Made by a program: the position numbers and the translations under genes. A stretch of 64,000 bases of DNA from Psychromonas sp. SP041. Its GTDB lineage: Bacteria; Pseudomonadota; Gammaproteobacteria; Enterobacterales; Psychromonadaceae. Positions within the stretch are counted from its first letter, which is position 1. The number at the start of each line of letters is the position of its first letter. Location: positions 62,001 to 126,000 of the forward strand of contig NZ_CBRF02000004.1 of the NCBI RefSeq assembly GCF_000470315.2, read 5' to 3'. The notes under the pieces are model-generated. The model saw nothing but the letters and a program-made list of their open reading frames with translations. It made no database searches and had not been told where the DNA came from. Shown in pieces: positions 1 through 64,000 of this stretch.

Positions 1-551
1 ATTTTCTTACCCATTAATTCGGGTTTAGTCCAACCTAAGATTTGTTCGGCAGCTGCATTTACAAAAGTGGTTTTACCTTGTGAATCTACACCGTATATAC
101 CATCACCGACGGCTGTCAGCAAAAGTTGATTCTGTCGTTCTATTTGCTCGAAAATAGTTTCATCTTTATTCCAATGAAAAAATCCAGACTGATAATTAGA
201 TTCAATAATCGCGTTAAAGTGGCGTTTAAACGTTATGTGGTTATCTTCGCAGCTCAATAAAATATTGCACTCTAATTGAGTTGCATTGATTCCTAAATAT
301 ATAGTTTTATGTTCTATATCAATACTCAAATCACTACTCCAAGCTGAACCTTGAGTTAACACTTGTTGCGTAAATAAATGTAACTTGTCTATGCAGCTTT
401 GGAATAGCTGAGTGACTTTCTTTTGTCTTAAATCTCTTTCGTTTAATCCAAATGTTTTTTCAGCTAATTGGTTAACAGCCAATACTTGGTCGTTGATCGG
501 GTCAATCAGTAACATGGCTGTTGGAGCATTTAAGAACAGTTGGTTCAACAT
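1..551 (-). CDS. PAS-domain regulator, 3' part outside window (putative sigma-54 activator)
   Basis: This gene reads leftwards off the window, so only about 183 N-terminal residues are visible. It is open from the ATG at 549-551 and begins MLNQLFLNAPTAMLLIDP. Residues ~1-50 resemble one PAS domain, and a second PAS starts near residue 145 with the typical AVGDGIYGVDSQG and NAAAEQILGW segments. No effector domain is visible. It is divergent from cynS, and the intergenic region holds a sigma-54-type promoter and inverted repeats. From this I infer that the missing part carries a sigma-54-interacting AAA+ domain and a Fis-type HTH that activate the cyanase operon. It could instead be a histidine kinase or a diguanylate cyclase. 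The PAS assignment is firm and the activator role is inference. Confidence 0.7.
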   Translation of the reverse strand, partial: MLNQLFLNAPTAMLLIDPINDQVLAVNQLAEKTFGLNERDLRQKKVTQLFQSCIDKLHLFTQQVLTQGSAWSSDLSIDIEHKTIYLGINATQLECNILLSCEDNHITFKRHFNAIIESNYQSGFFHWNKDETIFEQIERQNQLLLTAVGDGIYGVDSQGKTTFVNAAAEQILGWTKPELMGKK

Positions 552-617
552 ATTAAGCACAGCCTTATTTTATATTCAAAATTAATAGCTTATGGCAAAG
601 CAACTATTAAGCCAAAT

Positions 618-657
618 CAACGATATTTCGTTGAATTAGCAACTTTAAATCGTTGCT
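618..657. promoter_or_regulatory. Paired inverted repeats, candidate activator binding sites
   Basis: There are two adjacent dyads: CAACGA-tatt-TCGTTG at 618-633 and AGCAAC, 8 bases, GTTGCT at 638-657. They lie about 80-120 bp upstream of the sigma-54-like promoter at 739, which is the usual place for enhancer sites of a sigma-54 activator. The shared GTTG/CAAC half-sites suggest that one protein binds both. The role is inferred. Confidence 0.45.
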
Positions 658-738
658 CAACGTTTTTTCGTGGTTAATTGTTTCATTAAGTATTTTTAAA
701 TTGATTAAAAAACAATAAGTTAATGCTTTCTTGTCTAT

Positions 739-754
739 TGGCATACTTAATGCA
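739..754 (+). promoter_or_regulatory. Sigma-54 (-24/-12) promoter upstream of cynS
   Basis: The sequence TGGCATACTTAATGCA matches the sigma-54 consensus TGGCAC-N5-TTGCA. GG sits at 740-741 and GC at 752-753, exactly 12 bases apart as required. It faces cynS, leaving a leader of about 165 bases. The match is seen directly; use by RpoN is inferred. Confidence 0.6.
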
Positions 755-929
755 ATGTATAAACGTAGACAACTATTAATTTAATAAAGAAGGTTGTCAG
801 CAGTGGTGTAACGAGATGTTAGATAATAGTGGTTGATATTTTTGCACCATTATCGGGCGGTTTAATCTTAATTATCGTGCTATTTCATACATTCCAAAAC
901 GGTAAATAAAAAACAGTAAAGGAAAGAAA

Positions 930-1370
930 ATGAAAAAAATTGATGTAACAGAAGCAATATTTGCAATTAAAAAAGACAGAGAGCTAACGTGGGAAGCTAT
1001 TTCTGATGCGATAGGTATGTCTATTGTATGGACGACCTCTGCTTGCTTAGGTATGAACAGCTTTACTGAAGAAACGGCTGATAAATTGATTAAATACTTA
1101 GACTTACCGATGGATAGCAAAGCGACTTTACTTGAGAATCCAACAAAAGAATGGGACAAAGCCGTACCGCAAGATCCACTCATTTACCGCCTTTATGAAG
1201 TCGTAGGTGTTTATGGCGATACGTTAAAGGAAGTGATTCAAGAAAAATTTGGTGATGGCATCATGAGTGCGATCGATTTCACTATGGATGTAGATAAACA
1301 AGAAGATCCAAAAGGTGATCGTGTAATTGTCACGCTTAATGGGAAATTCTTACCTTATAAAGCTTGGTAA
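930..1370 (+). CDS. cynS: Cyanate hydratase (cyanase)
   Basis: Cyanase catalyses the bicarbonate-dependent breakdown of cyanate to ammonia and CO2, detoxifying cyanate and releasing nitrogen. The protein has 146 residues against about 156 in E. coli CynS. The N-terminal helical domain (1-~75) is followed by the conserved catalytic C-terminal part. The catalytic triad is intact: Arg87 and Glu90 in YRLYEVV, and Ser113 in MSAIDF. The ATG at 930 follows an AAGGAAAG-type ribosome site with good spacing. A formate/nitrite-type channel follows in the same direction 130 bp downstream, and a PAS regulator is divergent. A sigma-54-like promoter upstream suggests nitrogen-linked or activator-dependent expression. 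Confidence 0.95.
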   Translation: MKKIDVTEAIFAIKKDRELTWEAISDAIGMSIVWTTSACLGMNSFTEETADKLIKYLDLPMDSKATLLENPTKEWDKAVPQDPLIYRLYEVVGVYGDTLKEVIQEKFGDGIMSAIDFTMDVDKQEDPKGDRVIVTLNGKFLPYKAW

Positions 1371-1499
1371 ACGGTTTAAAGATTAAAGTAATAAAAGTAC
1401 GCAAGGATTGTTCCTCAACAAGTATGTTGAATATATAGGTAAGTGATTTGTTAATGTATTTTATATAAATACTTACCACATAATAAAAGTGAGAAAATT

Positions 1500-2321
1500 A
1501 TGTCTTATTTAGAACCTACAGAATTTGTTACAAAAATGGTTGATACTGGTGAATCAAAAGTTTTCATGTCAACTAAGGATACGTTAATACGCGCATTTAT
1601 GGCAGGCGCTATTTTGGGACTGGCAGCGGTATTTGCTATCACAGTTGCAACAAAAACTGGTAGTCCAATATTAGGGGCTTGTTTGTTCCCTGTTGGCTTT
1701 ATTATGTTGTATCTAATGAAGTTTGACTTGCTAACCGGTGTATTTACTTTAGTACCGTTAGCGTTACTTGATAAACGTTCGGGTGTGACTCTTTCGGGTG
1801 TTATGCGAAACTGGGGATTAGTTTTTATTGGTAATTTCGCAGGGGCGATGACCACGGCATTTTTCATGTCATTCATCTTAACTTATGGTTACTCAGCAGA
1901 TGGTGGTGTTATCGCTGCTAAAGTAAGTAGCATAGGTGAATCTCGTACATTAGGTTATCAAGAACACGGCATCAGTGGCTGGTTTACTATCTTTATACGT
2001 GGCATGTTATGTAACTGGATGGTGTCAATGGGCGTTGTTGGTGCACTAATTTCTACTTCAGCAGGTAGTAAAATGGCGGCAATGTGGATGCCAGTTATGT
2101 TGTTCTTTTACATGGGTTTTGAACATTCAATTGTTAATATGTTTTTATTCCCATTCTCAATGATCATGGGTGGTGATTTCACTGTTTACGATTATTTACT
2201 ATGGAATGAAATTCCAACGGTATTGGGTAATTTAGCAGGTGGTTTATTATTAGTCGGTTTACCGTTGTACTACACGCACGTTAAAACATCTGCAACTCGT
2301 AAAGTGTTAAACCGTGTTTAA
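1500..2321 (+). CDS. Formate/nitrite transporter (FNT) family channel
   Basis: This is a polytopic inner-membrane protein of 273 residues, the normal FNT length, with about six hydrophobic segments. FNT channels are pentamers that pass small monovalent anions such as formate, nitrite and hydrosulfide. The conserved pore histidine is present as His209 in GFEHSIVNM. The gene lies just downstream of cynS on the same strand, so a role in moving cyanate, nitrite or bicarbonate in step with cyanase is plausible but inferred. The N-terminus (SYLEPTEFV) is typical of NirC/FocA-like members. The ATG at 1500 follows a GTGAGAAAA stretch. A clear terminator follows at 2391. Confidence 0.88.
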   Translation: MSYLEPTEFVTKMVDTGESKVFMSTKDTLIRAFMAGAILGLAAVFAITVATKTGSPILGACLFPVGFIMLYLMKFDLLTGVFTLVPLALLDKRSGVTLSGVMRNWGLVFIGNFAGAMTTAFFMSFILTYGYSADGGVIAAKVSSIGESRTLGYQEHGISGWFTIFIRGMLCNWMVSMGVVGALISTSAGSKMAAMWMPVMLFFYMGFEHSIVNMFLFPFSMIMGGDFTVYDYLLWNEIPTVLGNLAGGLLLVGLPLYYTHVKTSATRKVLNRV

Positions 2322-2390
2322 TTTTTTTAATCACAGCTTATTTAATTTTCTTTACTAATTAGGTTACAAGATAAAATAAATAATATTCGG

Positions 2391-2425
2391 AAGGCTCCAT
2401 GATTAACGTTATGGGGCCTTTTTTG
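2391..2425 (+). terminator. Rho-independent terminator after the cyanase operon
   Basis: Stem AAGGCTCCAT (2391-2400) pairs with ATGGGGCCTT (2411-2420) with one mismatch and a 10-base loop. It is followed by a run of T. It separates the cyn genes from pfaR. Confidence 0.85.
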
Positions 2426-2573
2426 ATTTTAATAGAGCATAAATATAAAGCTGATTTTTATCTTTTAATATGAAGTCCCTAGTATTAAGCCAATTAAAAG
2501 TATCGGTAGATTGTATAGGGCATGATACCTGTGTATATTAGCCTTACATTTTTGTTTTAGTGAACTTATTCTA

Positions 2574-3407
2574 TTGACCGTCAAGCAACATAAAAACGCA
2601 ACAACCACTCCAGAAATTAGAGCTTTTATTCGCGCTTCTGAATTGCCGACGGCAGTATTAGCACGTCTTTTAAAAATATCTGAATCTACTGTGCGTAAAT
2701 GGCGCCAACGTGAAACGCTTGAAGATGCTTCTCATATTCCGAAACACTCTAAAACAACACTTACCTTGCAACAACAATACGTTGTGGTGCAATTACGTAC
2801 CCATTTGATGCTCTCTCTCGATGAGTTATTAAAAGTGTGTCGTCAATTTATCAATGAAAACACATCCCGTGCCGGCCTACAGCGCTGTTTGAAACGACAT
2901 GGTGTTTCTAAATTAGCCGATATTGACCCTGCTGGTGAATTGATTGAGCTTGAGCAACAGGTAAGCGTTGCGATTCAAGATAATACTTCCGATAAAGTAA
3001 TGAACTCAGTGGTTAATCCACAAGCAATGTTAGACGTCTTAAATCAATTACGCCTCGAAGAAGTGAATAAAGAACAAAGCAGTGAGCTTGCTAACCATGC
3101 GCGAACAGCAAAAACACGTAGTTTAACTTGTTCTGATGTCGTGCAAGTGAGCGTAACAACGTTGCCTGAACTTGATAAAAAGTCAGAGATAAAGTCAGAA
3201 AAAAATATTAAGCAACATCGCCTATTAATCGCTAATGACCCTGACAGTCAGTGGGTTTATGTGGATTTATATCAAGACGATGAAGCGGATGCTGCAAGAC
3301 GTTATATGAAACATGTTTTAAAGCACGCACCATTCCATATTCGTCGTTTATTAGCGGCAAATTATAATGAATTTTTAAGCAGATTTCATTTGTTGAGTGA
3401 ACAGTAA
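2574..3407 (+). CDS. pfaR: PfaR, regulator of the PUFA synthase cluster; IS481-transposase-like
   Basis: The protein has 277 residues and is assigned PfaR from its position directly before pfaA on the same strand. It starts at TTG 2574; no in-frame ATG lies between the upstream stop at 2523 and this TTG, so a slightly earlier alternative start (CTG 2529) cannot be excluded. An HTH spans about 26-46 (LARLLKISESTVRKWRQRE). The whole protein tracks IS481-family transposases as I remember them: TPEIRAFI and ISESTVRKW near the N-terminus, GLQRCLKRHGVS at 101-112, and an rve-like tail (QWVYVDLY at 226-233, HAPFHIRRLL at 251-260, NEFLSRF at 265-271). The positions of two catalytic aspartates appear to be Ser193 and Ala262. 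This suggests a domesticated, catalytically dead transposase acting as a DNA-binding regulator. Confidence 0.85.
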   Translation: MTVKQHKNATTTPEIRAFIRASELPTAVLARLLKISESTVRKWRQRETLEDASHIPKHSKTTLTLQQQYVVVQLRTHLMLSLDELLKVCRQFINENTSRAGLQRCLKRHGVSKLADIDPAGELIELEQQVSVAIQDNTSDKVMNSVVNPQAMLDVLNQLRLEEVNKEQSSELANHARTAKTRSLTCSDVVQVSVTTLPELDKKSEIKSEKNIKQHRLLIANDPDSQWVYVDLYQDDEADAARRYMKHVLKHAPFHIRRLLAANYNEFLSRFHLLSEQ

Positions 3408-3445
3408 AATTCAGCAAATTAATAGTAATGCCATTGGAGAAAATA

Positions 3446-6400
3446 ATGTCAAAAAAGCAAACCACCAACACAGCGTCAGATAAGCGTATTAACTCTCGCT
3501 TACAAGAAACGCCGATTGCAATTGTTGGTATGGCTTCGGTTTTTGCGGAGAGTAAAAACCTTGGACAATTTTGGGATACCATCGTTAACTCTGTTAATGG
3601 CATTCAAGATGTGCCTGAAGATCGTTGGGCGATCGATGACTATTATTCAGCTGATAAAAAAGAAGCGGATAAGAGTTATTGTAAACGTGGTGGTTTCTTA
3701 CCTGAAATTGACTTTGACCCAATGGAGTTTGGCTTACCGCCGAACATATTAGAATTAACCGATATTACGCAGTTAATGGCATTAGTCGTTGCGCGTGACG
3801 TGCTAGCAGATGCGGGTGTCAGTGAAGAAAGTAGCTTTGACCGCGATAGAATGGGTATTACATTAGGTGTTGGCGGCGGTCAAAAGCAGGGCGGGCAATT
3901 AATGTCTCGCTTGCAAGGCCCGGTATTAGAAAAAGTATTAAAAGCGTCTGGTTTAAATGCTGAAGATACCAATATCATTGTTGATAAATTCAAAAGTGCT
4001 TATATTCCGTGGGAAGAAAACTCATTCCCAGGCATGTTAGGCAATGTTATCGCTGGACGTATTGCTAACCGTTTTAACTTGGGTGGCACTAACTGCGTTG
4101 TTGATGCCGCGTGTGCAGGCTCTCTAGCCGCTATTAAAATGGCGGTGTCAGACCTTTTAGAATATCGTTCAGATATGATGTTATCAGGCGGTATCTGTTG
4201 TGATAACTCGCCTTTCATGTACATGTCATTCTCTAAAACACCTGCGTTCACGGATGGCGATTGTATTCGTCCTTTTGATGATAAATCAAACGGTATGATG
4301 ATCGGTGAAGGCGTGGGAATGATTGCATTAAAACGTTTAGAAGATGCTGAACGCGATGGCGACCGTATCTACTCAGTGATTAAAGGTATTGGTAGTTCGT
4401 CTGATGGTAAATTTAAATCTATTTATGCACCACGCCCAGAAGGGCAATTAAAAGCCTTAAAGCGTGCTTATCAAGATGCTGGTTTTGATCCAAGAACGTG
4501 TGGATTAATCGAAGCCCATGGTACGGGGACTAAAGCGGGTGATGCAGCTGAGTTCCGAGGTTTAGAATTACTGTTTAGTGAGAATAATGATCAAAAACAG
4601 CATGTCGCATTAGGTTCTGTTAAATCACAAGTTGGTCATACTAAAGCAGCGGCAGGGACAGCAGGTTTAATCAAAGCAGCACTGGCATTGCACCATAAAG
4701 TATTACCAGCGACCATTAACGTTGATAAACCTAATGAAAACTTAGACATTGAAAATACTCCCCTGTATATCAACTCTGAAACGCGCCCTTGGATGCCTCG
4801 TGCTGATGGTATAAAACGCCAAGCAGGTATTAGTTCATTTGGTTTTGGTGGTACTAACTTCCATTTAGTGTTGGAAGAATATACGTCAACTCAACAGGGC
4901 GCTTATCGTTTAAATGAAGTTGCACAATCATTCTTAATCGCTGCGAATAGCAAAGCTGACTTAATTAATACGATTGAAGCTGAATTAAAGGCGATCAATG
5001 TTGATGTTGAACTGCAACCTTATGCGTTTAACCAGTTAGTTGTTTCTCATCCAGTTAAAAAGATCAAAGAAGATCACGTTCGTTGTGGCTTTGTAGCAAA
5101 AAATGCAACACAAGCTAAACAAATGCTTGAACAAATTATTAAACAATTAAAAACTGAACAGAGTAAAGAGTGGTCAACGCCAACCGGTATTTACTATCGA
5201 GAACAGGGATTAAAAACAGCCGGTAAAGTCGTAGCTTTATTCTCAGGTCAAGGTTCGCAATATGTCAATATGGGACGCGAATTGGTTTGTCATTTCCCAA
5301 GTATGATGGCAAGTCAGGTGTCGATTGATCAACAATTCCATCAAGCTGGCCAAGCTAATTTATCGAATATAGTTTATCCCATTCCTGTGTTCGACGATCA
5401 AAAAAGATCTCAGCAGGAGTTGGATTTACGTTTAACACAGTATGCACAACCGGCTATTGGTAGCTTCTCTGTTGGTCTATTTAATATCTTTAAGCAAGCA
5501 GGTTTTAAAGCTGATTTTATGGCGGGTCATAGTTTTGGTGAGTTAACTGCATTATGGGCAGCAGAGGTTATTTCAGAAACTGATTACATGGCATTAGCTA
5601 TGGCGCGTGGTCAAGTAATGTCATCACCGCAAGACAGTGATCTTGATGCGGGAACGATGGCCGCAGTCATTGGCAATGTCGCAGAGATTGAACTGCAAAT
5701 ATCAACAATTAAAGATGTTAGTATCGCGAACTATAATGCGAATAATCAAGCAGTGATTGCGGGTAGCAGTGAAGCAATAGCGACAGCCACTACACAGTTA
5801 ACTGACAATGGCTTTAAGGTTATTGCATTACCTGTTTCTGCTGCATTCCACACACCGTTAGTTGCACATGCACAGCAACCATTTGCTAAAGCAATCGATT
5901 CTGTCACCTTTAATAAACCTAAGGTTGCTGTTTATGCAAATGCGACTGGTGAAGCACACAGTGAAGACCAAGCGGCTATTAAAGCATCGTTAAAAGAACA
6001 TATTTTACAGTCAGTACAATTTAGTAAAGAAATTAATAACTTATATGATGCTGGTGGACGTATTTTTGTAGAGTTTGGCCCTAAAAATGTGTTAACTCGA
6101 CTTGTTGATAATATTTTAGAAGATAAAGCAGAGGTGTTTAGCATTGCAACCAATAGCAATGCTAAACAAAGTGCTGATTTACAATTACGTCAAGCTGCTA
6201 TCCAATTGGCAGTGTTAGGTGTAGAACTGGATAATATTGACCCATACTCTGCCATTGCTCGTCCAACCGTTGCGCCTAAAAAGTCACCTTTAGCAATGAA
6301 GCTGTCTGGCGCCTCTTATGTTAGTCCTAAAACTAAAAAAGTTTTTGAAGATGGTTTAACTGATAACTGGAAAATCTCTAATACACAACCATCAACACCC

Positions 6401-9400
6401 ATTGTGAAAGAAGTGATTAAAGAGATAGTGGTTGAAAAAATTGTAGAAAAGATCGTTTATGTTGATGCTCAAGGTCAGCCGTTAGTGAATCAACCTGCAT
6501 CGATTCAAGGCTCATCGATTAAAGAAAGTGCGCCTGCTAATAATGACAATCAACAATTAGCTTCAAGTATAGAAAATAGTGTCGATCAATTTGTTAAGCA
6601 TCAATCTGAATTACTGGCCGTACATCAAGCTTATTTGGAAGGGCCGAATCAATATGCCGATACTTTTAAAAGTGTATTAGCAGCACAAGCGGGTCAACAA
6701 ACATTACCGGAAGGGTTAGATAGAACGTTAGCGATGTATCATGATTTCCAAACGGAAACATTGCGTGTTCATGAAACGTATCTGAATAATCAAACTGATA
6801 ATATGCAACAAATGTTGAATACGGTATCAAATACTCAACACCTTCAGTCCAGCTCGAGCGATGTTACTTCTAATAATGTTACTTCTAATAATGTTACTTC
6901 TAATAATGTTGCATCAAATAATACTGCTTCTAATGTCAGTGAAAATGCTAAAACAACTCCGCTAGTTATTTCGAAAAGTACAACAGAACCAGCACCTGTT
7001 AATGCATTAAATTTACAACAGCAGTTACAAGCTACACATCAAACCATTCAATCAGCTCAAGCTAAACCTTCAGTTGATATTCAGCCAGTCAATAAAGAAA
7101 ATAACGAAGTGGCGCCATTAAGTGGTTTATCGGTAGATTCAGCTCAAGCCATTGAAAGTACAATGTTATCAGTAGTGGCTGATAAAACAGGTTACCCAAC
7201 AGAGATGTTGGAACTAAGCATGGATATGGAAGCGGACCTAGGTATCGACTCTATCAAACGTGTTGAAATTCTAGGGGCGGTGCAAGATGAAATAGCCGAC
7301 TTACCAGAATTGGATGCTGAGCAGTTATCACAAATGCGTACCTTAGCTGAAATCGTCACTTACATGAACTCAGTGATGGGATCTATTGTATCGAGCTCAG
7401 CTAATACAGCATCAACTGTTGCCAATTCAGCTACGTCTATCGATACAAAAGCTATTGAAAATACTATGTTATCAGTAGTGGCTGATAAAACAGGTTACCC
7501 GACAGAAATGTTGGAACTAAGCATGGATATGGAAGCAGATTTAGGTATCGACTCTATTAAACGTGTTGAAATCCTAGGGGCGGTGCAAGATGAAATAGCC
7601 GACTTACCAGAGTTAGATGCTGAGCAGCTATCACAAATGCGTACCTTAGCTGAAATTGTCACTTACATGAACTCAGTGATGGGATCTGTTGTGTCGAGCT
7701 CAGTTAATGCTACTAATGCAACGGCTAACACAGCATCAACTGTCGCTAGCTCAACGTCATCTATCGTTGCACAAGCAATCGATATTAACGTTATTGAAAA
7801 GACCATGTTATCGGTAGTGGCTGATAAAACAGGTTACCCGACAGAAATGCTTGAATTGAGCATGGATATGGAAGCAGACCTCGGTATCGACTCTATTAAA
7901 CGTGTTGAAATTCTAGGGGCGGTGCAAGATGAAATAGCCGACTTACCAGAGTTAGATGCTGAGCAATTATCACAAATGCGTACCTTAGCGGAGATCGTCA
8001 CTTACATGAACTCAGTGATGGGATCTGTTGTGTCGAGCTCTGCTAATACTGCACCATCACCCATTGCTAGTTCAACGTCGTCTATCGATGCACAAGCAAT
8101 CGAAAAGACCATGTTATTAGTAGTGGCGGATAAAACAGGTTATCCGACAGAAATGCTTGAATTGAGCATGGATATGGAAGCAGATTTAGGTATCGACTCT
8201 ATCAAACGTGTTGAAATTCTAGGGGCGGTGCAAGATGAAATAGCCGACTTACCAGAGTTAGATGCTGAGCAGTTATCACAAATGCGAACTTTAGCGGAGA
8301 TCGTCATTTACATGAACTCTGTGATGGGATCTGTTGTGTCGAGCTCTGCTAACACAGCATCAACTGTCGCTAGTTCAACGTCGTCTATCGATGCACAATC
8401 AATCGACATTAACGTTATTGAAAAGACCATGCTATCAGTAGTGGCGGATAAAACAGGTTACCCAACAGAAATGTTGGAATTGAGCATGGATATGGAAGCG
8501 GACCTAGGAATCGACTCTATTAAACGTGTTGAAATCCTAGGGGCCGTGCAAGATGAAATCACCGACTTACCAGAGTTAGACGCTGAGCAGTTATCACAAA
8601 TGCGTACCTTAGCTGAAATTGTGACTTACATGAATTCAGTGATGGGATCTGTTGTGTCGAGCTCTGCTAACACAGCATCAACTGTCGCTAGTTCAACGTC
8701 GTCTATCGATGCACAAGCAATCGACATTAACGTTATTGAAAAGACCATGCTATCAGTAGTAGCGGATAAAACAGGTTACCCAACAGAAATGCTCGAACTA
8801 AGCATGGATATGGAAGCGGACCTAGGTATCGACTCTATTAAACGTGTTGAAATTCTAGGGGCGGTGCAAGATGAAATCGCTGACTTACCTGAATTAGACG
8901 CTGAGCAGTTATCACAAATGCGTACCTTAGCGGAGATCGTCACTTACATGAACTCAGTGATGGGAGCTGTTGTGTCGAGCTCTGCTAAAACTGCATCACC
9001 CATTGTTAGTTCAACGTCGTCTATCGATGCACAAGCAATCGACATTAACGTTATTGAAAAGACAATGTTATCAGTAGTGGCGGATAAAACAGGTTACCCA
9101 ACAGAAATGTTGGAACTAAGTATGGATATGGAAGCGGACTTAGGTATCGATTCTATCAAACGAGTTGAGATTCTAGGCGCAGTACAAGATGAAATCACCG
9201 ACTTACCAGAATTAGATGCTGAGCAGTTATCGCAAATGCGTACTCTGGATGAAATCATTTGTTATATGCAATCAGTGCAAACAGGTCCAATAGTGAATGC
9301 TCATTTTTCATTGAATGTTGCGAATGAAGAAACACCTGTTAAGCCAACACCAGAAAAATCGATTGTGCTAGATCCTTCACCAAGTGCAACGGTGGAAATA

Positions 9401-11890
9401 AAAAAGCTTGCTGCACTTGAGTGTATTAACTCAAGTGTTGAAAACAAACATCTGCTATTAGTAAATGATGGATTAGATAGTGGAGTAGCAACAGCTAACG
9501 AATTATCAGCATTGGGTTGGACAGTTACCGTATTAACGCCGAGTTGGGTAAAAAGTAAAATCACTAAAGCCTTTAATAAATCAATTTTACAGGTGAGTTT
9601 ATCGGAGTTAACTGAGCAAACATTAAACCAGGTATTACAAACACAAGCGCAATGGTTGTCAGTTATCTATTTACATCCTAAGACGGCTGTAGAAGGCATT
9701 GCCTTTGAGAGTCAGTATAAGAAAGGCTTACAGTTGGCTTTCTTATTGGCTAAGTTAACTAAGCTTAATCAAAATGCTAATGAAAAATATAACGATGACC
9801 GTGCATCATTTTTGGTGTTAACACGCCAAGGTGGTGATTTTGCTACTCAGAATATTGATAAAAAAGCAGATCTTGTACAAGGTGGCTTATCTGGGTTAGT
9901 AAAAACGTTAGCGCATGAATGGGATAATGTGTTTTGCCGTATTGTAGATATTCCCACTAAATACAATGCTAAGAAAGTGGCGAAGATTGTCGTTGGTGAA
10001 TTAAATGATAAACAACGTCTGCCAGTTGAAGTGGGTTTCAACACTGAAGGACGCTTATCTTTAGTTGCAAAAGAAACAGATAGTTATCAATTAGAAAGTG
10101 GAAATCAATTAGATCAAAATGCAGTCTTCCTGGTTAGTGGCGGTGCAAAGGGGGTGACAGCGCATTGTGTTATTGAAATTGCTAAGCAGTATCAATGTAA
10201 ATTTATTTTACTAGGTCGCTCTCGTTATCAAGCGCAAGAAGATAATTGGTCACTAAGTAGTGCCACTGAAGGTGATTTAAAGAAAGCAGCAATGCAACAC
10301 CTAATAAATAGTGGTGAAAAGCCAAGTCCTAAATTAATTAAGCAGATGATTGGACCTGTATTAGCTAATCGAGAAATTACACAAACATTACAAGCGATTG
10401 AAACATTAGGTGGTATTGCTGAATATGTTTCTGCAGATGTATGTGACAAAGAAAATCTTCAACAGGCTATTAATCCTATCTGTGATTTATGGGGACCAAT
10501 TACTGGTGTTATACATGGTGCAGGGGTGTTGGCTGATAAGCTTATCGAGCAAAAGACATTAGCGGAATTTGACCAAGTTTATAACACTAAAATCGAAGGA
10601 TTGAATGCCTTATTAGCTTGTTGTGAGTTAGAAAATATTAAGCATCTAGTACTATTTTCATCTGCTGCCGGTTTTTATGGCAACCCAGCTCAGTCAGATT
10701 ATGCAATTGCTAATGAGATCCTTAATAAAGCGGCTTACCGATTTAAGGCGTTATACCCAACAACGCAGGTATTAAGTTTCAACTGGGGTCCTTGGGATGG
10801 CGGGATGGTAACACCTGAACTTAAACGTATGTTTGATGAACGTGGTGTTTACATTATCCCTGTACAATCTGGCGCAAGCTTATTAGTCAGTGAATTAGCG
10901 GCTAAACATAATCGTTGTGTGCAGATTGTTGTGGGAACTGATATGTCAGGTACTGACAACGAAAGTCTTGTTGATCAAAAGGCTGATAATGAAAATGTAG
11001 TGAGAGAATCAAGTCATCAACAGATTAAAACCTTTAATCATTTAGATAATGCTTTGTTAGTCGATCACAAAATCGATGGGCAGCAAGTCTTACCAACGGT
11101 TTGTGCTATTGCATGGTTAAAATCAACCTGTGAGAACTTATATCCAGAATATCAGTATCAAGGTATTGAAGACTTTAAACTGTTTAAAGGTATTGTTTTT
11201 GACGGCTCACAAGCTGGTGAATATATTATTGATACTAAGATCCTCGAACATAAAGTGCTTAACAGCAAAACAATCAAAGAATCTGATAATACTTTACGTA
11301 TTGAAGTGACTGTAGGCAGTGAAAATAAACAAGGTAAACCTGTTTTTCATTATAAAAGTACGGTGAATCTTGCTAAACCATTAGTTGAAAATACACCATT
11401 AGCATATCAAGGGATCTTGCCTAAACTCGTTAAAAAACAATCTGTACAAGCAGCATCATTATACCTTGATGGAAGTTTATTTCATGGTCTGAGTCTACAA
11501 GGTATTAAGCATATTCATCAATTAGATGATTCAGGCTTATTACTGGAATGTGTTATTGATAAATCAGTTACTCAAGCTCAGGGTGAGTTTTTACTTGAAG
11601 AAAGCAATGTTTTTGCCAATGACTTGGTTTATCAAGCGATGTTGGTATGGACAAGTAAGCAGATGGGATCGGGTAGTTTACCTACCAGTACTGCTGCCTG
11701 GCAGGTGTTTCGTGAAGTAAAAGCGGACGAATTTTTCTTTATAAAACTCAATATCATTAAAACAACCGGACAAAGTGTATTTGCTGATCTGTTATTGATT
11801 GATCAAAGTAATAACATCATCAGTAAAATAACCGCTGCAGAAGTTACATGCAGTGCAAGTTTAAGTGAGTTATTTAAGGCCAGCGCTTAA
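3446..11890 (+). CDS. pfaA: Omega-3 PUFA synthase subunit PfaA (KS-MAT-7xACP-KR-DH-like)
   Basis: This giant multidomain synthase (2814 residues) carries out chain extension in EPA/DHA synthesis. I chose ATG 3446, which has GGAGA at 3436-3440; an in-frame ATG at 3428 would add six residues. The ketosynthase (~30-480) has Cys223 (DAACAGS), His358 (EAHGTGT) and His398 (VGHTKAA). The malonyl-CoA acyltransferase (~590-900) has Ser696 in GHSFGE. Seven near-identical ACP domains carry the phosphopantetheine serine in LGIDSIKR at 1269, 1370, 1483, 1585, 1691, 1797 and 1903. The ketoreductase has VSGGAKGVT from 2230 and Tyr2419 in SDYAIAN. The C-terminal hot-dog region has an HxxxGxxxxP motif starting at His2541. 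pfaB follows 2 bp after the stop. Confidence 0.97.
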   Translation: MSKKQTTNTASDKRINSRLQETPIAIVGMASVFAESKNLGQFWDTIVNSVNGIQDVPEDRWAIDDYYSADKKEADKSYCKRGGFLPEIDFDPMEFGLPPNILELTDITQLMALVVARDVLADAGVSEESSFDRDRMGITLGVGGGQKQGGQLMSRLQGPVLEKVLKASGLNAEDTNIIVDKFKSAYIPWEENSFPGMLGNVIAGRIANRFNLGGTNCVVDAACAGSLAAIKMAVSDLLEYRSDMMLSGGICCDNSPFMYMSFSKTPAFTDGDCIRPFDDKSNGMMIGEGVGMIALKRLEDAERDGDRIYSVIKGIGSSSDGKFKSIYAPRPEGQLKALKRAYQDAGFDPRTCGLIEAHGTGTKAGDAAEFRGLELLFSENNDQKQHVALGSVKSQVGHTKAAAGTAGLIKAALALHHKVLPATINVDKPNENLDIENTPLYINSETRPWMPRADGIKRQAGISSFGFGGTNFHLVLEEYTSTQQGAYRLNEVAQSFLIAANSKADLINTIEAELKAINVDVELQPYAFNQLVVSHPVKKIKEDHVRCGFVAKNATQAKQMLEQIIKQLKTEQSKEWSTPTGIYYREQGLKTAGKVVALFSGQGSQYVNMGRELVCHFPSMMASQVSIDQQFHQAGQANLSNIVYPIPVFDDQKRSQQELDLRLTQYAQPAIGSFSVGLFNIFKQAGFKADFMAGHSFGELTALWAAEVISETDYMALAMARGQVMSSPQDSDLDAGTMAAVIGNVAEIELQISTIKDVSIANYNANNQAVIAGSSEAIATATTQLTDNGFKVIALPVSAAFHTPLVAHAQQPFAKAIDSVTFNKPKVAVYANATGEAHSEDQAAIKASLKEHILQSVQFSKEINNLYDAGGRIFVEFGPKNVLTRLVDNILEDKAEVFSIATNSNAKQSADLQLRQAAIQLAVLGVELDNIDPYSAIARPTVAPKKSPLAMKLSGASYVSPKTKKVFEDGLTDNWKISNTQPSTPIVKEVIKEIVVEKIVEKIVYVDAQGQPLVNQPASIQGSSIKESAPANNDNQQLASSIENSVDQFVKHQSELLAVHQAYLEGPNQYADTFKSVLAAQAGQQTLPEGLDRTLAMYHDFQTETLRVHETYLNNQTDNMQQMLNTVSNTQHLQSSSSDVTSNNVTSNNVTSNNVASNNTASNVSENAKTTPLVISKSTTEPAPVNALNLQQQLQATHQTIQSAQAKPSVDIQPVNKENNEVAPLSGLSVDSAQAIESTMLSVVADKTGYPTEMLELSMDMEADLGIDSIKRVEILGAVQDEIADLPELDAEQLSQMRTLAEIVTYMNSVMGSIVSSSANTASTVANSATSIDTKAIENTMLSVVADKTGYPTEMLELSMDMEADLGIDSIKRVEILGAVQDEIADLPELDAEQLSQMRTLAEIVTYMNSVMGSVVSSSVNATNATANTASTVASSTSSIVAQAIDINVIEKTMLSVVADKTGYPTEMLELSMDMEADLGIDSIKRVEILGAVQDEIADLPELDAEQLSQMRTLAEIVTYMNSVMGSVVSSSANTAPSPIASSTSSIDAQAIEKTMLLVVADKTGYPTEMLELSMDMEADLGIDSIKRVEILGAVQDEIADLPELDAEQLSQMRTLAEIVIYMNSVMGSVVSSSANTASTVASSTSSIDAQSIDINVIEKTMLSVVADKTGYPTEMLELSMDMEADLGIDSIKRVEILGAVQDEITDLPELDAEQLSQMRTLAEIVTYMNSVMGSVVSSSANTASTVASSTSSIDAQAIDINVIEKTMLSVVADKTGYPTEMLELSMDMEADLGIDSIKRVEILGAVQDEIADLPELDAEQLSQMRTLAEIVTYMNSVMGAVVSSSAKTASPIVSSTSSIDAQAIDINVIEKTMLSVVADKTGYPTEMLELSMDMEADLGIDSIKRVEILGAVQDEITDLPELDAEQLSQMRTLDEIICYMQSVQTGPIVNAHFSLNVANEETPVKPTPEKSIVLDPSPSATVEIKKLAALECINSSVENKHLLLVNDGLDSGVATANELSALGWTVTVLTPSWVKSKITKAFNKSILQVSLSELTEQTLNQVLQTQAQWLSVIYLHPKTAVEGIAFESQYKKGLQLAFLLAKLTKLNQNANEKYNDDRASFLVLTRQGGDFATQNIDKKADLVQGGLSGLVKTLAHEWDNVFCRIVDIPTKYNAKKVAKIVVGELNDKQRLPVEVGFNTEGRLSLVAKETDSYQLESGNQLDQNAVFLVSGGAKGVTAHCVIEIAKQYQCKFILLGRSRYQAQEDNWSLSSATEGDLKKAAMQHLINSGEKPSPKLIKQMIGPVLANREITQTLQAIETLGGIAEYVSADVCDKENLQQAINPICDLWGPITGVIHGAGVLADKLIEQKTLAEFDQVYNTKIEGLNALLACCELENIKHLVLFSSAAGFYGNPAQSDYAIANEILNKAAYRFKALYPTTQVLSFNWGPWDGGMVTPELKRMFDERGVYIIPVQSGASLLVSELAAKHNRCVQIVVGTDMSGTDNESLVDQKADNENVVRESSHQQIKTFNHLDNALLVDHKIDGQQVLPTVCAIAWLKSTCENLYPEYQYQGIEDFKLFKGIVFDGSQAGEYIIDTKILEHKVLNSKTIKESDNTLRIEVTVGSENKQGKPVFHYKSTVNLAKPLVENTPLAYQGILPKLVKKQSVQAASLYLDGSLFHGLSLQGIKHIHQLDDSGLLLECVIDKSVTQAQGEFLLEESNVFANDLVYQAMLVWTSKQMGSGSLPTSTAAWQVFREVKADEFFFIKLNIIKTTGQSVFADLLLIDQSNNIISKITAAEVTCSASLSELFKASA
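7147..9276 (+). repeat. Seven tandem ACP-encoding repeats within pfaA
   Basis: Seven in-frame copies of a roughly 230-bp ACP unit are joined by Ser/Thr/Ala-rich linkers. The distances between active-site serines are 101, 113, 102, 106, 106 and 106 residues. Copies 3, 5, 6 and 7 carry a DINVIEKTM lead-in; copies 1, 2 and 4 lack DINV. Copies 5 and 7 share EITDLPELD where the others have EIADLPELD. The DNA is nearly identical between copies, which points to recent duplication or gene conversion. Confidence 0.97.
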
Positions 11891-11892
11891 CC

Positions 11893-14847
11893 ATGTTAGC
11901 AGTGATTGGTTTGGAGGTAAGTTTTGCATCAGTCAAAGGGATTGATGCGTTCGATTACCATCTTTATAGCAATAAACCGATCACGCTTATAAAGCAAGAT
12001 GATCTTGGACTTGTTATTGATGATGCTAATTTACTGCTTGAACGTTTATTAAATACCAATCACTTAGCCGCTTCAGACGTTGAACTTATTTTATTAAACG
12101 CACCTTCAAATGATATTATCAATAGGATCGAGGTTGGCTTTGCTAATACGGCTAATGCACTGTCATTGAATGATGCTTTGTTAACGGCCTATCAGCGAAG
12201 TGAAAATAATAAGCGTGCTGTTGTCATCTTATCTCTTAATCAATTACAACGGGATGGTGTTGCTGCTGTTTTAGTGTGTGCTAAATCACTACTAACAGAT
12301 GTCAGAATGATTGAACCATTGGTAACGGAAGCTGAAAAACGAGCTCAATTTCTTCAGCAGCTGAGTTTATGTCATGTTTATGCAGAAATTAATGCGTATT
12401 CATCTTGTGTTAATGGCAACAAATCAAATGTTACCTCTGACCATATCCAAGCCTTTATTGCTGACAATCAGTTACAGCCTGAACAAATTGAATCGTTATT
12501 AACAACGTCATCTTTAACGGCTCAAACCAATAAAGAACATCAATATCAATGTTTATTGGCATTTGAAAGCCTTAATGCTTCATCTTATAGAGTAGGGTGT
12601 AAAATAGGCAATGAAATAGATGATAACGTAAATCATGATGTCGCTAATGGTGCCACTAACGATGTAACTAATGCAATATCACCTGAAACGTTAAAACCTA
12701 GTTTACTTACAAACAAACCGACATTACTAACAAGTGTTGATTGTATTGAAAACACATCGGGTCATTTTAGTGCAATGATTTCTTTGGCTTCATCTATCTT
12801 ATGTTTAGACCAGTATTATCGTTTAGGTTCTAAACAAAGTTTAATTGAAGAAGGTAATTCATTAATCAAAGCTCGTTGGGAAACCTCTGGTTTTTATTGC
12901 TTAGCGGATTCTACTAGTTACTTATTTTCTAAAACACAGCTATCTAAAACACATCTATCTAAAAACCAGTTACCTAAAAACGTGTTTACTGAAAAGAGCA
13001 CTAAGCGTTATATGGCTGTGAGTCATATCGAAGACTCATCACATCAACTAATACTGCTTTCAAAAGATCATGATGTTTTAAAGCAAAGTACCGACTCTAA
13101 AAGTGCATCATCGAAACAGAATGCCATCAACAATGGCTTTCTTGCACAACAAACTATAAAGCCGGTTATTTTTAGTGCTCAAAGTATTGAACAGTTAATC
13201 AACACATTAAATGAAGCGCTGCTATCTGACGATCTACTCTGTGAAGATCTGTTATATGAAAAAATGAACGAAGGTCTGTCTTCAAAGCCGTATGGTGAAC
13301 TTGAAAATTTAGCACTATTTAAACAATTTGCTGCGCGTCAATATGCAGATCATTTATATCAACACCAATCATCTGTAGAAACTAGTGAATCTGGTACTGA
13401 TGATCACTGTTACTGTGTTGTGTTATTAGCTTGTTCATTTTCGACATTAAAAAAACAACTACAGTTAGCATTATCTGGCATCCCAAGTTCATTAGACAAT
13501 AATAAACCATGGAAAACACCATGGAATAAACCATGGAAAACACCAGCCGGTAGTTATTTTAGTGCTAAGCCTATTCGCCGAACAGCAAACAAACAACAGC
13601 AACCGCTGAGCTTTGTTTACCCAGGAGTGGGGGCGTTATATGTCAATATGGGCAAAGACTTATTACGTTTGTTCCCTGAAGCCTATCAAGCACTATTAAA
13701 TATCAGCGAGGATTTAGCTTTTAGCCTGCAAGATCAATTAATCACACCACGTTTATTAAGTAAACCTGACTATAGTCAATCGGTTGAGCTTGAAAAATCA
13801 CTGCGTTCTGAACTCGCTAATATTGCAGAAGCAGGCGTCAGTTATGCTTGTCTGCTAACGACAATATGGCAACAACAATTACAATTAAAGGCGACCCGTG
13901 CTGCAGGCTATAGCATGGGAGAGGTAAGCATGTTTGCAGCGCTTGATTGTTGGAAAACTCCTCAGAAAATGAGTCAACGATTACGTGAAAGCCGCATTTT
14001 TACAGAGCAGCTTTCAGGGACTTTAAAGCGTTTAGAAAGTGCATGGGGAGTTTCTTCCTCTATTTCTTCTACCGTCGCAACGAGGACAGCGACTACAAAG
14101 ACTTCAACTACTTCAACTACTTCAACTTCTTCAACTACAGATAGTGATGATGGCGTTTGTCATGTGAATGAGAGTGCGACTAACAACAAACCACTGTGGG
14201 AGTCTTATCACCTTAAGGCAACCGTTGAGCAAGTTGAGTCGCTTATTACATTCTTTCCACGTGTTTATATTACCATTGTTAATACTGATGAAAGCCTTGT
14301 GATTGCAGGTGATCCTGAACAATGCCTTAAGCTAGCTGAACAATTAAAAGTACGTGCGATTGCTTTAAATATCCCTAATATCATTCATTGTGATTTGGCT
14401 AAAAGTGAATATGAGAATATGCAAAAACTCTATTCATTACCGGTTAAACATAAAATATCAACTCAGTTGTATTCAAGCTCTTGTTATTTGCCTGTGCCTC
14501 TCACTGAAAAAGCAATCGCAGTAAGTATTAGTAAATGCTTAACAGAACCAGTTGATTTTCCGCGTTTAATAAACAGCATGGCCAAAGCAGGCGAAACAGT
14601 CTTCATAGAAATGGGTGCAGGTAAATCCTTAAGCACATGGATTGAGCGTATTCTAAAAAATCAGCAACAAGTGAAGCCTGTTACTTGTTTATCAGTTAAT
14701 CAGAAAAATTTAGATGACTACAGCGCTATTTTAAAAACCATCGCGCCTTTAATCAGCCTTGGTTACCCAGTTAATTGCCAGTCCTTTTTTAGTGGTTCGT
14801 TAATACGTCCCGTTAAGAAACTGACGGCTTCAGTTTTAGTATCATAG
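11893..14847 (+). CDS. pfaB: Omega-3 PUFA synthase subunit PfaB (acyltransferase)
   Basis: PfaB supplies an acyltransferase domain and in related bacteria influences whether EPA or DHA is made. The protein is 984 residues, which as I recall is longer than many homologues (about 700-900). The AT domain starts near residue 570 (FVYPGVGALYVNMG), with the nucleophile Ser674 in GYSMGE. The N-terminal half resembles a decayed ketosynthase only weakly and has no catalytic Cys motif. There are low-complexity inserts: a K-T-Q-L-S-K-type repeat near 350, an NKPWKTP repeat near 540, and a Thr/Ser-rich stretch near 730-755 inside the AT region. ATG 11893 lies 2 bp after pfaA, implying translational coupling. 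pfaC begins 9 bp downstream. Confidence 0.92.
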   Translation: MLAVIGLEVSFASVKGIDAFDYHLYSNKPITLIKQDDLGLVIDDANLLLERLLNTNHLAASDVELILLNAPSNDIINRIEVGFANTANALSLNDALLTAYQRSENNKRAVVILSLNQLQRDGVAAVLVCAKSLLTDVRMIEPLVTEAEKRAQFLQQLSLCHVYAEINAYSSCVNGNKSNVTSDHIQAFIADNQLQPEQIESLLTTSSLTAQTNKEHQYQCLLAFESLNASSYRVGCKIGNEIDDNVNHDVANGATNDVTNAISPETLKPSLLTNKPTLLTSVDCIENTSGHFSAMISLASSILCLDQYYRLGSKQSLIEEGNSLIKARWETSGFYCLADSTSYLFSKTQLSKTHLSKNQLPKNVFTEKSTKRYMAVSHIEDSSHQLILLSKDHDVLKQSTDSKSASSKQNAINNGFLAQQTIKPVIFSAQSIEQLINTLNEALLSDDLLCEDLLYEKMNEGLSSKPYGELENLALFKQFAARQYADHLYQHQSSVETSESGTDDHCYCVVLLACSFSTLKKQLQLALSGIPSSLDNNKPWKTPWNKPWKTPAGSYFSAKPIRRTANKQQQPLSFVYPGVGALYVNMGKDLLRLFPEAYQALLNISEDLAFSLQDQLITPRLLSKPDYSQSVELEKSLRSELANIAEAGVSYACLLTTIWQQQLQLKATRAAGYSMGEVSMFAALDCWKTPQKMSQRLRESRIFTEQLSGTLKRLESAWGVSSSISSTVATRTATTKTSTTSTTSTSSTTDSDDGVCHVNESATNNKPLWESYHLKATVEQVESLITFFPRVYITIVNTDESLVIAGDPEQCLKLAEQLKVRAIALNIPNIIHCDLAKSEYENMQKLYSLPVKHKISTQLYSSSCYLPVPLTEKAIAVSISKCLTEPVDFPRLINSMAKAGETVFIEMGAGKSLSTWIERILKNQQQVKPVTCLSVNQKNLDDYSAILKTIAPLISLGYPVNCQSFFSGSLIRPVKKLTASVLVS

Positions 14848-14856
14848 AGAGTATTT

Positions 14857-17800
14857 ATGGAAAACATCGCCGTTATAGGTATCGCTAATTTATTTCCTGG
14901 CTCAAGCGCTCCAGAAGAGTTTTGGCAGCAGTTATTACAACAGCAAGATAACCGCACACCTATCACTGAAGCGGAGTTAGGCGTTAAGCCTGAACAATAT
15001 TTGGGTAAGAAGGGCGAAAGCGATAAGTATTATTGTTTGTATGGCGGTTATATCCGTGACTTTCACTTTGATGCCGCCGAATATTTATTAAACAAAGGCT
15101 CTGCGAACATTAATGCGCAGGACTTAAATCAACTAGATGATTTACATCAATGGTCTTTATATGTAACGAAACGTGCTCTGCAAGATGCTGGATATTGGCA
15201 AAGTGAACGATTAAAAAATTGTGGCTTAATTTTAGGGAATTTATCTTTTCCTACTAAGCAATCTAATTATTTGTTCATGGATTTGTATCGTGATGTCGTT
15301 GAACTTGCTTTACAACAGACGGTACATAAAGACATCTTGCTAAAGGCCTATGCTGAAACTAAACAAGTCTCAGCAGAAAATGCATTAGTTGCTGGTTACC
15401 CTGCAGCTTTATTGGCGCAAGTTAATGGATTAGGCGCTAACTACTTTGCGTTAGACGCAGCCTGTGCATCTTCATGCTATAGCGTAAAATTAGCTTGTGA
15501 TTATTTGCAAACAGGCAAAGCAGATATGATGTTAGCAGGTGCGGTGTCTGCTGCAGATTCATTGTTTGTCAATATGGGCTTTTCTATCTTCCAAGCGTTT
15601 CCTGAAAATAACCGACATGCACCTTTTGATAAAGACTCTCAAGGCTTATTTGCCGGACAGGGCGCAGGCATGATGTTGCTTAAGCGACACAGTGATGCCA
15701 TTAATGATGGTGATAATATTTATGCCGTCATTAAAGGTGGCGCATTAACCAATGATGGTAAAGGAGAGTTTGTCCTTAGCCCGAATAGCAAAGGGCAGGT
15801 GTTAGCCTATCAAGAAGCTTATAAAGATGCGCAGATAGATCCATTACATGTTGATTATATTGAATGTCATGCCACAGGCACCCCAAAAGGTGACAAAGTT
15901 GAATTAAGCTCTATGGAGCAATATTTTAGTCAATATGACCATAAACCTTTGTTGGGCTCAGCAAAATCAAACCTTGGTCATTTATTAACAGCGGCAGGTA
16001 TGCCAGCGATGACTAAAGCCATCTATGCCTTAAACAATAAAGTGATTCCAGCCACTATCAATGTTGATAATGCTATTTCTACGCAACAAGCTTATTTCTC
16101 AGCGGCACAAATTCCGACAACCACTATTAACTGGCCTGAAAATACGCATAAACCAACTGCTGGAGTGAGTGTCTTTGGATTTGGCGGTAGTAATGCACAT
16201 CTTGTTTTACAAGCCGGTGATACACCAGATACAAGCAATGACAAACCATTAAATCAAGTCGATCGGCTTGCCATTGTTGGGATGGATTGTCATTTTGGTT
16301 CGATAGACAACCTCATTGATTATCAACGCTTATTAACAAGCAATCAAAACGCTTTTAAAACCCTACCTAAGCAACGATGGCAGGGAATAGAACAACAAAA
16401 ATCAGTATTAAATAAAGTCGGTTTGTCTAACGCACCCTTAGGTAATTATGTAAGCGACTTTGAGATTGATTTTTTACGTTTCAAAATTCCACCCAATGAT
16501 CAAGACAGCTTAATTCCTCAGCAATTATTAATGATGAAGGTCGCCGATAATGCACTTAAAGATGCAAAGGTAACGCCGGGAACTAATGTTGCTGTATTAG
16601 TGGCGATGGGATTAGAGCTAGACTTACATCAATATCGAGGGCGAGTTAATTTACACAGTCAAATACAACAAAGTTTATTGGATCAAGGTATTGAGCTTAA
16701 CGAACAACAATTAACTGAACTGATTAATATAAGCAAACAAAGCATTAATGAACCTGCTCAGTTAAACCAATATACTAGCTTTATTGGTAACATCATGGCC
16801 TCTAGAATTTCAGCACTATGGGACTTTAGTGGCCCTGCATTCACCGTATCAAGCGAAGAAAACTCTGTTTATAAATGTGTTGATATTGCAGATAATTTAT
16901 TAAAAACAACCGATGTAGAAGCGGTGGTGATCGCGAGTGTTGATCTTGCGGGTAGTTTTGAAAATATCAGTTTAAGACAACGCTTTAACCCTGTTTCTGA
17001 ACATGCATCCGTCGCTGCAACACCTTCACTGCAAACTCATTGGTTAGTGGGTGAAGGGGCAGGGGCAATTGTTCTTAAAACCAATGATAAAACCAACAAT
17101 AAAGCTAATATTGAGGCAAATAATAAAACTAAGCAATCAATTGCGAGTGATAAAATTTACGCCCACATTGATGCTTGTTTGTTTACTACTAATAACAGTA
17201 CTTTAAATAGTAATGAAACAGCGAATGATCAACTGATTACGCGTACATTAAAACAAGCAGATATAACACCAGAGCAAGTCACACAAGTTGAAGCTTTTGC
17301 AGTGGGTAGCCAACATCAGTTAACAAATGAATATTCAACACTGTCTAATCATTATAAAAATGCTGCTATTGTGTCATCTAAACAAACGGCAGGACATTGC
17401 TACAACGCATCGGGCATGGTGAGTTTAATTGCTAGTGTGTTAGCCGTTAAAAACGCATCCTCTCCTCATTTCGTGGCTATCAACGGTTTAGGCATGGACA
17501 ATAGTATTGCGCATCTCATCCTTTCAAATAATAATGCGACTAAACCAATCATTGCAAGGTCGGACGTTATCAGCAAACCGAGCTTAATTAAAAAAGTGAC
17601 GTTAGGTGGGAAATCAATATTTGATTCTATTTGTAAAGCGCAAAACAACCCGTTGATGATACAAATCCAACACAAATTTAATGATAAGTTTGGCAATAAG
17701 CTCGACAAGCAACTTGATTCAAACACTAAACCTAATTTTAATCTTTCTAATGTTGATCCTATGGCTGAAAAAATGCAAAGAAAAGCGACTGAAAAAATGC

Positions 17801-20800
17801 CAACAAAAGCACAACTATCTTCTGTAGCTGAGACTGCTCTGAACAATACAAACAAGTTAAATAAAACAGAATTGACCTCTGAAAATACAGTATTTACTAA
17901 TGTCAGTCATACTATTAAACAGCAAAGTCAAACCCATCAGGCTTTTTTACGTGCGCGTTTTATGGCAGAAAAACAGATTTCGAGTTTAATTAAACTACAA
18001 GCACAAGTTTCTGCTGGTGAAGTTGAGAGTAATGTAAAAGGATCTGATATCGGTTCTCAACTTTTACAGCCTCAAGCTTTACAACCTCAACATACAGATC
18101 ATCAGCAACAAGCGTCTGTCATGACTGAACCTCAAGATACGCTAAAGCCATTAGGTACAATCGCTATTCAAGGGCAGAGTGGTTATCACTATCCTGATTT
18201 ACAATTAATAGAGCAATACAACAAACCAACAAAAGTGGTGTTTGATACTGCTCAACTTGTTGAATTTGCTGAAGGGGATATTGGGAAAGTATTTGGTGAT
18301 GAATATAGTGTGATTGATACCTATAAACGTCGTGTTCGTTTACCAACGACAGATTATTTATTAGTCAGTCGCGTTACTGAGCTTGATGCGGAGACACATC
18401 AATATAAAAAAGCATCGATGTTTACAGAGTATGACATTCCATTAGATGCGCCTTTTTTAATTGATGGACAAATTCCATGGTCAGTGTCAGTTGAATCTGG
18501 ACAGTGTGACTTAATGCTGATCTCTTATATTGGCATCGACTTTCAAAACAAAGGCGAGCGGGTTTATCGATTATTAGATTGTGAATTGACTTTTTTAGAA
18601 GAGATGGCCTTTGGCGGTCAAACGCTACGTTATGAAATTCATATTGATTCTTACGCTAAAAATGGCGAGCAATTGTTGTTTTTCTTCCATTACGATTGTT
18701 ATGTTGGTGATAAAAAAGTACTGATCATGCGTAATGGCTGCGCAGGGTTCTTTGCCGATGAAGAGTTAGCTGACGGGAAAGGTGTGATCAGTACTGCAAC
18801 GGATAAAGCTCAATTAGATGCGGCTAAAAAATCAGTATTTACACCGTTAATTCACAATACACAAACACACTATAACTACCAAGATATGTTGAAGCTCGTA
18901 CAAGGTGATATCAAAGGATGTTTTGGTGATGCCTATGATCAACAAGGTCGTAATCCATCATTGAAGTTTTCATCTGAAAAATTCTTAATGATCGAACGCA
19001 TTACTAAGATTGATAGAAATGGTGGTCATTGGGGCTTAGGTATATTAGAAGGTCAAAAAGAATTAGCGCCAGAACACTGGTATTTCCCTTGTCATTTTAA
19101 AGATGATCAAGTGATGGCCGGCTCTCTCATGTCTGAAGGTTGTGGGCAAATGGCGATGTTCTTTATGTTGTGGTTAGGTATGAATGGACAGGTTAATAAT
19201 GCACGCTTTCAACCTATGGCAGGTGAAGCTCAAACGGTTCGTTGCCGAGGCCAAGTGAGACCGCAAACTAATACATTAACTTATCGAATGGAAGTCACTG
19301 ATATTGGGTTATCTCCACGTCCTTTCATTAAAGCTAATATTGATATTATTCTTGATGGTAAGGTGGTTGTTGACTTTAAAAACCTCTGTATGGAAATTAA
19401 AGAGCAAGATCAGAACAGCCCATGTCCAGTGGAATTACCCACTAACGTCATGCTGATTGATCAATCACCTGCAAATAAACAATCTCAAAGTAGCTTACTT
19501 GATGGTGATATAGAGTCATCACTTAGCGGTGAAGTGTTGAGTTTAGACACACCAGACGAACGTGGTATTAAACCTTTTGTACATGTTGACCGACCTTTGA
19601 TGCGTGTTGAGTCTGATTTGACCGCAGCGACTAACAAAGGTGTCGTGCCTATAAAGCATTTCCAAGCGCCATTAATGCAAGGACAAAATAGAACCCCTGA
19701 CAGTGTTCCGTTTACGCCGTGGCATCTATTTGAATTTGCTACTGGTGATATAAGTCAGTGTTTTGGTCCTGACTTTGATGTTTACCAAGGTCGAACACCA
19801 CCAAGAACGCCCTGTGGTGACTTGCAAGTGGTAACACAAGTCATTGATGTGCAAGGAGAGCGTATGGACTTTAAAACGCCTTCTAGCTGTATTGCTGAGT
19901 ATGTTGTACCTAAGGATGCTTGGTACTTTACTAACAACACCCATCAAGATTGGATGCCTTACTCGTTATTAATGGAAATTGCCTTACAACCAAATGGCTT
20001 TATCTCTGCTTACATGGGCACCACGTTAAAATACCCAGATAAAGATCTTTATTTCCGTAATTTAGATGGTCACGGCGAGTTAGTTAAACGTATTGATTTA
20101 CGTGGTAAAACCATTATTAATAAGTCTGTTTTATTGTCGACGAGTATGGCGGGTGGTGCGATCATTCAAAGCTTTAGTTTTGATTTGAGTGTTGACGGTG
20201 AAACTATTTACCGAGGTGGTGCGGTGTTTGGTTACTTTAGTGCTGACTCATTAACCAATCAACTTGGCATCGACAACGGTAAGGTCACCTTACCTTGGTT
20301 TGTTAACCACAAAATACCACAGGCAAAAATCAAACAAATTGATTTAACGAACAAACAACATAACCTGTTTACAGTAGACGAGAAAAAACCTGCATATCGA
20401 CTTGCTGGTGGGCAATTAAACTTCGTTGATACCGTGAGCATTGTAGAAGGTGGTGGTGACCATAAGCTCGCCTACATCTATGGTGAACGTACTATTGATG
20501 CCAGTGATTGGTTCTTCCGTTATCACTTCCATCAAGATCCGGTAATGCCTGGTTCATTAGGTGTTGAAGCTATCATTGAGCTATTACAATGTTATGCTTT
20601 GACAAATGACCTAGGGAAACAATTTAAGAACCCTCGTTTTACAACGTCGAATACAAAAGTGGCGTGGAAATACCGTGGACAAATTACACCTTTAAATAAA
20701 CAGATGAGTTTAGATATTCATCTTACAGAAATTATTACAACCGACTCAGAAGTGCGCTTAGTAGGAGACGCAAACTTATCGAAAGATGGTTTACGTATTT

Positions 20801-20841
20801 ACCAAGTGAAAGATATTGTCCTGAGTATTGTTGAAGCTTAA
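14857..20841 (+). CDS. pfaC: Omega-3 PUFA synthase subunit PfaC (KS-CLF-DH-DH)
   Basis: The 1994-residue PfaC holds a ketosynthase (1-~450), a chain-length-factor KS-like domain (~470-900) and FabA-like dehydratase/isomerase hot-dog domains (~1120-1994) that make the cis double bonds. KS residues are Cys203 (DAACASS), His338 (ECHATGT) and His375 (LGHLLTA). In the second KS the cysteine position is Glu668 within VSSEENS, as expected for a chain-length factor. The active dehydratase histidines are His1413 (CHFKDDQVMAGSL) and His1890 (YHFHQDPVMPGSL). Each is preceded by a partner hot-dog fold (FLIDGQIPWS near 1204; WMPYSLLMEIA near 1700). A Lys/Asn-rich linker occupies ~920-1110. ATG 14857 is 9 bp after pfaB and pfaD follows after 11 bp. 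Confidence 0.96.
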   Translation: MENIAVIGIANLFPGSSAPEEFWQQLLQQQDNRTPITEAELGVKPEQYLGKKGESDKYYCLYGGYIRDFHFDAAEYLLNKGSANINAQDLNQLDDLHQWSLYVTKRALQDAGYWQSERLKNCGLILGNLSFPTKQSNYLFMDLYRDVVELALQQTVHKDILLKAYAETKQVSAENALVAGYPAALLAQVNGLGANYFALDAACASSCYSVKLACDYLQTGKADMMLAGAVSAADSLFVNMGFSIFQAFPENNRHAPFDKDSQGLFAGQGAGMMLLKRHSDAINDGDNIYAVIKGGALTNDGKGEFVLSPNSKGQVLAYQEAYKDAQIDPLHVDYIECHATGTPKGDKVELSSMEQYFSQYDHKPLLGSAKSNLGHLLTAAGMPAMTKAIYALNNKVIPATINVDNAISTQQAYFSAAQIPTTTINWPENTHKPTAGVSVFGFGGSNAHLVLQAGDTPDTSNDKPLNQVDRLAIVGMDCHFGSIDNLIDYQRLLTSNQNAFKTLPKQRWQGIEQQKSVLNKVGLSNAPLGNYVSDFEIDFLRFKIPPNDQDSLIPQQLLMMKVADNALKDAKVTPGTNVAVLVAMGLELDLHQYRGRVNLHSQIQQSLLDQGIELNEQQLTELINISKQSINEPAQLNQYTSFIGNIMASRISALWDFSGPAFTVSSEENSVYKCVDIADNLLKTTDVEAVVIASVDLAGSFENISLRQRFNPVSEHASVAATPSLQTHWLVGEGAGAIVLKTNDKTNNKANIEANNKTKQSIASDKIYAHIDACLFTTNNSTLNSNETANDQLITRTLKQADITPEQVTQVEAFAVGSQHQLTNEYSTLSNHYKNAAIVSSKQTAGHCYNASGMVSLIASVLAVKNASSPHFVAINGLGMDNSIAHLILSNNNATKPIIARSDVISKPSLIKKVTLGGKSIFDSICKAQNNPLMIQIQHKFNDKFGNKLDKQLDSNTKPNFNLSNVDPMAEKMQRKATEKMPTKAQLSSVAETALNNTNKLNKTELTSENTVFTNVSHTIKQQSQTHQAFLRARFMAEKQISSLIKLQAQVSAGEVESNVKGSDIGSQLLQPQALQPQHTDHQQQASVMTEPQDTLKPLGTIAIQGQSGYHYPDLQLIEQYNKPTKVVFDTAQLVEFAEGDIGKVFGDEYSVIDTYKRRVRLPTTDYLLVSRVTELDAETHQYKKASMFTEYDIPLDAPFLIDGQIPWSVSVESGQCDLMLISYIGIDFQNKGERVYRLLDCELTFLEEMAFGGQTLRYEIHIDSYAKNGEQLLFFFHYDCYVGDKKVLIMRNGCAGFFADEELADGKGVISTATDKAQLDAAKKSVFTPLIHNTQTHYNYQDMLKLVQGDIKGCFGDAYDQQGRNPSLKFSSEKFLMIERITKIDRNGGHWGLGILEGQKELAPEHWYFPCHFKDDQVMAGSLMSEGCGQMAMFFMLWLGMNGQVNNARFQPMAGEAQTVRCRGQVRPQTNTLTYRMEVTDIGLSPRPFIKANIDIILDGKVVVDFKNLCMEIKEQDQNSPCPVELPTNVMLIDQSPANKQSQSSLLDGDIESSLSGEVLSLDTPDERGIKPFVHVDRPLMRVESDLTAATNKGVVPIKHFQAPLMQGQNRTPDSVPFTPWHLFEFATGDISQCFGPDFDVYQGRTPPRTPCGDLQVVTQVIDVQGERMDFKTPSSCIAEYVVPKDAWYFTNNTHQDWMPYSLLMEIALQPNGFISAYMGTTLKYPDKDLYFRNLDGHGELVKRIDLRGKTIINKSVLLSTSMAGGAIIQSFSFDLSVDGETIYRGGAVFGYFSADSLTNQLGIDNGKVTLPWFVNHKIPQAKIKQIDLTNKQHNLFTVDEKKPAYRLAGGQLNFVDTVSIVEGGGDHKLAYIYGERTIDASDWFFRYHFHQDPVMPGSLGVEAIIELLQCYALTNDLGKQFKNPRFTTSNTKVAWKYRGQITPLNKQMSLDIHLTEIITTDSEVRLVGDANLSKDGLRIYQVKDIVLSIVEA

Positions 20842-20852
20842 AGAGAAAAATA

Positions 20853-22499
20853 ATGACGCAAGCAGTGAATAAAACGCCATTGATCAGCATTAATAAAGCG
20901 AATGTAGATTGGAACTGGTCTGTTAAAGAAGCGAACTTAAAAAAAGATGCAATAAGTTTAAAGGAAGCATTGTTAGCGATAGATAAACCGCTCTATTTTG
21001 CTAAATTACAAGATGATATTGCGGTATGTCATGAGCTTTCGAACACCAACAATGATGCGCAGGCACAAAGCTCAGTCATTGCTTTTGCACAAGCGATTAA
21101 AGCAGAAGAATTAGGCAGTGAAGCCTTTAAAAAGGCACACAACGTAAAATATGCTTACCATGGTGGTGCAATGGCAAATGGTATTGCTTCCGTTGAATTG
21201 GTTATTGCCTTAGGCCAAGCGGGTTTCTTATGTTCATTTGGTGCAGCAGGGCTAATTCCTGATGTCATTGAAGACTCTATTAAACGCATTCAAGCAGCAT
21301 TACCTCACGGTCCATTTGCGGTGAATTTAATTCATGCACCAAGTGAAGAAGCATTAGAATCAGGTGCCGTTGAACGTTTCTTAAAGTTAGGAGTAAACAC
21401 TGTTGAAGCATCGGCTTTTTTAGCTTTAACTGAACATATTGTGCATTACCGTGTTGCAGGGCTGTCACAAAATGCAGACGGCAGTATTAATATTAATAAC
21501 AAAGTGATTGCCAAAATATCACGTACTGAAGTGGCTGAGAAGTTCATGTCACCAGCACCACAAAAGTTTCTGGATAAGCTATTAGCAGCAGGAAAAATAA
21601 CAGCATTACAAGCTGAGCTCGCGCTAAAAGTGCCGATGGCGGACGATATTACTGCAGAAGCTGATTCTGGTGGGCACACGGATAACCGTCCATTTCTAAC
21701 GTTACTGCCGACTATTATTAAACAGCGAGATCAAATTCAAGCTAAATATAACTATATGGTGCCGCTACGTGTTGGTGCGGGTGGCGGTATTGGAACACCT
21801 GAGTCTGCACTCGCCGCCTACAATATGGGAGCAGCTTATATCGTATTAGGTTCGGTGAACCAAGCTTGTGTAGAAGCAGGGGCGTCAGAGCACACTAGAA
21901 AATTATTAGCCAATGTTGAAATGGCGGATGTCACCATGGCACCTGCTGCTGATATGTTTGAAATGGGTGTTAAATTACAAGTGGTAAAACGTGGCTCTAT
22001 GTTTGCTATGCGAGCGAATAAGCTTTATGAATTATATAGTAACTATGCAAGTATCGAAGACATCCCAGCACTTGAGCGTGAAAAAATAGAAAAACAAATA
22101 TTCCGTCAAAATTTAGATCAGGTTTGGGAAATAACCAAAGCATTTTTCCATGAGCGAGATTCGGACATGCTGGCAAGAGCAATTAACGACCCTAAACGTA
22201 AAATGGCGCTGATATTCCGTTGGTATTTAGGCCTATCATCACGTTGGTCAAATATTGGCGAAAAAGGACGTGAAATGGATTATCAAATATGGGCTGGCCC
22301 GAGTCTAGGTGCGTTTAATAGTTGGGTAAAAGAGTCTTATTTATCTGATTATGAGCAGCGTAAAGCGGTTGATATTGCTTTACACTTGTTAACCGGTGCT
22401 GCCTATTTAGCACGAATAAACCAACTCAGCTACCAAGGTGTTTCAGTCCATAGTAGCTTATTAAATTATCAACCTGAGCATTCGTTCGTAACACAATAA
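20853..22499 (+). CDS. pfaD: Omega-3 PUFA synthase enoyl reductase PfaD
   Basis: PfaD is the FMN-dependent trans-acting enoyl reductase of the PUFA synthase, related to 2-nitropropane dioxygenase/FabK TIM barrels. The 548-residue length is normal. Diagnostic stretches are SGGHTDNRPF, the glycine-rich phosphate-binding segment GAGGGIGTPESALAAYNMGA, and a C-terminal half ending in the PfaD-type LLTGAAYLARINQLS region. ATG 20853 follows AAAGAGAAAA 11 bp after pfaC, so it is in the same operon. A DUF2132 gene starts 30 bp downstream on the same strand and may be read through. Confidence 0.96.
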   Translation: MTQAVNKTPLISINKANVDWNWSVKEANLKKDAISLKEALLAIDKPLYFAKLQDDIAVCHELSNTNNDAQAQSSVIAFAQAIKAEELGSEAFKKAHNVKYAYHGGAMANGIASVELVIALGQAGFLCSFGAAGLIPDVIEDSIKRIQAALPHGPFAVNLIHAPSEEALESGAVERFLKLGVNTVEASAFLALTEHIVHYRVAGLSQNADGSININNKVIAKISRTEVAEKFMSPAPQKFLDKLLAAGKITALQAELALKVPMADDITAEADSGGHTDNRPFLTLLPTIIKQRDQIQAKYNYMVPLRVGAGGGIGTPESALAAYNMGAAYIVLGSVNQACVEAGASEHTRKLLANVEMADVTMAPAADMFEMGVKLQVVKRGSMFAMRANKLYELYSNYASIEDIPALEREKIEKQIFRQNLDQVWEITKAFFHERDSDMLARAINDPKRKMALIFRWYLGLSSRWSNIGEKGREMDYQIWAGPSLGAFNSWVKESYLSDYEQRKAVDIALHLLTGAAYLARINQLSYQGVSVHSSLLNYQPEHSFVTQ

Positions 22500-22529
22500 A
22501 GTACGATCCAATTATTAATAAGGCATTAA

Positions 22530-22955
22530 ATGACCGTTAAAAAACAAAACAATCCATTATTTGGTTTGAAGCTTGAAGTGTTACTGACTGAACTATCAGA
22601 CCATTATACTTGGCCTGGTTTAAGTGAAGCGCTTTGTATTGATCGCTTTAATTTTCATACTGGGATGAAATCAACGTCTAAATTTTTACGCAATAACCAA
22701 TGGGCTCGTGAAAAAGTAGAGGTGTTTTATTTATATGAATTTAAAGCGTACCCATATCCTGAGCCTAAGTTTTTAGCCAAACCGCCAAGAGATCGTAACA
22801 TTCCGGAAGATCAATTGCCTAGAGAACCTAATGCGATTACTGATGCATTAATCGATCGTGTTGATATCGCATGTAAATACCGTATTTATGACAAAGTAAG
22901 TACGATTAAAGAAGAGCCAGTTTATGACCCAAGTAATCCTTGGGGCGTTAAATAA
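22530..22955 (+). CDS. DUF2132 (VF530-type) small DNA-binding-like protein, paralogue 1
   Basis: The 141-residue protein starts NNPLFGLKLEVLLTELSDHY, and residues ~6-70 match the VF530/DUF2132 fold (NPLHG, LTEL, KFLRxxxWAREKVE). The C-terminal half is Pro- and charge-rich and ends YDPSNPWG. The family was named from Vibrio fischeri VF530, for which DNA binding has been suggested; the function is not established. A paralogue with the same ending lies at 26385. An AAGG ribosome site precedes the ATG. It is only 30 bp from pfaD, so it may be co-transcribed, but nothing links it to lipid synthesis. Confidence 0.75.
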   Translation: MTVKKQNNPLFGLKLEVLLTELSDHYTWPGLSEALCIDRFNFHTGMKSTSKFLRNNQWAREKVEVFYLYEFKAYPYPEPKFLAKPPRDRNIPEDQLPREPNAITDALIDRVDIACKYRIYDKVSTIKEEPVYDPSNPWGVK

Positions 22956-23014
22956 AACAGCTTATTAAGCTTGTATATATGCATTAGCGTTAGCGTTAGA
23001 AAAAGGAATAGAAA

Positions 23015-23479
23015 ATGTTTGCTTGGGAAGTTAAGTTTTTTTCAGAGCTATCGGCTTTACGGTTATATCAAGTCTTAAAATTACGACAAGATATATTTGT
23101 ACTAGAGCAAACGTGCTTTTATTCAGATATGGATAATCTAGATCAAAAATCAATTCATGTTCTACTCATATCAGAAGAAGATGATGACGTAGTCGCTTAT
23201 TGCCGAATTTTACCCGCTGGTTTGTCTGATCCTGATGTTGCTATAGGCCGAGTTGTTGTTGCTGAAAATTCACGTAATCAAGGTTTAGCTAAAAAGTTAA
23301 TGAACAAAACAATCGAGTTTATTAATGAAGAGATGCAAGTGCCTGTTATTAAAGTTTCAGCACAATCCCATTTACAAGCCTTTTATCAATCACTTGGGTT
23401 TGTTGCTACTTCTGAGCCTTATGATGAAGATGACATTGAGCATATTGATATGCTATTGACAAATACAACGTTAAATTAA
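23015..23479 (+). CDS. ElaA-like GNAT acetyltransferase
   Basis: This 154-residue protein has the GNAT fold in the ElaA arrangement: N-terminal LSALRLYQVLKLRQDIFVLEQ, a central AYCRILPAG strand, then the acetyl-CoA binding segment IGRVVVAENSRNQGLAKKLM with the RxxGxA-type loop, and a C-terminal FYQSLGFV. ElaA proteins are small cytoplasmic N-acyltransferases whose physiological substrate is unknown. ATG 23015 follows AAAAAGGAA at suitable spacing. A hairpin with a T-rich tail begins at the stop codon, so it probably ends a short transcription unit. Confidence 0.85.
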   Translation: MFAWEVKFFSELSALRLYQVLKLRQDIFVLEQTCFYSDMDNLDQKSIHVLLISEEDDDVVAYCRILPAGLSDPDVAIGRVVVAENSRNQGLAKKLMNKTIEFINEEMQVPVIKVSAQSHLQAFYQSLGFVATSEPYDEDDIEHIDMLLTNTTLN

Positions 23480-23513
23480 CACTTATAAATATAGATTATG
23501 AGTGTATTTTATT
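23479..23513 (+). terminator. Probable terminator after the ElaA-like gene
   Basis: Stem ACACTTATAA (23479-23488) pairs with TTATGAGTGT (23496-23505), with one G-T pair and a 7-base loop, followed by ATTTTATT. The stem starts at the last base of the stop codon. Confidence 0.6.
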
Positions 23514-23557
23514 ACTTGTTTGATGTCCGTTTTATCTATTGTTAAGGTGAGTTTATA

Positions 23558-26254
23558 TTGATCAACTTGGATATAATTTCTTATTACAAAGATTGTTATA
23601 AAGAAGATAGTGCAGATCTTAATCTTTGGAACGTCAATAAGTTAAAGAAGGAAGATCGCTTTCTATTGCAAGGCCAAGATGATCTTGCGAATGATTTTCT
23701 TCCTCGGCTACCTATCCCAGCTGATTTTGCTGAAAAAATGATTAACCGTGTTGAAATATATCAGCGAGAACGAGTGTTGCTTTATGTTAACTTTATGGTG
23801 GTTGGCACAATAGAGATTAAAGGAGAAAATAAGAAGATTGTTTCTCCTTTATTATTTAATGAAGCAGAAATAGAAAAAGATGGAGATGATTATTATTTTT
23901 CAGTTAGTCAAAAAACGCCTGAAATTAATGAGTCATTAACCCAAATTTTAATGCCTGAAAATAATAACCAACCAAATTCAACCTCTGTCAACAACCTTCA
24001 ATCACCTGAAATATGGACTGCTTGGCTTAAAGATAGCCCATTACAATTAGATTTTTTTCCATTACTTCAATTTCCGAAACTGGTTAATTCCTCTGCTATA
24101 AAAGAAGCGTTAACAGGTAATACTCTTAAATTATTACCCATTTCAATGTTGGTGTTTGTCGAAAGATCAACAAGTAGTAGAGGAGTCGTTCATGAACTGG
24201 AAGAAATTATTGAATCTCAGTCATTGTCTAGGCCGCTTATTAGTTTAATTGAATCAACTAAAAATAATATATCTAATACGCCTGTTAAGTATGACTACCT
24301 TCCTGGCTTACTTTCAACACCTCAAAAGAAAATTATATCAATTGCTGCTAATGCTGACCTAGGTTGTGCTTATGGTCCACCCGGTACGGGTAAGAGTTAT
24401 ACCATTGCCGCTATTGCTGCAGAGCATATGGCAAGAGGTCAATCCGTCTTAATTGTTGCTAATAACGACACCGCATTAAATGTGATAGCAGAAAAATTAG
24501 GGGATGACTTTTCTTTAAATGACATTTCATTACAAGCAGGACAAAAAGAGTTTTTAAAGAAATTAAAAGATTATATTGCTGGTTTATTAACAGGTTACCT
24601 ATCTGAAGAATCAATAAAAGACCCACATTCCTGCGAATTAGAACTTCAAACGCTCAATGCATCCTTAGCATTATTGGAAAATCGATTTGTTAAGTTCTGC
24701 CATAAAGCAATCATCAGAGGACAGCGCTTAAGAAAAGTAGAACAAAAAAATACACAGTGGATGAAACGTTTTTATTTAGCGATTGCTAGTAGGGGGATGA
24801 AAGAGTTAAAACTACATTGGGATGCTTTAAATGAGATCAATGCTCAACTCATTCAACGGGAAACATTAGCGGGCGATTATCTTAGTGCATTAAAAAATAA
24901 AAATTTATATGAGTTTGTTTCTAAAAAACGAAAATCATTGCAAGCATTTAATAAAGCGATTCGTAGTCGAACCTCTAAACGACAGTTTGAATTATTTGCA
25001 GATATTGAATTTTCAGCTCTTTTATCAGCGTTTCCTATCTGGCTTGTTAGCCTTAATACTTTATACCGAGTATTGCCTTTAGAGTCAGAAATGTTTGATC
25101 TAGTGATTATTGATGAAGCAACACAATGTAATATTAGTAGCTGTATACCTGCGCTATATCGCGCTAAACGTGCAATGATTATTGGTGATACTAAGCAGCT
25201 AAGACATTATTCATTTTTATCTAAAAAGAAAGAAGCAAAGTTAATGTCTAAACATAACTTAACGACTACGAATCGTAGTGTGGTTAGTTATCGAGATAAT
25301 TCAATATTAGACTTAACCTTAGATGCAGTGAATAGTGACAAACAGTTAGGTTTCCTTGATGAACATTTCAGAAGTAAACCTGAGCTTATTCATTTTAGTA
25401 ATCGATATTTTTATCAAAACAGACTGAAAATAATGCAGCATCGACCGAGTACCAATAGCGGTCATTTACTTGTTCATCGGGTAAATGGGATACGTGACAA
25501 ACTTGGTATTAATCATATTGAAGCCACTGCAATAACAAACACAATTCAAACCATCATAAGTGACAGTGTTAAGACAGGAATAAAACAAAGTATTGGTGTT
25601 ATTTCGCCCTTTAGGAATCAAGCAGATCATATTTCGAAACAAATTGAGATTCATTTTAAGCAATCTGACATCATTAAATATAAAATTCGAGCTGCCACTC
25701 CTTATGGTTTTCAAGGTGAAGAAAGGGATATTATGCTTATTTCTTTTAACGTTGATAATGACTCGAAAAGAGCTGCTGCTTATTTGAATAAAGCAGATGT
25801 GTTTAATGTCAGTATTACCCGAGCAAGACAAAAACAATTATTGTTCATTTCTATAGATGAAAAAATATTACCTGGAAATAATTTATTAAGATGTTACTTG
25901 AACTCGATTGATGAATTTCAAGCTAATCACTTAATCACATCAGAAATAGATAATTTTCAGCGCGCCGTAATGTCATCACTTGACAGTGTTAATATAAAAA
26001 CGTGGCCTGGTTATTCAGTGGCTGGGGTTGAAATAGATATTTTATGTTGTGTTGAAGGGCAATATTTGGCTATCGACTTAATTGGCTATCCAGGACCATG
26101 GGTTGATTTCTTTGAGTTTAATACTTATAAATTGTTTAAAAGGGTAGGTATTGATGTGTTACCTATTAGTTATGGATTATGGGTTGTCGATAAACAAGCA
26201 TGTATTAACGAAATTATTAAAAAATTAAAGGGTGATTCCTTAGTAAAAATATAA
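23558..26254 (+). CDS. SF1 (Upf1/AAA_11-AAA_12 type) helicase with C-terminal nuclease-like domain
   Basis: This 898-residue protein starts at TTG 23558, with AAGGTGAG at 23544-23551 as ribosome site. All main SF1B helicase motifs are visible: Walker A GPPGTGKS at 273-280, motif II DEAT at 519-522, motif III GDTKQLRHY, then LDEHFRSKPEL, GVISPFRNQAD, YGFQGEERDIMLI and VSITRARQKQL. The C-terminal ~100 residues have a VEIDILC strand, then LAIDLIGYPG, then a helix and LPISY. This resembles the REase/Vsr-like tails of large SF1 helicases, though the D-ExK pattern is not clean. It is a nucleic-acid helicase, possibly in repair or stand-alone defence. The biological role is unknown, and no partner gene is obvious beyond the two DUF2132 paralogues around it. 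Confidence 0.82.
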   Translation: MINLDIISYYKDCYKEDSADLNLWNVNKLKKEDRFLLQGQDDLANDFLPRLPIPADFAEKMINRVEIYQRERVLLYVNFMVVGTIEIKGENKKIVSPLLFNEAEIEKDGDDYYFSVSQKTPEINESLTQILMPENNNQPNSTSVNNLQSPEIWTAWLKDSPLQLDFFPLLQFPKLVNSSAIKEALTGNTLKLLPISMLVFVERSTSSRGVVHELEEIIESQSLSRPLISLIESTKNNISNTPVKYDYLPGLLSTPQKKIISIAANADLGCAYGPPGTGKSYTIAAIAAEHMARGQSVLIVANNDTALNVIAEKLGDDFSLNDISLQAGQKEFLKKLKDYIAGLLTGYLSEESIKDPHSCELELQTLNASLALLENRFVKFCHKAIIRGQRLRKVEQKNTQWMKRFYLAIASRGMKELKLHWDALNEINAQLIQRETLAGDYLSALKNKNLYEFVSKKRKSLQAFNKAIRSRTSKRQFELFADIEFSALLSAFPIWLVSLNTLYRVLPLESEMFDLVIIDEATQCNISSCIPALYRAKRAMIIGDTKQLRHYSFLSKKKEAKLMSKHNLTTTNRSVVSYRDNSILDLTLDAVNSDKQLGFLDEHFRSKPELIHFSNRYFYQNRLKIMQHRPSTNSGHLLVHRVNGIRDKLGINHIEATAITNTIQTIISDSVKTGIKQSIGVISPFRNQADHISKQIEIHFKQSDIIKYKIRAATPYGFQGEERDIMLISFNVDNDSKRAAAYLNKADVFNVSITRARQKQLLFISIDEKILPGNNLLRCYLNSIDEFQANHLITSEIDNFQRAVMSSLDSVNIKTWPGYSVAGVEIDILCCVEGQYLAIDLIGYPGPWVDFFEFNTYKLFKRVGIDVLPISYGLWVVDKQACINEIIKKLKGDSLVKI

Positions 26255-26384
26255 ATATTATAATCATTATTATTAGCCATATTTCAAAACCAATAATAAT
26301 ATTTGAAGCTTTAACTGCTACTCATGCTTCAGTTTATGTATATAATGTACTACAAAAATTTAATGTTTAGCTTTAGGAATATAA

Positions 26385-26900
26385 ATGTCTGTTGAATTAC
26401 AACAAAACAACCCACTTCATGGTTTAAAAACTGAAACTTTATTGACTGAATTAGTCGAGCATTATGGTTGGAAAATTTTATTTGCTGCAACGCGCTTCAA
26501 GTGTTTTGACATCAATCCAACGATTAAAGGTAGTTTAAAGTTTTTGCAAAAAACAGAATGGGCTCGCTTAAAGTTAGAGAGCTTTTATTTATATCGTTTT
26601 AAACGTATGCCAAAGCCTAATGAAGTCGAGTTTCACTTAGACCCTAGAGAGCGTGGCTTTGAACATGGTATTGTGCCGTTATCTCCAATGAAGTTAACCA
26701 TTGAGTCTATTGAACTGTCTCAAGCTAAAGCCGCATCTGCATTCCAAGAACGTGAAAATGATAAACGACAAAGTCGTCATCGTCATTCAGAGGAGCGTGG
26801 TCAAGGCAGCAAGCACCCAATGCGTGATAATAAAGTAAATACTAATAAACCAGAAAAAGATGAACCTAAATACGACCCAAGCAATCCTTGGAATACTTAG
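26385..26900 (+). CDS. DUF2132 (VF530-type) protein, paralogue 2
   Basis: This 171-residue paralogue of the protein at 22530 begins NNPLHGLKTETLLTELVEHY and has KFLQKTEWARLKLESFYLY, the DUF2132 core (residues ~7-73). It has a longer, highly charged His/Arg/Glu-rich linker (~118-150) and ends YDPSNPWNT, like its paralogue. The basic linker would suit nucleic-acid binding; that is inference. ATG 26385 has a TTTAGGAA ribosome site. A strong bidirectional terminator follows. Confidence 0.75.
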   Translation: MSVELQQNNPLHGLKTETLLTELVEHYGWKILFAATRFKCFDINPTIKGSLKFLQKTEWARLKLESFYLYRFKRMPKPNEVEFHLDPRERGFEHGIVPLSPMKLTIESIELSQAKAASAFQERENDKRQSRHRHSEERGQGSKHPMRDNKVNTNKPEKDEPKYDPSNPWNT

Positions 26901-26966
26901 TATTAATACGTTACTTCTACCGCTGACTTGGTTTGGTTATACTAATTAAAGTAAGTAGATTGACAT

Positions 26967-27006
26967 AAAAAAGGGAACGCTAATTAATGTTAGCGTTCCC
27001 TTTTTT
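26967..27006. terminator. Strong bidirectional terminator
   Basis: A perfect 11-bp stem GGGAACGCTAA (26973-26983) pairs with TTAGCGTTCCC (26990-27000) around a 6-base loop. A-run before and T-run after let it end both the DUF2132 transcript (+) and transcripts on the minus strand. Confidence 0.9.
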
Positions 27007-27028
27007 GCATAAGCTCGATATTCTATGT

Positions 27029-27241
27029 TTACCAAGTAATGCTTGCGCTTAAATTATAACGACGATCAGTTTCAGTTGAGCGTAATGAGTTAACGCCTTC
27101 TTCATAGGTTGCGAAACCAATTCTGAATATATTTGCAGTATAAGCGCCTTGGTATACACCTGTTGATAAGTCTAATGCTGACCATCTATTCTCAAACACG
27201 CGAACAGACATACCAATGCGGAGTCTATCTTCAACATTATT
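27029..27241 (-). pseudogene. 3' remnant of an outer-membrane protein gene cut by a MITE
   Basis: Reading from 27241 down to the TAA at 27029-27031 gives about 70 residues ending YNLSASITW. The alternating pattern and terminal aromatic residue are typical of the last strands of an outer-membrane beta-barrel. The reading frame runs straight into the end of the repeat element starting at 27242 and meets a stop inside it, and no signal peptide or N-terminal part is present. An internal ATG at 27211 gives a 60-residue ORF that I do not believe is functional. The parent family is not recognised. Confidence 0.55.
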
Positions 27242-27555
27242 ATACCAATCAAAATAAATAGCTTATCTATTTTACTTGTTAAAACAGCCCACTTCCTCGT
27301 TGTAAATTTATACCAATGGAATTAAATAAGTGGTCAGAAATTGCGCAGGAAAAATTAACACTAATAAGGCGTGAGTTGTAGAAGATAGTTGTTCTCACTT
27401 CAAAAATCAGAACACAGTTAGGGGTGATTTTAACCAGCAAGAATGATCACCTTATTAATTCTTTTGGTATTAGTAAAGGAAACAGCCATTTACGCCTTGA
27501 ATTGAACCGTTTTTCCAGCGTGAAATTTAGACAACATATTTAATATAATCGGTAT
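27242..27555 (+). mobile_element. MITE-like element A, left copy (interrupted)
   Basis: The ends are imperfect inverted repeats: left ATACCAATCAAAATAAATAG, right (reverse complement) ATACCGATTATATTAAATAT. The body includes AAAACAGCCCACTTCCTCGT and a copy of AACAGCCATTTACGCC. The same element is present in inverted orientation at 29779-29940. This copy is interrupted by a second element at 27310-27470; without it, about 153 bp remain. No coding capacity is seen, so any transposase must act in trans. Confidence 0.8.
27310..27470 (+). mobile_element. MITE-like element B nested in element A
   Basis: This 161-bp insertion is absent from the other copy of element A. Its ends are imperfect inverted repeats of ~27 bp: left starts ATACCAATGGAATTAAATAA, right end (reverse complement) starts ATACCAAAAGAATTAATAAG, and both then reach a GTGRTCA-like stretch. 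The two halves of element A continue on either side (GTAAATTT before; GTAAAGGAAACAG after). The sequence is non-coding. Confidence 0.75.
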
Positions 27556-27648
27556 TGTTTTTAGTTGATGAAGCAAAGTTGCCTGTAAATGAATCATAAT
27601 ATCTTGTTTTACTTACATTTAAAGCATCGACATAATTGATGGCAATGA

Positions 27649-28242
27649 TTAGCGTTTTCTTTTTAGCATTAAAATTTGTTTTATTAATTTAGATTTCTCA
27701 AGTTTCGCTAATTCGGTAACTTGTAAGTCTGAATTAATTAATGATTCAATTTCAGCATCGTCATTTATTGTTTGTGTGTTTTGAAGTGCATCGGAAAGTT
27801 GCAGTTGAAGCTGCTTATTTTCAAGTTTACATTGTGCAAGTTGTTGCTGTAACTTTTCATCATTTCCACTGTTGTTTTTTCCTGCAAAGATCAGGGATTC
27901 TAATGTTTGGTTTAGAGGGGCTTGTTTCGCTATTTTTTTAAGTTGTTCACCCGCTTTTATAGACAGGTTAAAAGTATATAATTTTTTCCCATTGTCGCTA
28001 TCTCGAGATTTCTTACTGCGCCATGCTTTAAACATTTTATTACGTAACTCTCTGCCTTCAGCTGTTGTTTCTAGCAACTGACAAAGTTGTGTAAATTTAC
28101 TCTCAGTCATCTCATTCAGACTTAAGTCAGCTTCAGCGGTCAATGTTACCAGCAAGTCACTTTTAGGCATCAAATAGTTTTTTACCCAATGACTATTGGT
28201 ATCATTCCATTGGAAGCTAGCAGGGGTCTCAACAGTGACCAT
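27649..28242 (-). CDS. Hypothetical protein, MatP-like layout (RHH plus coiled coil)
   Basis: I do not recognise this 197-residue protein with certainty. Residues ~1-80 are helical and end in a basic segment (NKMFKAWRSKKSR). Residues 88-120 read as a ribbon-helix-helix (YTFNLSIKAGEQLKKIAKQ, then NQTLESLIFA). Residues 124-160 form a Gln-rich coiled coil, and the tail is basic (LMLKRKR). The order of helical part, RHH and coiled coil, and the similar placing of charged residues, recall the chromosome-terminus protein MatP, but identity by eye is low. It lies between two inverted MITE copies, next to a DUF2057 gene. ATG 28242 follows CAAGGAG at good spacing. Confidence 0.5.
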   Translation of the reverse strand: MVTVETPASFQWNDTNSHWVKNYLMPKSDLLVTLTAEADLSLNEMTESKFTQLCQLLETTAEGRELRNKMFKAWRSKKSRDSDNGKKLYTFNLSIKAGEQLKKIAKQAPLNQTLESLIFAGKNNSGNDEKLQQQLAQCKLENKQLQLQLSDALQNTQTINDDAEIESLINSDLQVTELAKLEKSKLIKQILMLKRKR

Positions 28243-28388
28243 ATGAATCTCCTTGTGCCATATTAATTTATTAAATATAAAAACAGTTAAATATAATATT
28301 AAAGATAATGAAAAATAAAAATTATCTGTTATCAGTAAAACATTAAGCCGTTTTAATGCGTACTATAGTTTGATGACGTCATATTATT

Positions 28389-28415
28389 TATCCCTTTATT
28401 AATAATAAAGGGATA
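28389..28415. repeat. Perfect 12-bp-stem palindrome
   Basis: TATCCCTTTATT and its exact complement AATAAAGGGATA flank a 3-base loop between two minus-strand genes. There is no T-run, so it could be a weak terminator of the DUF2057 gene or an operator for the next one. The role is not determined. Confidence 0.6.
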
Positions 28416-28438
28416 TCAATATCTAATTAAAACAATAC

Positions 28439-29008
28439 TTATTTTGTTTCACTATTTATTAACCACATTTTAAATTGCTTTTTTTGTTCGAGGTCAGCTG
28501 CTTTATATTGCTGAATTAAACTATTGGTTGTTATTTTCTTTACAGAGTTGGATGTAACTGCGATATCATTTTCATTATTATAAGCGCTAATTAAGCCTTC
28601 TATATCACTATAAGGAATAAAACCATCTCCTTGTAGTTGTTCTGCATCTTTAAGTTGGTATTGTCCTTTTTCACTTTCTACAAACCATTCTAATCCTGTT
28701 CTAAGTTTCTGAGAAGCTTGTGGGTAGCTGTATAATTTTGTAGTGGTTATTTCTGTTTTTCCTTTAACATCAACAGTAAGGATGTATGGTCTACTTTCCA
28801 ATAATCCTCCATCTCTAAAGTTGTTTGTGTATTTAACTACAATTTGTTGTTTTCCATCTTCAGTTTCAAGTTTCTTTTCTCCTAAAAATGAACTTTGAAC
28901 CTTTGTGCCATTTATAGCTAATACTTGGACATCGTTACTGGTCACTATTTCACCAGAAAAAGCAAAAGGGCTGATTGCTAATGTTAAAAATAATCCTGTG
29001 AATTTCAT
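28439..29008 (-). CDS. DUF2057 (YccT/CsgI-like) exported protein
   Basis: This 189-residue protein has a clear Sec signal peptide (MKFTGLFLTLAISPFAFSG, cleavage near residue 19). The mature part has the DUF2057 pattern: a short beta-rich N-terminal half (VQVLAINGTKV), the strand IVVKYTNNFRDGG, then YILTVDVKGKTEITT. DUF2057 proteins are periplasmic; the E. coli/Salmonella member YccT (CsgI) has been linked to curli control. No curli genes are seen here. ATG 29008 has AGGAAAA upstream. Its C-terminus (KQFKMWLINSE) matches the Trp-containing ends of family members. Confidence 0.7.
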   Translation of the reverse strand: MKFTGLFLTLAISPFAFSGEIVTSNDVQVLAINGTKVQSSFLGEKKLETEDGKQQIVVKYTNNFRDGGLLESRPYILTVDVKGKTEITTTKLYSYPQASQKLRTGLEWFVESEKGQYQLKDAEQLQGDGFIPYSDIEGLISAYNNENDIAVTSNSVKKITTNSLIQQYKAADLEQKKQFKMWLINSETK

Positions 29009-29778
29009 GTGTTTTCCTAATCAAAGTGTTTAATCAAAATAAAGCGTATAAATAGCATCAATATGACAGATCATTAAGCGCTTTGGTATATCAAGATGTG
29101 ATCTATCACGATAAAATTAAAATAATGTTTAATGTCAGTATAAAGAATGATCGTTATCATCCTGAATTACTCAATATACGGTAGCTTGCCAAGTAATATT
29201 AGCGCAGCAGTATTCAATTAAATTTCTTTAAGTTATTAAAATTATTGATGCACTTACTGTTTTGATGACAGTTTTAGACGGCAGTTTTATAAAATACTAT
29301 GTAGGTAACAGTTTTCAAGTATTAGTATTTAAGTAATAGCGTTTAAGCAGCAGTGTTTAGATATTTAATACTCGATAGTCATTTTGATTTAGTGTTGATA
29401 CTGATTACTTTATATCGATTATAATAGATTAAATGGCCTTAATAAGTCATACAATATAACTGTATTTATAATAGCCAGAGGGCATTCTTGGTTCTCATTG
29501 TAACGATGTAAATAGATGTGCAATTGTTGTTTTATCTTAAAGGGAATTTACTTTAATCTTTATACACAAATCTATAAGCCTATGCTGCTATGCCATTCTC
29601 TCTATATCAATAGGCATTATTCACTAATTATACTCCCCGACGATCTTTGTTCTACTTTGGGGTAAATGACCCAATTATTTACCATGAACGGCTTACAATA
29701 AATCATCGTTTACATTCACTTATGATTCAAGTGAATTATAATTCTGTGGATAATACGGAACGCATAATCGATTCAATT
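29009..29778. other. Gene-free AT-rich stretch
   Basis: This holds no convincing gene. A 65-codon open frame from 29647 runs into the MITE at 29779 and has no ribosome site or recognisable sequence. The promoter of the DUF2057 gene should lie near 29010-29080. A dyad around 29098 (GTGATCTATCAC) is seen but unassigned. Confidence 0.6.
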
Positions 29779-29940
29779 ATACCGATTACAATAAATATGT
29801 TATCTAAATTTTTCGCTGGAAAAATAGTTCAATTCGAGGCGTAAATCGAAGTAAATGGCTGTTCCCTTTACGAAATTTACAACGAGAAAGTGGGCTGTTT
29901 TAACAAGTAAAATCGGTAAGCTATTTATTGTGATTGGTAT
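29779..29940 (-). mobile_element. MITE-like element A, right copy (intact, inverted)
   Basis: This 162-bp non-coding element begins ATACCGATTACAATAAATAT and ends with the complement of ATACCAATCACAATAAATAG, giving imperfect 20-bp terminal inverted repeats. Its reverse complement matches the element at 27242-27555 over the whole length, apart from the 161-bp insertion there and a ~9-bp extra piece here. The two copies bracket about 2.2 kb with two genes. Confidence 0.8.
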
Positions 29941-29969
29941 TATGATACTAATGGCATAAAATGAAGATA

Positions 29970-30000
29970 AAAAAATACCAAACATTAGTTTGGTATTTTA
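29970..30000 (-). terminator. Terminator of fbp
   Basis: A perfect 12-bp stem AAAATACCAAAC / GTTTGGTATTTT has a 4-base loop. On the minus strand the stem is followed by a T-run, as expected for a terminator 40 bp after the fbp stop codon. Confidence 0.85.
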
Positions 30001-30038
30001 TCGAGTGATATAGATATCTACTGAATAATTAAATGAAA

Positions 30039-31043
30039 TTAACCTTCAGGGTTGTCTTGTATCATTTTTTCAGCCGCTTTTACCATATCAGCACTGCCAC
30101 ACATGAATGGGACACGTTGATGTAGTTCAGTTGGGTCAATTTCCATAATACGCTTAGAACCTGTACTTGCGATACCGCCTGATTGCTCAGCTAAGAATGC
30201 AATTGGATTACATTCATATAATAAACGTAATTTACCTTCAGGTGCTTGTGCAGTAGAAGGGTACATAAATATGCCACCCTTCAATAGGTTACGGTGGAAG
30301 TCTGCTACTAATGAACCGATGTAACGAGATGTATAAGGACGGTTATCTTCAGGGACTATTTCTTGACAGAATTTAATGTATTTTTTAACACCCAATGGGA
30401 ATTTTAAATAATTACCTTCATTAATCGAGTAACATTTTCCTGTCGTCGGTTGTTTCATATTCTCATGTGATAAATAGAAGACACCTAGAGAAGGATCACA
30501 TGTAAAGCCATGGACACCATTACCAGTTGTATAAACAAGCATCGTTGAAGAACCATAAATAACGTAACCTGCAGCAACTTGTTTAATACCTGGCTGTAAG
30601 AAGTCTTCAAGGATAACAGGTGTGCCGACAGGGCTAATACGTCTATATATTGAGAAGATAGTACCTACTGAAACATTAACATCTATATTAGAAGAACCAT
30701 CAAGTGGATCCATCAATACAACATATTTACTATTTACCCCACGAGCACTGTCAAAGCTAACAAAATCATCCTCTTCTTCTGAAGCAACACCACAAACTTC
30801 TCCGCGCGCTTCAAGTGCTGCTTTGAATTTGTCATTTGCATATAAATCTAATTTTTGTTGTGTTTCACCTTGAATATTTTCAACACCGGTTGAACCAATA
30901 ATATTGGCAATACCTGCTTTATTAATTTCACGGTTAACAATTTTAGAAGCTAAACGAATCGCCCCTAATAAACCTGTTAATTCCCCGCTAGCTTCTGGGA
31001 AATCATGCTGTTTTTCAATTATGTACTCGCCTAAAGTGATCAT
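30039..31043 (-). CDS. fbp: Fructose-1,6-bisphosphatase class I
   Basis: This enzyme hydrolyses fructose 1,6-bisphosphate to fructose 6-phosphate in gluconeogenesis, in the cytoplasm. The 334-residue length is standard. The metal- and phosphate-binding motifs are intact: [20 protein letters not shown] and, near the C-terminus, [20 protein letters not shown]. The ATG at 31043 follows a GGAG ribosome site. It is monocistronic, with its own terminator. Confidence 0.97.
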
Positions 31044-31505
31044 ATTTTCTCCAATAAGTGTTGGGATTTATTATAATGGAAATAATAAAAGTTGCTTGTC
31101 AAAAGGTGTGAGCTAGTTCTGATTAATTGATTTATCAAGCCTATTGTATTACAAATAAATAATTGATGTTTCTATGTTATATATACTCGTTACCACTTAA
31201 AATACATTATTCAGTCGATAATTCGGACACCAAGACAAGACGTAAGGTAACCACCTTCGTTGTTATAAAGTCTCGATTTAACCCGTTAGATCTTTATGCT
31301 TAAAATCTGTTTATCTCACGACTTGCTGATTTTTTGCATCTTGAATGGTGACGGGTACAGCATCGATTATGTCTTTTTACCTTACTAGTAATAGCAACAA
31401 GATCACAGAAACATTAGGTTTAATTTAGTTTTAATGGGAAGAGGACGTTGTTATTTTGTTTATTTGTATATAAATTAGACGATGTTTTGAGGTGAGATTG
31501 TGAAT
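31044..31505. other. Intergenic region, no gene recognised
   Basis: About 460 bp separate fbp from the hairpin beyond the DEAD-box gene. It should contain the fbp promoter. Short minus-strand reading pieces (for example one ending DAKNQQVVR and one ending SCLGVRIID) look like fragments of older genes, but each is under 25 codons and I cannot assign them. Confidence 0.5.
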
Positions 31506-31550
31506 ACTTTAGTCGCCTTCCCTTAATAACTAAGGGCAGGTGACTAAAGT
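31506..31550. terminator. Long hairpin, likely end of the DEAD-box transcript
   Basis: ACTTTAGTCGCC-TTCCCTTA (31506-31525) pairs with TAAGGG-CAGG-TGACTAAAGT (31531-31550) with a few mismatches around a 5-base loop. It lies 28 bp beyond the stop of the minus-strand helicase gene. No strong T-run is present. Confidence 0.55.
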
Positions 31551-31577
31551 AATTTTAACGAAAGGAGTTAAAAGGGA

Positions 31578-32870
31578 CTACCTTGCTTTTCTCGCTTTGT
31601 TTTTTGCTTTACGTACAACAGAAGGTTTACTTTCTGATTTACGTTTTTCTACTAATTGGTTACGCTCTTGTGTCGCTTTATAACGACTCTTTTTGAAGGT
31701 CTTTCCATCTTGCTGTACTTCAGTTGCACTATCAAATTCATACCCTGGGTAAACAATACGGTCGAACTTTCTGCCGATCAGCGATTCAATGTTATCTAAA
31801 AATTGCTCATCTTTAGGGCTAACTAATGAAATTGCATGACCACTTTTACCTGCTCGACCTGTTCTTCCAATACGGTGAACATAATCTTCTGCTAAAAATG
31901 GTAAATGGAAATTAACAACATGCGGTAAGTCTGGAATATCTAATCCACGAGCAGCAACATCAGTAGCAACTAATACACGAACACTACCCTCTGAAAATTG
32001 TTGAATCGCTTTATTACGTGCACCTTGGGTTTTATCACCATGGCAAAGCGCGGCTTTAATGCCATCTAGTTTTAATTCTTGTGCTAGTAAATTAGCACTT
32101 TCTTTCGTGCCTGCAAAAACTAAGACTTGTTTCCAGTTTTTCACACCAATCAATTCAGACAATAATTCACGTTTACGTACTTCACTTACCCAGTAAACTT
32201 GTTGCTTTACTTTGCCTGAGGTTGAATTTTGTTTAGACGTTTCAATATTTTTAGGCGTATGTAATAACTTATTCGCCAGTGTTTTTACTTTATTTGAGAA
32301 AGTAGCTGAAAACATTAATGTTTGATGCTTTTGTTTAATGATGTCAGTGATTTGCTGAATATCCGTTAAAAAGCCCATATCAAGCATACGGTCAGCTTCA
32401 TCTAATACTAAATGCTTGATGTGTGCTAGATCAACTTGCCTTGCATTAACATGTTCAATTAATCGACCAGGTGTTGCAATTAAAATGTCGACGCCTTGTT
32501 TTAGCATTATCGTTTGAGGAGATACATTGGCACCACCTGTGACAACACCGGATGTTAAAGGTAAAAATTGGCTATATTGTTCAACGTTTTTTGCTACTTG
32601 CAATGCGAGTTCACGAGTCGGTGTCAGAATTAGTACTTTGATGGTACGAGAACGACCAATATTGTCAGGCTGATTTTTAGCTAAGAGATCCAATAAAGGT
32701 AACGTAAATGCTGCGGTTTTACCTGTTCCGGTTTGTGCACTTGCTAATACATCGTGACCCGCTTTAATAATTGGAATCGCTTGTTGTTGGATTGGGGTTA
32801 GTTTTGAATAACCACATGCTTTAACTGCTTTTAATAGATTTGCAGATAAACCTGCTGCATCAACACTCAT
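31578..32870 (-). CDS. DEAD-box ATP-dependent RNA helicase, RhlE-like
   Basis: The protein has about 430 residues. Helicase motifs in order are the Q motif (GYSKLTPIQQQAIP), motif I AQTGTGKT, PTRELA, TPGRLIEH, motif II DEAD in VLDEADRMLDMGF, SAT, and motif VI HRIGRTGRAG. The C-terminal tail is basic (many Lys/Arg), typical of RhlE-type proteins that act on ribosomal or mRNA structure; cold-adapted bacteria often have several. I chose the ATG at 32870, which has AGGG seven bases upstream, over a GTG two codons earlier that sits too close to it. RhlE versus another DEAD subgroup cannot be settled by eye. Confidence 0.92.
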   Translation of the reverse strand: MSVDAAGLSANLLKAVKACGYSKLTPIQQQAIPIIKAGHDVLASAQTGTGKTAAFTLPLLDLLAKNQPDNIGRSRTIKVLILTPTRELALQVAKNVEQYSQFLPLTSGVVTGGANVSPQTIMLKQGVDILIATPGRLIEHVNARQVDLAHIKHLVLDEADRMLDMGFLTDIQQITDIIKQKHQTLMFSATFSNKVKTLANKLLHTPKNIETSKQNSTSGKVKQQVYWVSEVRKRELLSELIGVKNWKQVLVFAGTKESANLLAQELKLDGIKAALCHGDKTQGARNKAIQQFSEGSVRVLVATDVAARGLDIPDLPHVVNFHLPFLAEDYVHRIGRTGRAGKSGHAISLVSPKDEQFLDNIESLIGRKFDRIVYPGYEFDSATEVQQDGKTFKKSRYKATQERNQLVEKRKSESKPSVVRKAKNKARKAR

Positions 32871-33162
32871 AATCACACCCTAATTTGTACGCTATAAAAT
32901 AATCGCGCAGTATAACAAACTCTGTTTTGTAATGTATTAAAAACATGATGTGAATGTTGTTAAGTTTATATTCGCTATTTTAAATGATAATTGATGACAA
33001 AATATAATAAATACGTTGAATTTCATGTGAATAGATAGCACTTATTATTCGAATTTAGGATAGATAATTGGTACTTATATGCTATTTTTTATTTACAATA
33101 CAAACCATTACTGAATATGATGACTTGCAGCTAATATTCTTAATCTTATTTTGGAAAATATT

Positions 33163-33528
33163 ATGTCTAATACCTTACGCTCTATTTTACCGGCTACGTT
33201 CTATGAAAAAGTACAAAACCAACACAGTTTTGTATTAAATGTTCTGGCTAGCTGGTGTTCTGATTGCACTGAACAACAAATTAATATTCAAGCATTTTCG
33301 AACCTTATGGCAGAAAATCAATTAGAAGTATTACAATTAACGGCTCAAAAAGAGAAGGGTGTGTACATTGATGCTGATCATCAAGTATTAATTGAGCAAC
33401 TAGGCGGGCACGGCTATCCTCGTACTGTCTTAGTATTGAAAGGACAAATTGTCAGCAGTGATAATGTAGAAGTGATTTCAGAGAATGATTTAACGAAACT
33501 GGCAAATACTTTTAAAAACTTACTGTAA
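33163..33528 (+). CDS. Thioredoxin-fold protein
   Basis: This 121-residue protein has the core SFVLNVLASWCSDCTEQQIN, a WCxxC active site (CSDC), and the cis-proline region GGHGYPRTVLVLKG. There is no signal peptide, so it is likely a cytoplasmic thiol-disulfide protein. The exact role is unknown. I chose ATG 33163, with TTGGAAAA as ribosome site; an in-frame TTG at 33151 would add four residues. Confidence 0.75.
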   Translation: MSNTLRSILPATFYEKVQNQHSFVLNVLASWCSDCTEQQINIQAFSNLMAENQLEVLQLTAQKEKGVYIDADHQVLIEQLGGHGYPRTVLVLKGQIVSSDNVEVISENDLTKLANTFKNLL

Positions 33529-33659
33529 TACGTTTTCTTTATTGTATTTCTACTCTATTGTATTTTTGTCCATTTTAGCTGTTATGAATATTTTACTCAC
33601 ATTTTCATCTGGCTGTTGCAGTCTAAGCGATGATTTAAATACACATTTTAAGGATCAAA

Positions 33660-33998
33660 ATGTCAGCAACTAATGCTTTTCCAGAAAATAGAAAAATGAC
33701 GGTAATATTCAGAATCGAACCCGGCTCCCTAGGCCCAGATGGTGTGGAGCACGTTACTGAGTTTTGTTTATTTGCACAAACCCAATTACAAGCTTGTTCA
33801 GTGGAATATTTGAAATGGTTTATTGAACCTCGTTTCGATAAAAACTTAGGTGAAATCAATTTCCAACTGAATAATAAAGCATTAACCCAAGAGCAAGCAG
33901 AAAAGTACCTTACTGTACTGGGTGAAAGTTATGAACATTTTGAAGATCAGCTTGAAAATAATTTAGAAGCGATGATTGACCAATATTTTGGACGTTAA
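33660..33998 (+). CDS. Conserved-looking hypothetical protein
   Basis: This is a 112-residue acidic soluble protein with an excellent ribosome site (TTTTAAGGATC) before ATG 33660. It has a short beta-like start (MTVIFRIEPGSLGPDG), a central helix with Cys39 and Cys46, and a C-terminal helical part rich in Glu (QEQAEKYLTVLGESYEHFEDQ). I recognise no family. It is flanked by the thioredoxin-like gene upstream and converges on an oxidoreductase gene. Codon use and the ribosome site support a real gene. Confidence 0.65.
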   Translation: MSATNAFPENRKMTVIFRIEPGSLGPDGVEHVTEFCLFAQTQLQACSVEYLKWFIEPRFDKNLGEINFQLNNKALTQEQAEKYLTVLGESYEHFEDQLENNLEAMIDQYFGR

Positions 33999-34117
33999 AC
34001 CATCAAGATTAAAATGGTGAAGTGGTTAAAATGATTTAAGTGGATGAGCCACTCAAAAATAGGTGAATGGCTTTAGTTTTAGATTCATATCTTCTTAATA
34101 TTACTTGGATTCAGATC

Positions 34118-34165
34118 ATACCAATCTGGATAAATAAATGACGAGATAATTACTTAGCTTGGTAT
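34118..34165. repeat. Short ATACCAA-ended inverted-repeat element
   Basis: This 48-bp sequence starts ATACCAATCTGGATAAATAA and ends with the complement of ATACCAAGCTAAGTAATTAT. The shared ATACCAA ends resemble those of the MITEs near 27-30 kb, so it may be a relic of such an element. It lies just beyond the stop of the minus-strand gene at 34172. Confidence 0.4.
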
Positions 34166-34171
34166 TATTTA

Positions 34172-35194
34172 TTAGTGCTGTACTTTATCTGCTGGAAATA
34201 CTATCCCTGTCTGTTTACGTACTTCATTGATGATTTGAGCAGTTAGTAATGAGCGTTGTTCAAAAATAGGGCTTATTTCAGCCTTAGTAATTTGCTTCAC
34301 AAACGCAATGCTTTCATAGGACATACTGTTATCAGACTGAGGTTTTGTTAAATCCACTTCAGCTTCAGACTGGAGAGAATGATCTTGGTGAATTATTTGT
34401 TCACATTGACCTACATGTTTTATCAATAATGACCCTGCTTCACCTTGAATTTCACTAAACTGGTTTGACGCTGATATTTTAGAGTGATCAATCGTCACAC
34501 AAAAATCGCCATAATCTAATAGTACGCTACCACATCCATCAACACCTGAATCTAATAGGATAGCTTGTGCTTTAACTGATCGTGGTTTGCCAAAGAGTGC
34601 GGTGGTTAAAGCAACACAATAATAACCAATATCCATGATCGAGCCGTTAGAAAAAGTGGGATCAAAAGTATTTGGTTTTTTACCTTCAAGGTAAGCAGGA
34701 TAGCGAGATGAATACTGACAATAATGAATATGTGCTTTACGAATTTGACCTAACTGAGGAAGCGCATCTTGAATAACAGCAAAATTAGGCAAGTGAGCTG
34801 TCATATAGGCTTCAAAGAAAATAACGTTGTTTTCTTTAGCTGTTTTATAGAGATCTAATGCTTCTTGATAAGTTGAACTTAATGGTTTTTCGCATATAAC
34901 ATGCTTACCGTTCTCCAACATGTGCTTGCTTTGTTGATAATGTAGAGAGTTAGGGCTTGCTATATAAACTGCATCAATATTAGTCGAAGTCGCAAGCTGT
35001 TGTAAATCATCGAAAGTCTCAATAATAGCGTCAGCGACAGAAAACTTTGCTGCGAATGTTTGTGCTCTGGTTAACTCTCGAGAATAAACGGCGCTTAATT
35101 GCATCACCTGTTTATTACCTTGCGGAGGATTTAGTGTGCCTTGAATAAATTTTTCTGTGATCCAATTAGTACCAATTACAGCGAATTTGATCAT
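34172..35194 (-). CDS. Gfo/Idh/MocA family NAD(P)-dependent oxidoreductase
   Basis: This 340-residue sugar or cyclitol dehydrogenase-type protein has an N-terminal Rossmann domain (IKFAVIGTNWI; DAVYIASPNSLHY near 75-87) and the family motif CEKPLSS with its lysine. The C-terminal alpha/beta domain carries YYCVALTTALFGKPRS and KISASNQFSEIQGEAG. The substrate is not predictable. I chose ATG 35194, which has GGAG six bases upstream; the longer frame begins at a TTG four codons earlier. It stands alone. Confidence 0.88.
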   Translation of the reverse strand: MIKFAVIGTNWITEKFIQGTLNPPQGNKQVMQLSAVYSRELTRAQTFAAKFSVADAIIETFDDLQQLATSTNIDAVYIASPNSLHYQQSKHMLENGKHVICEKPLSSTYQEALDLYKTAKENNVIFFEAYMTAHLPNFAVIQDALPQLGQIRKAHIHYCQYSSRYPAYLEGKKPNTFDPTFSNGSIMDIGYYCVALTTALFGKPRSVKAQAILLDSGVDGCGSVLLDYGDFCVTIDHSKISASNQFSEIQGEAGSLLIKHVGQCEQIIHQDHSLQSEAEVDLTKPQSDNSMSYESIAFVKQITKAEISPIFEQRSLLTAQIINEVRKQTGIVFPADKVQH

Positions 35195-35397
35195 CAATAA
35201 CTCCAATATTTATATTCAGGAATAGCTTTAATATATTTTCAAATATCAGCATTGAAAACAGACTTTTAGCTTTAAATTTAGCCATAAATTAACTAAATCA
35301 TCAGGTTATTAACCTTAACAATAAAATCGCATCGAACAAAGTAACAAAGTGTGATAAATATAATGGCTAATTATCTGAATATATAAAGAATAATAAT

Positions 35398-37599
35398 ATG
35401 CCATCATCTATAGTCCAACTTGCCGAACTCTTAGCTAAAGAGTGTCAAATCAACACTAAACAAGCCGAAAGTGCGATTCAATTATTAGATGATGGCAATA
35501 CAGTGCCATTCATTGCGCGTTATCGTAAACATTTAACGCAGTCACTGGATGACAACCAACTGCGCTTATTAGAGTCTAAATTGAGTTACTTTAGAGAGTT
35601 ATCGACGCGTAAAACTAGCATATTAAAAGCGATTGAGAGCCAAGGTAAATTAACAGAATCACTGAAAAAAGAAATTGAATCAATTCAAGATAAAGTAAGT
35701 TTAGAGCATTGTTATGCCCCTTTTAAATCGGTACGAGTAAGTAAATCAAAACTCGCTGCAGATGCTGGTTTAACTCGTTTAGCTGAACAATTATGGGCAT
35801 CCCCTAAACAACCTTTAGAACAAATTGCAGCACGTTACATTAATGTTAAACATGGCTTTACAAACAATGAAGAGGTTTTAGAAGGGGCTCTAGCGATTGC
35901 GGTTGATAATATAACCCAAGATATTAAGTTACTTGGTTTACTAAAACAGCATTTATTTGAGCAAGCTATGTTCACTTCAACGGTTGTTAAATCTAAAATT
36001 AATGAAGCGATAAAATTTAAAGATTACTTTGAATTTAGTGCTCGTTTAAATCGCTTACCAGCACATCGAGTTTTAGCCATGTTACGTGGTAAGTCTGAAG
36101 GTTTTTTACGCTTAAAAATTGATGCAGATCCCTTCCAAAAAGATAAGAAATCTTATAGCTATTGCCAAACCTTAATTGCTAAACATTTAAATGTATACCT
36201 CAGTAAAGAAGACCAAACATCATGGCATCGCAAAGTGATTGATACTGCATGGCGTACAAAGCTATTAGTTAGTCTTGAAAAGCAATTTTTAGTGCAGTTA
36301 AAAGAGCAAGCTGATGCAGAAGCTATTGAACAATTTGCTAATAATTTAAGTGCTTTATTGATGGCCTCTCCGGCAGGTGAAAAAGTGACATTAGGCTTAG
36401 ACCCAGGCTTTAGAAGTGGTTGTAAATTAGCGGTTGTCGATAAAACAGGTAAGTTATTAGATACAGCGACTATCTATCCACATCAACCACAATTACAAAC
36501 AGAACAAGCTAAACAGACGGTTAATAAGTTCATTACACAATACAAAGTAGAGTTAATTGCCATTGGTAACGGCACTGCTTCTCGTGAAAGTGAACAATTT
36601 ATTGCTGATATTTTGAAGTCATTTGGTCATGATATTCAAGCCATTTCAGTTAGTGAAGCAGGCGCGTCGGTTTATTCCGCTTCGCAGTTAGCTGCAGATG
36701 AATTTCCTCAACTTGATGTAACGCTGCGTGGTGCTGTTTCTATTGCTCGGCGTTTACAAGACCCATTATCAGAACTGGTTAAAATTGAGGCAAAAGCAAT
36801 TGGTGTCGGTTTATACCAGCATGATGTTCAACAAAAACTATTAGCGAGTCGTTTACAGGCTGTAGTAGAAGATTGCGTTAACAAAGTCGGTGTTGACCTT
36901 AACACCGCTTCACATTGTGTGTTAACACATGTCGCCGGGCTCAATGCGACGATAGCTAATAATATCGTCGCATATAGAGAGTTAAATGGGCGTTTCAATT
37001 CACGAGATGCCTTAAAAAAAGTCCCTCGTTTAGGTGCAAAAGCATTTCAGCAAGCTGTTGGTTTTTTAACGGTAACGGGTGGTGATAATTGTTTAGATGA
37101 AACTATTTTGCATCCTGAGCAATATGCAACCGCTAAGGCTCTTGCTACTTTTAACCGTAAAACATTGAAAGAGGTGGTGTTAGCATCAGACACCATCGAA
37201 TTAACTTTACCAACAAGTAACGGACAACATGCCGTCAGCGGTGAAACCTTACAGCAACAATATCAAGATGTGATGACTATTTTAAAAATGTCTCGTCGTG
37301 ACCCAAGAGATCAATTTAAAACGGCTCAGTTTGATCAAAGTATTCATAAGATAAGTGATTTAGAAGTAGACCAATTATTACAAGGTGTAGTGACTAACGT
37401 CGCTAATTTTGGTGCTTTTATTGATTTGGGAGTCCATCAATATGGGCTAGTCCATATCTCTATGCTCAGCGATCGCTTTGTGGATGACCCACATAAAATA
37501 GTGAAAGTAGGGCAGATTGTTAATGTGAAAATAGTGAGTGTTGATGTTGAACGCAAACGGATCGCATTAACCATGAAAGCAATTCAACAACCAGCATGA
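35398..37599 (+). CDS. tex: Tex family RNA-binding transcription accessory protein
   Basis: The 733-residue protein has the full Tex layout. There is an N-terminal helical region (NTVPFIARYRKHLT at ~30-45). A YqgF/RNase H-like domain starts near 330 (TLGLDPGFRSGCKLAVVD). Helix-hairpin-helix repeats span ~480-560 (GLNATIANNIVAYRELNG). A C-terminal S1 RNA-binding domain spans ~655-728 (GVVTNVANFGAFIDLG). Tex binds RNA and transcription complexes. ATG 35398 is used. It is slightly shorter than the ~770 residues of E. coli YhgF. It is monocistronic, followed by short tandem repeats. Confidence 0.95.
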   Translation: MPSSIVQLAELLAKECQINTKQAESAIQLLDDGNTVPFIARYRKHLTQSLDDNQLRLLESKLSYFRELSTRKTSILKAIESQGKLTESLKKEIESIQDKVSLEHCYAPFKSVRVSKSKLAADAGLTRLAEQLWASPKQPLEQIAARYINVKHGFTNNEEVLEGALAIAVDNITQDIKLLGLLKQHLFEQAMFTSTVVKSKINEAIKFKDYFEFSARLNRLPAHRVLAMLRGKSEGFLRLKIDADPFQKDKKSYSYCQTLIAKHLNVYLSKEDQTSWHRKVIDTAWRTKLLVSLEKQFLVQLKEQADAEAIEQFANNLSALLMASPAGEKVTLGLDPGFRSGCKLAVVDKTGKLLDTATIYPHQPQLQTEQAKQTVNKFITQYKVELIAIGNGTASRESEQFIADILKSFGHDIQAISVSEAGASVYSASQLAADEFPQLDVTLRGAVSIARRLQDPLSELVKIEAKAIGVGLYQHDVQQKLLASRLQAVVEDCVNKVGVDLNTASHCVLTHVAGLNATIANNIVAYRELNGRFNSRDALKKVPRLGAKAFQQAVGFLTVTGGDNCLDETILHPEQYATAKALATFNRKTLKEVVLASDTIELTLPTSNGQHAVSGETLQQQYQDVMTILKMSRRDPRDQFKTAQFDQSIHKISDLEVDQLLQGVVTNVANFGAFIDLGVHQYGLVHISMLSDRFVDDPHKIVKVGQIVNVKIVSVDVERKRIALTMKAIQQPA

Positions 37600-37625
37600 G
37601 TTTCTATGACGGAGACTAAAATATG

Positions 37626-37690
37626 AAAGTAGCTTAGATATCAAAGTAGCTTAGATATCAAAGTAGCCTAAATATCAAAGTAATTTAAAT
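37626..37690 (+). repeat. 17-bp tandem repeat, 3.8 copies
   Basis: The unit AAAGTAGCTTAGATATC occurs at 37626, 37643, 37660 (two changes) and partly at 37677. It sits directly after tex, before trmK. It is AT-rich with no hairpin; a slipped-strand microsatellite-type repeat is the simplest reading. Confidence 0.85.
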
Positions 37691-37759
37691 GCTTGGACTC
37701 AAATAGTAATTAAACCTATTTTTTAAAAAATAATATTTAACAAAACGACCTAATTGAAA

Positions 37760-38455
37760 ATGAAAATAAATAAGCGCTTATTAAGCCTGTCTGAAATGGT
37801 GGATGACCATTATGACCTAGTCTGGGATTGTTGTTGTGACCATGGTTTATTGGGCATTAAAATATTAACCAACAACATCATCAAAGAAGTTAATTTTGTT
37901 GATGTTGTTCCAGATATTATTAATCAATTACACGATAAATTAACAACTTACGGCCATCATTTACCAATGGATGCTAAGTGGCAAACACGTTGCGAAGATG
38001 TCACTCAATTACCATTATTTGACCGTTATAAATCAAATCAACTTCAAGCTAATCAATTGGTAATTATTAGCGGTGTCGGTGGCGAGTTAATAGTTGAAAT
38101 GTTAACCCGTTTAATGAGTCGTTATGCGGGGTTGAATATCGATTTTCTTTTATGCCCAGTACACCATACTTATAAATTGCGTCGTACATTGATTGAGTTA
38201 AATTTCAAATTAAAGCAAGAGCAGCTAGTGATCGAAAATAAGCGTGGTTATGAGTTAATGTTAATCAACCAAGGCCAAGGTGTGGAGCTTACTTTAACAG
38301 GTGATCAGTTGTGGCAACCTCTCGATGAGCATCAGCAATATCTTGCTAAGTTGATTACACATTATCAACGTATTGTTAGCGCTAATGGAGATGCTGAACC
38401 ATTGGTTCAATCTGCACTGTCTGACTATCAAGCTTTATATCATAAGTTATTTTAG
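37760..38455 (+). CDS. trmK: tRNA (adenine-N1)-methyltransferase, TrmK family
   Basis: This S-adenosylmethionine-dependent methyltransferase of about 231 residues has the TrmK start (KRLLSLSEMV), the SAM-binding loop DCCCDHGLLGI, a VVPDIINQL acidic strand and the catalytic-region VIISGVGGELIVEML. TrmK methylates N1 of adenine 22 in tRNA. ATG 37760 is preferred over an in-frame TTG at 37754. A bidirectional terminator follows. Confidence 0.85.
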   Translation: MKINKRLLSLSEMVDDHYDLVWDCCCDHGLLGIKILTNNIIKEVNFVDVVPDIINQLHDKLTTYGHHLPMDAKWQTRCEDVTQLPLFDRYKSNQLQANQLVIISGVGGELIVEMLTRLMSRYAGLNIDFLLCPVHHTYKLRRTLIELNFKLKQEQLVIENKRGYELMLINQGQGVELTLTGDQLWQPLDEHQQYLAKLITHYQRIVSANGDAEPLVQSALSDYQALYHKLF

Positions 38456-38547
38456 CAGTGAAATAGGTTAGTTAATTAGCCTAAAATGTGAATAACTAAA
38501 ATCTAGTGTGATTCGTGTATTACATTTTCGAAGGCGTTTAAAATAAC

Positions 38548-38581
38548 AAAAAAGCCACATAATAAATTATGTGGCTTTTTT
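38548..38581. terminator. Bidirectional terminator between trmK and the SDR gene
   Basis: AAAAAGCCACATAAT pairs perfectly with ATTATGTGGCTTTTT around a 3-4-base loop, with A-run and T-run on the two sides. It serves two convergent genes. Confidence 0.92.
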
Positions 38582-38651
38582 ATTCTGCATTAAAACTTAT
38601 TATGACAAATAAATTTTAACGCTTATAGATCGTCTACATTAACTGTATCGA

Positions 38652-39407
38652 CTAAATACCTAGAGCTTGTCCGCCACCGATTTGAATCGTTTCAGCTGTG
38701 ATGAACGAAGCATCTTTACTTACTAAGAAAGAGATAACACCAGAAACGTCTTCAGGTTGACCTAAACGACCCAACATGATGCTGTCTTTCCAAGAAGCGA
38801 AAACTTCTGGTTTAGTATCTTTAATTTGTTGGTGGAATGGTGTATCAATTGTACCTGGAGATACCGCATTTACACGAATACCAGCTGGTGCTAGTTCTTT
38901 AGCTAATGCACGAGTTAATGTGTGAACAGCAGCTTTAGACGTACCGTAGATACCAGCACCTGGGCCACCAGCATTCCATGCAGCGTTTGACGTGTAGTTG
39001 ATGATTGAACCACCTTCCGTTTTTTTCAAGAATGGAATCGCAGCACGTGAAACAAAGAATGCACTATCAAGGTTAAGCGCCATTACAAAACGGAAGAATT
39101 CAGTTGTCATTTCTTCGATTGGGCTACGACCACCTAAACCACCAGCGTTATTGATAACAACATCGATTTGACCGTATTTGTTACCGATTGCATTAACGTT
39201 TTCAGTTACTGCAATATCGTTAGTTACGTCAAAACCGTAGTATTCAGCTTCAATGCCTTCCGCTGTCAATTCAGCAACACGTTGTGCGCCAATTTCATCT
39301 TCGATACCGTTAAGAACAACTGTGTAACCATCTTGACCAAGACGTTTCGCAACGGCGAAACCGATTCCACCAGTAGCACCAGTGATTAAAGCAATTTTTT
39401 TAGACAT
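38652..39407 (-). CDS. Short-chain dehydrogenase/reductase
   Basis: The 251-residue classical SDR has the nucleotide-binding TGATGGIG near the N-terminus, NNAGG, the catalytic Ser in INYTSNAAW, and Tyr/Lys in YGTSKAAVH. The C-terminal ETIQIGGGQALGI resembles FabG and glucose-dehydrogenase-type enzymes. The substrate is unknown. ATG 39407 follows TGAGAATATAAAT, a weak ribosome site. A very long non-coding region lies upstream. Confidence 0.88.
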   Translation of the reverse strand: MSKKIALITGATGGIGFAVAKRLGQDGYTVVLNGIEDEIGAQRVAELTAEGIEAEYYGFDVTNDIAVTENVNAIGNKYGQIDVVINNAGGLGGRSPIEEMTTEFFRFVMALNLDSAFFVSRAAIPFLKKTEGGSIINYTSNAAWNAGGPGAGIYGTSKAAVHTLTRALAKELAPAGIRVNAVSPGTIDTPFHQQIKDTKPEVFASWKDSIMLGRLGQPEDVSGVISFLVSKDASFITAETIQIGGGQALGI

Positions 39408-40374
39408 ATTTATATTCTCATTGACTAGTTAATAGATAGTTATGCCATGGGCATTAAGGAGGCAGTCAAATATTGCACAGATAAGCTGACATAAATGTGG
39501 GTATTAAAGAAGAAATTGCGATTCTATGAGACACAATGTCTGTCTTGCCATTTTATCAACAAAGGTGACTACCTTTTCATTTGGTTGATATTCGTTGTCA
39601 TGTAATTCAAATAAATATCAACCTTAGACTCAGTAGTATTGTATTACAAATAATGCGTTTGTAAAATCGTATTCTTTGAATGTTCACTATCATTCAAGTG
39701 ATTTTTTTATCGTTAACTTAATAAAAATATGGCTGATATATAAACAGATAGGTTAATCGACGTTGTTATAAAATGTTTGTTTTTTATGATTTAATTATTG
39801 CTGGTTTTTATGTAACCTTATGTATTTATGATGTTTATTTTTAATTTTGACGTGTATTAATAGCTAAGTGTAAGAATGGGATTGATTGGTTGAGTCATTT
39901 ACTTACAAGTTTTTTTGCTTGTTTTATAAACAATAAAAAAAGCGTTAAAGACTTTTTTTCATCTGTGAATTGTGATCTAAGCCTCAAGAATTAAGGCTCT
40001 ATTTGTTCAACATAAAGGCATTTTAAAGGAAATAACAATCATTAATATGAATTCGATTATTGAATCAGTGATAGTGAAGCTAATATTAATGATGTCGTTT
40101 TTTAGTTTATTCATCACTAGATAAATAAAAAGGCAACGTGATCGATTAACTCATAAATTATCAAATAGAAAAATAGAAGATTATATTTGTTGCTTTGCTT
40201 TGCTTAGTTTAGTCTTTCTTATGGCTTAATGCTTTTGGTTTCTTTGGTAAACAGATTACCTCATCAAGATACCCCTGTTTTATCGATTAGTAATTGGGTA
40301 GTATGCGCAGTCTTTTTCTCAAATTGCTCAACGCCATTAACTTGGTAAGCAATTTACTTTATTTAGAGAATGTT
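39408..40374. other. Long intergenic region (~970 bp) without recognised genes
   Basis: It is strongly AT-rich and lies between divergent SDR and Nudix genes. No frame longer than about 75 codons has a credible start, and none resembles a known family. A 25-codon hydrophobic frame from ATG 40048 has its AAGGA too far upstream. It should contain the two divergent promoters; nothing else is supported. Confidence 0.5.
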
Positions 40375-40917
40375 ATGCGTTTATTAAAACGGGTGGTTCA
40401 CCCTGCGATTACTGAAATTGATTTAACCCCAGATCATCCTGATAGTTTTACTCGTATTGCGACTCGCGCCATCGTCATCAAAAATAATAGAATTTTGTTA
40501 ATGTACACTCAGCGTTATAACGACTATTCATTGCCTGGTGGTGGTGTTGATGAAGGTGAGGAGTTGATTGAAGGACTAAAGAGAGAATTAAGTGAAGAAA
40601 CAGGGGCTCTCGACATAAACAATATCAATGAGTTTGGATTATATGAGGAGTATCGTCCACACAAAAGTGATAAACACTATGCTGAATATTCAATAATGCA
40701 TATGCTGTCTTACTGCTTTACCTGTGATATTGCTGATCAACTTGGTGATAGTAAGCTAGAAGATTATGAAATCAATAATGGCATGAAGGTTTGTTGGGTA
40801 GATATTGATGACGCGATTAATCATAATTTAAATACCATTAAAAATGATAAAAAGCAGGGGTTATCCATTAAAAGAGAAACGTATTTAATGGAGCAGATTA
40901 AAGATGCATTGTTATAA
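40375..40917 (+). CDS. Nudix hydrolase
   Basis: The 180-residue protein carries a complete Nudix box, Gx5Ex7REUxEExGU, within GGGVDEGEELIEG and LKRELSEETGA. The preceding strand ATRAIVIKNNRILLMYT is also typical. It hydrolyses a nucleoside diphosphate linked to an unknown group. I chose ATG 40375, which has TTTAGAGAA upstream. The frame is open back to TTG 40294 and ATG 40303, but the extra ~27 residues look non-conserved. Confidence 0.85.
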   Translation: MRLLKRVVHPAITEIDLTPDHPDSFTRIATRAIVIKNNRILLMYTQRYNDYSLPGGGVDEGEELIEGLKRELSEETGALDINNINEFGLYEEYRPHKSDKHYAEYSIMHMLSYCFTCDIADQLGDSKLEDYEINNGMKVCWVDIDDAINHNLNTIKNDKKQGLSIKRETYLMEQIKDALL

Positions 40918-40949
40918 GCTTACCTATAAATAATGATAGGAACAAGTCA

Positions 40950-40973
40950 CACTCACCATTTTGAGTGGTTTTT
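40950..40973 (+). terminator. Probable terminator after the Nudix gene
   Basis: CACTCA pairs with TGAGTG around a 6-base loop, followed by GTTTTT, 33 bp after the stop codon. Confidence 0.6.
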
Positions 40974-41057
40974 AATGATTTTATCACTGCACTTATAACC
41001 TGAATATAGTGTTCTAAATCGATGCTATAAATGCAGTAATAAACAGACAATAACCTT

Positions 41058-42608
41058 CTACAAATTATCTAAATTCTCTAATAGTACACTGGCTTTTTCT
41101 CTGATTTCTATTTTTTGACTTGGGTCTAGCTTATCCCAATTACGGATAGGGAAACTCATTCGGTGATTTGAAGCAAGCTGCTCATAATTCTGATCAATAA
41201 AATTCCAATACAAACTATTTAATGGGCAAGCATCTTCGCCCAGTTTTTGTTTGACGTTATAACGACAGCTTTTACAGTAATCACTCATTTTATTGACATA
41301 GTTACCGCTCGCCGCATAGGGCTTAGTTGCAATCCAGCCACCATCTGCAAACAAGGCCATACTGCGCGTGTTAGGTAGTTCTACCCACTCGATAGCATCA
41401 ATATAGATGCCTAAATACCAGTCATCAACTTGGTTAGGGTCTATGCCTGCCAATAAAGTAAAGTTACCCGTGATCATTAGACGCTGAATGTGATGCGCAT
41501 AAGCATGTTCAAGCGACTGTGAAATAGCACTTTTCAAACATTGCATTTTTGTATCTGCATTCCAAAAGAAGGTCGGTAAGTCTCTATTTGCGGATAATGC
41601 ATTTTGTTGTGCGTAGTTCGGCATGTTCATCCAGTACATACCTCTGACATATTCCCGCCAGCCTAATATTTGTCTAATAAATCCTTCAATCTGGGAAATC
41701 GTAATCTTACCCTCTGACGCTTGATAAGCCGTTAAAGCGGATTGAATGACCTCCATGGGATTGAGCATTTTACAGTTCAATGAAAAACTGAGACGCGAGT
41801 GATATAAGCTCCAAGCGTATGGAGAGGCGTCGGTCATTGCATCTTGGAAGTTACCGAAATTAGGCAACTGATATTGACAAAAATAGTCGAGTAATTGCAA
41901 AGATTGTTGACGATTTATTGGGTAATCAACATTGGTTGATTCATACCCTATCGTCTTGATCTTGTGATGTTTGATACGTTGTAAATAGGCTTCAGCGGGG
42001 TTAGTGAATATTAATGGTTTAGGGATAACCTTCAGATCTGCTTTTTTAAATGTTTGTCGATTATTTGAATCAAAGTTCCATGCGCCGCCAACGGGTTTTG
42101 ACCCCTCCATTAAAATAGAAAACTCTTTACGCATAAAACGGTAAAAATTCTCCATTCTGACATGAGTTGCTACTTGAAAATGTTGTGGTAATTGGTCAAA
42201 AGGTAACAGGAAGTGTTCAGTGTCTGCTTCATAAACCGTTAATCCATCCTGGGCGGGAAGGTTGCCTAGTTGTGACCATAAACGATATTCATCAGGTCGT
42301 TGAAAAGTAAAACTTTCACATTGATGGTGAGTGACTAATGACTTTATTAAATGCGGGAGGTCTTGATATTGGCTCGACTCATCTAACGTTAGATAACAGA
42401 CACGATGGCCTTTGCTTTCAAGCATTTGAGCAAAATCGGCCATTGCTGCAAAAAATGCAGTTATCTTTTTAATGTGGTGTTTAGTATAACTGGCTTCTTG
42501 GTGAAGCTCTGCAATGACATAAATGACATCATCATCGATTTGCTGGAACCAACTGTGCATAGCATTAAGCTGATCACCTAATATCAGTCTGAGGTGTTTG
42601 GCTTGCAT
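41058..42608 (-). CDS. Iron-sulfur bacterial photolyase/cryptochrome (FeS-BCP, PhrB-type)
   Basis: This 516-residue protein of the deoxyribodipyrimidine photolyase-related class uses light and FAD to repair (6-4) photoproducts in characterised members. The N-terminal domain begins LRLILGDQLN, the family hallmark. Four cysteines that would bind the 4Fe-4S cluster are at 357, 445, 448 and 461. Their spacing of 88, 3 and 13 equals that of Agrobacterium PhrB (350, 438, 441, 454). SLEHAYAHHIQRLMITGN and AGIDPNQVDDWYLG mark the FAD-binding part. It is last in a minus-strand light-repair cluster, after the DUF2256 gene. Confidence 0.93.
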   Translation of the reverse strand: MQAKHLRLILGDQLNAMHSWFQQIDDDVIYVIAELHQEASYTKHHIKKITAFFAAMADFAQMLESKGHRVCYLTLDESSQYQDLPHLIKSLVTHHQCESFTFQRPDEYRLWSQLGNLPAQDGLTVYEADTEHFLLPFDQLPQHFQVATHVRMENFYRFMRKEFSILMEGSKPVGGAWNFDSNNRQTFKKADLKVIPKPLIFTNPAEAYLQRIKHHKIKTIGYESTNVDYPINRQQSLQLLDYFCQYQLPNFGNFQDAMTDASPYAWSLYHSRLSFSLNCKMLNPMEVIQSALTAYQASEGKITISQIEGFIRQILGWREYVRGMYWMNMPNYAQQNALSANRDLPTFFWNADTKMQCLKSAISQSLEHAYAHHIQRLMITGNFTLLAGIDPNQVDDWYLGIYIDAIEWVELPNTRSMALFADGGWIATKPYAASGNYVNKMSDYCKSCRYNVKQKLGEDACPLNSLYWNFIDQNYEQLASNHRMSFPIRNWDKLDPSQKIEIREKASVLLENLDNL

Positions 42609-42683
42609 GGTATTTCCTTATTTTATTACGCTTTAAAACTAGAATGAAGTTCGCTTTAATTATCGCTAGGTTCACTGTTCAAT

Positions 42684-42857
42684 TTAGTTTATTTTTAGTT
42701 TGTTAGGTTTTACGTTACTTAATGTTTTTTTGTTTCTACGACAACGTTCTGAGCAATACAGAACACTATCCCAACATGTTTTCCATTTTTTACGCCACGA
42801 AAAGTCTTTTTCACAAGTAACACACGTTTTATGTAGCAGTAATAATTTTTTATGCAT
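42684..42857 (-). CDS. DUF2256 small zinc-ribbon-like protein
   Basis: This 57-residue protein begins MHKKLLLLHKTCVTCEKDFS and contains WRKKWKTCWD and VLYCSERCRR. The four cysteines in TCVTC and YCSERC, with the tryptophan- and lysine-rich middle, are the DUF2256 pattern. Such tiny genes often sit beside photolyase genes, as here between two of them on the same strand. The function is unknown; zinc binding is likely. The ribosome site is poor (GACGA), so translation may be coupled to the upstream gene 79 bp away. Confidence 0.8.
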   Translation of the reverse strand: MHKKLLLLHKTCVTCEKDFSWRKKWKTCWDSVLYCSERCRRNKKTLSNVKPNKLKIN

Positions 42858-42936
42858 GGCATTCGTCTTTTATGTTTGTACTTTATGTTTGTACTTTATG
42901 GCGTTATTTTATAGTTATTACCTTACGGTTTTTATT

Positions 42937-44481
42937 TTAAGTTTTTTTAATCGTTTTCTTTTTACGAACATGTTTTGCAACGATACGTGCGCCTTCATTT
43001 TTACTATCCGTGCGTTTTTGAAAACCCCATAATAAATCTCGAGCTATTTTGCCTGTTTCGTCAATATCGACCATGGGTAAGGGATAGGTTTCATCCAGTT
43101 TAAATTGATAGAGTTGTTCTTCCATTGGCGTTATCAACCAAGGCGTATGGACGATCTCTTTTGGTAATTCTGATAATTGAGGTAACCATTTTTTAATGAA
43201 TATCCCGTCTTTATCTTTGTCTAAAGACTGTTTTACTGGGTTATAAACTCGAATAATATTGGTACCGGTGACGCCTGACTGCATTTGAAACTGCGGATAA
43301 TGGATGCCCGGTTCAAAATCGAGAAATAGGGCGGCTAGATGGGTTACACCTAAACGCCAATCAACTAATAAGTGGTGACATAAAAAACTCACTAACATCG
43401 CGCGCATACGAAAATTTATATAACCGGTTTTGATTAAACAAAGCATGGAAGCATCGACAAGTGGGTAACCTGTTTGCGCTGTCTTCCATTTGTTTAGTCG
43501 CGCTTCAATACTTAGACCACAATGATCTTCTGGGTAGCTAAAACCTATGTAAGCTCTATTAACTGGACGCCATTGCATTTCATGTTCACTTTCAAATTTC
43601 TGTATAAAGTGACAATGCCAATGAAGTCGAGAGGCAAGACCATCAATGGGTCGTTTCCAGCCAGTTTCAGATCTTTTTATTAATATGGCCTGATAAAGTT
43701 GTCTTAAACTGATATTTCCCCAGGCTAAATAAGGCGATAATCGAGAGCAACTTTTTCGACTTGCTTGTGGTTTAGAAATATTAAAATGATAGTTTTTACC
43801 TCGATCTTTTAGAAAGGATTGTAATATTTTCTGCGCCCAACGTTCTCCACCTGTCAGCATATATTGATCGGCTGTGTACCATTCAACAGGTAATACTGAT
43901 TGAGGAAGTTGTGCTAGAAATTGATGACTAACAAGCGTTGTATCAGATAACGGAGGTTTAGATAAAGCATCTCTCATGATCATGCGCCAATCATTATCCC
44001 AGCCTAATCTATTTTCTTTGCCGCGTGTTACGGCGCCGGATTTAGTTTCTTGCCATGGAATATGTTGTGTTTTACACCATTGTTTGACTGCTTTATCTCG
44101 CTCAAACGTGGATAGTAATCCGGTTTCTTGGTGACTAAATAATCCAGTGATGGTAAATGATTGTTGAATGTGACTGAGGCCATCGATGGCATGACCAAGA
44201 TAGACATAGACTTGAGAGTTAAATTGATTAAGTTGATCATTAATATCTTGTAGTGATTGCAACACAAAACGCCAATGACGTAGATCGTAATGAGGGTCGT
44301 TAATTAAAAAAGGTTCAAATACGTAATATAAAATCGTTAAACCAGATTCAATTGAATGATTCAAAGGTTGGTGGTCCGTTAATCTGAGATCTCGCTTTAA
44401 CCATACCACGTTGACCGATGGTTTCTGCGCGAGTTGCTCGTCCATTATATTCATTGTTTCACTAGCGATGTCATTAATCAT
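42937..44481 (-). CDS. FAD-binding photolyase/cryptochrome family protein
   Basis: The 514-residue protein has an N-terminal photolyase alpha/beta domain (VVWLKRDLRLTDHQPL) and a C-terminal FAD domain (SRLHWHCHFIQKFE; RMRAMLVSFLCHHLLVDWRLG; GTNIIRVYNPVKQSLDKD). It is likely a DNA photolyase or a related cryptochrome, distinct from the CRY-DASH and FeS types beside it. The subclass is uncertain by eye. The N-terminus may start at an internal Met10. It overlaps the CRY-DASH stop codon by 4 bp (ATGA), so the two are translationally coupled. The C-terminus is Lys-rich (VRKKKTIKKT). Confidence 0.9.
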   Translation of the reverse strand: MINDIASETMNIMDEQLAQKPSVNVVWLKRDLRLTDHQPLNHSIESGLTILYYVFEPFLINDPHYDLRHWRFVLQSLQDINDQLNQFNSQVYVYLGHAIDGLSHIQQSFTITGLFSHQETGLLSTFERDKAVKQWCKTQHIPWQETKSGAVTRGKENRLGWDNDWRMIMRDALSKPPLSDTTLVSHQFLAQLPQSVLPVEWYTADQYMLTGGERWAQKILQSFLKDRGKNYHFNISKPQASRKSCSRLSPYLAWGNISLRQLYQAILIKRSETGWKRPIDGLASRLHWHCHFIQKFESEHEMQWRPVNRAYIGFSYPEDHCGLSIEARLNKWKTAQTGYPLVDASMLCLIKTGYINFRMRAMLVSFLCHHLLVDWRLGVTHLAALFLDFEPGIHYPQFQMQSGVTGTNIIRVYNPVKQSLDKDKDGIFIKKWLPQLSELPKEIVHTPWLITPMEEQLYQFKLDETYPLPMVDIDETGKIARDLLWGFQKRTDSKNEGARIVAKHVRKKKTIKKT

Positions 44482-45893
44482 TTAACGTTGTTTCTGCTAA
44501 ATGAACTTGTTGTTAATGCATTTACTGCTGAGCTTATTGTTGCCGAATCTGAGGAAATAGGCCAATCAGAGGCATCTACAGAGTCTAGTATTTGATCTAA
44601 ATAAGCTGTGTTACTACTTTTATCTAGCCACTTAGCTTGATAATCACCATTAAGATCATGCGTGTTGGTTTGTTTTTTGATATTAAAATGGCGTCCTCCA
44701 CGAGGGTCAACACCCACACCTGCAATATACTGCCAATTACCCCAATTAATAGCCGCATCATAATCAATGAGTTGTTCTTCAAACCATGCGGCACCGTAAC
44801 GCCAATCAACACTGAGTTCGTTTACCAAGCAACTTGCAACAATCTGTCTTCCTCTATTACTTAAATACCCTGAGTGTCTAAGTTCATTCATACAAGCATT
44901 AACTAAAGGATAAGGAGTTTTACCTAAACACCATTTTTTAAATCGTTCTGGATAAAATGTTGTAAGGGGGGCTGACCCAACAAGACCTTTAAATTGATAC
45001 ATTTTTGCATCCACTTTAAAGTGAACCCATTGAAAATAATCTCGCCACAATAGTTCAAGGTATAAACTTTCAGTTGATTTATTGCTTTCAACAGTCTGCT
45101 CATAGTGCTTAATATGCTGCATTACTTGCCTAACAGAAAGACACCCATAGTTAATCCAAGGTGATAGTTTAGTGCTGTTTTCCCAACCATCGAGGCTGTT
45201 TCTCACTTCCTTATAAACACTTGGATTTTCTGATGCAAAGTATTGTTTGAGATGTTTTAACCCTTGCTGTTCACCGCCTTTAAATATATGGCCTTGTTCA
45301 GGTCTACCTATTGTCGAAGCTTGCGAAGGCTCAAGCTGATAAAGCGTTACTGAAGGTGTTGCTTGGAACATACAAGGCAATGCTTTCACGGCTGAACTAG
45401 GCTGTTGAATAGCGATACTGGACATGACCTTTCTAAACTTTGAATAGCTTGCTGGCAGATTGTTAATTTCAAACGGTAAAGCATTTTCTGTAAACAAAGT
45501 GAATTGATCTACTTGGTTAATTGTTAACTCAGGGTTAAGTGTATGGAGTTTAGATAGTAAGCTGTTTTCATCGGTACCTGGCACTTTGGTGGTAATGAGA
45601 TCCGTTATTTTAAATTGTTCACACAGGCTACCTAAGGTTGAAAGTGTATCGCCATAAACAATGTAAAGTTTTTGTTCTAACGTGGATAAACTTTGATTAA
45701 GATCATTTAGACTGGCTTGTAGAAATTGCCATCTTTTCTCACCTAAAGGTTTAGATTGAAACTTGTTTATTTGAAACCATTTTTTGTCAATGATATACAC
45801 ACAAATCAATTCATTACTTTGGCTAGCCAATTGAAGCGCTGCATTATCAGCGATGCGAAGATCTTTGGTTACCCAATATAATGTACGTTTCAT
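44478..45893 (-). CDS. CRY-DASH cryptochrome
   Basis: The 471-residue protein begins TLYWVTKDLRIADNAAL. The C-terminal FAD region contains LLWRDYFQWVHFKVD, GYLSNRGRQIVASCL, DWRYGAAWFEEQLIDYD and VDPRGGRHFNIKKQ, the DASH-type ending. CRY-DASH proteins repair CPD lesions in single-stranded DNA and may also sense light. It is first in the cluster: it overlaps the next photolyase by 4 bp, then DUF2256 and the FeS photolyase follow. Confidence 0.93.
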   Translation of the reverse strand: MKRTLYWVTKDLRIADNAALQLASQSNELICVYIIDKKWFQINKFQSKPLGEKRWQFLQASLNDLNQSLSTLEQKLYIVYGDTLSTLGSLCEQFKITDLITTKVPGTDENSLLSKLHTLNPELTINQVDQFTLFTENALPFEINNLPASYSKFRKVMSSIAIQQPSSAVKALPCMFQATPSVTLYQLEPSQASTIGRPEQGHIFKGGEQQGLKHLKQYFASENPSVYKEVRNSLDGWENSTKLSPWINYGCLSVRQVMQHIKHYEQTVESNKSTESLYLELLWRDYFQWVHFKVDAKMYQFKGLVGSAPLTTFYPERFKKWCLGKTPYPLVNACMNELRHSGYLSNRGRQIVASCLVNELSVDWRYGAAWFEEQLIDYDAAINWGNWQYIAGVGVDPRGGRHFNIKKQTNTHDLNGDYQAKWLDKSSNTAYLDQILDSVDASDWPISSDSATISSAVNALTTSSFSRNNVK

Positions 45894-46185
45894 GTCTACC
45901 GTTCCATTTTAAAAAATTAAAAAATTAAAAATAATGTGCAATGGAAAACTATACGAATTAAAGGGAGGATGAGATCAATATTAGAGCGTCGGTGTAGGTA
46001 TTTGTAACGTTCTATTTTGAGATTTTTTGCTTGATACTAGCGATTTAAAAAGGATGAGGAGTTTATTGAAAAAACCAATAGTAACGGTTTATTGTTACTA
46101 TTGATTGCTGCTATTGATTGCTTTGGGGAACATGACGGCTTGAGAGGCTATCACTGATTTATTCTATTATATAAATGATACTACC

Positions 46186-48192
46186 TTAGCTTGCTTGGAT
46201 GGCTTTATTACGACCCGTTGTTTTAGCTTGATATAAAGCAATATCAGCACGTTTTAACATTTCATCAATATCTTCATCATAAGCAATGCGTTGTGCTGTA
46301 CCAATTGATAATGTGATATTAATATCTGCTTTATTATTAACAGAAATAGGGGTGTTCTCCATCACAATACAAATCTTTTGAGAAAGTTTGAATGCTTTTT
46401 CAGCACTTAGATCTGACGCTAAGATGACAAATTCTTCACCGCCTAAACGCGCTAAAATAACTTCTTTTGGTAATACCGATCTTAAGGTTGATGCAATCAT
46501 TTTTAATACGTCATCTCCAACATCATGTCCGTACACATCATTGACTCTTTTAAAGTGATCCGCATCTAGCATGAGTACAGAAATATCTGTGTCTTCTTTT
46601 AAACGTTCATTAGCTTGAAGGAAGAAATGACGACGGTTACTGATACCCGTTAATACATCGGTATTTGCGATATAAGCAAGACGTTCTTCTAATTTGATTC
46701 TATCGGTAATATCAAAAGTAGATGTTCGTGCTATTGCAAAGTGTCCTTTTTCTAATATAGAGGTAGCAGAAGTCGACACAAAGAAGGTATGGTCAGATTT
46801 ACATTGAATCTCCAGTACAATACCTTCTACACTTTTATCATGCTGAAGTTGCTCAAGAAAGGCTTCAAATATACCTTTACTTTTTGCGGTTAAAAATGCT
46901 GAAAATGGTTTGCCGATCACTTCTTCACGAGAATAACCAAGCCAATTTAATTCAGTTTGATTTATTTTAAGCACAATGCCGTTTTTATCTAAACTATGAT
47001 AACCACAAGGAGAATTTTCATATAAGTCACTTAATTCATTTTTAATGAATAAGTCATGACGTTGTTGACGACGTTTTTGTTCGGATAAAAGTAATAGTAA
47101 AAATAAGATTGCTGCAGAACCAATGAAAATCAGGATTACAATAAATTGGCCAAAAGCAGTAAAAAAGAATGAACGTTCATGAATAGTTTCATTCGGCAAA
47201 AAAATAACTAATTTCCAGTCATTATTTTTAATAGATTGTTTTGTGACAGAGAGGTTAATATCTTGTTCAGCTATATATTTACCAATACTACTTAAACTAA
47301 AAGGGTTAATTGATACATAACGGAATATACCTTTATCAGATTTAAGAATACCACCATCATGGCTATTGATAGTTGACCAGGCAGAGGGATACAAGTTTTC
47401 AAATTTTTGATCTACATCTTCTAAACTGCCTCCCCATTCATTACTTCTGTCATGATTACTCATCCAATAACCTTCAGGGTCTATAAGCATGCCTTGACCG
47501 TTAATGCGTAATTCCATTTGATCGCGGAAGTTCTGTAACAGTTCTGTCGATAAATAGTTCATCACAATGAGCCCTAGTTTCTCGCCTTTTTCATTCATTA
47601 TAGGGGTCACAAAACGGACAACAGGTTTATAAGGAATTTCTACTTCATCATATTCAACATTTAACTCCATTGGAGAAACATAAACTTGACCCTTAGCAAG
47701 CTTAATACCTTCTTGAAAGTATTTGGAGTAACGTTTGTTTTGTCGATTTTTTGCGGGGACAATATCCGTATCATCTTCACGATAATTCATACGAATCGCT
47801 TCATTACCTTGCATATCAATCAACCTAATTTGGTCATATCGATGAAATGTAATGGCTAAATTAATAAATAACTTTTCTATTTCTTGGCGACTCGCTTGAT
47901 CTCCACTTTCCATAAAATGACTTAATGCTCTAGAGCGCGTCACCATTTGTAATATCTTTAACTGGGTTTGCATTTCTTGTTGTAATGCTTGGGTAGTTGA
48001 AGACACAAAGGTTTGCTCTTGCGACAGCATTTTATCCTCTAAATTTTGAGTGTATTGCTGATATGCATAGCCAATAATTAATGCTAAAAGAATGGCAGTA
48101 ATCGTATACATCCAAGCGAATCGTTTAAAAATATTAGACCAAAATGCTTCTTTCTTCGTCTGAAGCTCTGCAGAGAATTGTGTTAATGTCAT
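46186..48192 (-). CDS. Membrane diguanylate cyclase (Cache-PAS-GGDEF)
   Basis: The 668-residue sensor has a first membrane segment at ~28-47, a large periplasmic Cache-like domain (~50-335) and a second membrane segment at ~341-364. A PAS domain follows at ~383-495 (NSPCGYHSLDKNGIVLKIN), then a GGDEF domain with the active GGEEF at 584-588 (RLGGEEFVIL). It should make cyclic di-GMP in response to an external ligand sensed by the Cache domain. The I-site RxxD is not obvious, so feedback inhibition is uncertain. It lies alone, facing away from the gene cluster at 48.3 kb. Confidence 0.93.
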   Translation of the reverse strand: MTLTQFSAELQTKKEAFWSNIFKRFAWMYTITAILLALIIGYAYQQYTQNLEDKMLSQEQTFVSSTTQALQQEMQTQLKILQMVTRSRALSHFMESGDQASRQEIEKLFINLAITFHRYDQIRLIDMQGNEAIRMNYREDDTDIVPAKNRQNKRYSKYFQEGIKLAKGQVYVSPMELNVEYDEVEIPYKPVVRFVTPIMNEKGEKLGLIVMNYLSTELLQNFRDQMELRINGQGMLIDPEGYWMSNHDRSNEWGGSLEDVDQKFENLYPSAWSTINSHDGGILKSDKGIFRYVSINPFSLSSIGKYIAEQDINLSVTKQSIKNNDWKLVIFLPNETIHERSFFFTAFGQFIVILIFIGSAAILFLLLLLSEQKRRQQRHDLFIKNELSDLYENSPCGYHSLDKNGIVLKINQTELNWLGYSREEVIGKPFSAFLTAKSKGIFEAFLEQLQHDKSVEGIVLEIQCKSDHTFFVSTSATSILEKGHFAIARTSTFDITDRIKLEERLAYIANTDVLTGISNRRHFFLQANERLKEDTDISVLMLDADHFKRVNDVYGHDVGDDVLKMIASTLRSVLPKEVILARLGGEEFVILASDLSAEKAFKLSQKICIVMENTPISVNNKADINITLSIGTAQRIAYDEDIDEMLKRADIALYQAKTTGRNKAIQAS

Positions 48193-48312
48193 TTTTGACT
48201 CTTATTATTATAATTTTTATTAACTATTAAAGTGTTCGCTTAACCATAATGTGTATCTATGATCATTATTCTTGTTAAGGGATGTTGCTTTAATAGTGAG
48301 AGACCGAATTGA

Positions 48313-49722
48313 TTAAACAGTTCGCTGATCAAGAATAAATTCTATGCCATATAGTGAAAGTGCACTGACGCTAACACTATTGTATTCCATAGCAGTGCCT
48401 AACTTAATATTTTGCTGGCGCGCTTCTTCAATGAAGTCGAGTAAATATTGAGAAGGTTGATCGAGTAATTCTGTTGCCAATGCTTTACTGAGGATTATAC
48501 CCGAAATAGGTAGAAACATTAACATGTCAATTGAGAAATCTTGTGCTTCTTCAACTAGCCAGTAAACTCGGGATTGGTTTAATCTCGCCATCACGATTAA
48601 TGAGAACATCGAAGAAGGCTTGACGATCGATTGTGGGTGTTTCAAATAAAAATCAATATAACTATCACCACAACCTAACTCATCGATTAATGTATTCGCT
48701 TGCTCACGATTAAAGCCATCTGGAAACCAATCAAAGATGCTTTGTACATTAATGATTTTTCTAATATGAGAGGCGCTATTAAGGTTTAATATCTGTTTTT
48801 TATTTAAACCGTAAGGGTAAAAAATAGATTCAACTTCTTTTTCATTAATGGGATGAATGTTATTACTGTCATTGATGTTATTGACGAGGAAAAGAGGTTG
48901 GGCTGATAAGTTTTCTATTTGTTTCTGAACGAGGTGTTTAAGGTAAATCTTAGAAAATAGCGTGACTAATATATGACGTGATTGCTGTGTAGTGGGTACA
49001 GTTTGCAAGCTTGCTAAAACAGGAAAACCGAGGCTATTGGCTAAATCATATAAAGCGTGGCTTAAATTGGCCTGTATATCGCCATATAATAATAAAAAGG
49101 GACGTTGATTAAGGCTAATTAAATTATTTAATACATCCATCAACTGCAAGTCAGGTGTATTCAAATTTATTATCAGTAATTGTAAGTGACTGATGCCATG
49201 CAGTGATTGTTGTGCATCATAAAAAGTCAGGTTGTTTAAACCATTTAACTGTTCGACTTGAAGGCAATGAGGCATTTTACAGATTAGCCCAACTCGATAA
49301 TGATTTAACCAATGTTCAAATAAGTGATGAGTGCTGCTTTTCCAATATTGGACACTTTCAATGAGTCTTTCATTGTATTCACAATAATCAAAATGAGGCA
49401 AATCTATTGCCATACTAGGCAAATCACCTAACCAAAATATTTCTATATCGGCTCGTTCTTTCAATAATTGTAATAGGGCGTGACAGTGAGGGCTTTGTTC
49501 TATTATTTCCGTTAAAATGACTCCGCTGCCTAATGGGCAAGTGCTTAGTAGCAGCGTGAGTGTTTCAACATCAGTGACAACTTGGTAATCAATATCAACA
49601 AAAGAAGGCGTTCCACTAATACTGTAAAGTGGGAAAACCGTTTCATTTTGAGTTTGCTCGTCATTCAATAATAATTGTAATTCTTGCTCACTCAATAATG
49701 CACTTTGTTGGCGCTTAACCAT
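48313..49722 (-). CDS. Unrecognised protein, possible degenerate EAL domain at C-terminus
   Basis: I do not recognise this 469-residue soluble protein. The middle (~95-260) alternates hydrophobic strands and helices like receiver-type folds (GLICKMPHCL; LQLLIINLN; RPFLLLYGD). The C-terminal ~130 residues (SLIVMARLNQSRVYWLVEEA; MLMFLPISGIILSK; ARQQNIKLGTAMEYNS, then LYGIEFIL) follow the order of the last strands of an EAL phosphodiesterase, but the catalytic EAL, DDFG and KID motifs are absent. It might be a degenerate c-di-GMP-type adaptor. Its ATG overlaps the stop of the DUF2913 gene (TAAATG), so the two form an operon. A GGDEF gene follows. Confidence 0.5.
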   Translation of the reverse strand: MVKRQQSALLSEQELQLLLNDEQTQNETVFPLYSISGTPSFVDIDYQVVTDVETLTLLLSTCPLGSGVILTEIIEQSPHCHALLQLLKERADIEIFWLGDLPSMAIDLPHFDYCEYNERLIESVQYWKSSTHHLFEHWLNHYRVGLICKMPHCLQVEQLNGLNNLTFYDAQQSLHGISHLQLLIINLNTPDLQLMDVLNNLISLNQRPFLLLYGDIQANLSHALYDLANSLGFPVLASLQTVPTTQQSRHILVTLFSKIYLKHLVQKQIENLSAQPLFLVNNINDSNNIHPINEKEVESIFYPYGLNKKQILNLNSASHIRKIINVQSIFDWFPDGFNREQANTLIDELGCGDSYIDFYLKHPQSIVKPSSMFSLIVMARLNQSRVYWLVEEAQDFSIDMLMFLPISGIILSKALATELLDQPSQYLLDFIEEARQQNIKLGTAMEYNSVSVSALSLYGIEFILDQRTV

Positions 49723-50367
49723 TTAGATTTCTAATAGCTCAGGCAAGAAATCACCGTTATTATTTGGGTATATAATGTATTCACCGTGGTACTTAACTTT
49801 TGATTTATAATCAGTGACTTTGTAGAGTAAAAGAGATTGATCAAAAGCCGCTTGTAATGCTTCAGCAACATCACCACGAATATATAAGCTGATTGGTTTA
49901 ACTAATACCCCATCTTCAAAGTGTGATTCAAACTCCTGACTACAAATGATCATTGATGCTTGACCGCCGCTATGACGATTTAACTTTTCACCAACTTCTA
50001 GATCAGTATTCACCATCCATTGTTGTTCAGTTAATTTGTCACAAAGCGCGACAACTTGATCTTTATTAACGATTTTTGGTGTTAATGCTTCATTAAATAC
50101 ATGTTCATAGCTTTGTTTAATGGCAGTGAACGTTTCAACTAATGCGGCATTTTTACCTAAGCTACGTGCTTTACGTTGCCATATTGTTAAAGTCGGTACC
50201 ACATCACTTTCAAAACGTTTTTTCTTAATCGCATTAGTGGTCCAAGCAGCTAAAAAGTGTGTTTCACTAAGTGGATTCTTAGGAATTTTACCTTTTAATT
50301 GTGCTTCATTTAAGTCTGCTAATGCACTGGTAACGACGTGATGAATTGATGTTGAAAAACTAGTCAT
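49723..50367 (-). CDS. DUF2913 family protein
   Basis: The 214-residue protein has an N-terminal helical part (HHVVTSALADLNEAQLKGK), then the stretch SETHFLAAWTTNAIKKKRF and IWQRKARSLG that I associate with the Vibrio/Photobacterium DUF2913 family. The C-terminal half is alpha/beta (SMIICSQEFESHFEDG; PISLYIRGDVAEAL). The function is unknown. Translationally coupled to the 469-residue gene downstream. The ribosome site before the ATG at 50367 is AGTAGGATCACC on the minus strand. Confidence 0.55.
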   Translation of the reverse strand: MTSFSTSIHHVVTSALADLNEAQLKGKIPKNPLSETHFLAAWTTNAIKKKRFESDVVPTLTIWQRKARSLGKNAALVETFTAIKQSYEHVFNEALTPKIVNKDQVVALCDKLTEQQWMVNTDLEVGEKLNRHSGGQASMIICSQEFESHFEDGVLVKPISLYIRGDVAEALQAAFDQSLLLYKVTDYKSKVKYHGEYIIYPNNNGDFLPELLEI

Positions 50368-50610
50368 GGTGATCCTACTGATGAAAAATTATAAGGTTAA
50401 AAGTATGACAGGCTAACAACATAGGAACAAGTAAAGAAAAGCTAATTACTGCTATTTGCTGAGAAACATAGTGCGATGATAAAAAGAGTATGGAAGATCC
50501 GTTAAAATCTAGGCTATATAGGTCATTGCTTCCATTAAACTCACTTAAAAACTTCATAATAGAGGTAAACTTCTTTAAACTAATTACTCTTTGTTACTCT
50601 AAGGTTTTTT

Positions 50611-51546
50611 ATGCATATCGATATCACTGGAACTACATGTACGTCAGATAAAAATATTTCGTTGGTACTTGGTAGTGGCGGTGCGCGTGGTATGGCTCAT
50701 ATCGGTATTATTAGATGGTTGGTGGAAAATGATTATCACATTAAATCAATTTCAGGATGCTCAATTGGGGCACTTATTGGTGGAGTGTTTGCGGCCGGTA
50801 AATTAGATGAGTTTGAGCAATGGGTATGTGGCTTAGATAAACTATCGATTATCTCATTATTAGATATTTCTTGGACCTCTAGTGGTTTATTACGTGGTGA
50901 TAAAATCATTGATACGTTAAGAGAATTATTAGGTGATCAGCCAATAGAAGGGCTGCCCCTTAAATTCACTGCGGTAGCGGCTGATATTGAAAATGAAAAA
51001 GAAGTATGGATAAACTCTGGTTGTTTATTTGATGCGATTCGCGCTTCTATCTCATTACCGCTGTTCTTTACGCCTGTGTTAAGGAAAGGGGTTCAACTTA
51101 TCGATGGAGGGGTCTTAAATCCTGTGCCAATTGCGCCGACGTTTAGTGATCAGACTGATTGTATTATTGCCGTAAATCTAGGCGGTGAAATGAATCATAA
51201 CTGCCCTGAACCTGACACGCTAAGTGAAGTGTTGACCAGTGTTGATGAGTTATCTTTTCAACAGAAGATTGGACATTATATTAAACAATTAAGTGATAAT
51301 TTAGGTGGTATTGTGCCTAAACCTTCAAGCCTAGAAGCTTACGATATTGCAGACCAAGCTTTTGATGCGATGCAAAGTACTATTGCACGCCTAAAATTAG
51401 CCGCTTATCCTGCAGATTATAATATTGTCATCGCACGGAATGCTTGTGGCACATTAGAATTTGACCGTGCAAGAGAAATGATTGATTTAGGTTATAAAAG
51501 TGCAGAAAAGATTTTAAATAATAATAAACAGCTCGTGAGTAAATAA
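50611..51546 (+). CDS. Patatin-like phospholipase (RssA-type)
   Basis: This 311-residue serine hydrolase has the oxyanion loop GSGGARGMAH, the nucleophile in GCSIG (GxSxG), and the catalytic aspartate in IDGGVLNPVP. This is the bacterial RssA/YchK-like group, likely acting on membrane lipids or other acyl esters; the substrate is unknown. No signal peptide precedes the domain, so it is cytoplasmic. It starts at ATG 50611 after TAAGG. It may be transcribed separately from the DUF1415 gene 157 bp downstream. Confidence 0.9.
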   Translation: MHIDITGTTCTSDKNISLVLGSGGARGMAHIGIIRWLVENDYHIKSISGCSIGALIGGVFAAGKLDEFEQWVCGLDKLSIISLLDISWTSSGLLRGDKIIDTLRELLGDQPIEGLPLKFTAVAADIENEKEVWINSGCLFDAIRASISLPLFFTPVLRKGVQLIDGGVLNPVPIAPTFSDQTDCIIAVNLGGEMNHNCPEPDTLSEVLTSVDELSFQQKIGHYIKQLSDNLGGIVPKPSSLEAYDIADQAFDAMQSTIARLKLAAYPADYNIVIARNACGTLEFDRAREMIDLGYKSAEKILNNNKQLVSK

Positions 51547-51623
51547 AGGCTTATGTCATTCTTTATCTTCACAAAATATAAATAATTACATAACTGAAAA
51601 AATAGTTAAGTAGTTAAATAACT

Positions 51624-51643
51624 AAGTAAGTAAGTAAGTAAGT
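51624..51643 (+). repeat. AAGT tetranucleotide tract, five units
   Basis: Five perfect AAGT units lie 60 bp upstream of the DUF1415 start. They could vary by slippage and alter spacing in the promoter region; that is speculation. Confidence 0.85.
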
Positions 51644-51703
51644 AGCAAAGTGGATAAACCGTTTAACAATCTAATAGTTTGCTATTAATAAGAAGGGAAC
51701 AAT

Positions 51704-52246
51704 GTGGACGTAGTAAGTAGTACTCAAGCGTGGGTCAATAAAGTGATCGTGAAATACAATATTTGTCCTTTTGCTAAAAAAGAGATGGATAGAGGCAGTA
51801 TTCGTTATTGCGAAGACAACAGTACAGACATTGAAGGTGTACTCGACCGCTTAACGGAAGAGTGTGTCTTTCTTGATAATAATGAACAGACTGAAACTAC
51901 GTTATTGATTTTGAGTGAAGCGTGTACCGACTTTGATAGTTTCTTAGATCTTGTTTACTTATCTAATCACTTATTACAAATGAGTCATTATGAAGGCGTT
52001 TATCAGTTAGCACATTTCCATCCTGATTATTGTTTTGAAGGTGATCCTGAAGAAGCTGCATCCAATTACAGTAACCGTTCTCCTTATCCCACCTTACATA
52101 TCATTAGAGAAAGCAGCATGGAAAAAGCAATTGCAGCACATCCTGATGTTGATGGAATTCCAGACAGGAATATCGAGTTTCTAAATAAGAAGGGTAGCCC
52201 ATTTTTTGCTGATCTATTAGCGAGTTGTCTATTGGTTAAAAGTTAA
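51704..52246 (+). CDS. DUF1415 family protein
   Basis: The 180-residue protein matches DUF1415: the N-terminal TQAWVNKVIVKYNICPFAKK, the central HFHPDYCFEGDPEEAA and SNRSPYPTLHIIRESS. Conserved Cys and His residues in CPFA, HFHPDYCF suggest metal or redox chemistry, but the function is unknown. It starts at GTG 51704, five bases after AAGGGA; the ATG at 51702 is out of frame. It stands alone. Confidence 0.8.
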   Translation: MDVVSSTQAWVNKVIVKYNICPFAKKEMDRGSIRYCEDNSTDIEGVLDRLTEECVFLDNNEQTETTLLILSEACTDFDSFLDLVYLSNHLLQMSHYEGVYQLAHFHPDYCFEGDPEEAASNYSNRSPYPTLHIIRESSMEKAIAAHPDVDGIPDRNIEFLNKKGSPFFADLLASCLLVKS

Positions 52247-52430
52247 TGTCTGGCTAATTGCATAGATAATAGAGGATTTAGCATAAAGGCTAACGAACTA
52301 GAAACGTAACTTGTTTGGTCATCTATTTAGCATTTTATTCGGTATTCCATTCAACCTTCTATTTTTAATGATCTGAGTCTTGATTGTTTTAAACGGAATG
52401 GTAGCGCTTTAAATTAAATGACATGGTTTT

Positions 52431-52474
52431 AAACGGAATGGCATACAGCCTTTAGACAGTATGTCATTCCGTTT
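52431..52474. terminator. Hairpin with 16-bp stem between convergent genes
   Basis: AAACGGAATGGCATAC (52431-52446) pairs with GTATGTCATTCCGTTT (52459-52474) with one mismatch. An extra direct copy of TTTTAAACGGAATGG lies at 52387, 40 bp before the second copy at 52427. It probably ends the outer-membrane protein transcript and perhaps DUF1415; there is no long T-run. Confidence 0.6.
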
Positions 52475-52501
52475 CCACATTAAATCTTGTATTAAAAAGT
52501 A

Positions 52502-53611
52502 TTAAAAAGTAAAAGCTAAGTTAGCTGAAACGCCTACTTGGTTTTCACCTGCGTATGAGCCTGCAATATCCACACTAACCACATCAAAAGGGCTGATGCC
52601 AATACCTGCAGTGATTGAATTATCCAGTGTTTCTTCTAAATCAATTTCGTAACCAGCACGTAATTGTGCCCAACCCCAAGCATTTCCTTCAATACCGAAC
52701 CTGATGAATTGTGTATCGTCATTGGTATCAATATTTTCAAAACGTGTTTGTTTCGTTAAATCTGCATCAATAGCGGCAACAAAGTAATCAGTGTCATAAG
52801 CAACCCCGACAGTAACCTGTGTGTCGAGATTATAAGTACCATTTATATTACCTTGGTTATCTGACACATCGATTTCTTGTGCAATTAGATCTTTAACTGC
52901 CAAAGCAACACGGAAGTCTTCTTTGTACCATACGGCACCTAAATCAACGTTAAATGCACTTTTTGTTGTTTCACTTTCATCGTAGTCATCAACATCAAAG
53001 TCCTCAACAGTAGCCACTTGAGCATAGGTCGTCATTTGTTGATATTTAGGCGTTATACCAAAAGAGAAATGCTCGCCTGATATTTGAAATTGTTTTGCTA
53101 AGGCCAAACCAAGCTCAATGTATCCAAATGCAACTAAATCGACCGTTGAATTTTGGTAATCATTATTAGTTATATCGGTAGTGGCGACTATTTCAGCGTA
53201 ACTATGTACAAATAAATTAGAAGCAACAATATCAGTTGGTAATGCGATGGCCAAATCGATACCAGCATTCACTCGTACCGGTTCAGCACCATCGAGTTCG
53301 TTAAGGCTTTGATTAATCGCACTTTGATTATTATCATCGATATGATATTGAAGGTCGTCAATAACGCTAATAGCGTCGTTTTGGTCATTAACTGAAACTT
53401 CTAATCCCAGAAAAATACCAAAGTCATCTTCATCTTTGTAACTTGCGGTTAATGCTGGGTTATAAAATGGTGCTGTGAGGTAATCGGCAGACGCCACGCC
53501 TGTATTACCCATTGCATTACCACGTGCATCGGCTACTTTATTCGCCGCGCTTACATTTGAAGCGAATAATGCCCCCATAATACTTAATGCTAATATTGAT
53601 TTATTATTCAT
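52502..53611 (-). CDS. TraF-like (TraF_2) outer-membrane beta-barrel protein
   Basis: The 369-residue protein has a Sec signal peptide (ending near VSAANKVA, ~residue 22), then the ARGNAMGNTGVASADYLTA segment typical of the conjugal-transfer-TraF-like barrel family, also similar to FadL-type long barrels. Alternating strands follow, ending VGVSANLAFTF with the terminal Phe of an outer-membrane barrel. Despite the family name no conjugation genes are nearby, so a general porin or transport role is more likely. The ATG at 53611 has AAAGGACG upstream. Confidence 0.8.
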   Translation of the reverse strand: MNNKSILALSIMGALFASNVSAANKVADARGNAMGNTGVASADYLTAPFYNPALTASYKDEDDFGIFLGLEVSVNDQNDAISVIDDLQYHIDDNNQSAINQSLNELDGAEPVRVNAGIDLAIALPTDIVASNLFVHSYAEIVATTDITNNDYQNSTVDLVAFGYIELGLALAKQFQISGEHFSFGITPKYQQMTTYAQVATVEDFDVDDYDESETTKSAFNVDLGAVWYKEDFRVALAVKDLIAQEIDVSDNQGNINGTYNLDTQVTVGVAYDTDYFVAAIDADLTKQTRFENIDTNDDTQFIRFGIEGNAWGWAQLRAGYEIDLEETLDNSITAGIGISPFDVVSVDIAGSYAGENQVGVSANLAFTF

Positions 53612-54174
53612 GTTTGAACGTCCTTTTAATAAACGGGTATGCTTCTAAATAATTGATGTTAGTTTGTTTTTTATGACAAATCTACTCTATATTGGGTATT
53701 TTTTGTGAGGTTGTATTTAAATTATAAACGTTGGCATTTATTTTCTTATCTAATGAATAATGTAATGACGAAAAGAGTAAATAGTCGATCGATGAAAAGA
53801 ATGAAGAGTAGAGTCACAGTCAAAGCTTATATTGTCTTCATCATTAGTAAGGGACTGCCGTGCATATAAAATGGAGCACATAGTGCTTTCAATGTTGTAA
53901 TTTGATGCGGGGGTTATCCACCGCTCAAAACCGAGTGAAATGTTATCGGTATTGAAACGTAGCTATTTTTTACAGATTAAAACCCATTAGATGTCGGTAT
54001 TGCTTAGATATCCTGCAATTATTAAAATTAACGTAATATCTGACTTAAAACTGGTCGACAAAATTGCTTAAGAACGATAAATTGATGAGTTTTTTGCGTC
54101 GTATTTTTATACCGTTAGAATAACGCAGTATTTATCTCTCTTCTTTCATATATTTTAGTTAACAAGGAACTTCC
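53612..54174. other. Divergent promoter region, no gene
   Basis: About 560 bp lie between the TraF-like gene and the Mks/Wadjet-like operon. It must contain both divergent promoters. No open frame or hairpin stands out. Confidence 0.55.
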
Positions 54175-57100
54175 ATGGCACAACAAGTCTATCAATTATT
54201 ACGTATTATTATTATCGATAGCTTTTGGAAAGGACAAGTTAACGAGTTAGATTTATCTGGTCATACTCAGCTTGAAGGGACTAATGGTGCGGGTAAAACA
54301 TCGTTAATGCGATTATTGCCTCTATTCTATGGAATGCGCCCAAGTGATATCGTGAGTAAGGTTGACCAAGCTAAGAATTTTGCTGATTATTACCTTCCAA
54401 GAGACTCGAGTATGTTGGTTTATGAATACCAACGTCCAGGCGGTCAAACATGTATGGCATTAGCCAGTTCAGATGGACGTGGCGTACAGTTTAAATTCAT
54501 TGATAGTGGTTTTGATAGTCATCTCTTTATTGGTGATAACCAAATTCCTTTAACTGTCTCTGAAGTAGAAAGAGTTTATCGCAACCTAGGCGTTGAGTGT
54601 TCAGTTTATTTAGGTGTTGATAAATATCGTCAAGTGATTCAAAACTTACGCAGTGGTCGTAAAGTTAAAGAAGTAAGACAACTACAAAACAGATTCTCTT
54701 TTAGTGACCTAGCAACACCTCATTTAGATAAAGTGGTTAACGGCACGATTGAAAAGAACCTGGATTTTGATGCGGTAAAACAAATGCTGGTGGCTATTGC
54801 TAGCGACCATATCGCAAGGTCAGTAGGTGAAGAAAAAGAGCAAATAACACTTAATAAGCAAGATATAAGCTTATGGTTAGCGGATATTCAAGCCAGTCGT
54901 TCTATTCAAAAAGTAAGTGATAAAATTGCACTGTGGCAAACGGACTTTACGCAGTTAGACAATTTATTAGTTAAATTACAACATTTGCATGCAGAAATGT
55001 TAGCTCATCAACAAACAATTTCTTCATTGCAAACGCAGCGTAGTGAGCAAAAATCTCAATTCAAAGATGAAATAACGACATTAGATAAACAGTTAAAAGA
55101 ACAAAGTAGTTTGTTACAAACTGAGATCAGTAAACTGTTGGCTAAAATAGAAGCCGATCAAAGTCGTATCGATTTATTAGATGACGATAAATTAAAATTC
55201 GACGATAACGATGCGGCTAGCTTTCAACTTCAAGCTGATAATGCACCTCGTTACCAACAAGCACTTAATGATGTTAATGAAATCATTGAAGCCTTTGAAG
55301 GTAACCTAAATAAAGTCCAATCTAAATTCGAATCTTTGCTACAAGCGTTAACCTTACAGAAAGTAAAAGATGAAGCGCGTAATAATGAACAAGTGGCAAA
55401 AGTGAAAGATCAAGCCAGTGTTCAGCTGTCTATTATCTCTGAGACTTACCAAGGTCAGTTAAGTAAATTAAATGAGCAATTAAACGAAAGCTATTTAAAA
55501 CTTAATATGGATCTACAGACCTTACAAAACCAGTTAAAAATGCTGGAGATGGAACAACAAAGCATTAAAGTCGATCCTGAGTTACAAGCTGAGATTGAGC
55601 TTAACCAACGTAATATGTCTGAAGTGAAAGATAACTTAAGCGATCTATTACAAGTACTCAGTAGTGATAACGAACAGTTAAATACATTCGATAAACAGCG
55701 TCTGTTATTATTAGATCAACATACTAAAAACAATCGCCAACTCGACAGTTCTAAAAAATCTCGCCAACAATTACAACTGCAATTATTACCTGAAGTAGAT
55801 TCACTTCAGCACTTCTTAACCAATGAAAGCCAAGCTGCGGGCTGGAAAGATAATATTGGGCGAGTCTTGTCTGCAGAGCAATTAGCACGCAAAGATTTAA
55901 CACCTCAATGGTTAGTGCAAGACTCTCCTCTTAGTTTATTTGGATTACAAATCGACTTGGACCAACTACAAGATAATGACTTGCAGCTGAATGAAAACGA
56001 GTTACGTGAGAAATTAAATGAAATCGAAGTAAAAATTACCACCTTGAATCAGCAGGGTGAAGCGTTAAGCACACAGTTAAGTGAACTTAATAAACAGATT
56101 AATAATCAACAACTGCTGATCAGTGAACGTAAGCAAAGCTTACAAAAAGCAGAATTGAAACGTGAGCAGTTTAAAACGCAACAAGAAAACCTCGACATTA
56201 AAAAGCAACGTTATTTAAAACAGGCTGCGTTAGCGTTTGAAGATAATATTAAAAAACTCAATACTAAAATTAAACAACAACAAGTTAAATTAGAAGAGTT
56301 TAAAGCGTTACAACAAGAACAACGTTTTGATCTTAACAATCAAATGCTAGATCAACGTATGGTGATTGAGTCTGACCGTGATAGCCAATTAGAGCAATTA
56401 GAAGAGCAATTAGCTTCTATTCTAGAGAGTGCTAAAACACGTCAAAAAGATTATAAACAACAACGTGATCAAGCCTTAGACAAGTTAGATCCAGATGGTG
56501 AAGTGGATAAACGTATTAAACAACGAGTTGAATTAACTGAACAGCTTGAAGCTTGTGCTGTTTGGGCGCGTAAAGCGCGTGAATACCAACAATTCATGAA
56601 TGAGCGTTATATTCATCGCGATCAACTGGTTGAACAGAATCAAAACCGTGAAGTGCAAAAGCGTGGTCTTGAAAACAACTTATCTGATGTCACCATTGAA
56701 AAAACTCATTTAATTAGCGAAAAGCAGAAGTTACATAAAAAAGTATCACAACAATTAAATGATGATGCTGATTTGTTGCTACAACTTGGTTTAGCACAGC
56801 GAGAGTGTGAGCAATATGGTATTGAAGCAATATTATCTGATACTGAACCTCATAATAATGCCGATTTAACCGTCACGTTCTGTGGTGATTGGATCAAACA
56901 ATTCAAAGTGATCGACAAACGCTTACAAAGCCAAATTACACAATTTAATACGGCCTTTGGTAAAAACAACGGTAATAGTGAACTGTATGAAAACTGGGTT
57001 AAGTTAGTGGCAGATAATGATATTTATAAAGGCGCACGTAGCTTATTTAAATATCAACATCCTATTGCAGATTTACTGAGTAGCGCCGTTCAAAAACAAA

Positions 57101-57990
57101 AAAATACGTATCAATTAGTGACGGTTAACGCCAATATGATCAATGAGTTTTATCAGCACATTGAACACTTTGCGCGTCGTATTAAAAGCATTGGCAAACA
57201 ATTATCAAGTAACGTGACCAAATTGGCACACTTTGAAGCATTAGCAGATATCAATGTGAATACCGTGATGAAGCAAGAAGAGCTTGATTACTGGGGACCG
57301 TTACAACAGTTTGCAAAGTTATTTGATAAGTATCGTGATGATCTACGTGAAGGCGTCGGTGATATCCCAGACGACTTAATCGTGGCAATGCAAAAACTGT
57401 CTGCTTATTTACCAAGTGATGGCTTTGCATTAGCGCATCATCAGTTGTTTGATATTGAGTTTACTATCTCTGAAAAAGGGCAGTTAAAGCATGCTCGTAA
57501 TGCTAGACAACTTAAAAAGATCAGCTCGACAGGGTTATCCTATTTAGCGATGTTGTCTTTATATGCTGGCATATTAGGCATGTTAAGAGGCGAGAGTGAT
57601 ACACAAACACAAATCATTCTACCGGTAGATGAATTAGGTGAGCTAGCCGCAGAGAATATCGATCTACTATTAACGATGTTTAATGATAATGCGATTACCA
57701 TGTTATCGGCTTCTCCTTCAACGGATCGCCATATATTGTCGTTATATCAACGTCATTATAAAATCAAAGACAATAAGATTTTCCATGCGCATATTCCAAC
57801 GTCGCGTTTAGATGAATTACTATTAAAACGTAAGCAAGTATCTGACACATTAAATGCAGAGTCATTAGCTGTTGAATCAGTGGAAAAAGCTTCTTTACAC
57901 TTGGATGTTGAAGAAACAAATAATAGTGAAGAAACAAATAATACGGCAATGACTACTGAAACAACACAGACGGAGAGCCAAGATGTTTAA
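54175..57990 (+). CDS. SMC-like condensin ATPase, MksB/JetC-like
   Basis: The 1271-residue ATPase has Walker A GTNGAGKT at 35-42, long coiled coils at ~260-540 and ~610-900, and a short globular hinge-like part between them (~545-605). The C-terminal head has a signature-like SSTGLSYL at 1117-1124 and Walker B PVDELG with Asp1152/Glu1153. This is the architecture of MukB/MksB/JetC. The N-terminus is unlike MukB as I know it. With two small partners and a TOPRIM protein downstream it fits Mks/Wadjet, which recognises and cleaves circular plasmids. The C-terminal ~50 residues are Glu/Thr-rich and disordered. It overlaps the next gene by 8 bp. Confidence 0.78.
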   Translation: MAQQVYQLLRIIIIDSFWKGQVNELDLSGHTQLEGTNGAGKTSLMRLLPLFYGMRPSDIVSKVDQAKNFADYYLPRDSSMLVYEYQRPGGQTCMALASSDGRGVQFKFIDSGFDSHLFIGDNQIPLTVSEVERVYRNLGVECSVYLGVDKYRQVIQNLRSGRKVKEVRQLQNRFSFSDLATPHLDKVVNGTIEKNLDFDAVKQMLVAIASDHIARSVGEEKEQITLNKQDISLWLADIQASRSIQKVSDKIALWQTDFTQLDNLLVKLQHLHAEMLAHQQTISSLQTQRSEQKSQFKDEITTLDKQLKEQSSLLQTEISKLLAKIEADQSRIDLLDDDKLKFDDNDAASFQLQADNAPRYQQALNDVNEIIEAFEGNLNKVQSKFESLLQALTLQKVKDEARNNEQVAKVKDQASVQLSIISETYQGQLSKLNEQLNESYLKLNMDLQTLQNQLKMLEMEQQSIKVDPELQAEIELNQRNMSEVKDNLSDLLQVLSSDNEQLNTFDKQRLLLLDQHTKNNRQLDSSKKSRQQLQLQLLPEVDSLQHFLTNESQAAGWKDNIGRVLSAEQLARKDLTPQWLVQDSPLSLFGLQIDLDQLQDNDLQLNENELREKLNEIEVKITTLNQQGEALSTQLSELNKQINNQQLLISERKQSLQKAELKREQFKTQQENLDIKKQRYLKQAALAFEDNIKKLNTKIKQQQVKLEEFKALQQEQRFDLNNQMLDQRMVIESDRDSQLEQLEEQLASILESAKTRQKDYKQQRDQALDKLDPDGEVDKRIKQRVELTEQLEACAVWARKAREYQQFMNERYIHRDQLVEQNQNREVQKRGLENNLSDVTIEKTHLISEKQKLHKKVSQQLNDDADLLLQLGLAQRECEQYGIEAILSDTEPHNNADLTVTFCGDWIKQFKVIDKRLQSQITQFNTAFGKNNGNSELYENWVKLVADNDIYKGARSLFKYQHPIADLLSSAVQKQKNTYQLVTVNANMINEFYQHIEHFARRIKSIGKQLSSNVTKLAHFEALADINVNTVMKQEELDYWGPLQQFAKLFDKYRDDLREGVGDIPDDLIVAMQKLSAYLPSDGFALAHHQLFDIEFTISEKGQLKHARNARQLKKISSTGLSYLAMLSLYAGILGMLRGESDTQTQIILPVDELGELAAENIDLLLTMFNDNAITMLSASPSTDRHILSLYQRHYKIKDNKIFHAHIPTSRLDELLLKRKQVSDTLNAESLAVESVEKASLHLDVEETNNSEETNNTAMTTETTQTESQDV

Positions 57991-58606
57991 ACAAACAGTA
58001 CAACACTTACTGACTGGTGCCGTTATTTGTGAAACAGGCTTTGCAGACGAATACTTGTTTTTACAAGCCCAATCGAATCAAGATCGTGTCACGGATTTTT
58101 TATCAAATCTAGACCGTCAATTAACTTATTTAGACAGTGCAGATGCTTTCTATTGCACTTTCAATGAAGTGGACAGTAATAACACTGCTGAACTCAGTGC
58201 TTTGTTTACTGATATCAGAGGCATGTTTCGCCCATTAGTTGAATTTTTAGAGCTAATTTTAACGGCCAGTCAAACAGATTTACCTATTCATGCTAAATCT
58301 ATCATCAACATTAATGATTTATTTGACCCTTTTGAACATGATCAAACGCTACGTGAACAGTTACGTCATTTAACGGCCATCAAACCTTTTAAAACCAATA
58401 AACTGGAAAGCCGCGAACAGTTAGTGTTTGTCTTTCATAAATTAGAAGAGTTAGGCTACTTCGTACGTAAAAATACGGGTAGTAGTCGTTACTTTGCAAC
58501 GGCGCGTTTTGACTTAGTGTATTTGCTTATCGAGTTTTTAAATGATTCTGAACGTATTGAATTACCAGAAACAGTAGAGCAACAACAAGAAGAGTTATTG
58601 TTCTAA
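57983..58606 (+). CDS. MksE/JetB-like condensin accessory protein
   Basis: The 207-residue protein looks like tandem winged-helix folds. The last ~70 residues (LESREQLVFVFHKLEELGYFVRKNT, read as two segments) resemble a wHTH with a beta wing, FATARFDLVYLL. Size and position after an SMC gene match MksE/JetB (KITE-type) subunits that dimerise and bind the kleisin. The assignment rests mainly on context. The start overlaps the SMC gene by 8 bp and the stop overlaps the next start (TAATG), so the genes are translationally coupled. Confidence 0.6.
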   Translation: MFKQTVQHLLTGAVICETGFADEYLFLQAQSNQDRVTDFLSNLDRQLTYLDSADAFYCTFNEVDSNNTAELSALFTDIRGMFRPLVEFLELILTASQTDLPIHAKSIININDLFDPFEHDQTLREQLRHLTAIKPFKTNKLESREQLVFVFHKLEELGYFVRKNTGSSRYFATARFDLVYLLIEFLNDSERIELPETVEQQQEELLF

Positions 58607-59847
58607 TGGCCGGTTATGATACAAAAGATGTTGCTGAATTATTACGTCAACTAGGCAGTAATGATCAATTATTAGCAGAAGCTTATGTTTTTGGCTCAGT
58701 GCAAGGTGATGGTGACGATGCTCGTAAAATAGCGGCATTACATAAAAAGTCATTACTTAGACCTGATGATGAGCCGGGTGATTACCGAGTGAGTGCTGAA
58801 CTTAAGCGTATGCTTAATCGTTTAATGCGTAAACAAAGCAGTTACCGTCAGCTAACCGATATGGGTAAGGTCATTGATGTTTTAGAAGATACGGTGAATG
58901 ATTACCGACTGTCAGTGATTGGCGACCAGCAAGATGATGCTGAATATTACTTAGATCAGTTAGACGATCTCTTATATGAAGCGAAAGATAATCTAAACGT
59001 TAGCTTAGATAATATGCATTATGCGATTTCTAGTCAGTTTGGTTTTGTGTCGACCATCAGCGCTAAAGTCCGTGAAAATGAACGCGCGTTAACCTATGCA
59101 CAAAAACTATTAACTGAGTTACAACAGATAGACCCTGAAACCTGTTACGAGTGGATGAATTGGGCTTGTCCTGTTGAATTAGCACGTAAAATTAGTGGCT
59201 TTATTTACTGGTTTAATCAAACGTTACCTCGATTGCGTTTTATCATTGATAGTATGCGCCTTAGCTTATTCAAATTAAGACGCGATGAAAAACAGGCAAG
59301 TTTATTGCGTAATATGGCGCGATACTTAAATAAGCATCCTGAATTTGAAATTAATGAGACGATCTTCGAAGACAAAGCCTTGCCTAAATCGCTACGATTT
59401 GCAGCGCCTATGCCGATTAAGTCTTATATTAATGTTAAAGAAACTGCGCATGAGCAAGCTTTAATAGAAATAGTGCAATCATTACGCAAGCTTAATAGCG
59501 TGACTAAACCTTCCGCGCGTGAAACGTCTTCCGTTGAAGTTTTAGACAATGTACCAATGAGCTTTAGCTATGATTACTTTGAAGAACAAACTGAACGCTT
59601 ATTTGAACTCGCGATCACGACTAACGAGGCTGTTTCTGCAGTGAGTTATTGGCAAGAAGCATTACCTGAATGGCATCGTGAAAAGCAACATATAGAACCT
59701 GTTGCGTGGGTTGAGTTAGTGTTTAGTAGTTACTGTAAGCTAACCAATGCCCAACAAGCATTGATTGATATAAAGCCCAAAGGAAAACAGTTAGCCGGTA
59801 TCTCTCATAACTGGTCTTATAGTGACATTGTAGTAAAAGTGAACTAA
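58606..59847 (+). CDS. MksF/JetA-like kleisin candidate
   Basis: The 413-residue, mostly helical protein starts DTKDVAELLRQLGSNDQLL. It has a winged-helix-like N-terminal part (~1-85) with YRVSAELKRMLNRLM, a long helical middle (~100-260) and a C-terminal domain ending SYSDIVVKV. Size, order and helical content fit the kleisin subunit (MksF/JetA/MukF role), but no motif proves it. It shares the TAATG junction with the gene before, and the TOPRIM gene starts 2 bp after its stop. Confidence 0.58.
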   Translation: MAGYDTKDVAELLRQLGSNDQLLAEAYVFGSVQGDGDDARKIAALHKKSLLRPDDEPGDYRVSAELKRMLNRLMRKQSSYRQLTDMGKVIDVLEDTVNDYRLSVIGDQQDDAEYYLDQLDDLLYEAKDNLNVSLDNMHYAISSQFGFVSTISAKVRENERALTYAQKLLTELQQIDPETCYEWMNWACPVELARKISGFIYWFNQTLPRLRFIIDSMRLSLFKLRRDEKQASLLRNMARYLNKHPEFEINETIFEDKALPKSLRFAAPMPIKSYINVKETAHEQALIEIVQSLRKLNSVTKPSARETSSVEVLDNVPMSFSYDYFEEQTERLFELAITTNEAVSAVSYWQEALPEWHREKQHIEPVAWVELVFSSYCKLTNAQQALIDIKPKGKQLAGISHNWSYSDIVVKVN

Positions 59848-59849
59848 CG

Positions 59850-60743
59850 ATGAACGGTCATCATTTTAATAAAATACAATACAACTTCTTTGCTAAACAC
59901 CTTAAAGCTGACCTTGGCAATGTTAAGATGGCCAAAAGTTGTCAATGGCTGGTTGATGCGCATCGAATTGGGCGCATTGTTAATGGCTATTGGCTTTATA
60001 CTGAAAAAGACAGAGCAGCAATAATTCAATTAGTTAAGTCACAATTAAATGTTGATCTCCTTTTTGATGCTTACCCTGAACAGCAATCTAGAATAGAGGT
60101 TGCTGCCTACCATAATGATGAAAAAGCCAATGCACTGGCTGTTAGTAAAGATTTTGTATTAGTTAATTCATTGAACACCTTACACATTAATTCAAAAAGC
60201 TTAGATATTAATGCGTTTTCATCACTGGGTATTTATATCAATGCGAATAAGATAGAGACCATAGAGCATAAACACATTGTGTTGGTTGAAAATCTGGCGG
60301 TGATGGCCAATTTAAATAAGCTCGTGTTAATGGATAATGCGAAACACTTAGTGAATGCTCTATGGGTTTACCGTGGAGACGTAAAGCGAGAACAAAGTAC
60401 GGGTCGTGCTTATGATTTCTTTAGACGCTTTAAAGGATCTCATCAATTATTATGCTTTGCTGACGTTGACCCTGAAGGTATTAAGATTGCTATCACCAGT
60501 GGTGCATCTGCCATTTTATCGCCTAACGCCCATGCTTTGATAAACTTTAATGTAGGTGGACATGATTTCGACTATTTTAAACAATCCACTGCTAAGCAAT
60601 ACTTGATGAATAAAAGTAATCAAGGTGATTTCCCATTAGAACTTGATAAGTTATTTACAGCGATGTCAGCACAAAGACAAACGATTAAACAAGAGCATAT
60701 ATTAGCTCACCAAATACCTTTGTCGGTATTTACATTAGATTAA
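59850..60743 (+). CDS. TOPRIM-domain nuclease subunit, MksG/JetD-like
   Basis: In this 297-residue protein, residues ~1-75 look like a winged helix (FFAKHLKADLG; YWLYTEKDRAAI). The TOPRIM core has the catalytic Glu147 in LVENLAVM and Asp205/Asp207 in FADVDPEGIKIA. This is the topoisomerase-VI-A-like fold that makes JetD/MksG the nuclease of Wadjet/Mks systems. It is shorter than classical JetD (about 390-400 residues). It lies 2 bp after the kleisin-like gene, last in the operon, followed by short tandem repeats. Confidence 0.68.
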   Translation: MNGHHFNKIQYNFFAKHLKADLGNVKMAKSCQWLVDAHRIGRIVNGYWLYTEKDRAAIIQLVKSQLNVDLLFDAYPEQQSRIEVAAYHNDEKANALAVSKDFVLVNSLNTLHINSKSLDINAFSSLGIYINANKIETIEHKHIVLVENLAVMANLNKLVLMDNAKHLVNALWVYRGDVKREQSTGRAYDFFRRFKGSHQLLCFADVDPEGIKIAITSGASAILSPNAHALINFNVGGHDFDYFKQSTAKQYLMNKSNQGDFPLELDKLFTAMSAQRQTIKQEHILAHQIPLSVFTLD

Positions 60744-60744
60744 A

Positions 60745-60792
60745 TACATCATTAACTAATTACATCATTAACCAGTTACATCATTAACCAAC
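60745..60792 (+). repeat. 16-bp tandem repeat, three copies
   Basis: Units TACATCATTAACTAAT, TACATCATTAACCAGT and TACATCATTAACCAAC follow each other directly after the Mks/Wadjet-like operon. No spacers are present, so it is not a CRISPR. Confidence 0.85.
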
Positions 60793-60936
60793 AATTAAAA
60801 ATGGCGAAGACTTGTTAGTAAAAAATCACTAATGAAGTCTCTGCACATATCGTAAACATTAATTTATAAACTCTTATTTATCTTTTATTTAATTTATAAT
60901 TAAGATAAAAAGAATCAATATTTAAAAGGAAAGAAA

Positions 60937-61416
60937 ATGCAAATAGCTAAAAATAGCGTCGTCGAATTTCACTATCGTCTTACTGAAGGCACTGAACTAT
61001 TAGAAGATAGTGCAGGTAATAACCCATTGATTTATCTTCACGGTGCTGGTGGTTTATTTGAAAAAATGGAATTAGGATTTGTTGACAAAACAGTGGGTGA
61101 TAAATTTGAAGTGACATTAACGCCACAAGAATCATACGGTGAACGCCGTGAAGGTGCTTTACAACGTATTCCACTTAAGCATTTACAAGGTGCTAAAAAA
61201 TGGACTGCAGGTATGACGGCGGTTGTTGAATCTAACCAAGGTAAGCAAGAAGTCACACTTATTAAAGTAGGGCGCTTCAATGCTGATTGTGATTTAAACC
61301 ATCCTTTTGCAGGTAAAACATTAACCTTCAATATTGAAGTAGTGAGTGTTCGTGCTGCAACTGAAGACGAGTTATCACACGGTCATGCACATGCTAAAGG
61401 TGGTTGTGGTCATTAA
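60937..61416 (+). CDS. SlyD-like FKBP-type peptidyl-prolyl isomerase
   Basis: The 159-residue cytoplasmic FKBP starts IAKNSVVEFHYRL. It has the two-part FKBP fold (GLFEKMELGFVDKTVGDKF, then the IF chaperone domain, then HPFAGKTLTFNIEVV) and a short His/Cys metal-binding tail (HGHAHAKGGCGH), as in SlyD. Probable roles are prolyl isomerisation, chaperone activity and nickel delivery. It could also be the related SlpA/FklB, but the tail favours SlyD. A strong AAAGGAAAG ribosome site precedes ATG 60937. Confidence 0.88.
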   Translation: MQIAKNSVVEFHYRLTEGTELLEDSAGNNPLIYLHGAGGLFEKMELGFVDKTVGDKFEVTLTPQESYGERREGALQRIPLKHLQGAKKWTAGMTAVVESNQGKQEVTLIKVGRFNADCDLNHPFAGKTLTFNIEVVSVRAATEDELSHGHAHAKGGCGH

Positions 61417-61439
61417 TCGTCTTAACAAATAGTAGATAA

Positions 61440-61481
61440 GTGTCAATTTGAATAGGCTGTATAGCACGTTCAAATTGACAC
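61440..61481 (+). terminator. Terminator-like hairpin after the slyD-like gene
   Basis: GTGTCAATTTGAA pairs perfectly (13 bp) with TTCAAATTGACAC around a 16-base loop, followed by a pyrimidine-rich tail (CTGTTCTTTCT). Confidence 0.65.
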
Positions 61482-61524
61482 CTGTTCTTTCTACTTTGCT
61501 CTCGAATATTTTAGGAATCTTTAT

Positions 61525-61752
61525 ATGAAGCGTATTACTTTATTTTCTATGGCTAATTGCCCTCACTGCAAAACAGCAAAGCAATATCTTGAACAGCAAA
61601 AAATAGCGTTTAGATTAGTGGATGTTAAAAGCCCTGCAGGGCAAAAAGAGTTTGCTAAAACCGGCTACCGAGGTGTACCTGTGTTAAAGGTAGGCGATCA
61701 ATTATTAAATGGGTTTAGCGTAAAAGGATTTAATAATTTATATAAAGAATAA
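61525..61752 (+). CDS. Glutaredoxin family protein
   Basis: The 75-residue single-domain glutaredoxin has the active site CPHC near residue 12 and the cis-proline segment YRGVPVLKVGDQLLNGFS. It begins RITLFSMANCPHCKTAKQYL. It is likely a cytoplasmic thiol-disulfide reductase of the NrdH/GrxC size class; the exact partner is unknown. It lies 108 bp after the slyD-like gene, separated by a hairpin. Confidence 0.9.
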   Translation: MKRITLFSMANCPHCKTAKQYLEQQKIAFRLVDVKSPAGQKEFAKTGYRGVPVLKVGDQLLNGFSVKGFNNLYKE

Positions 61753-62371
61753 TACTTTAGTGAGGCTTAATGGTATCACTAAGTTTCATTGTCATTCTTA
61801 GTAAGTGATATTCACTAGTAAGACGCTTCCAATAGCGATTACTCTAGTATTTCAAATACGAAATAATGTTTATATATCCACTAATATTGATAACTTAGCC
61901 TTTAATTCAGTTTCTGAATTAAAGCCGTTATCTATTGATGGTTTCTATTTTAGTGTTTAATCATTATTCACTATAATCAATCATGCGCGCCACAAGAATA
62001 CACCGACTTAATACTTCCTTTAGTTTACCTTTCTATTTTTATAGATCACCTCACATCAATCTCTTTGCATAGCGATTTTTACTCATTTTTTATCTTTCTC
62101 AATGAGTTTCAATTACCTTTTTCGCTTACCTGACATTAATTAAAATAATTAATGATTTTCTATGACTTTTTAATTAAATTTTTGTTGCTAGATTTTTAAT
62201 TAATGCTTACTCTCAGGAATAATTTTTTGAAACTAATTTATTGATTATTTTAATGATCTCATTGGACTATTTTAATATTCGAATTAGTATTAAATCGACA
62301 TGATTTTTATAATTAGTTTTTTATGTGTTTTTACAATAGATAGTCGTTTGTAATTGTTTAATGGAGTCATT
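61753..62371. other. Intergenic region, no gene
   Basis: About 620 bp, very AT-rich. It holds a short dyad just after the glutaredoxin gene (TTAGTGA and TCACTAA near 61755-61781, a possible weak terminator) and presumably the promoter of the AraC-type gene. Nothing else is recognised. Confidence 0.5.
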
Positions 62372-63151
62372 ATGAAACCACCTGACCCAGGACCTGTCCG
62401 TCCCGTTGAAGTTATTACTTTACCCAATGAAGTACAACAGCATGATCACGATCATCATCAGTTAGTGATTGCATTAAAAGGCTATTCTGAATTTAGTATT
62501 GAGGGACTACAAAACCTAATCGTACCTGGACAGGGGTGTATTGTAACGGCTTCATCTGGCCATGCATTCAACGGTATTGGAGAGTCTGAAATATTAACGT
62601 TAAACCTACCTAATCAAAGCAGTTTAGATAAATATACCCACGAACGTATTGAGCCTATTTTTAACAATAATCATTATTTTAAAATCGATAATCAGTTTCA
62701 ATGTTTATTACAGTTACTCGTTAAAGAAATCCGTCAATCACCTGATGATTTATTGGTCACTGATGCCTGTAAAAACACTATTATTGCTTTACTACAGCGT
62801 CACGTTAATACTGAATATCCTCAGAAGCTAATACCAAGAAGTAGAATCAATATGGCGATTATTGATAATTTCATTATTCAGCAAATTTCTACTAAAATTA
62901 CAGTCGCTCAGTTAGCGGGCTGTGTCTTCTTAGGTGAAAGCCAATTTCACCTTCTTTTCAAGCAACAAGTTGGTCTAACTCCTCATCAATATATATTGCA
63001 GATGCGTTTTAATTTGGCTAAAGAGTTATTAGAAGATAATTCGTTAACCTTAGCTTCAATCGCTAGCGCGAGTGGCTTTGCAAACCAAAGTAGCTTTACG
63101 CATAGTTTTACAAAGCTACAAGGCACTTCTCCTTCCAAGTTTCGCCATTAA
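62372..63151 (+). CDS. AraC-family regulator, probable proline-utilisation activator (PutR-like)
   Basis: The 259-residue protein has an N-terminal cupin-type effector domain with a His-rich strand (VQQHDHDHHQLVIALKGYSE, shown in part) and a C-terminal double HTH (~165-259): SRINMAIIDNFI, VAQLAGCVFLGESQFHLLFK, then VGLTPHQYILQMRFNLAKEL and ASGFANQSSFTHSFTKLQG. The ATG at 62372 has GGAG upstream; a TTG at 62354 is also in frame. It lies directly before putA on the same strand. In Vibrio an AraC-type PutR activates putAP together with CRP, so the same role is inferred here. Confidence 0.82.
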   Translation: MKPPDPGPVRPVEVITLPNEVQQHDHDHHQLVIALKGYSEFSIEGLQNLIVPGQGCIVTASSGHAFNGIGESEILTLNLPNQSSLDKYTHERIEPIFNNNHYFKIDNQFQCLLQLLVKEIRQSPDDLLVTDACKNTIIALLQRHVNTEYPQKLIPRSRINMAIIDNFIIQQISTKITVAQLAGCVFLGESQFHLLFKQQVGLTPHQYILQMRFNLAKELLEDNSLTLASIASASGFANQSSFTHSFTKLQGTSPSKFRH

Positions 63152-63157
63152 TCTTTA

Positions 63158-63173
63158 TGTGACGTTTGTCACA
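63158..63173 (+). promoter_or_regulatory. Consensus CRP binding site upstream of putA
   Basis: TGTGA-CGTTTG-TCACA is an exact match to the CRP consensus TGTGA-N6-TCACA. It lies 142 bp before the putA start and 7 bp after the stop of the AraC-type gene. Control of putA by cAMP-CRP is inferred, in line with Vibrio put genes. Confidence 0.75.
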
Positions 63174-63314
63174 TAAAAAATCTCATCGTACTTTTAGACA
63201 TATCAATCGTAGTTTTTGATAAGAAATTCTATTCAATTAGAAATACTATCGAAAATTAGTCATATTTATTTAACATAGCCTTAACCAATGCTATGACTTT
63301 TAGGAGAATTGCTT

Positions 63315-64000
63315 ATGTCATCATTTATTGCTGTAGATACTCTACGTGAAGATTTTATAGAGTCTGACTTAGCGACGTTATGGTCTCTAATATCACCATT
63401 GTATATGGTGGATGAGTCATTTTGGTTACAACAGCTATTACCATTAGCGACACCGTCAAAGGATGAGTTTAATTTAATTAATGATCATGCGGCTGATTTG
63501 ATTAAACGTGTGCGTAAAGATAAGAATGCAGTGCATATGATTGATGCCTTATTGGTTGAATACAGTTTAGATACCAAAGAAGGTATTTTACTGATGTGTT
63601 TAGCGGAAGCATTAATGCGTGTGCCAGATAAAGAAACGGCTGATGCACTTATTAAAGACAAGCTAAGTGTTGCTGATTGGAAGTCACATCTTAAAAAATC
63701 TGACTCGGTCTTTGTTAATGCGTCAACGTGGGGATTATTGTTAACAGGTAAAATTGTCAATATAGAGAAAACCACTAAAAAGAATGTGACTAGTGTGCTT
63801 GGTAACCTTGTTAATAAGTTGTCTGAGCCGGTGATTCGTCAAGCAATGAATCAAGCAATGAAAATAATGGGACATCAGTTTGTACTGGGTCGTAGTATTG
63901 AAGAGGCACAAAAGAATGGTCAGTCTTTTATCGACCAAGGCAGCAGTTATTCATTTGATATGTTGGGTGAGTCAGCTCTGACAGCAAGTGATGCTAAAAA
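63315..64000 (+). CDS. putA: PutA bifunctional proline dehydrogenase, 5' part
   Basis: The gene runs off the right edge; about 228 N-terminal residues are visible. They match the PutA N-terminal arm and the start of the proline dehydrogenase barrel: DALLVEYSLDTKEGILLMCL, AEALMRVPDKETADALIKDK, then WGLLLTGKIV and GHQFVLGRSIEEA. PutA oxidises proline to glutamate in two steps (FAD, then NAD). There is no N-terminal RHH DNA-binding domain before this arm, so this PutA is not an autorepressor, which fits control by the AraC-type regulator upstream. ATG 63315 follows TAGGAGAA. Confidence 0.93.
   Translation, partial: MSSFIAVDTLREDFIESDLATLWSLISPLYMVDESFWLQQLLPLATPSKDEFNLINDHAADLIKRVRKDKNAVHMIDALLVEYSLDTKEGILLMCLAEALMRVPDKETADALIKDKLSVADWKSHLKKSDSVFVNASTWGLLLTGKIVNIEKTTKKNVTSVLGNLVNKLSEPVIRQAMNQAMKIMGHQFVLGRSIEEAQKNGQSFIDQGSSYSFDMLGESALTASDAK

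Follow-up and report, generated by a model that had tools for sequence, protein, structure and literature searches.

What the gene in front of pfaA encodes, and what it descends from, is the question raised by this locus. The window (the whole stretch of DNA analysed, 64,000 nucleotides) carries pfaR ahead of pfaA, and the first-pass annotation proposed that PfaR is a transposase of the IS481 type that lost its catalytic residues and was captured as a regulator. The idea of an inactive transposase is already in print. In the accessible part of PMC4744452 (2016), PfaR of Colwellia psychrerythraea 34H, with the same name and gene order as in the window, is predicted to be inactive and thought to be a regulator; the catalytic residues are described as not conserved, and a model of the protein on the Mu transposase 4FCY is cited there as unpublished data. 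That part of the paper names neither IS481 nor a binding site for PfaR. The open-access literature searched yielded no IS481 origin of PfaR, no PfaR operator and no PTS-linked group of the kind described below, and 'pfaR' was not found in the accessible parts of PMC8174602 or PMC6463001. The proposal proved right and partly known, and it leads to a transposase and terminal inverted repeat (TIR) that look as if they had been turned into a regulator/operator pair. The gene, its parts and its presumed target are listed here.

2574-3407, + strand: pfaR, an open reading frame of 277 amino acids with a TTG start
2595-2723, + strand: first helix-turn-helix (HTH, residues 8-50), the most conserved part, median dN/dS 0.03
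2724-2909, + strand: second helical unit of the DNA-binding part (residues 51-112), placed by alignment and model
2910-3128, + strand: PfaR-specific insert or linker (residues 113-185), largely missing from IS481 transposases
3129-3389, + strand: remnant of the DDE core (residues 186-272), ending before the catalytic glutamate
3150-3152, + strand: codon of Ser193, aligned with the first catalytic aspartate
3357-3359, + strand: codon of Ala262, aligned with the second catalytic aspartate
3446-11890, + strand: pfaA, the presumed target, whose ATG follows a good ribosome-binding site 38 nt past the pfaR stop

Relationship of PfaR to IS481 transposases

The NCBIfam profile transpos_IS481 (NF033577) matches residues 22-271 of PfaR with an E value of 1.3e-23 and also matches all 33 aligned PfaR proteins. 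The score of 84 bits is under the family cut-off of 224 bits, and the match stops at position 207 of the 284 in the profile. The likeness to an IS481 transposase is thus upheld, but not its extension "from end to end": PfaR is truncated, because its sequence ends before the glutamate. The N-terminal HTH and the middle region of IS481 are both present according to the profile match and the alignment. All of the motifs quoted in the annotation occur with the right numbering, VQVSVTTLP at residues 190-198 containing Ser193 and LLAANYNEF at residues 259-267 containing Ala262. Its statement that the linker has diverged most is borne out by a mean pairwise identity of 0.29 for residues 113-185, the lowest of the PfaR parts (0.71, 0.68 and 0.60 for residues 8-50, 51-112 and 216-272); most of the linker is extra sequence that transposases lack.

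General domain searches returned little. Pfam gave weak HTH hits alone for the PfaR of the window, all below the cut-offs, and PHROGs and Pfam together gave weak HTH-type and other sub-threshold hits. One sequence search of the PDB with PfaR produced a single chance-level hit and another produced none.

Catalytic residues and the C-terminal region

The catalytic triad was examined in an alignment of 145 sequences, consisting of 41 PfaR proteins, 31 transposases and 73 others. The two aspartates (D1 and D2) and the glutamate (E) are all kept in 31 of the 31 IS481 transposases, and neither D1 (0/41) nor D2 (0/41) is found in any PfaR. The homologous E is absent from PfaR as well, the few letters in its column being tail residues; the third catalytic residue and everything beyond it, the C-terminal third of the transposase, are missing. 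The 41 PfaR rows have S, Y, N, V, K, M, R, E, A or L in the D1 column and A, R, G, K, E or N in the D2 column. The D-to-S and D-to-A changes of the window are consequently not fixed across PfaR, since the replacements vary; the one feature shared by all 41 is that D is lost. Asn263 and Tyr264, beside the D2 position, are invariant in the 33 aligned PfaR proteins.

Homology of the C-terminal region was measured on the part of each PfaR that runs from the VxQV motif to the C-terminus, scored by itself with a profile of the 31 transposases. The pieces alone score 22-55 bits in 41 of 41 PfaR proteins, compared with a best score of 10.2 bits for shuffled C-terminal pieces (n = 8200) and 1.5 bits for linker pieces. 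The annotation had looked to Pfam rve (PF00665) over residues 185-271, and this match is absent from all 33 PfaR proteins at E values up to 0.01; the related active transposase L047 served as the positive control (4.2e-13). The stretch that rve misses is still matched by the IS481-specific profiles.

Predicted structure of PfaR

The AlphaFold2 model computed from 33 PfaR sequences has a mean pLDDT of 83 and a pTM of 0.70. It consists of two helical units, a beta hairpin and helix formed by the insert, and a final strand, strand, strand, helix. These last elements follow the order of the integrase core, with which the annotation suggested comparing the model, but the expected fourth strand is predicted as a helix. 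A Foldseek search with the model found no match at an E value of 0.001 or better; the best row was a metal regulator (0.022), IstA was third (0.096), and Mos1 and Mu transposase were also among the weak rows near the top. The VIA-align rows are confined to residues 6-122, with paired domains, the Tc3 DNA-binding domain and IstA at Z ~6, so that no RNase H-like fold is listed among them for the C-terminal part.

The N-terminus of the model aligns with the bipartite end-binding domains of IstA (IS21), Tc3, Mos1 and SETMAR. The Z scores for 1u78, 8b4h, 7s03 and 3hos (6.4, 6.0, 4.6 and 4.6) are equalled by paired domains, and values under 8 may reflect a common arrangement alone. The likeness to these four proteins is confined to residues 6-122, and an intact catalytic domain is missing from PfaR. 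A model of an intact relative, of lower confidence (pLDDT 69, six sequences), retrieved IstA at 4e-9 and retroviral integrases from 5e-8 in Foldseek. The IS481 profiles match the C-terminal region of PfaR, which rve and Foldseek miss; sequence evidence thus speaks for the ancestry, while of the RNase H fold, as modelled, probably half at best is kept.

Phylogeny and selection

A tblastn search of plasmids with PfaR gave ISGlo3 (2e-20) and ISKpn27 (8e-19, residues 1-271, 32%) as the best rows among the top 25 of 1301 matching records. The tree was built on 211 columns, with the insert and the C-terminal third left out, from 76 rows: 23 of the 41 PfaR proteins, 24 of the 73 others and 29 of the 31 transposases, L211 and L129 having been dropped. 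PfaR forms one clade (100/100) inside a clade of ISKpn27/ISGlo3-like IS481 transposases (95/95), which argues for descent of PfaR from such an enzyme. The order of the parts, the HTH, the middle region and the core from 'WVYV' to 'F..RF' are alike in PfaR and the ISKpn27/ISGlo3-type transposases. PfaR differs from them in having lost D, D, E and the C-terminal third, in having the insert and in occupying a single place beside pfaA. A conventional HTH regulator that resembles transposases in its HTH alone would agree with the weak, sub-threshold HTH hits that Pfam yields for the window's PfaR; this origin is highly improbable given that C-terminal pieces devoid of any HTH match the IS481-group profile in every one of the 41 PfaR proteins and that the ISKpn27 match extends over residues 1-271.

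Selection was estimated within the window's genus, from ten genomes. The median dN/dS is 0.081 for the whole gene, 0.031 for the first HTH, 0.051 for the middle, 0.110 for the linker and 0.109 for the core, from 17, 23, 23, 10 and 29 of 45 pairs, respectively, kept at dS 0.05-1.5; dS is near saturation (median ~1.1). By these ratios pfaR is under purifying selection, the decayed core included. The profiles, alignment, tree and selection lend most support to the reading of PfaR as an IS481-type transposase that was domesticated and lost its catalytic residues.

Elsewhere in the window's genome (G000) the IS481 profile matches at seven more places, and no score there exceeds the family cut-off.

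Genomic context of pfaR

A scan of 394 genomes of the order with PfaR gave 68 that match. Among the matches listed there is a single pfaR place per genome, and copies at varying sites, as expected of a mobile element, were not seen. The pfaA gene is directly downstream of pfaR in 40 of the 41 genomes fetched, which belong to several families, and the 41st stops at a contig edge. Eight other fetched stretches are without a pfa gene. Two of them (both G037) encode full-length IS481 transposases that score above the family cut-off, five (L049-L052 and L061) adjoin a PTS operon, and L053 is beside neither pfa nor PTS genes.

A terminator-like hairpin lies upstream of pfaR:

2389-2422, + strand: terminator-like hairpin after the formate/nitrite transporter gene; one site versus a mean of 1.0 in shuffled sequence, so a weak prediction

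If the hairpin ends the upstream unit, pfaR begins its own transcription unit, as its position suggests. The listed pfaA open reading frame opens at 3428. A scan for the sigma-70 consensus found 3 sites where 4.0 would be expected, among them a weak + strand site at 3419-3447, just before pfaA. A separate promoter for pfaA is therefore possible.

The product of pfaA, encoded at 3428-11887 of the window as listed, contains seven tandem acyl-carrier motifs (LGIDSIKRVEIL, counted 7 times). Genes for cyanate lyase and a formate/nitrite transporter are directly upstream of pfaR at 930-2321 of the window. The same transporter and cyanase neighbours occur in L001-L003, L008 and L009 and are absent from the fetched stretch near most other pfaR genes of the genus.

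A conserved box upstream of pfaR

The IS481-group TIR was compiled as TGTCrGGTCCCGGaTGATTG from 40 IS ends, each agreeing at 12 or more positions with a seed of 19 letters that had been derived from four pairs of copies. A scan with the TIR matrix upstream of pfaR gave the first pointer to a conserved box, and the TIR of the ISKpn27/ISGlo3 group resembles it. Two features of the window are involved.

2499-2513, + strand: conserved box AGTATCGGTAGATTG, TIR-like, the proposed PfaR operator; 10 of 15 positions identical to the core of the IS481-group TIR
2534-2539, + strand: TATATT, a -10-like hexamer exactly 20 nt after the box

A de novo motif search of 20 pfaR upstreams, using no TIR information, recovered AGTatCGGGTGATTGT with a log-likelihood of 183.9. 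Three letter-shuffled sets gave 36-45, and two dinucleotide-shuffled sets searched with equal effort gave 41 and 47. In all 20 upstreams the best site lies on the coding strand, and the likeness of the motif to the TIR exceeds that of 20,000 out of 20,000 column permutations. The de novo search is not circular; a test on a subgroup of boxes is partly so, the boxes having been chosen by the TIR-like pattern with L058, L045 and L057 left out.

The pattern GT[ACT][CT]C[AG]GNNGATT[AG], a regular expression written when the first TIR scan was known, occurs in forward orientation in 35 of 39 pfaR upstreams, with an expectation of 0.005 per 500 bases from control loci. It is reversed in 1 of the 39 (L023, where it faces a pfaE-like gene) and missing from four, though L007, L058, L045 and L057 show degraded forms. 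The hexamer exactly 20 nt past the box is -10-like in 33 of the 35 cases (TATATT 26, TAATCT 3, TAGTCT 2, TAATGT 2, with TAAGCT 1 and CGTTAC 1 making up the set). The sigma-70 consensus scan found no + strand promoter at the box. The exact form AGTATCGGKWGATTG has 14 sites in 13 of 25 genomes drawn from the window's genus and one more; these are 13 of the 17 genomes with pfaR and 0 of the 8 without it, and the reversed control gave 0. Thirteen sites are upstream of pfaR, and one, in G026, faces a divergent phosphopantetheinyl transferase gene.

Position provides a further comparison with insertion sequences. In 18 of 21 elements the IS left end precedes the HTH codon by 90-126 nt. Of the 21 pfaR boxes in the window's genus, 18 precede the HTH codon of pfaR by 94-116 nt; boxes outside the genus are 147-455 nt away, with 0 of 14 at the IS distance. 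Used by itself, the TIR matrix does not single out the box of the window (shuffle p 0.80); of the 39 loci, 18 have p values of at most 0.05 and 10 of at most 0.01. Within the window's genus the box has drifted, and what ties it to the TIR is the motif of the family as a whole. For a fossil of the right end, the sequence was scanned as far as 150 nt downstream of pfaR, and none of the three best hits per locus was convincing. The minus-strand hits close to the end of pfaR are weak; the best, 12.0 in L059, falls in coding sequence, barely exceeds the shuffled 95% level of 10.8 and was taken as chance.

These data bear on how the box arose. A transposase-derived PfaR may have retained its HTH specificity and recruited the box later, by point mutation, in which case the box is not a fossil TIR. 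The window box, with only 10 of 15 positions identical to the TIR core, the missing right end and the lack of any box at the IS distance outside the window's genus would all agree with later recruitment. The prevailing orientation (35 of 39 upstreams forward, 1 reversed) and the 18 of 21 boxes of the genus that stand at the IS distance from the HTH codon argue against it, and this origin of the box is possible, if somewhat doubtful. The reading preferred here, of PfaR as an IS481-derived regulator dedicated to pfaR-pfaABCD and of the box as the fossil left TIR, has a good probability of being correct.

The pfaE gene was considered as a second target and rejected: only one of 30 pfaE-like upstreams (G026) has a strong forward box, and no -10 stands where it would be expected. 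The search covered the 30 of 32 genomes that have a usable stretch, and low-identity hits may not be pfaE. No pfaE box was found in the window's genome. In G026 (L247) the box at 1501-1515 faces the phosphopantetheinyl transferase gene at 1666-2475 (Pfam ACPS, pfaE-like), which is divergent from pfaR.

PTS-linked relatives of PfaR

When named genomes were scanned with the other decayed homologs, 152 relatives came up, and the best 80 of the 152 were kept (L152-L231). Sixty-nine of these best 80 (within L152-L227) adjoin genes for a PTS EIIC, in part with EIIB and EIIA, an Asparaginase_2 protein and an M17 aminopeptidase; the remaining 11 are transposases or pieces of them. The genera are Buttiauxella, Cedecea, Enterobacter, Klebsiella, Citrobacter, Kluyvera, Hafnia, Serratia, Providencia, Histophilus, Avibacterium, Testudinibacter, Aliivibrio and others. 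In the triad alignment the 73 PTS-type rows, of which one (L053) is not beside a PTS operon, have D1 in 15, D2 in 1 and E in 1. The PTS-linked proteins probably represent a regulator derived from a transposase, with a putative role in the use of glycosyl-asparagine or glycopeptides.

L053 encodes a strongly decayed relative (6612-7520) with a very long branch that keeps an IS481-like C-terminal tail, and its fetched stretch has neither pfa nor PTS neighbours. L176 (5989-6570) and L207 (5974-6474) carry shortened copies of the PTS-linked regulator, and the neighbouring operon of L207 is also in pieces.

TIR-like motifs also occur at the PTS loci. For the divergent set of 21 chosen loci, coding sequence dominated the initial run; it was removed for a second run, which had no shuffled control. 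The motif obtained, TCTCATATGATTaGTT, has its best site in forward orientation in 21 of 21 chosen regions, weak in L179. The exact 17-mer of this box is present in 0 of 16 genomes, so the divergent PTS box is known solely as a degenerate motif. The convergent motif, gTaTCAagTGATTGCT or its overlapping complement, ranked second in the convergent set and comes from the promoters of 10 operons. The TIR matrix alone is unremarkable in most of the 71 PTS-type upstreams.

Whether PfaR and the PTS-linked proteins trace back to one shared domestication was assessed on the tree. The AU test does not reject a single clade (p 0.203, lnL difference 6.2), the tree program warned that two long PTS branches meet, and a TIR-like box is common to both groups. 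The best tree, however, keeps the groups apart with active transposases between them, the PTS proteins and four transposases sharing a branch that is at 91/80 and not starred, and all non-transposase rows are joined in 1% of 200 bootstrap trees. The PTS-type rows also differ from PfaR in keeping D1 in 15 of 73 cases and the C-terminal tail that PfaR lost. A single domestication is rather unlikely on this evidence. It is an evenly balanced proposition that one IS481 lineage gave rise to dedicated regulators at least twice independently, each with the end-recognition domain retained and the element's own inverted repeat as its operator.

The motifs from the PTS loci also bear on whether the TIR likeness of the pfaR box could be coincidental, with the box being the site of another regulator or a plain promoter element. 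The box is a candidate operator picked out by its sequence alone, a -10-like element is within the same conserved block, and the TIR matrix by itself overlooks the window box and most PTS-type upstreams. Coincidence is nevertheless improbable. Three separate motif searches (pfaR, divergent PTS and convergent PTS) each had a TIR-like motif among its top motifs, for which permutations as good numbered 0 of 20,000, 1 of 1000 and 1-4 of 1000, compared with 787 of 2000, 570 of 2000, 261 of 1000 and 86 of 1000 for other motifs from the same sets. The exact box, moreover, is confined to genomes with pfaR among the 25 searched.

Discussion

PfaR is probably a transposase-derived activator that reads a fossil transposon end, the operator being putative. 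The protein has kept the two helical units that bind the transposon end and has lost both catalytic aspartates together with the whole C-terminal third and its glutamate; a lineage-specific insert and a shortened core are maintained by purifying selection. Sequence comparison shows the ancestry, the loss of the triad, the selection, the linkage to pfaA, and the conserved box with its orientation and its likeness to the TIR, whereas binding, activation, autoregulation and the origin of the box from the left end are deduced from these. PfaR would most likely act as an activator on the predicted box, which occupies the -35 place 20 nt upstream of the -10 and would be a relic of the left terminal inverted repeat that the ancestral element carried. 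Because the box covers the -35 place at a fixed distance from the -10, we infer an activator that contacts sigma. The likely unit is pfaR-pfaABCD, which PfaR would activate while also regulating itself, and the weak site at 3419-3447 allows for a second start. In work on Photobacterium profundum, PfaR reportedly activates the pfa genes.

Regulators derived from transposases are familiar from eukaryotes, where FAR1/FHY3 and CENP-B are examples. They share with PfaR a transposase kept for DNA binding. PfaR differs in that its proposed operator itself looks like a transposon end and in that the protein belongs to a bacterium, beside one operon.

If this account is correct, a transposase/TIR pair became a regulator/operator pair in PfaR and, should there have been a second domestication, in the regulator of the PTS/asparaginase/aminopeptidase operon. 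The large set of transposase-derived genes beside the PTS operon extends through enterobacteria and Pasteurellaceae, and no description of it was found in the literature searched. For pfaR the analysis supplies a concrete candidate operator and promoter geometry, and for the regulator of bacterial EPA/DHA synthesis it names the ancestor. It also suggests a general route by which an insertion sequence may supply a regulator and its operator together.
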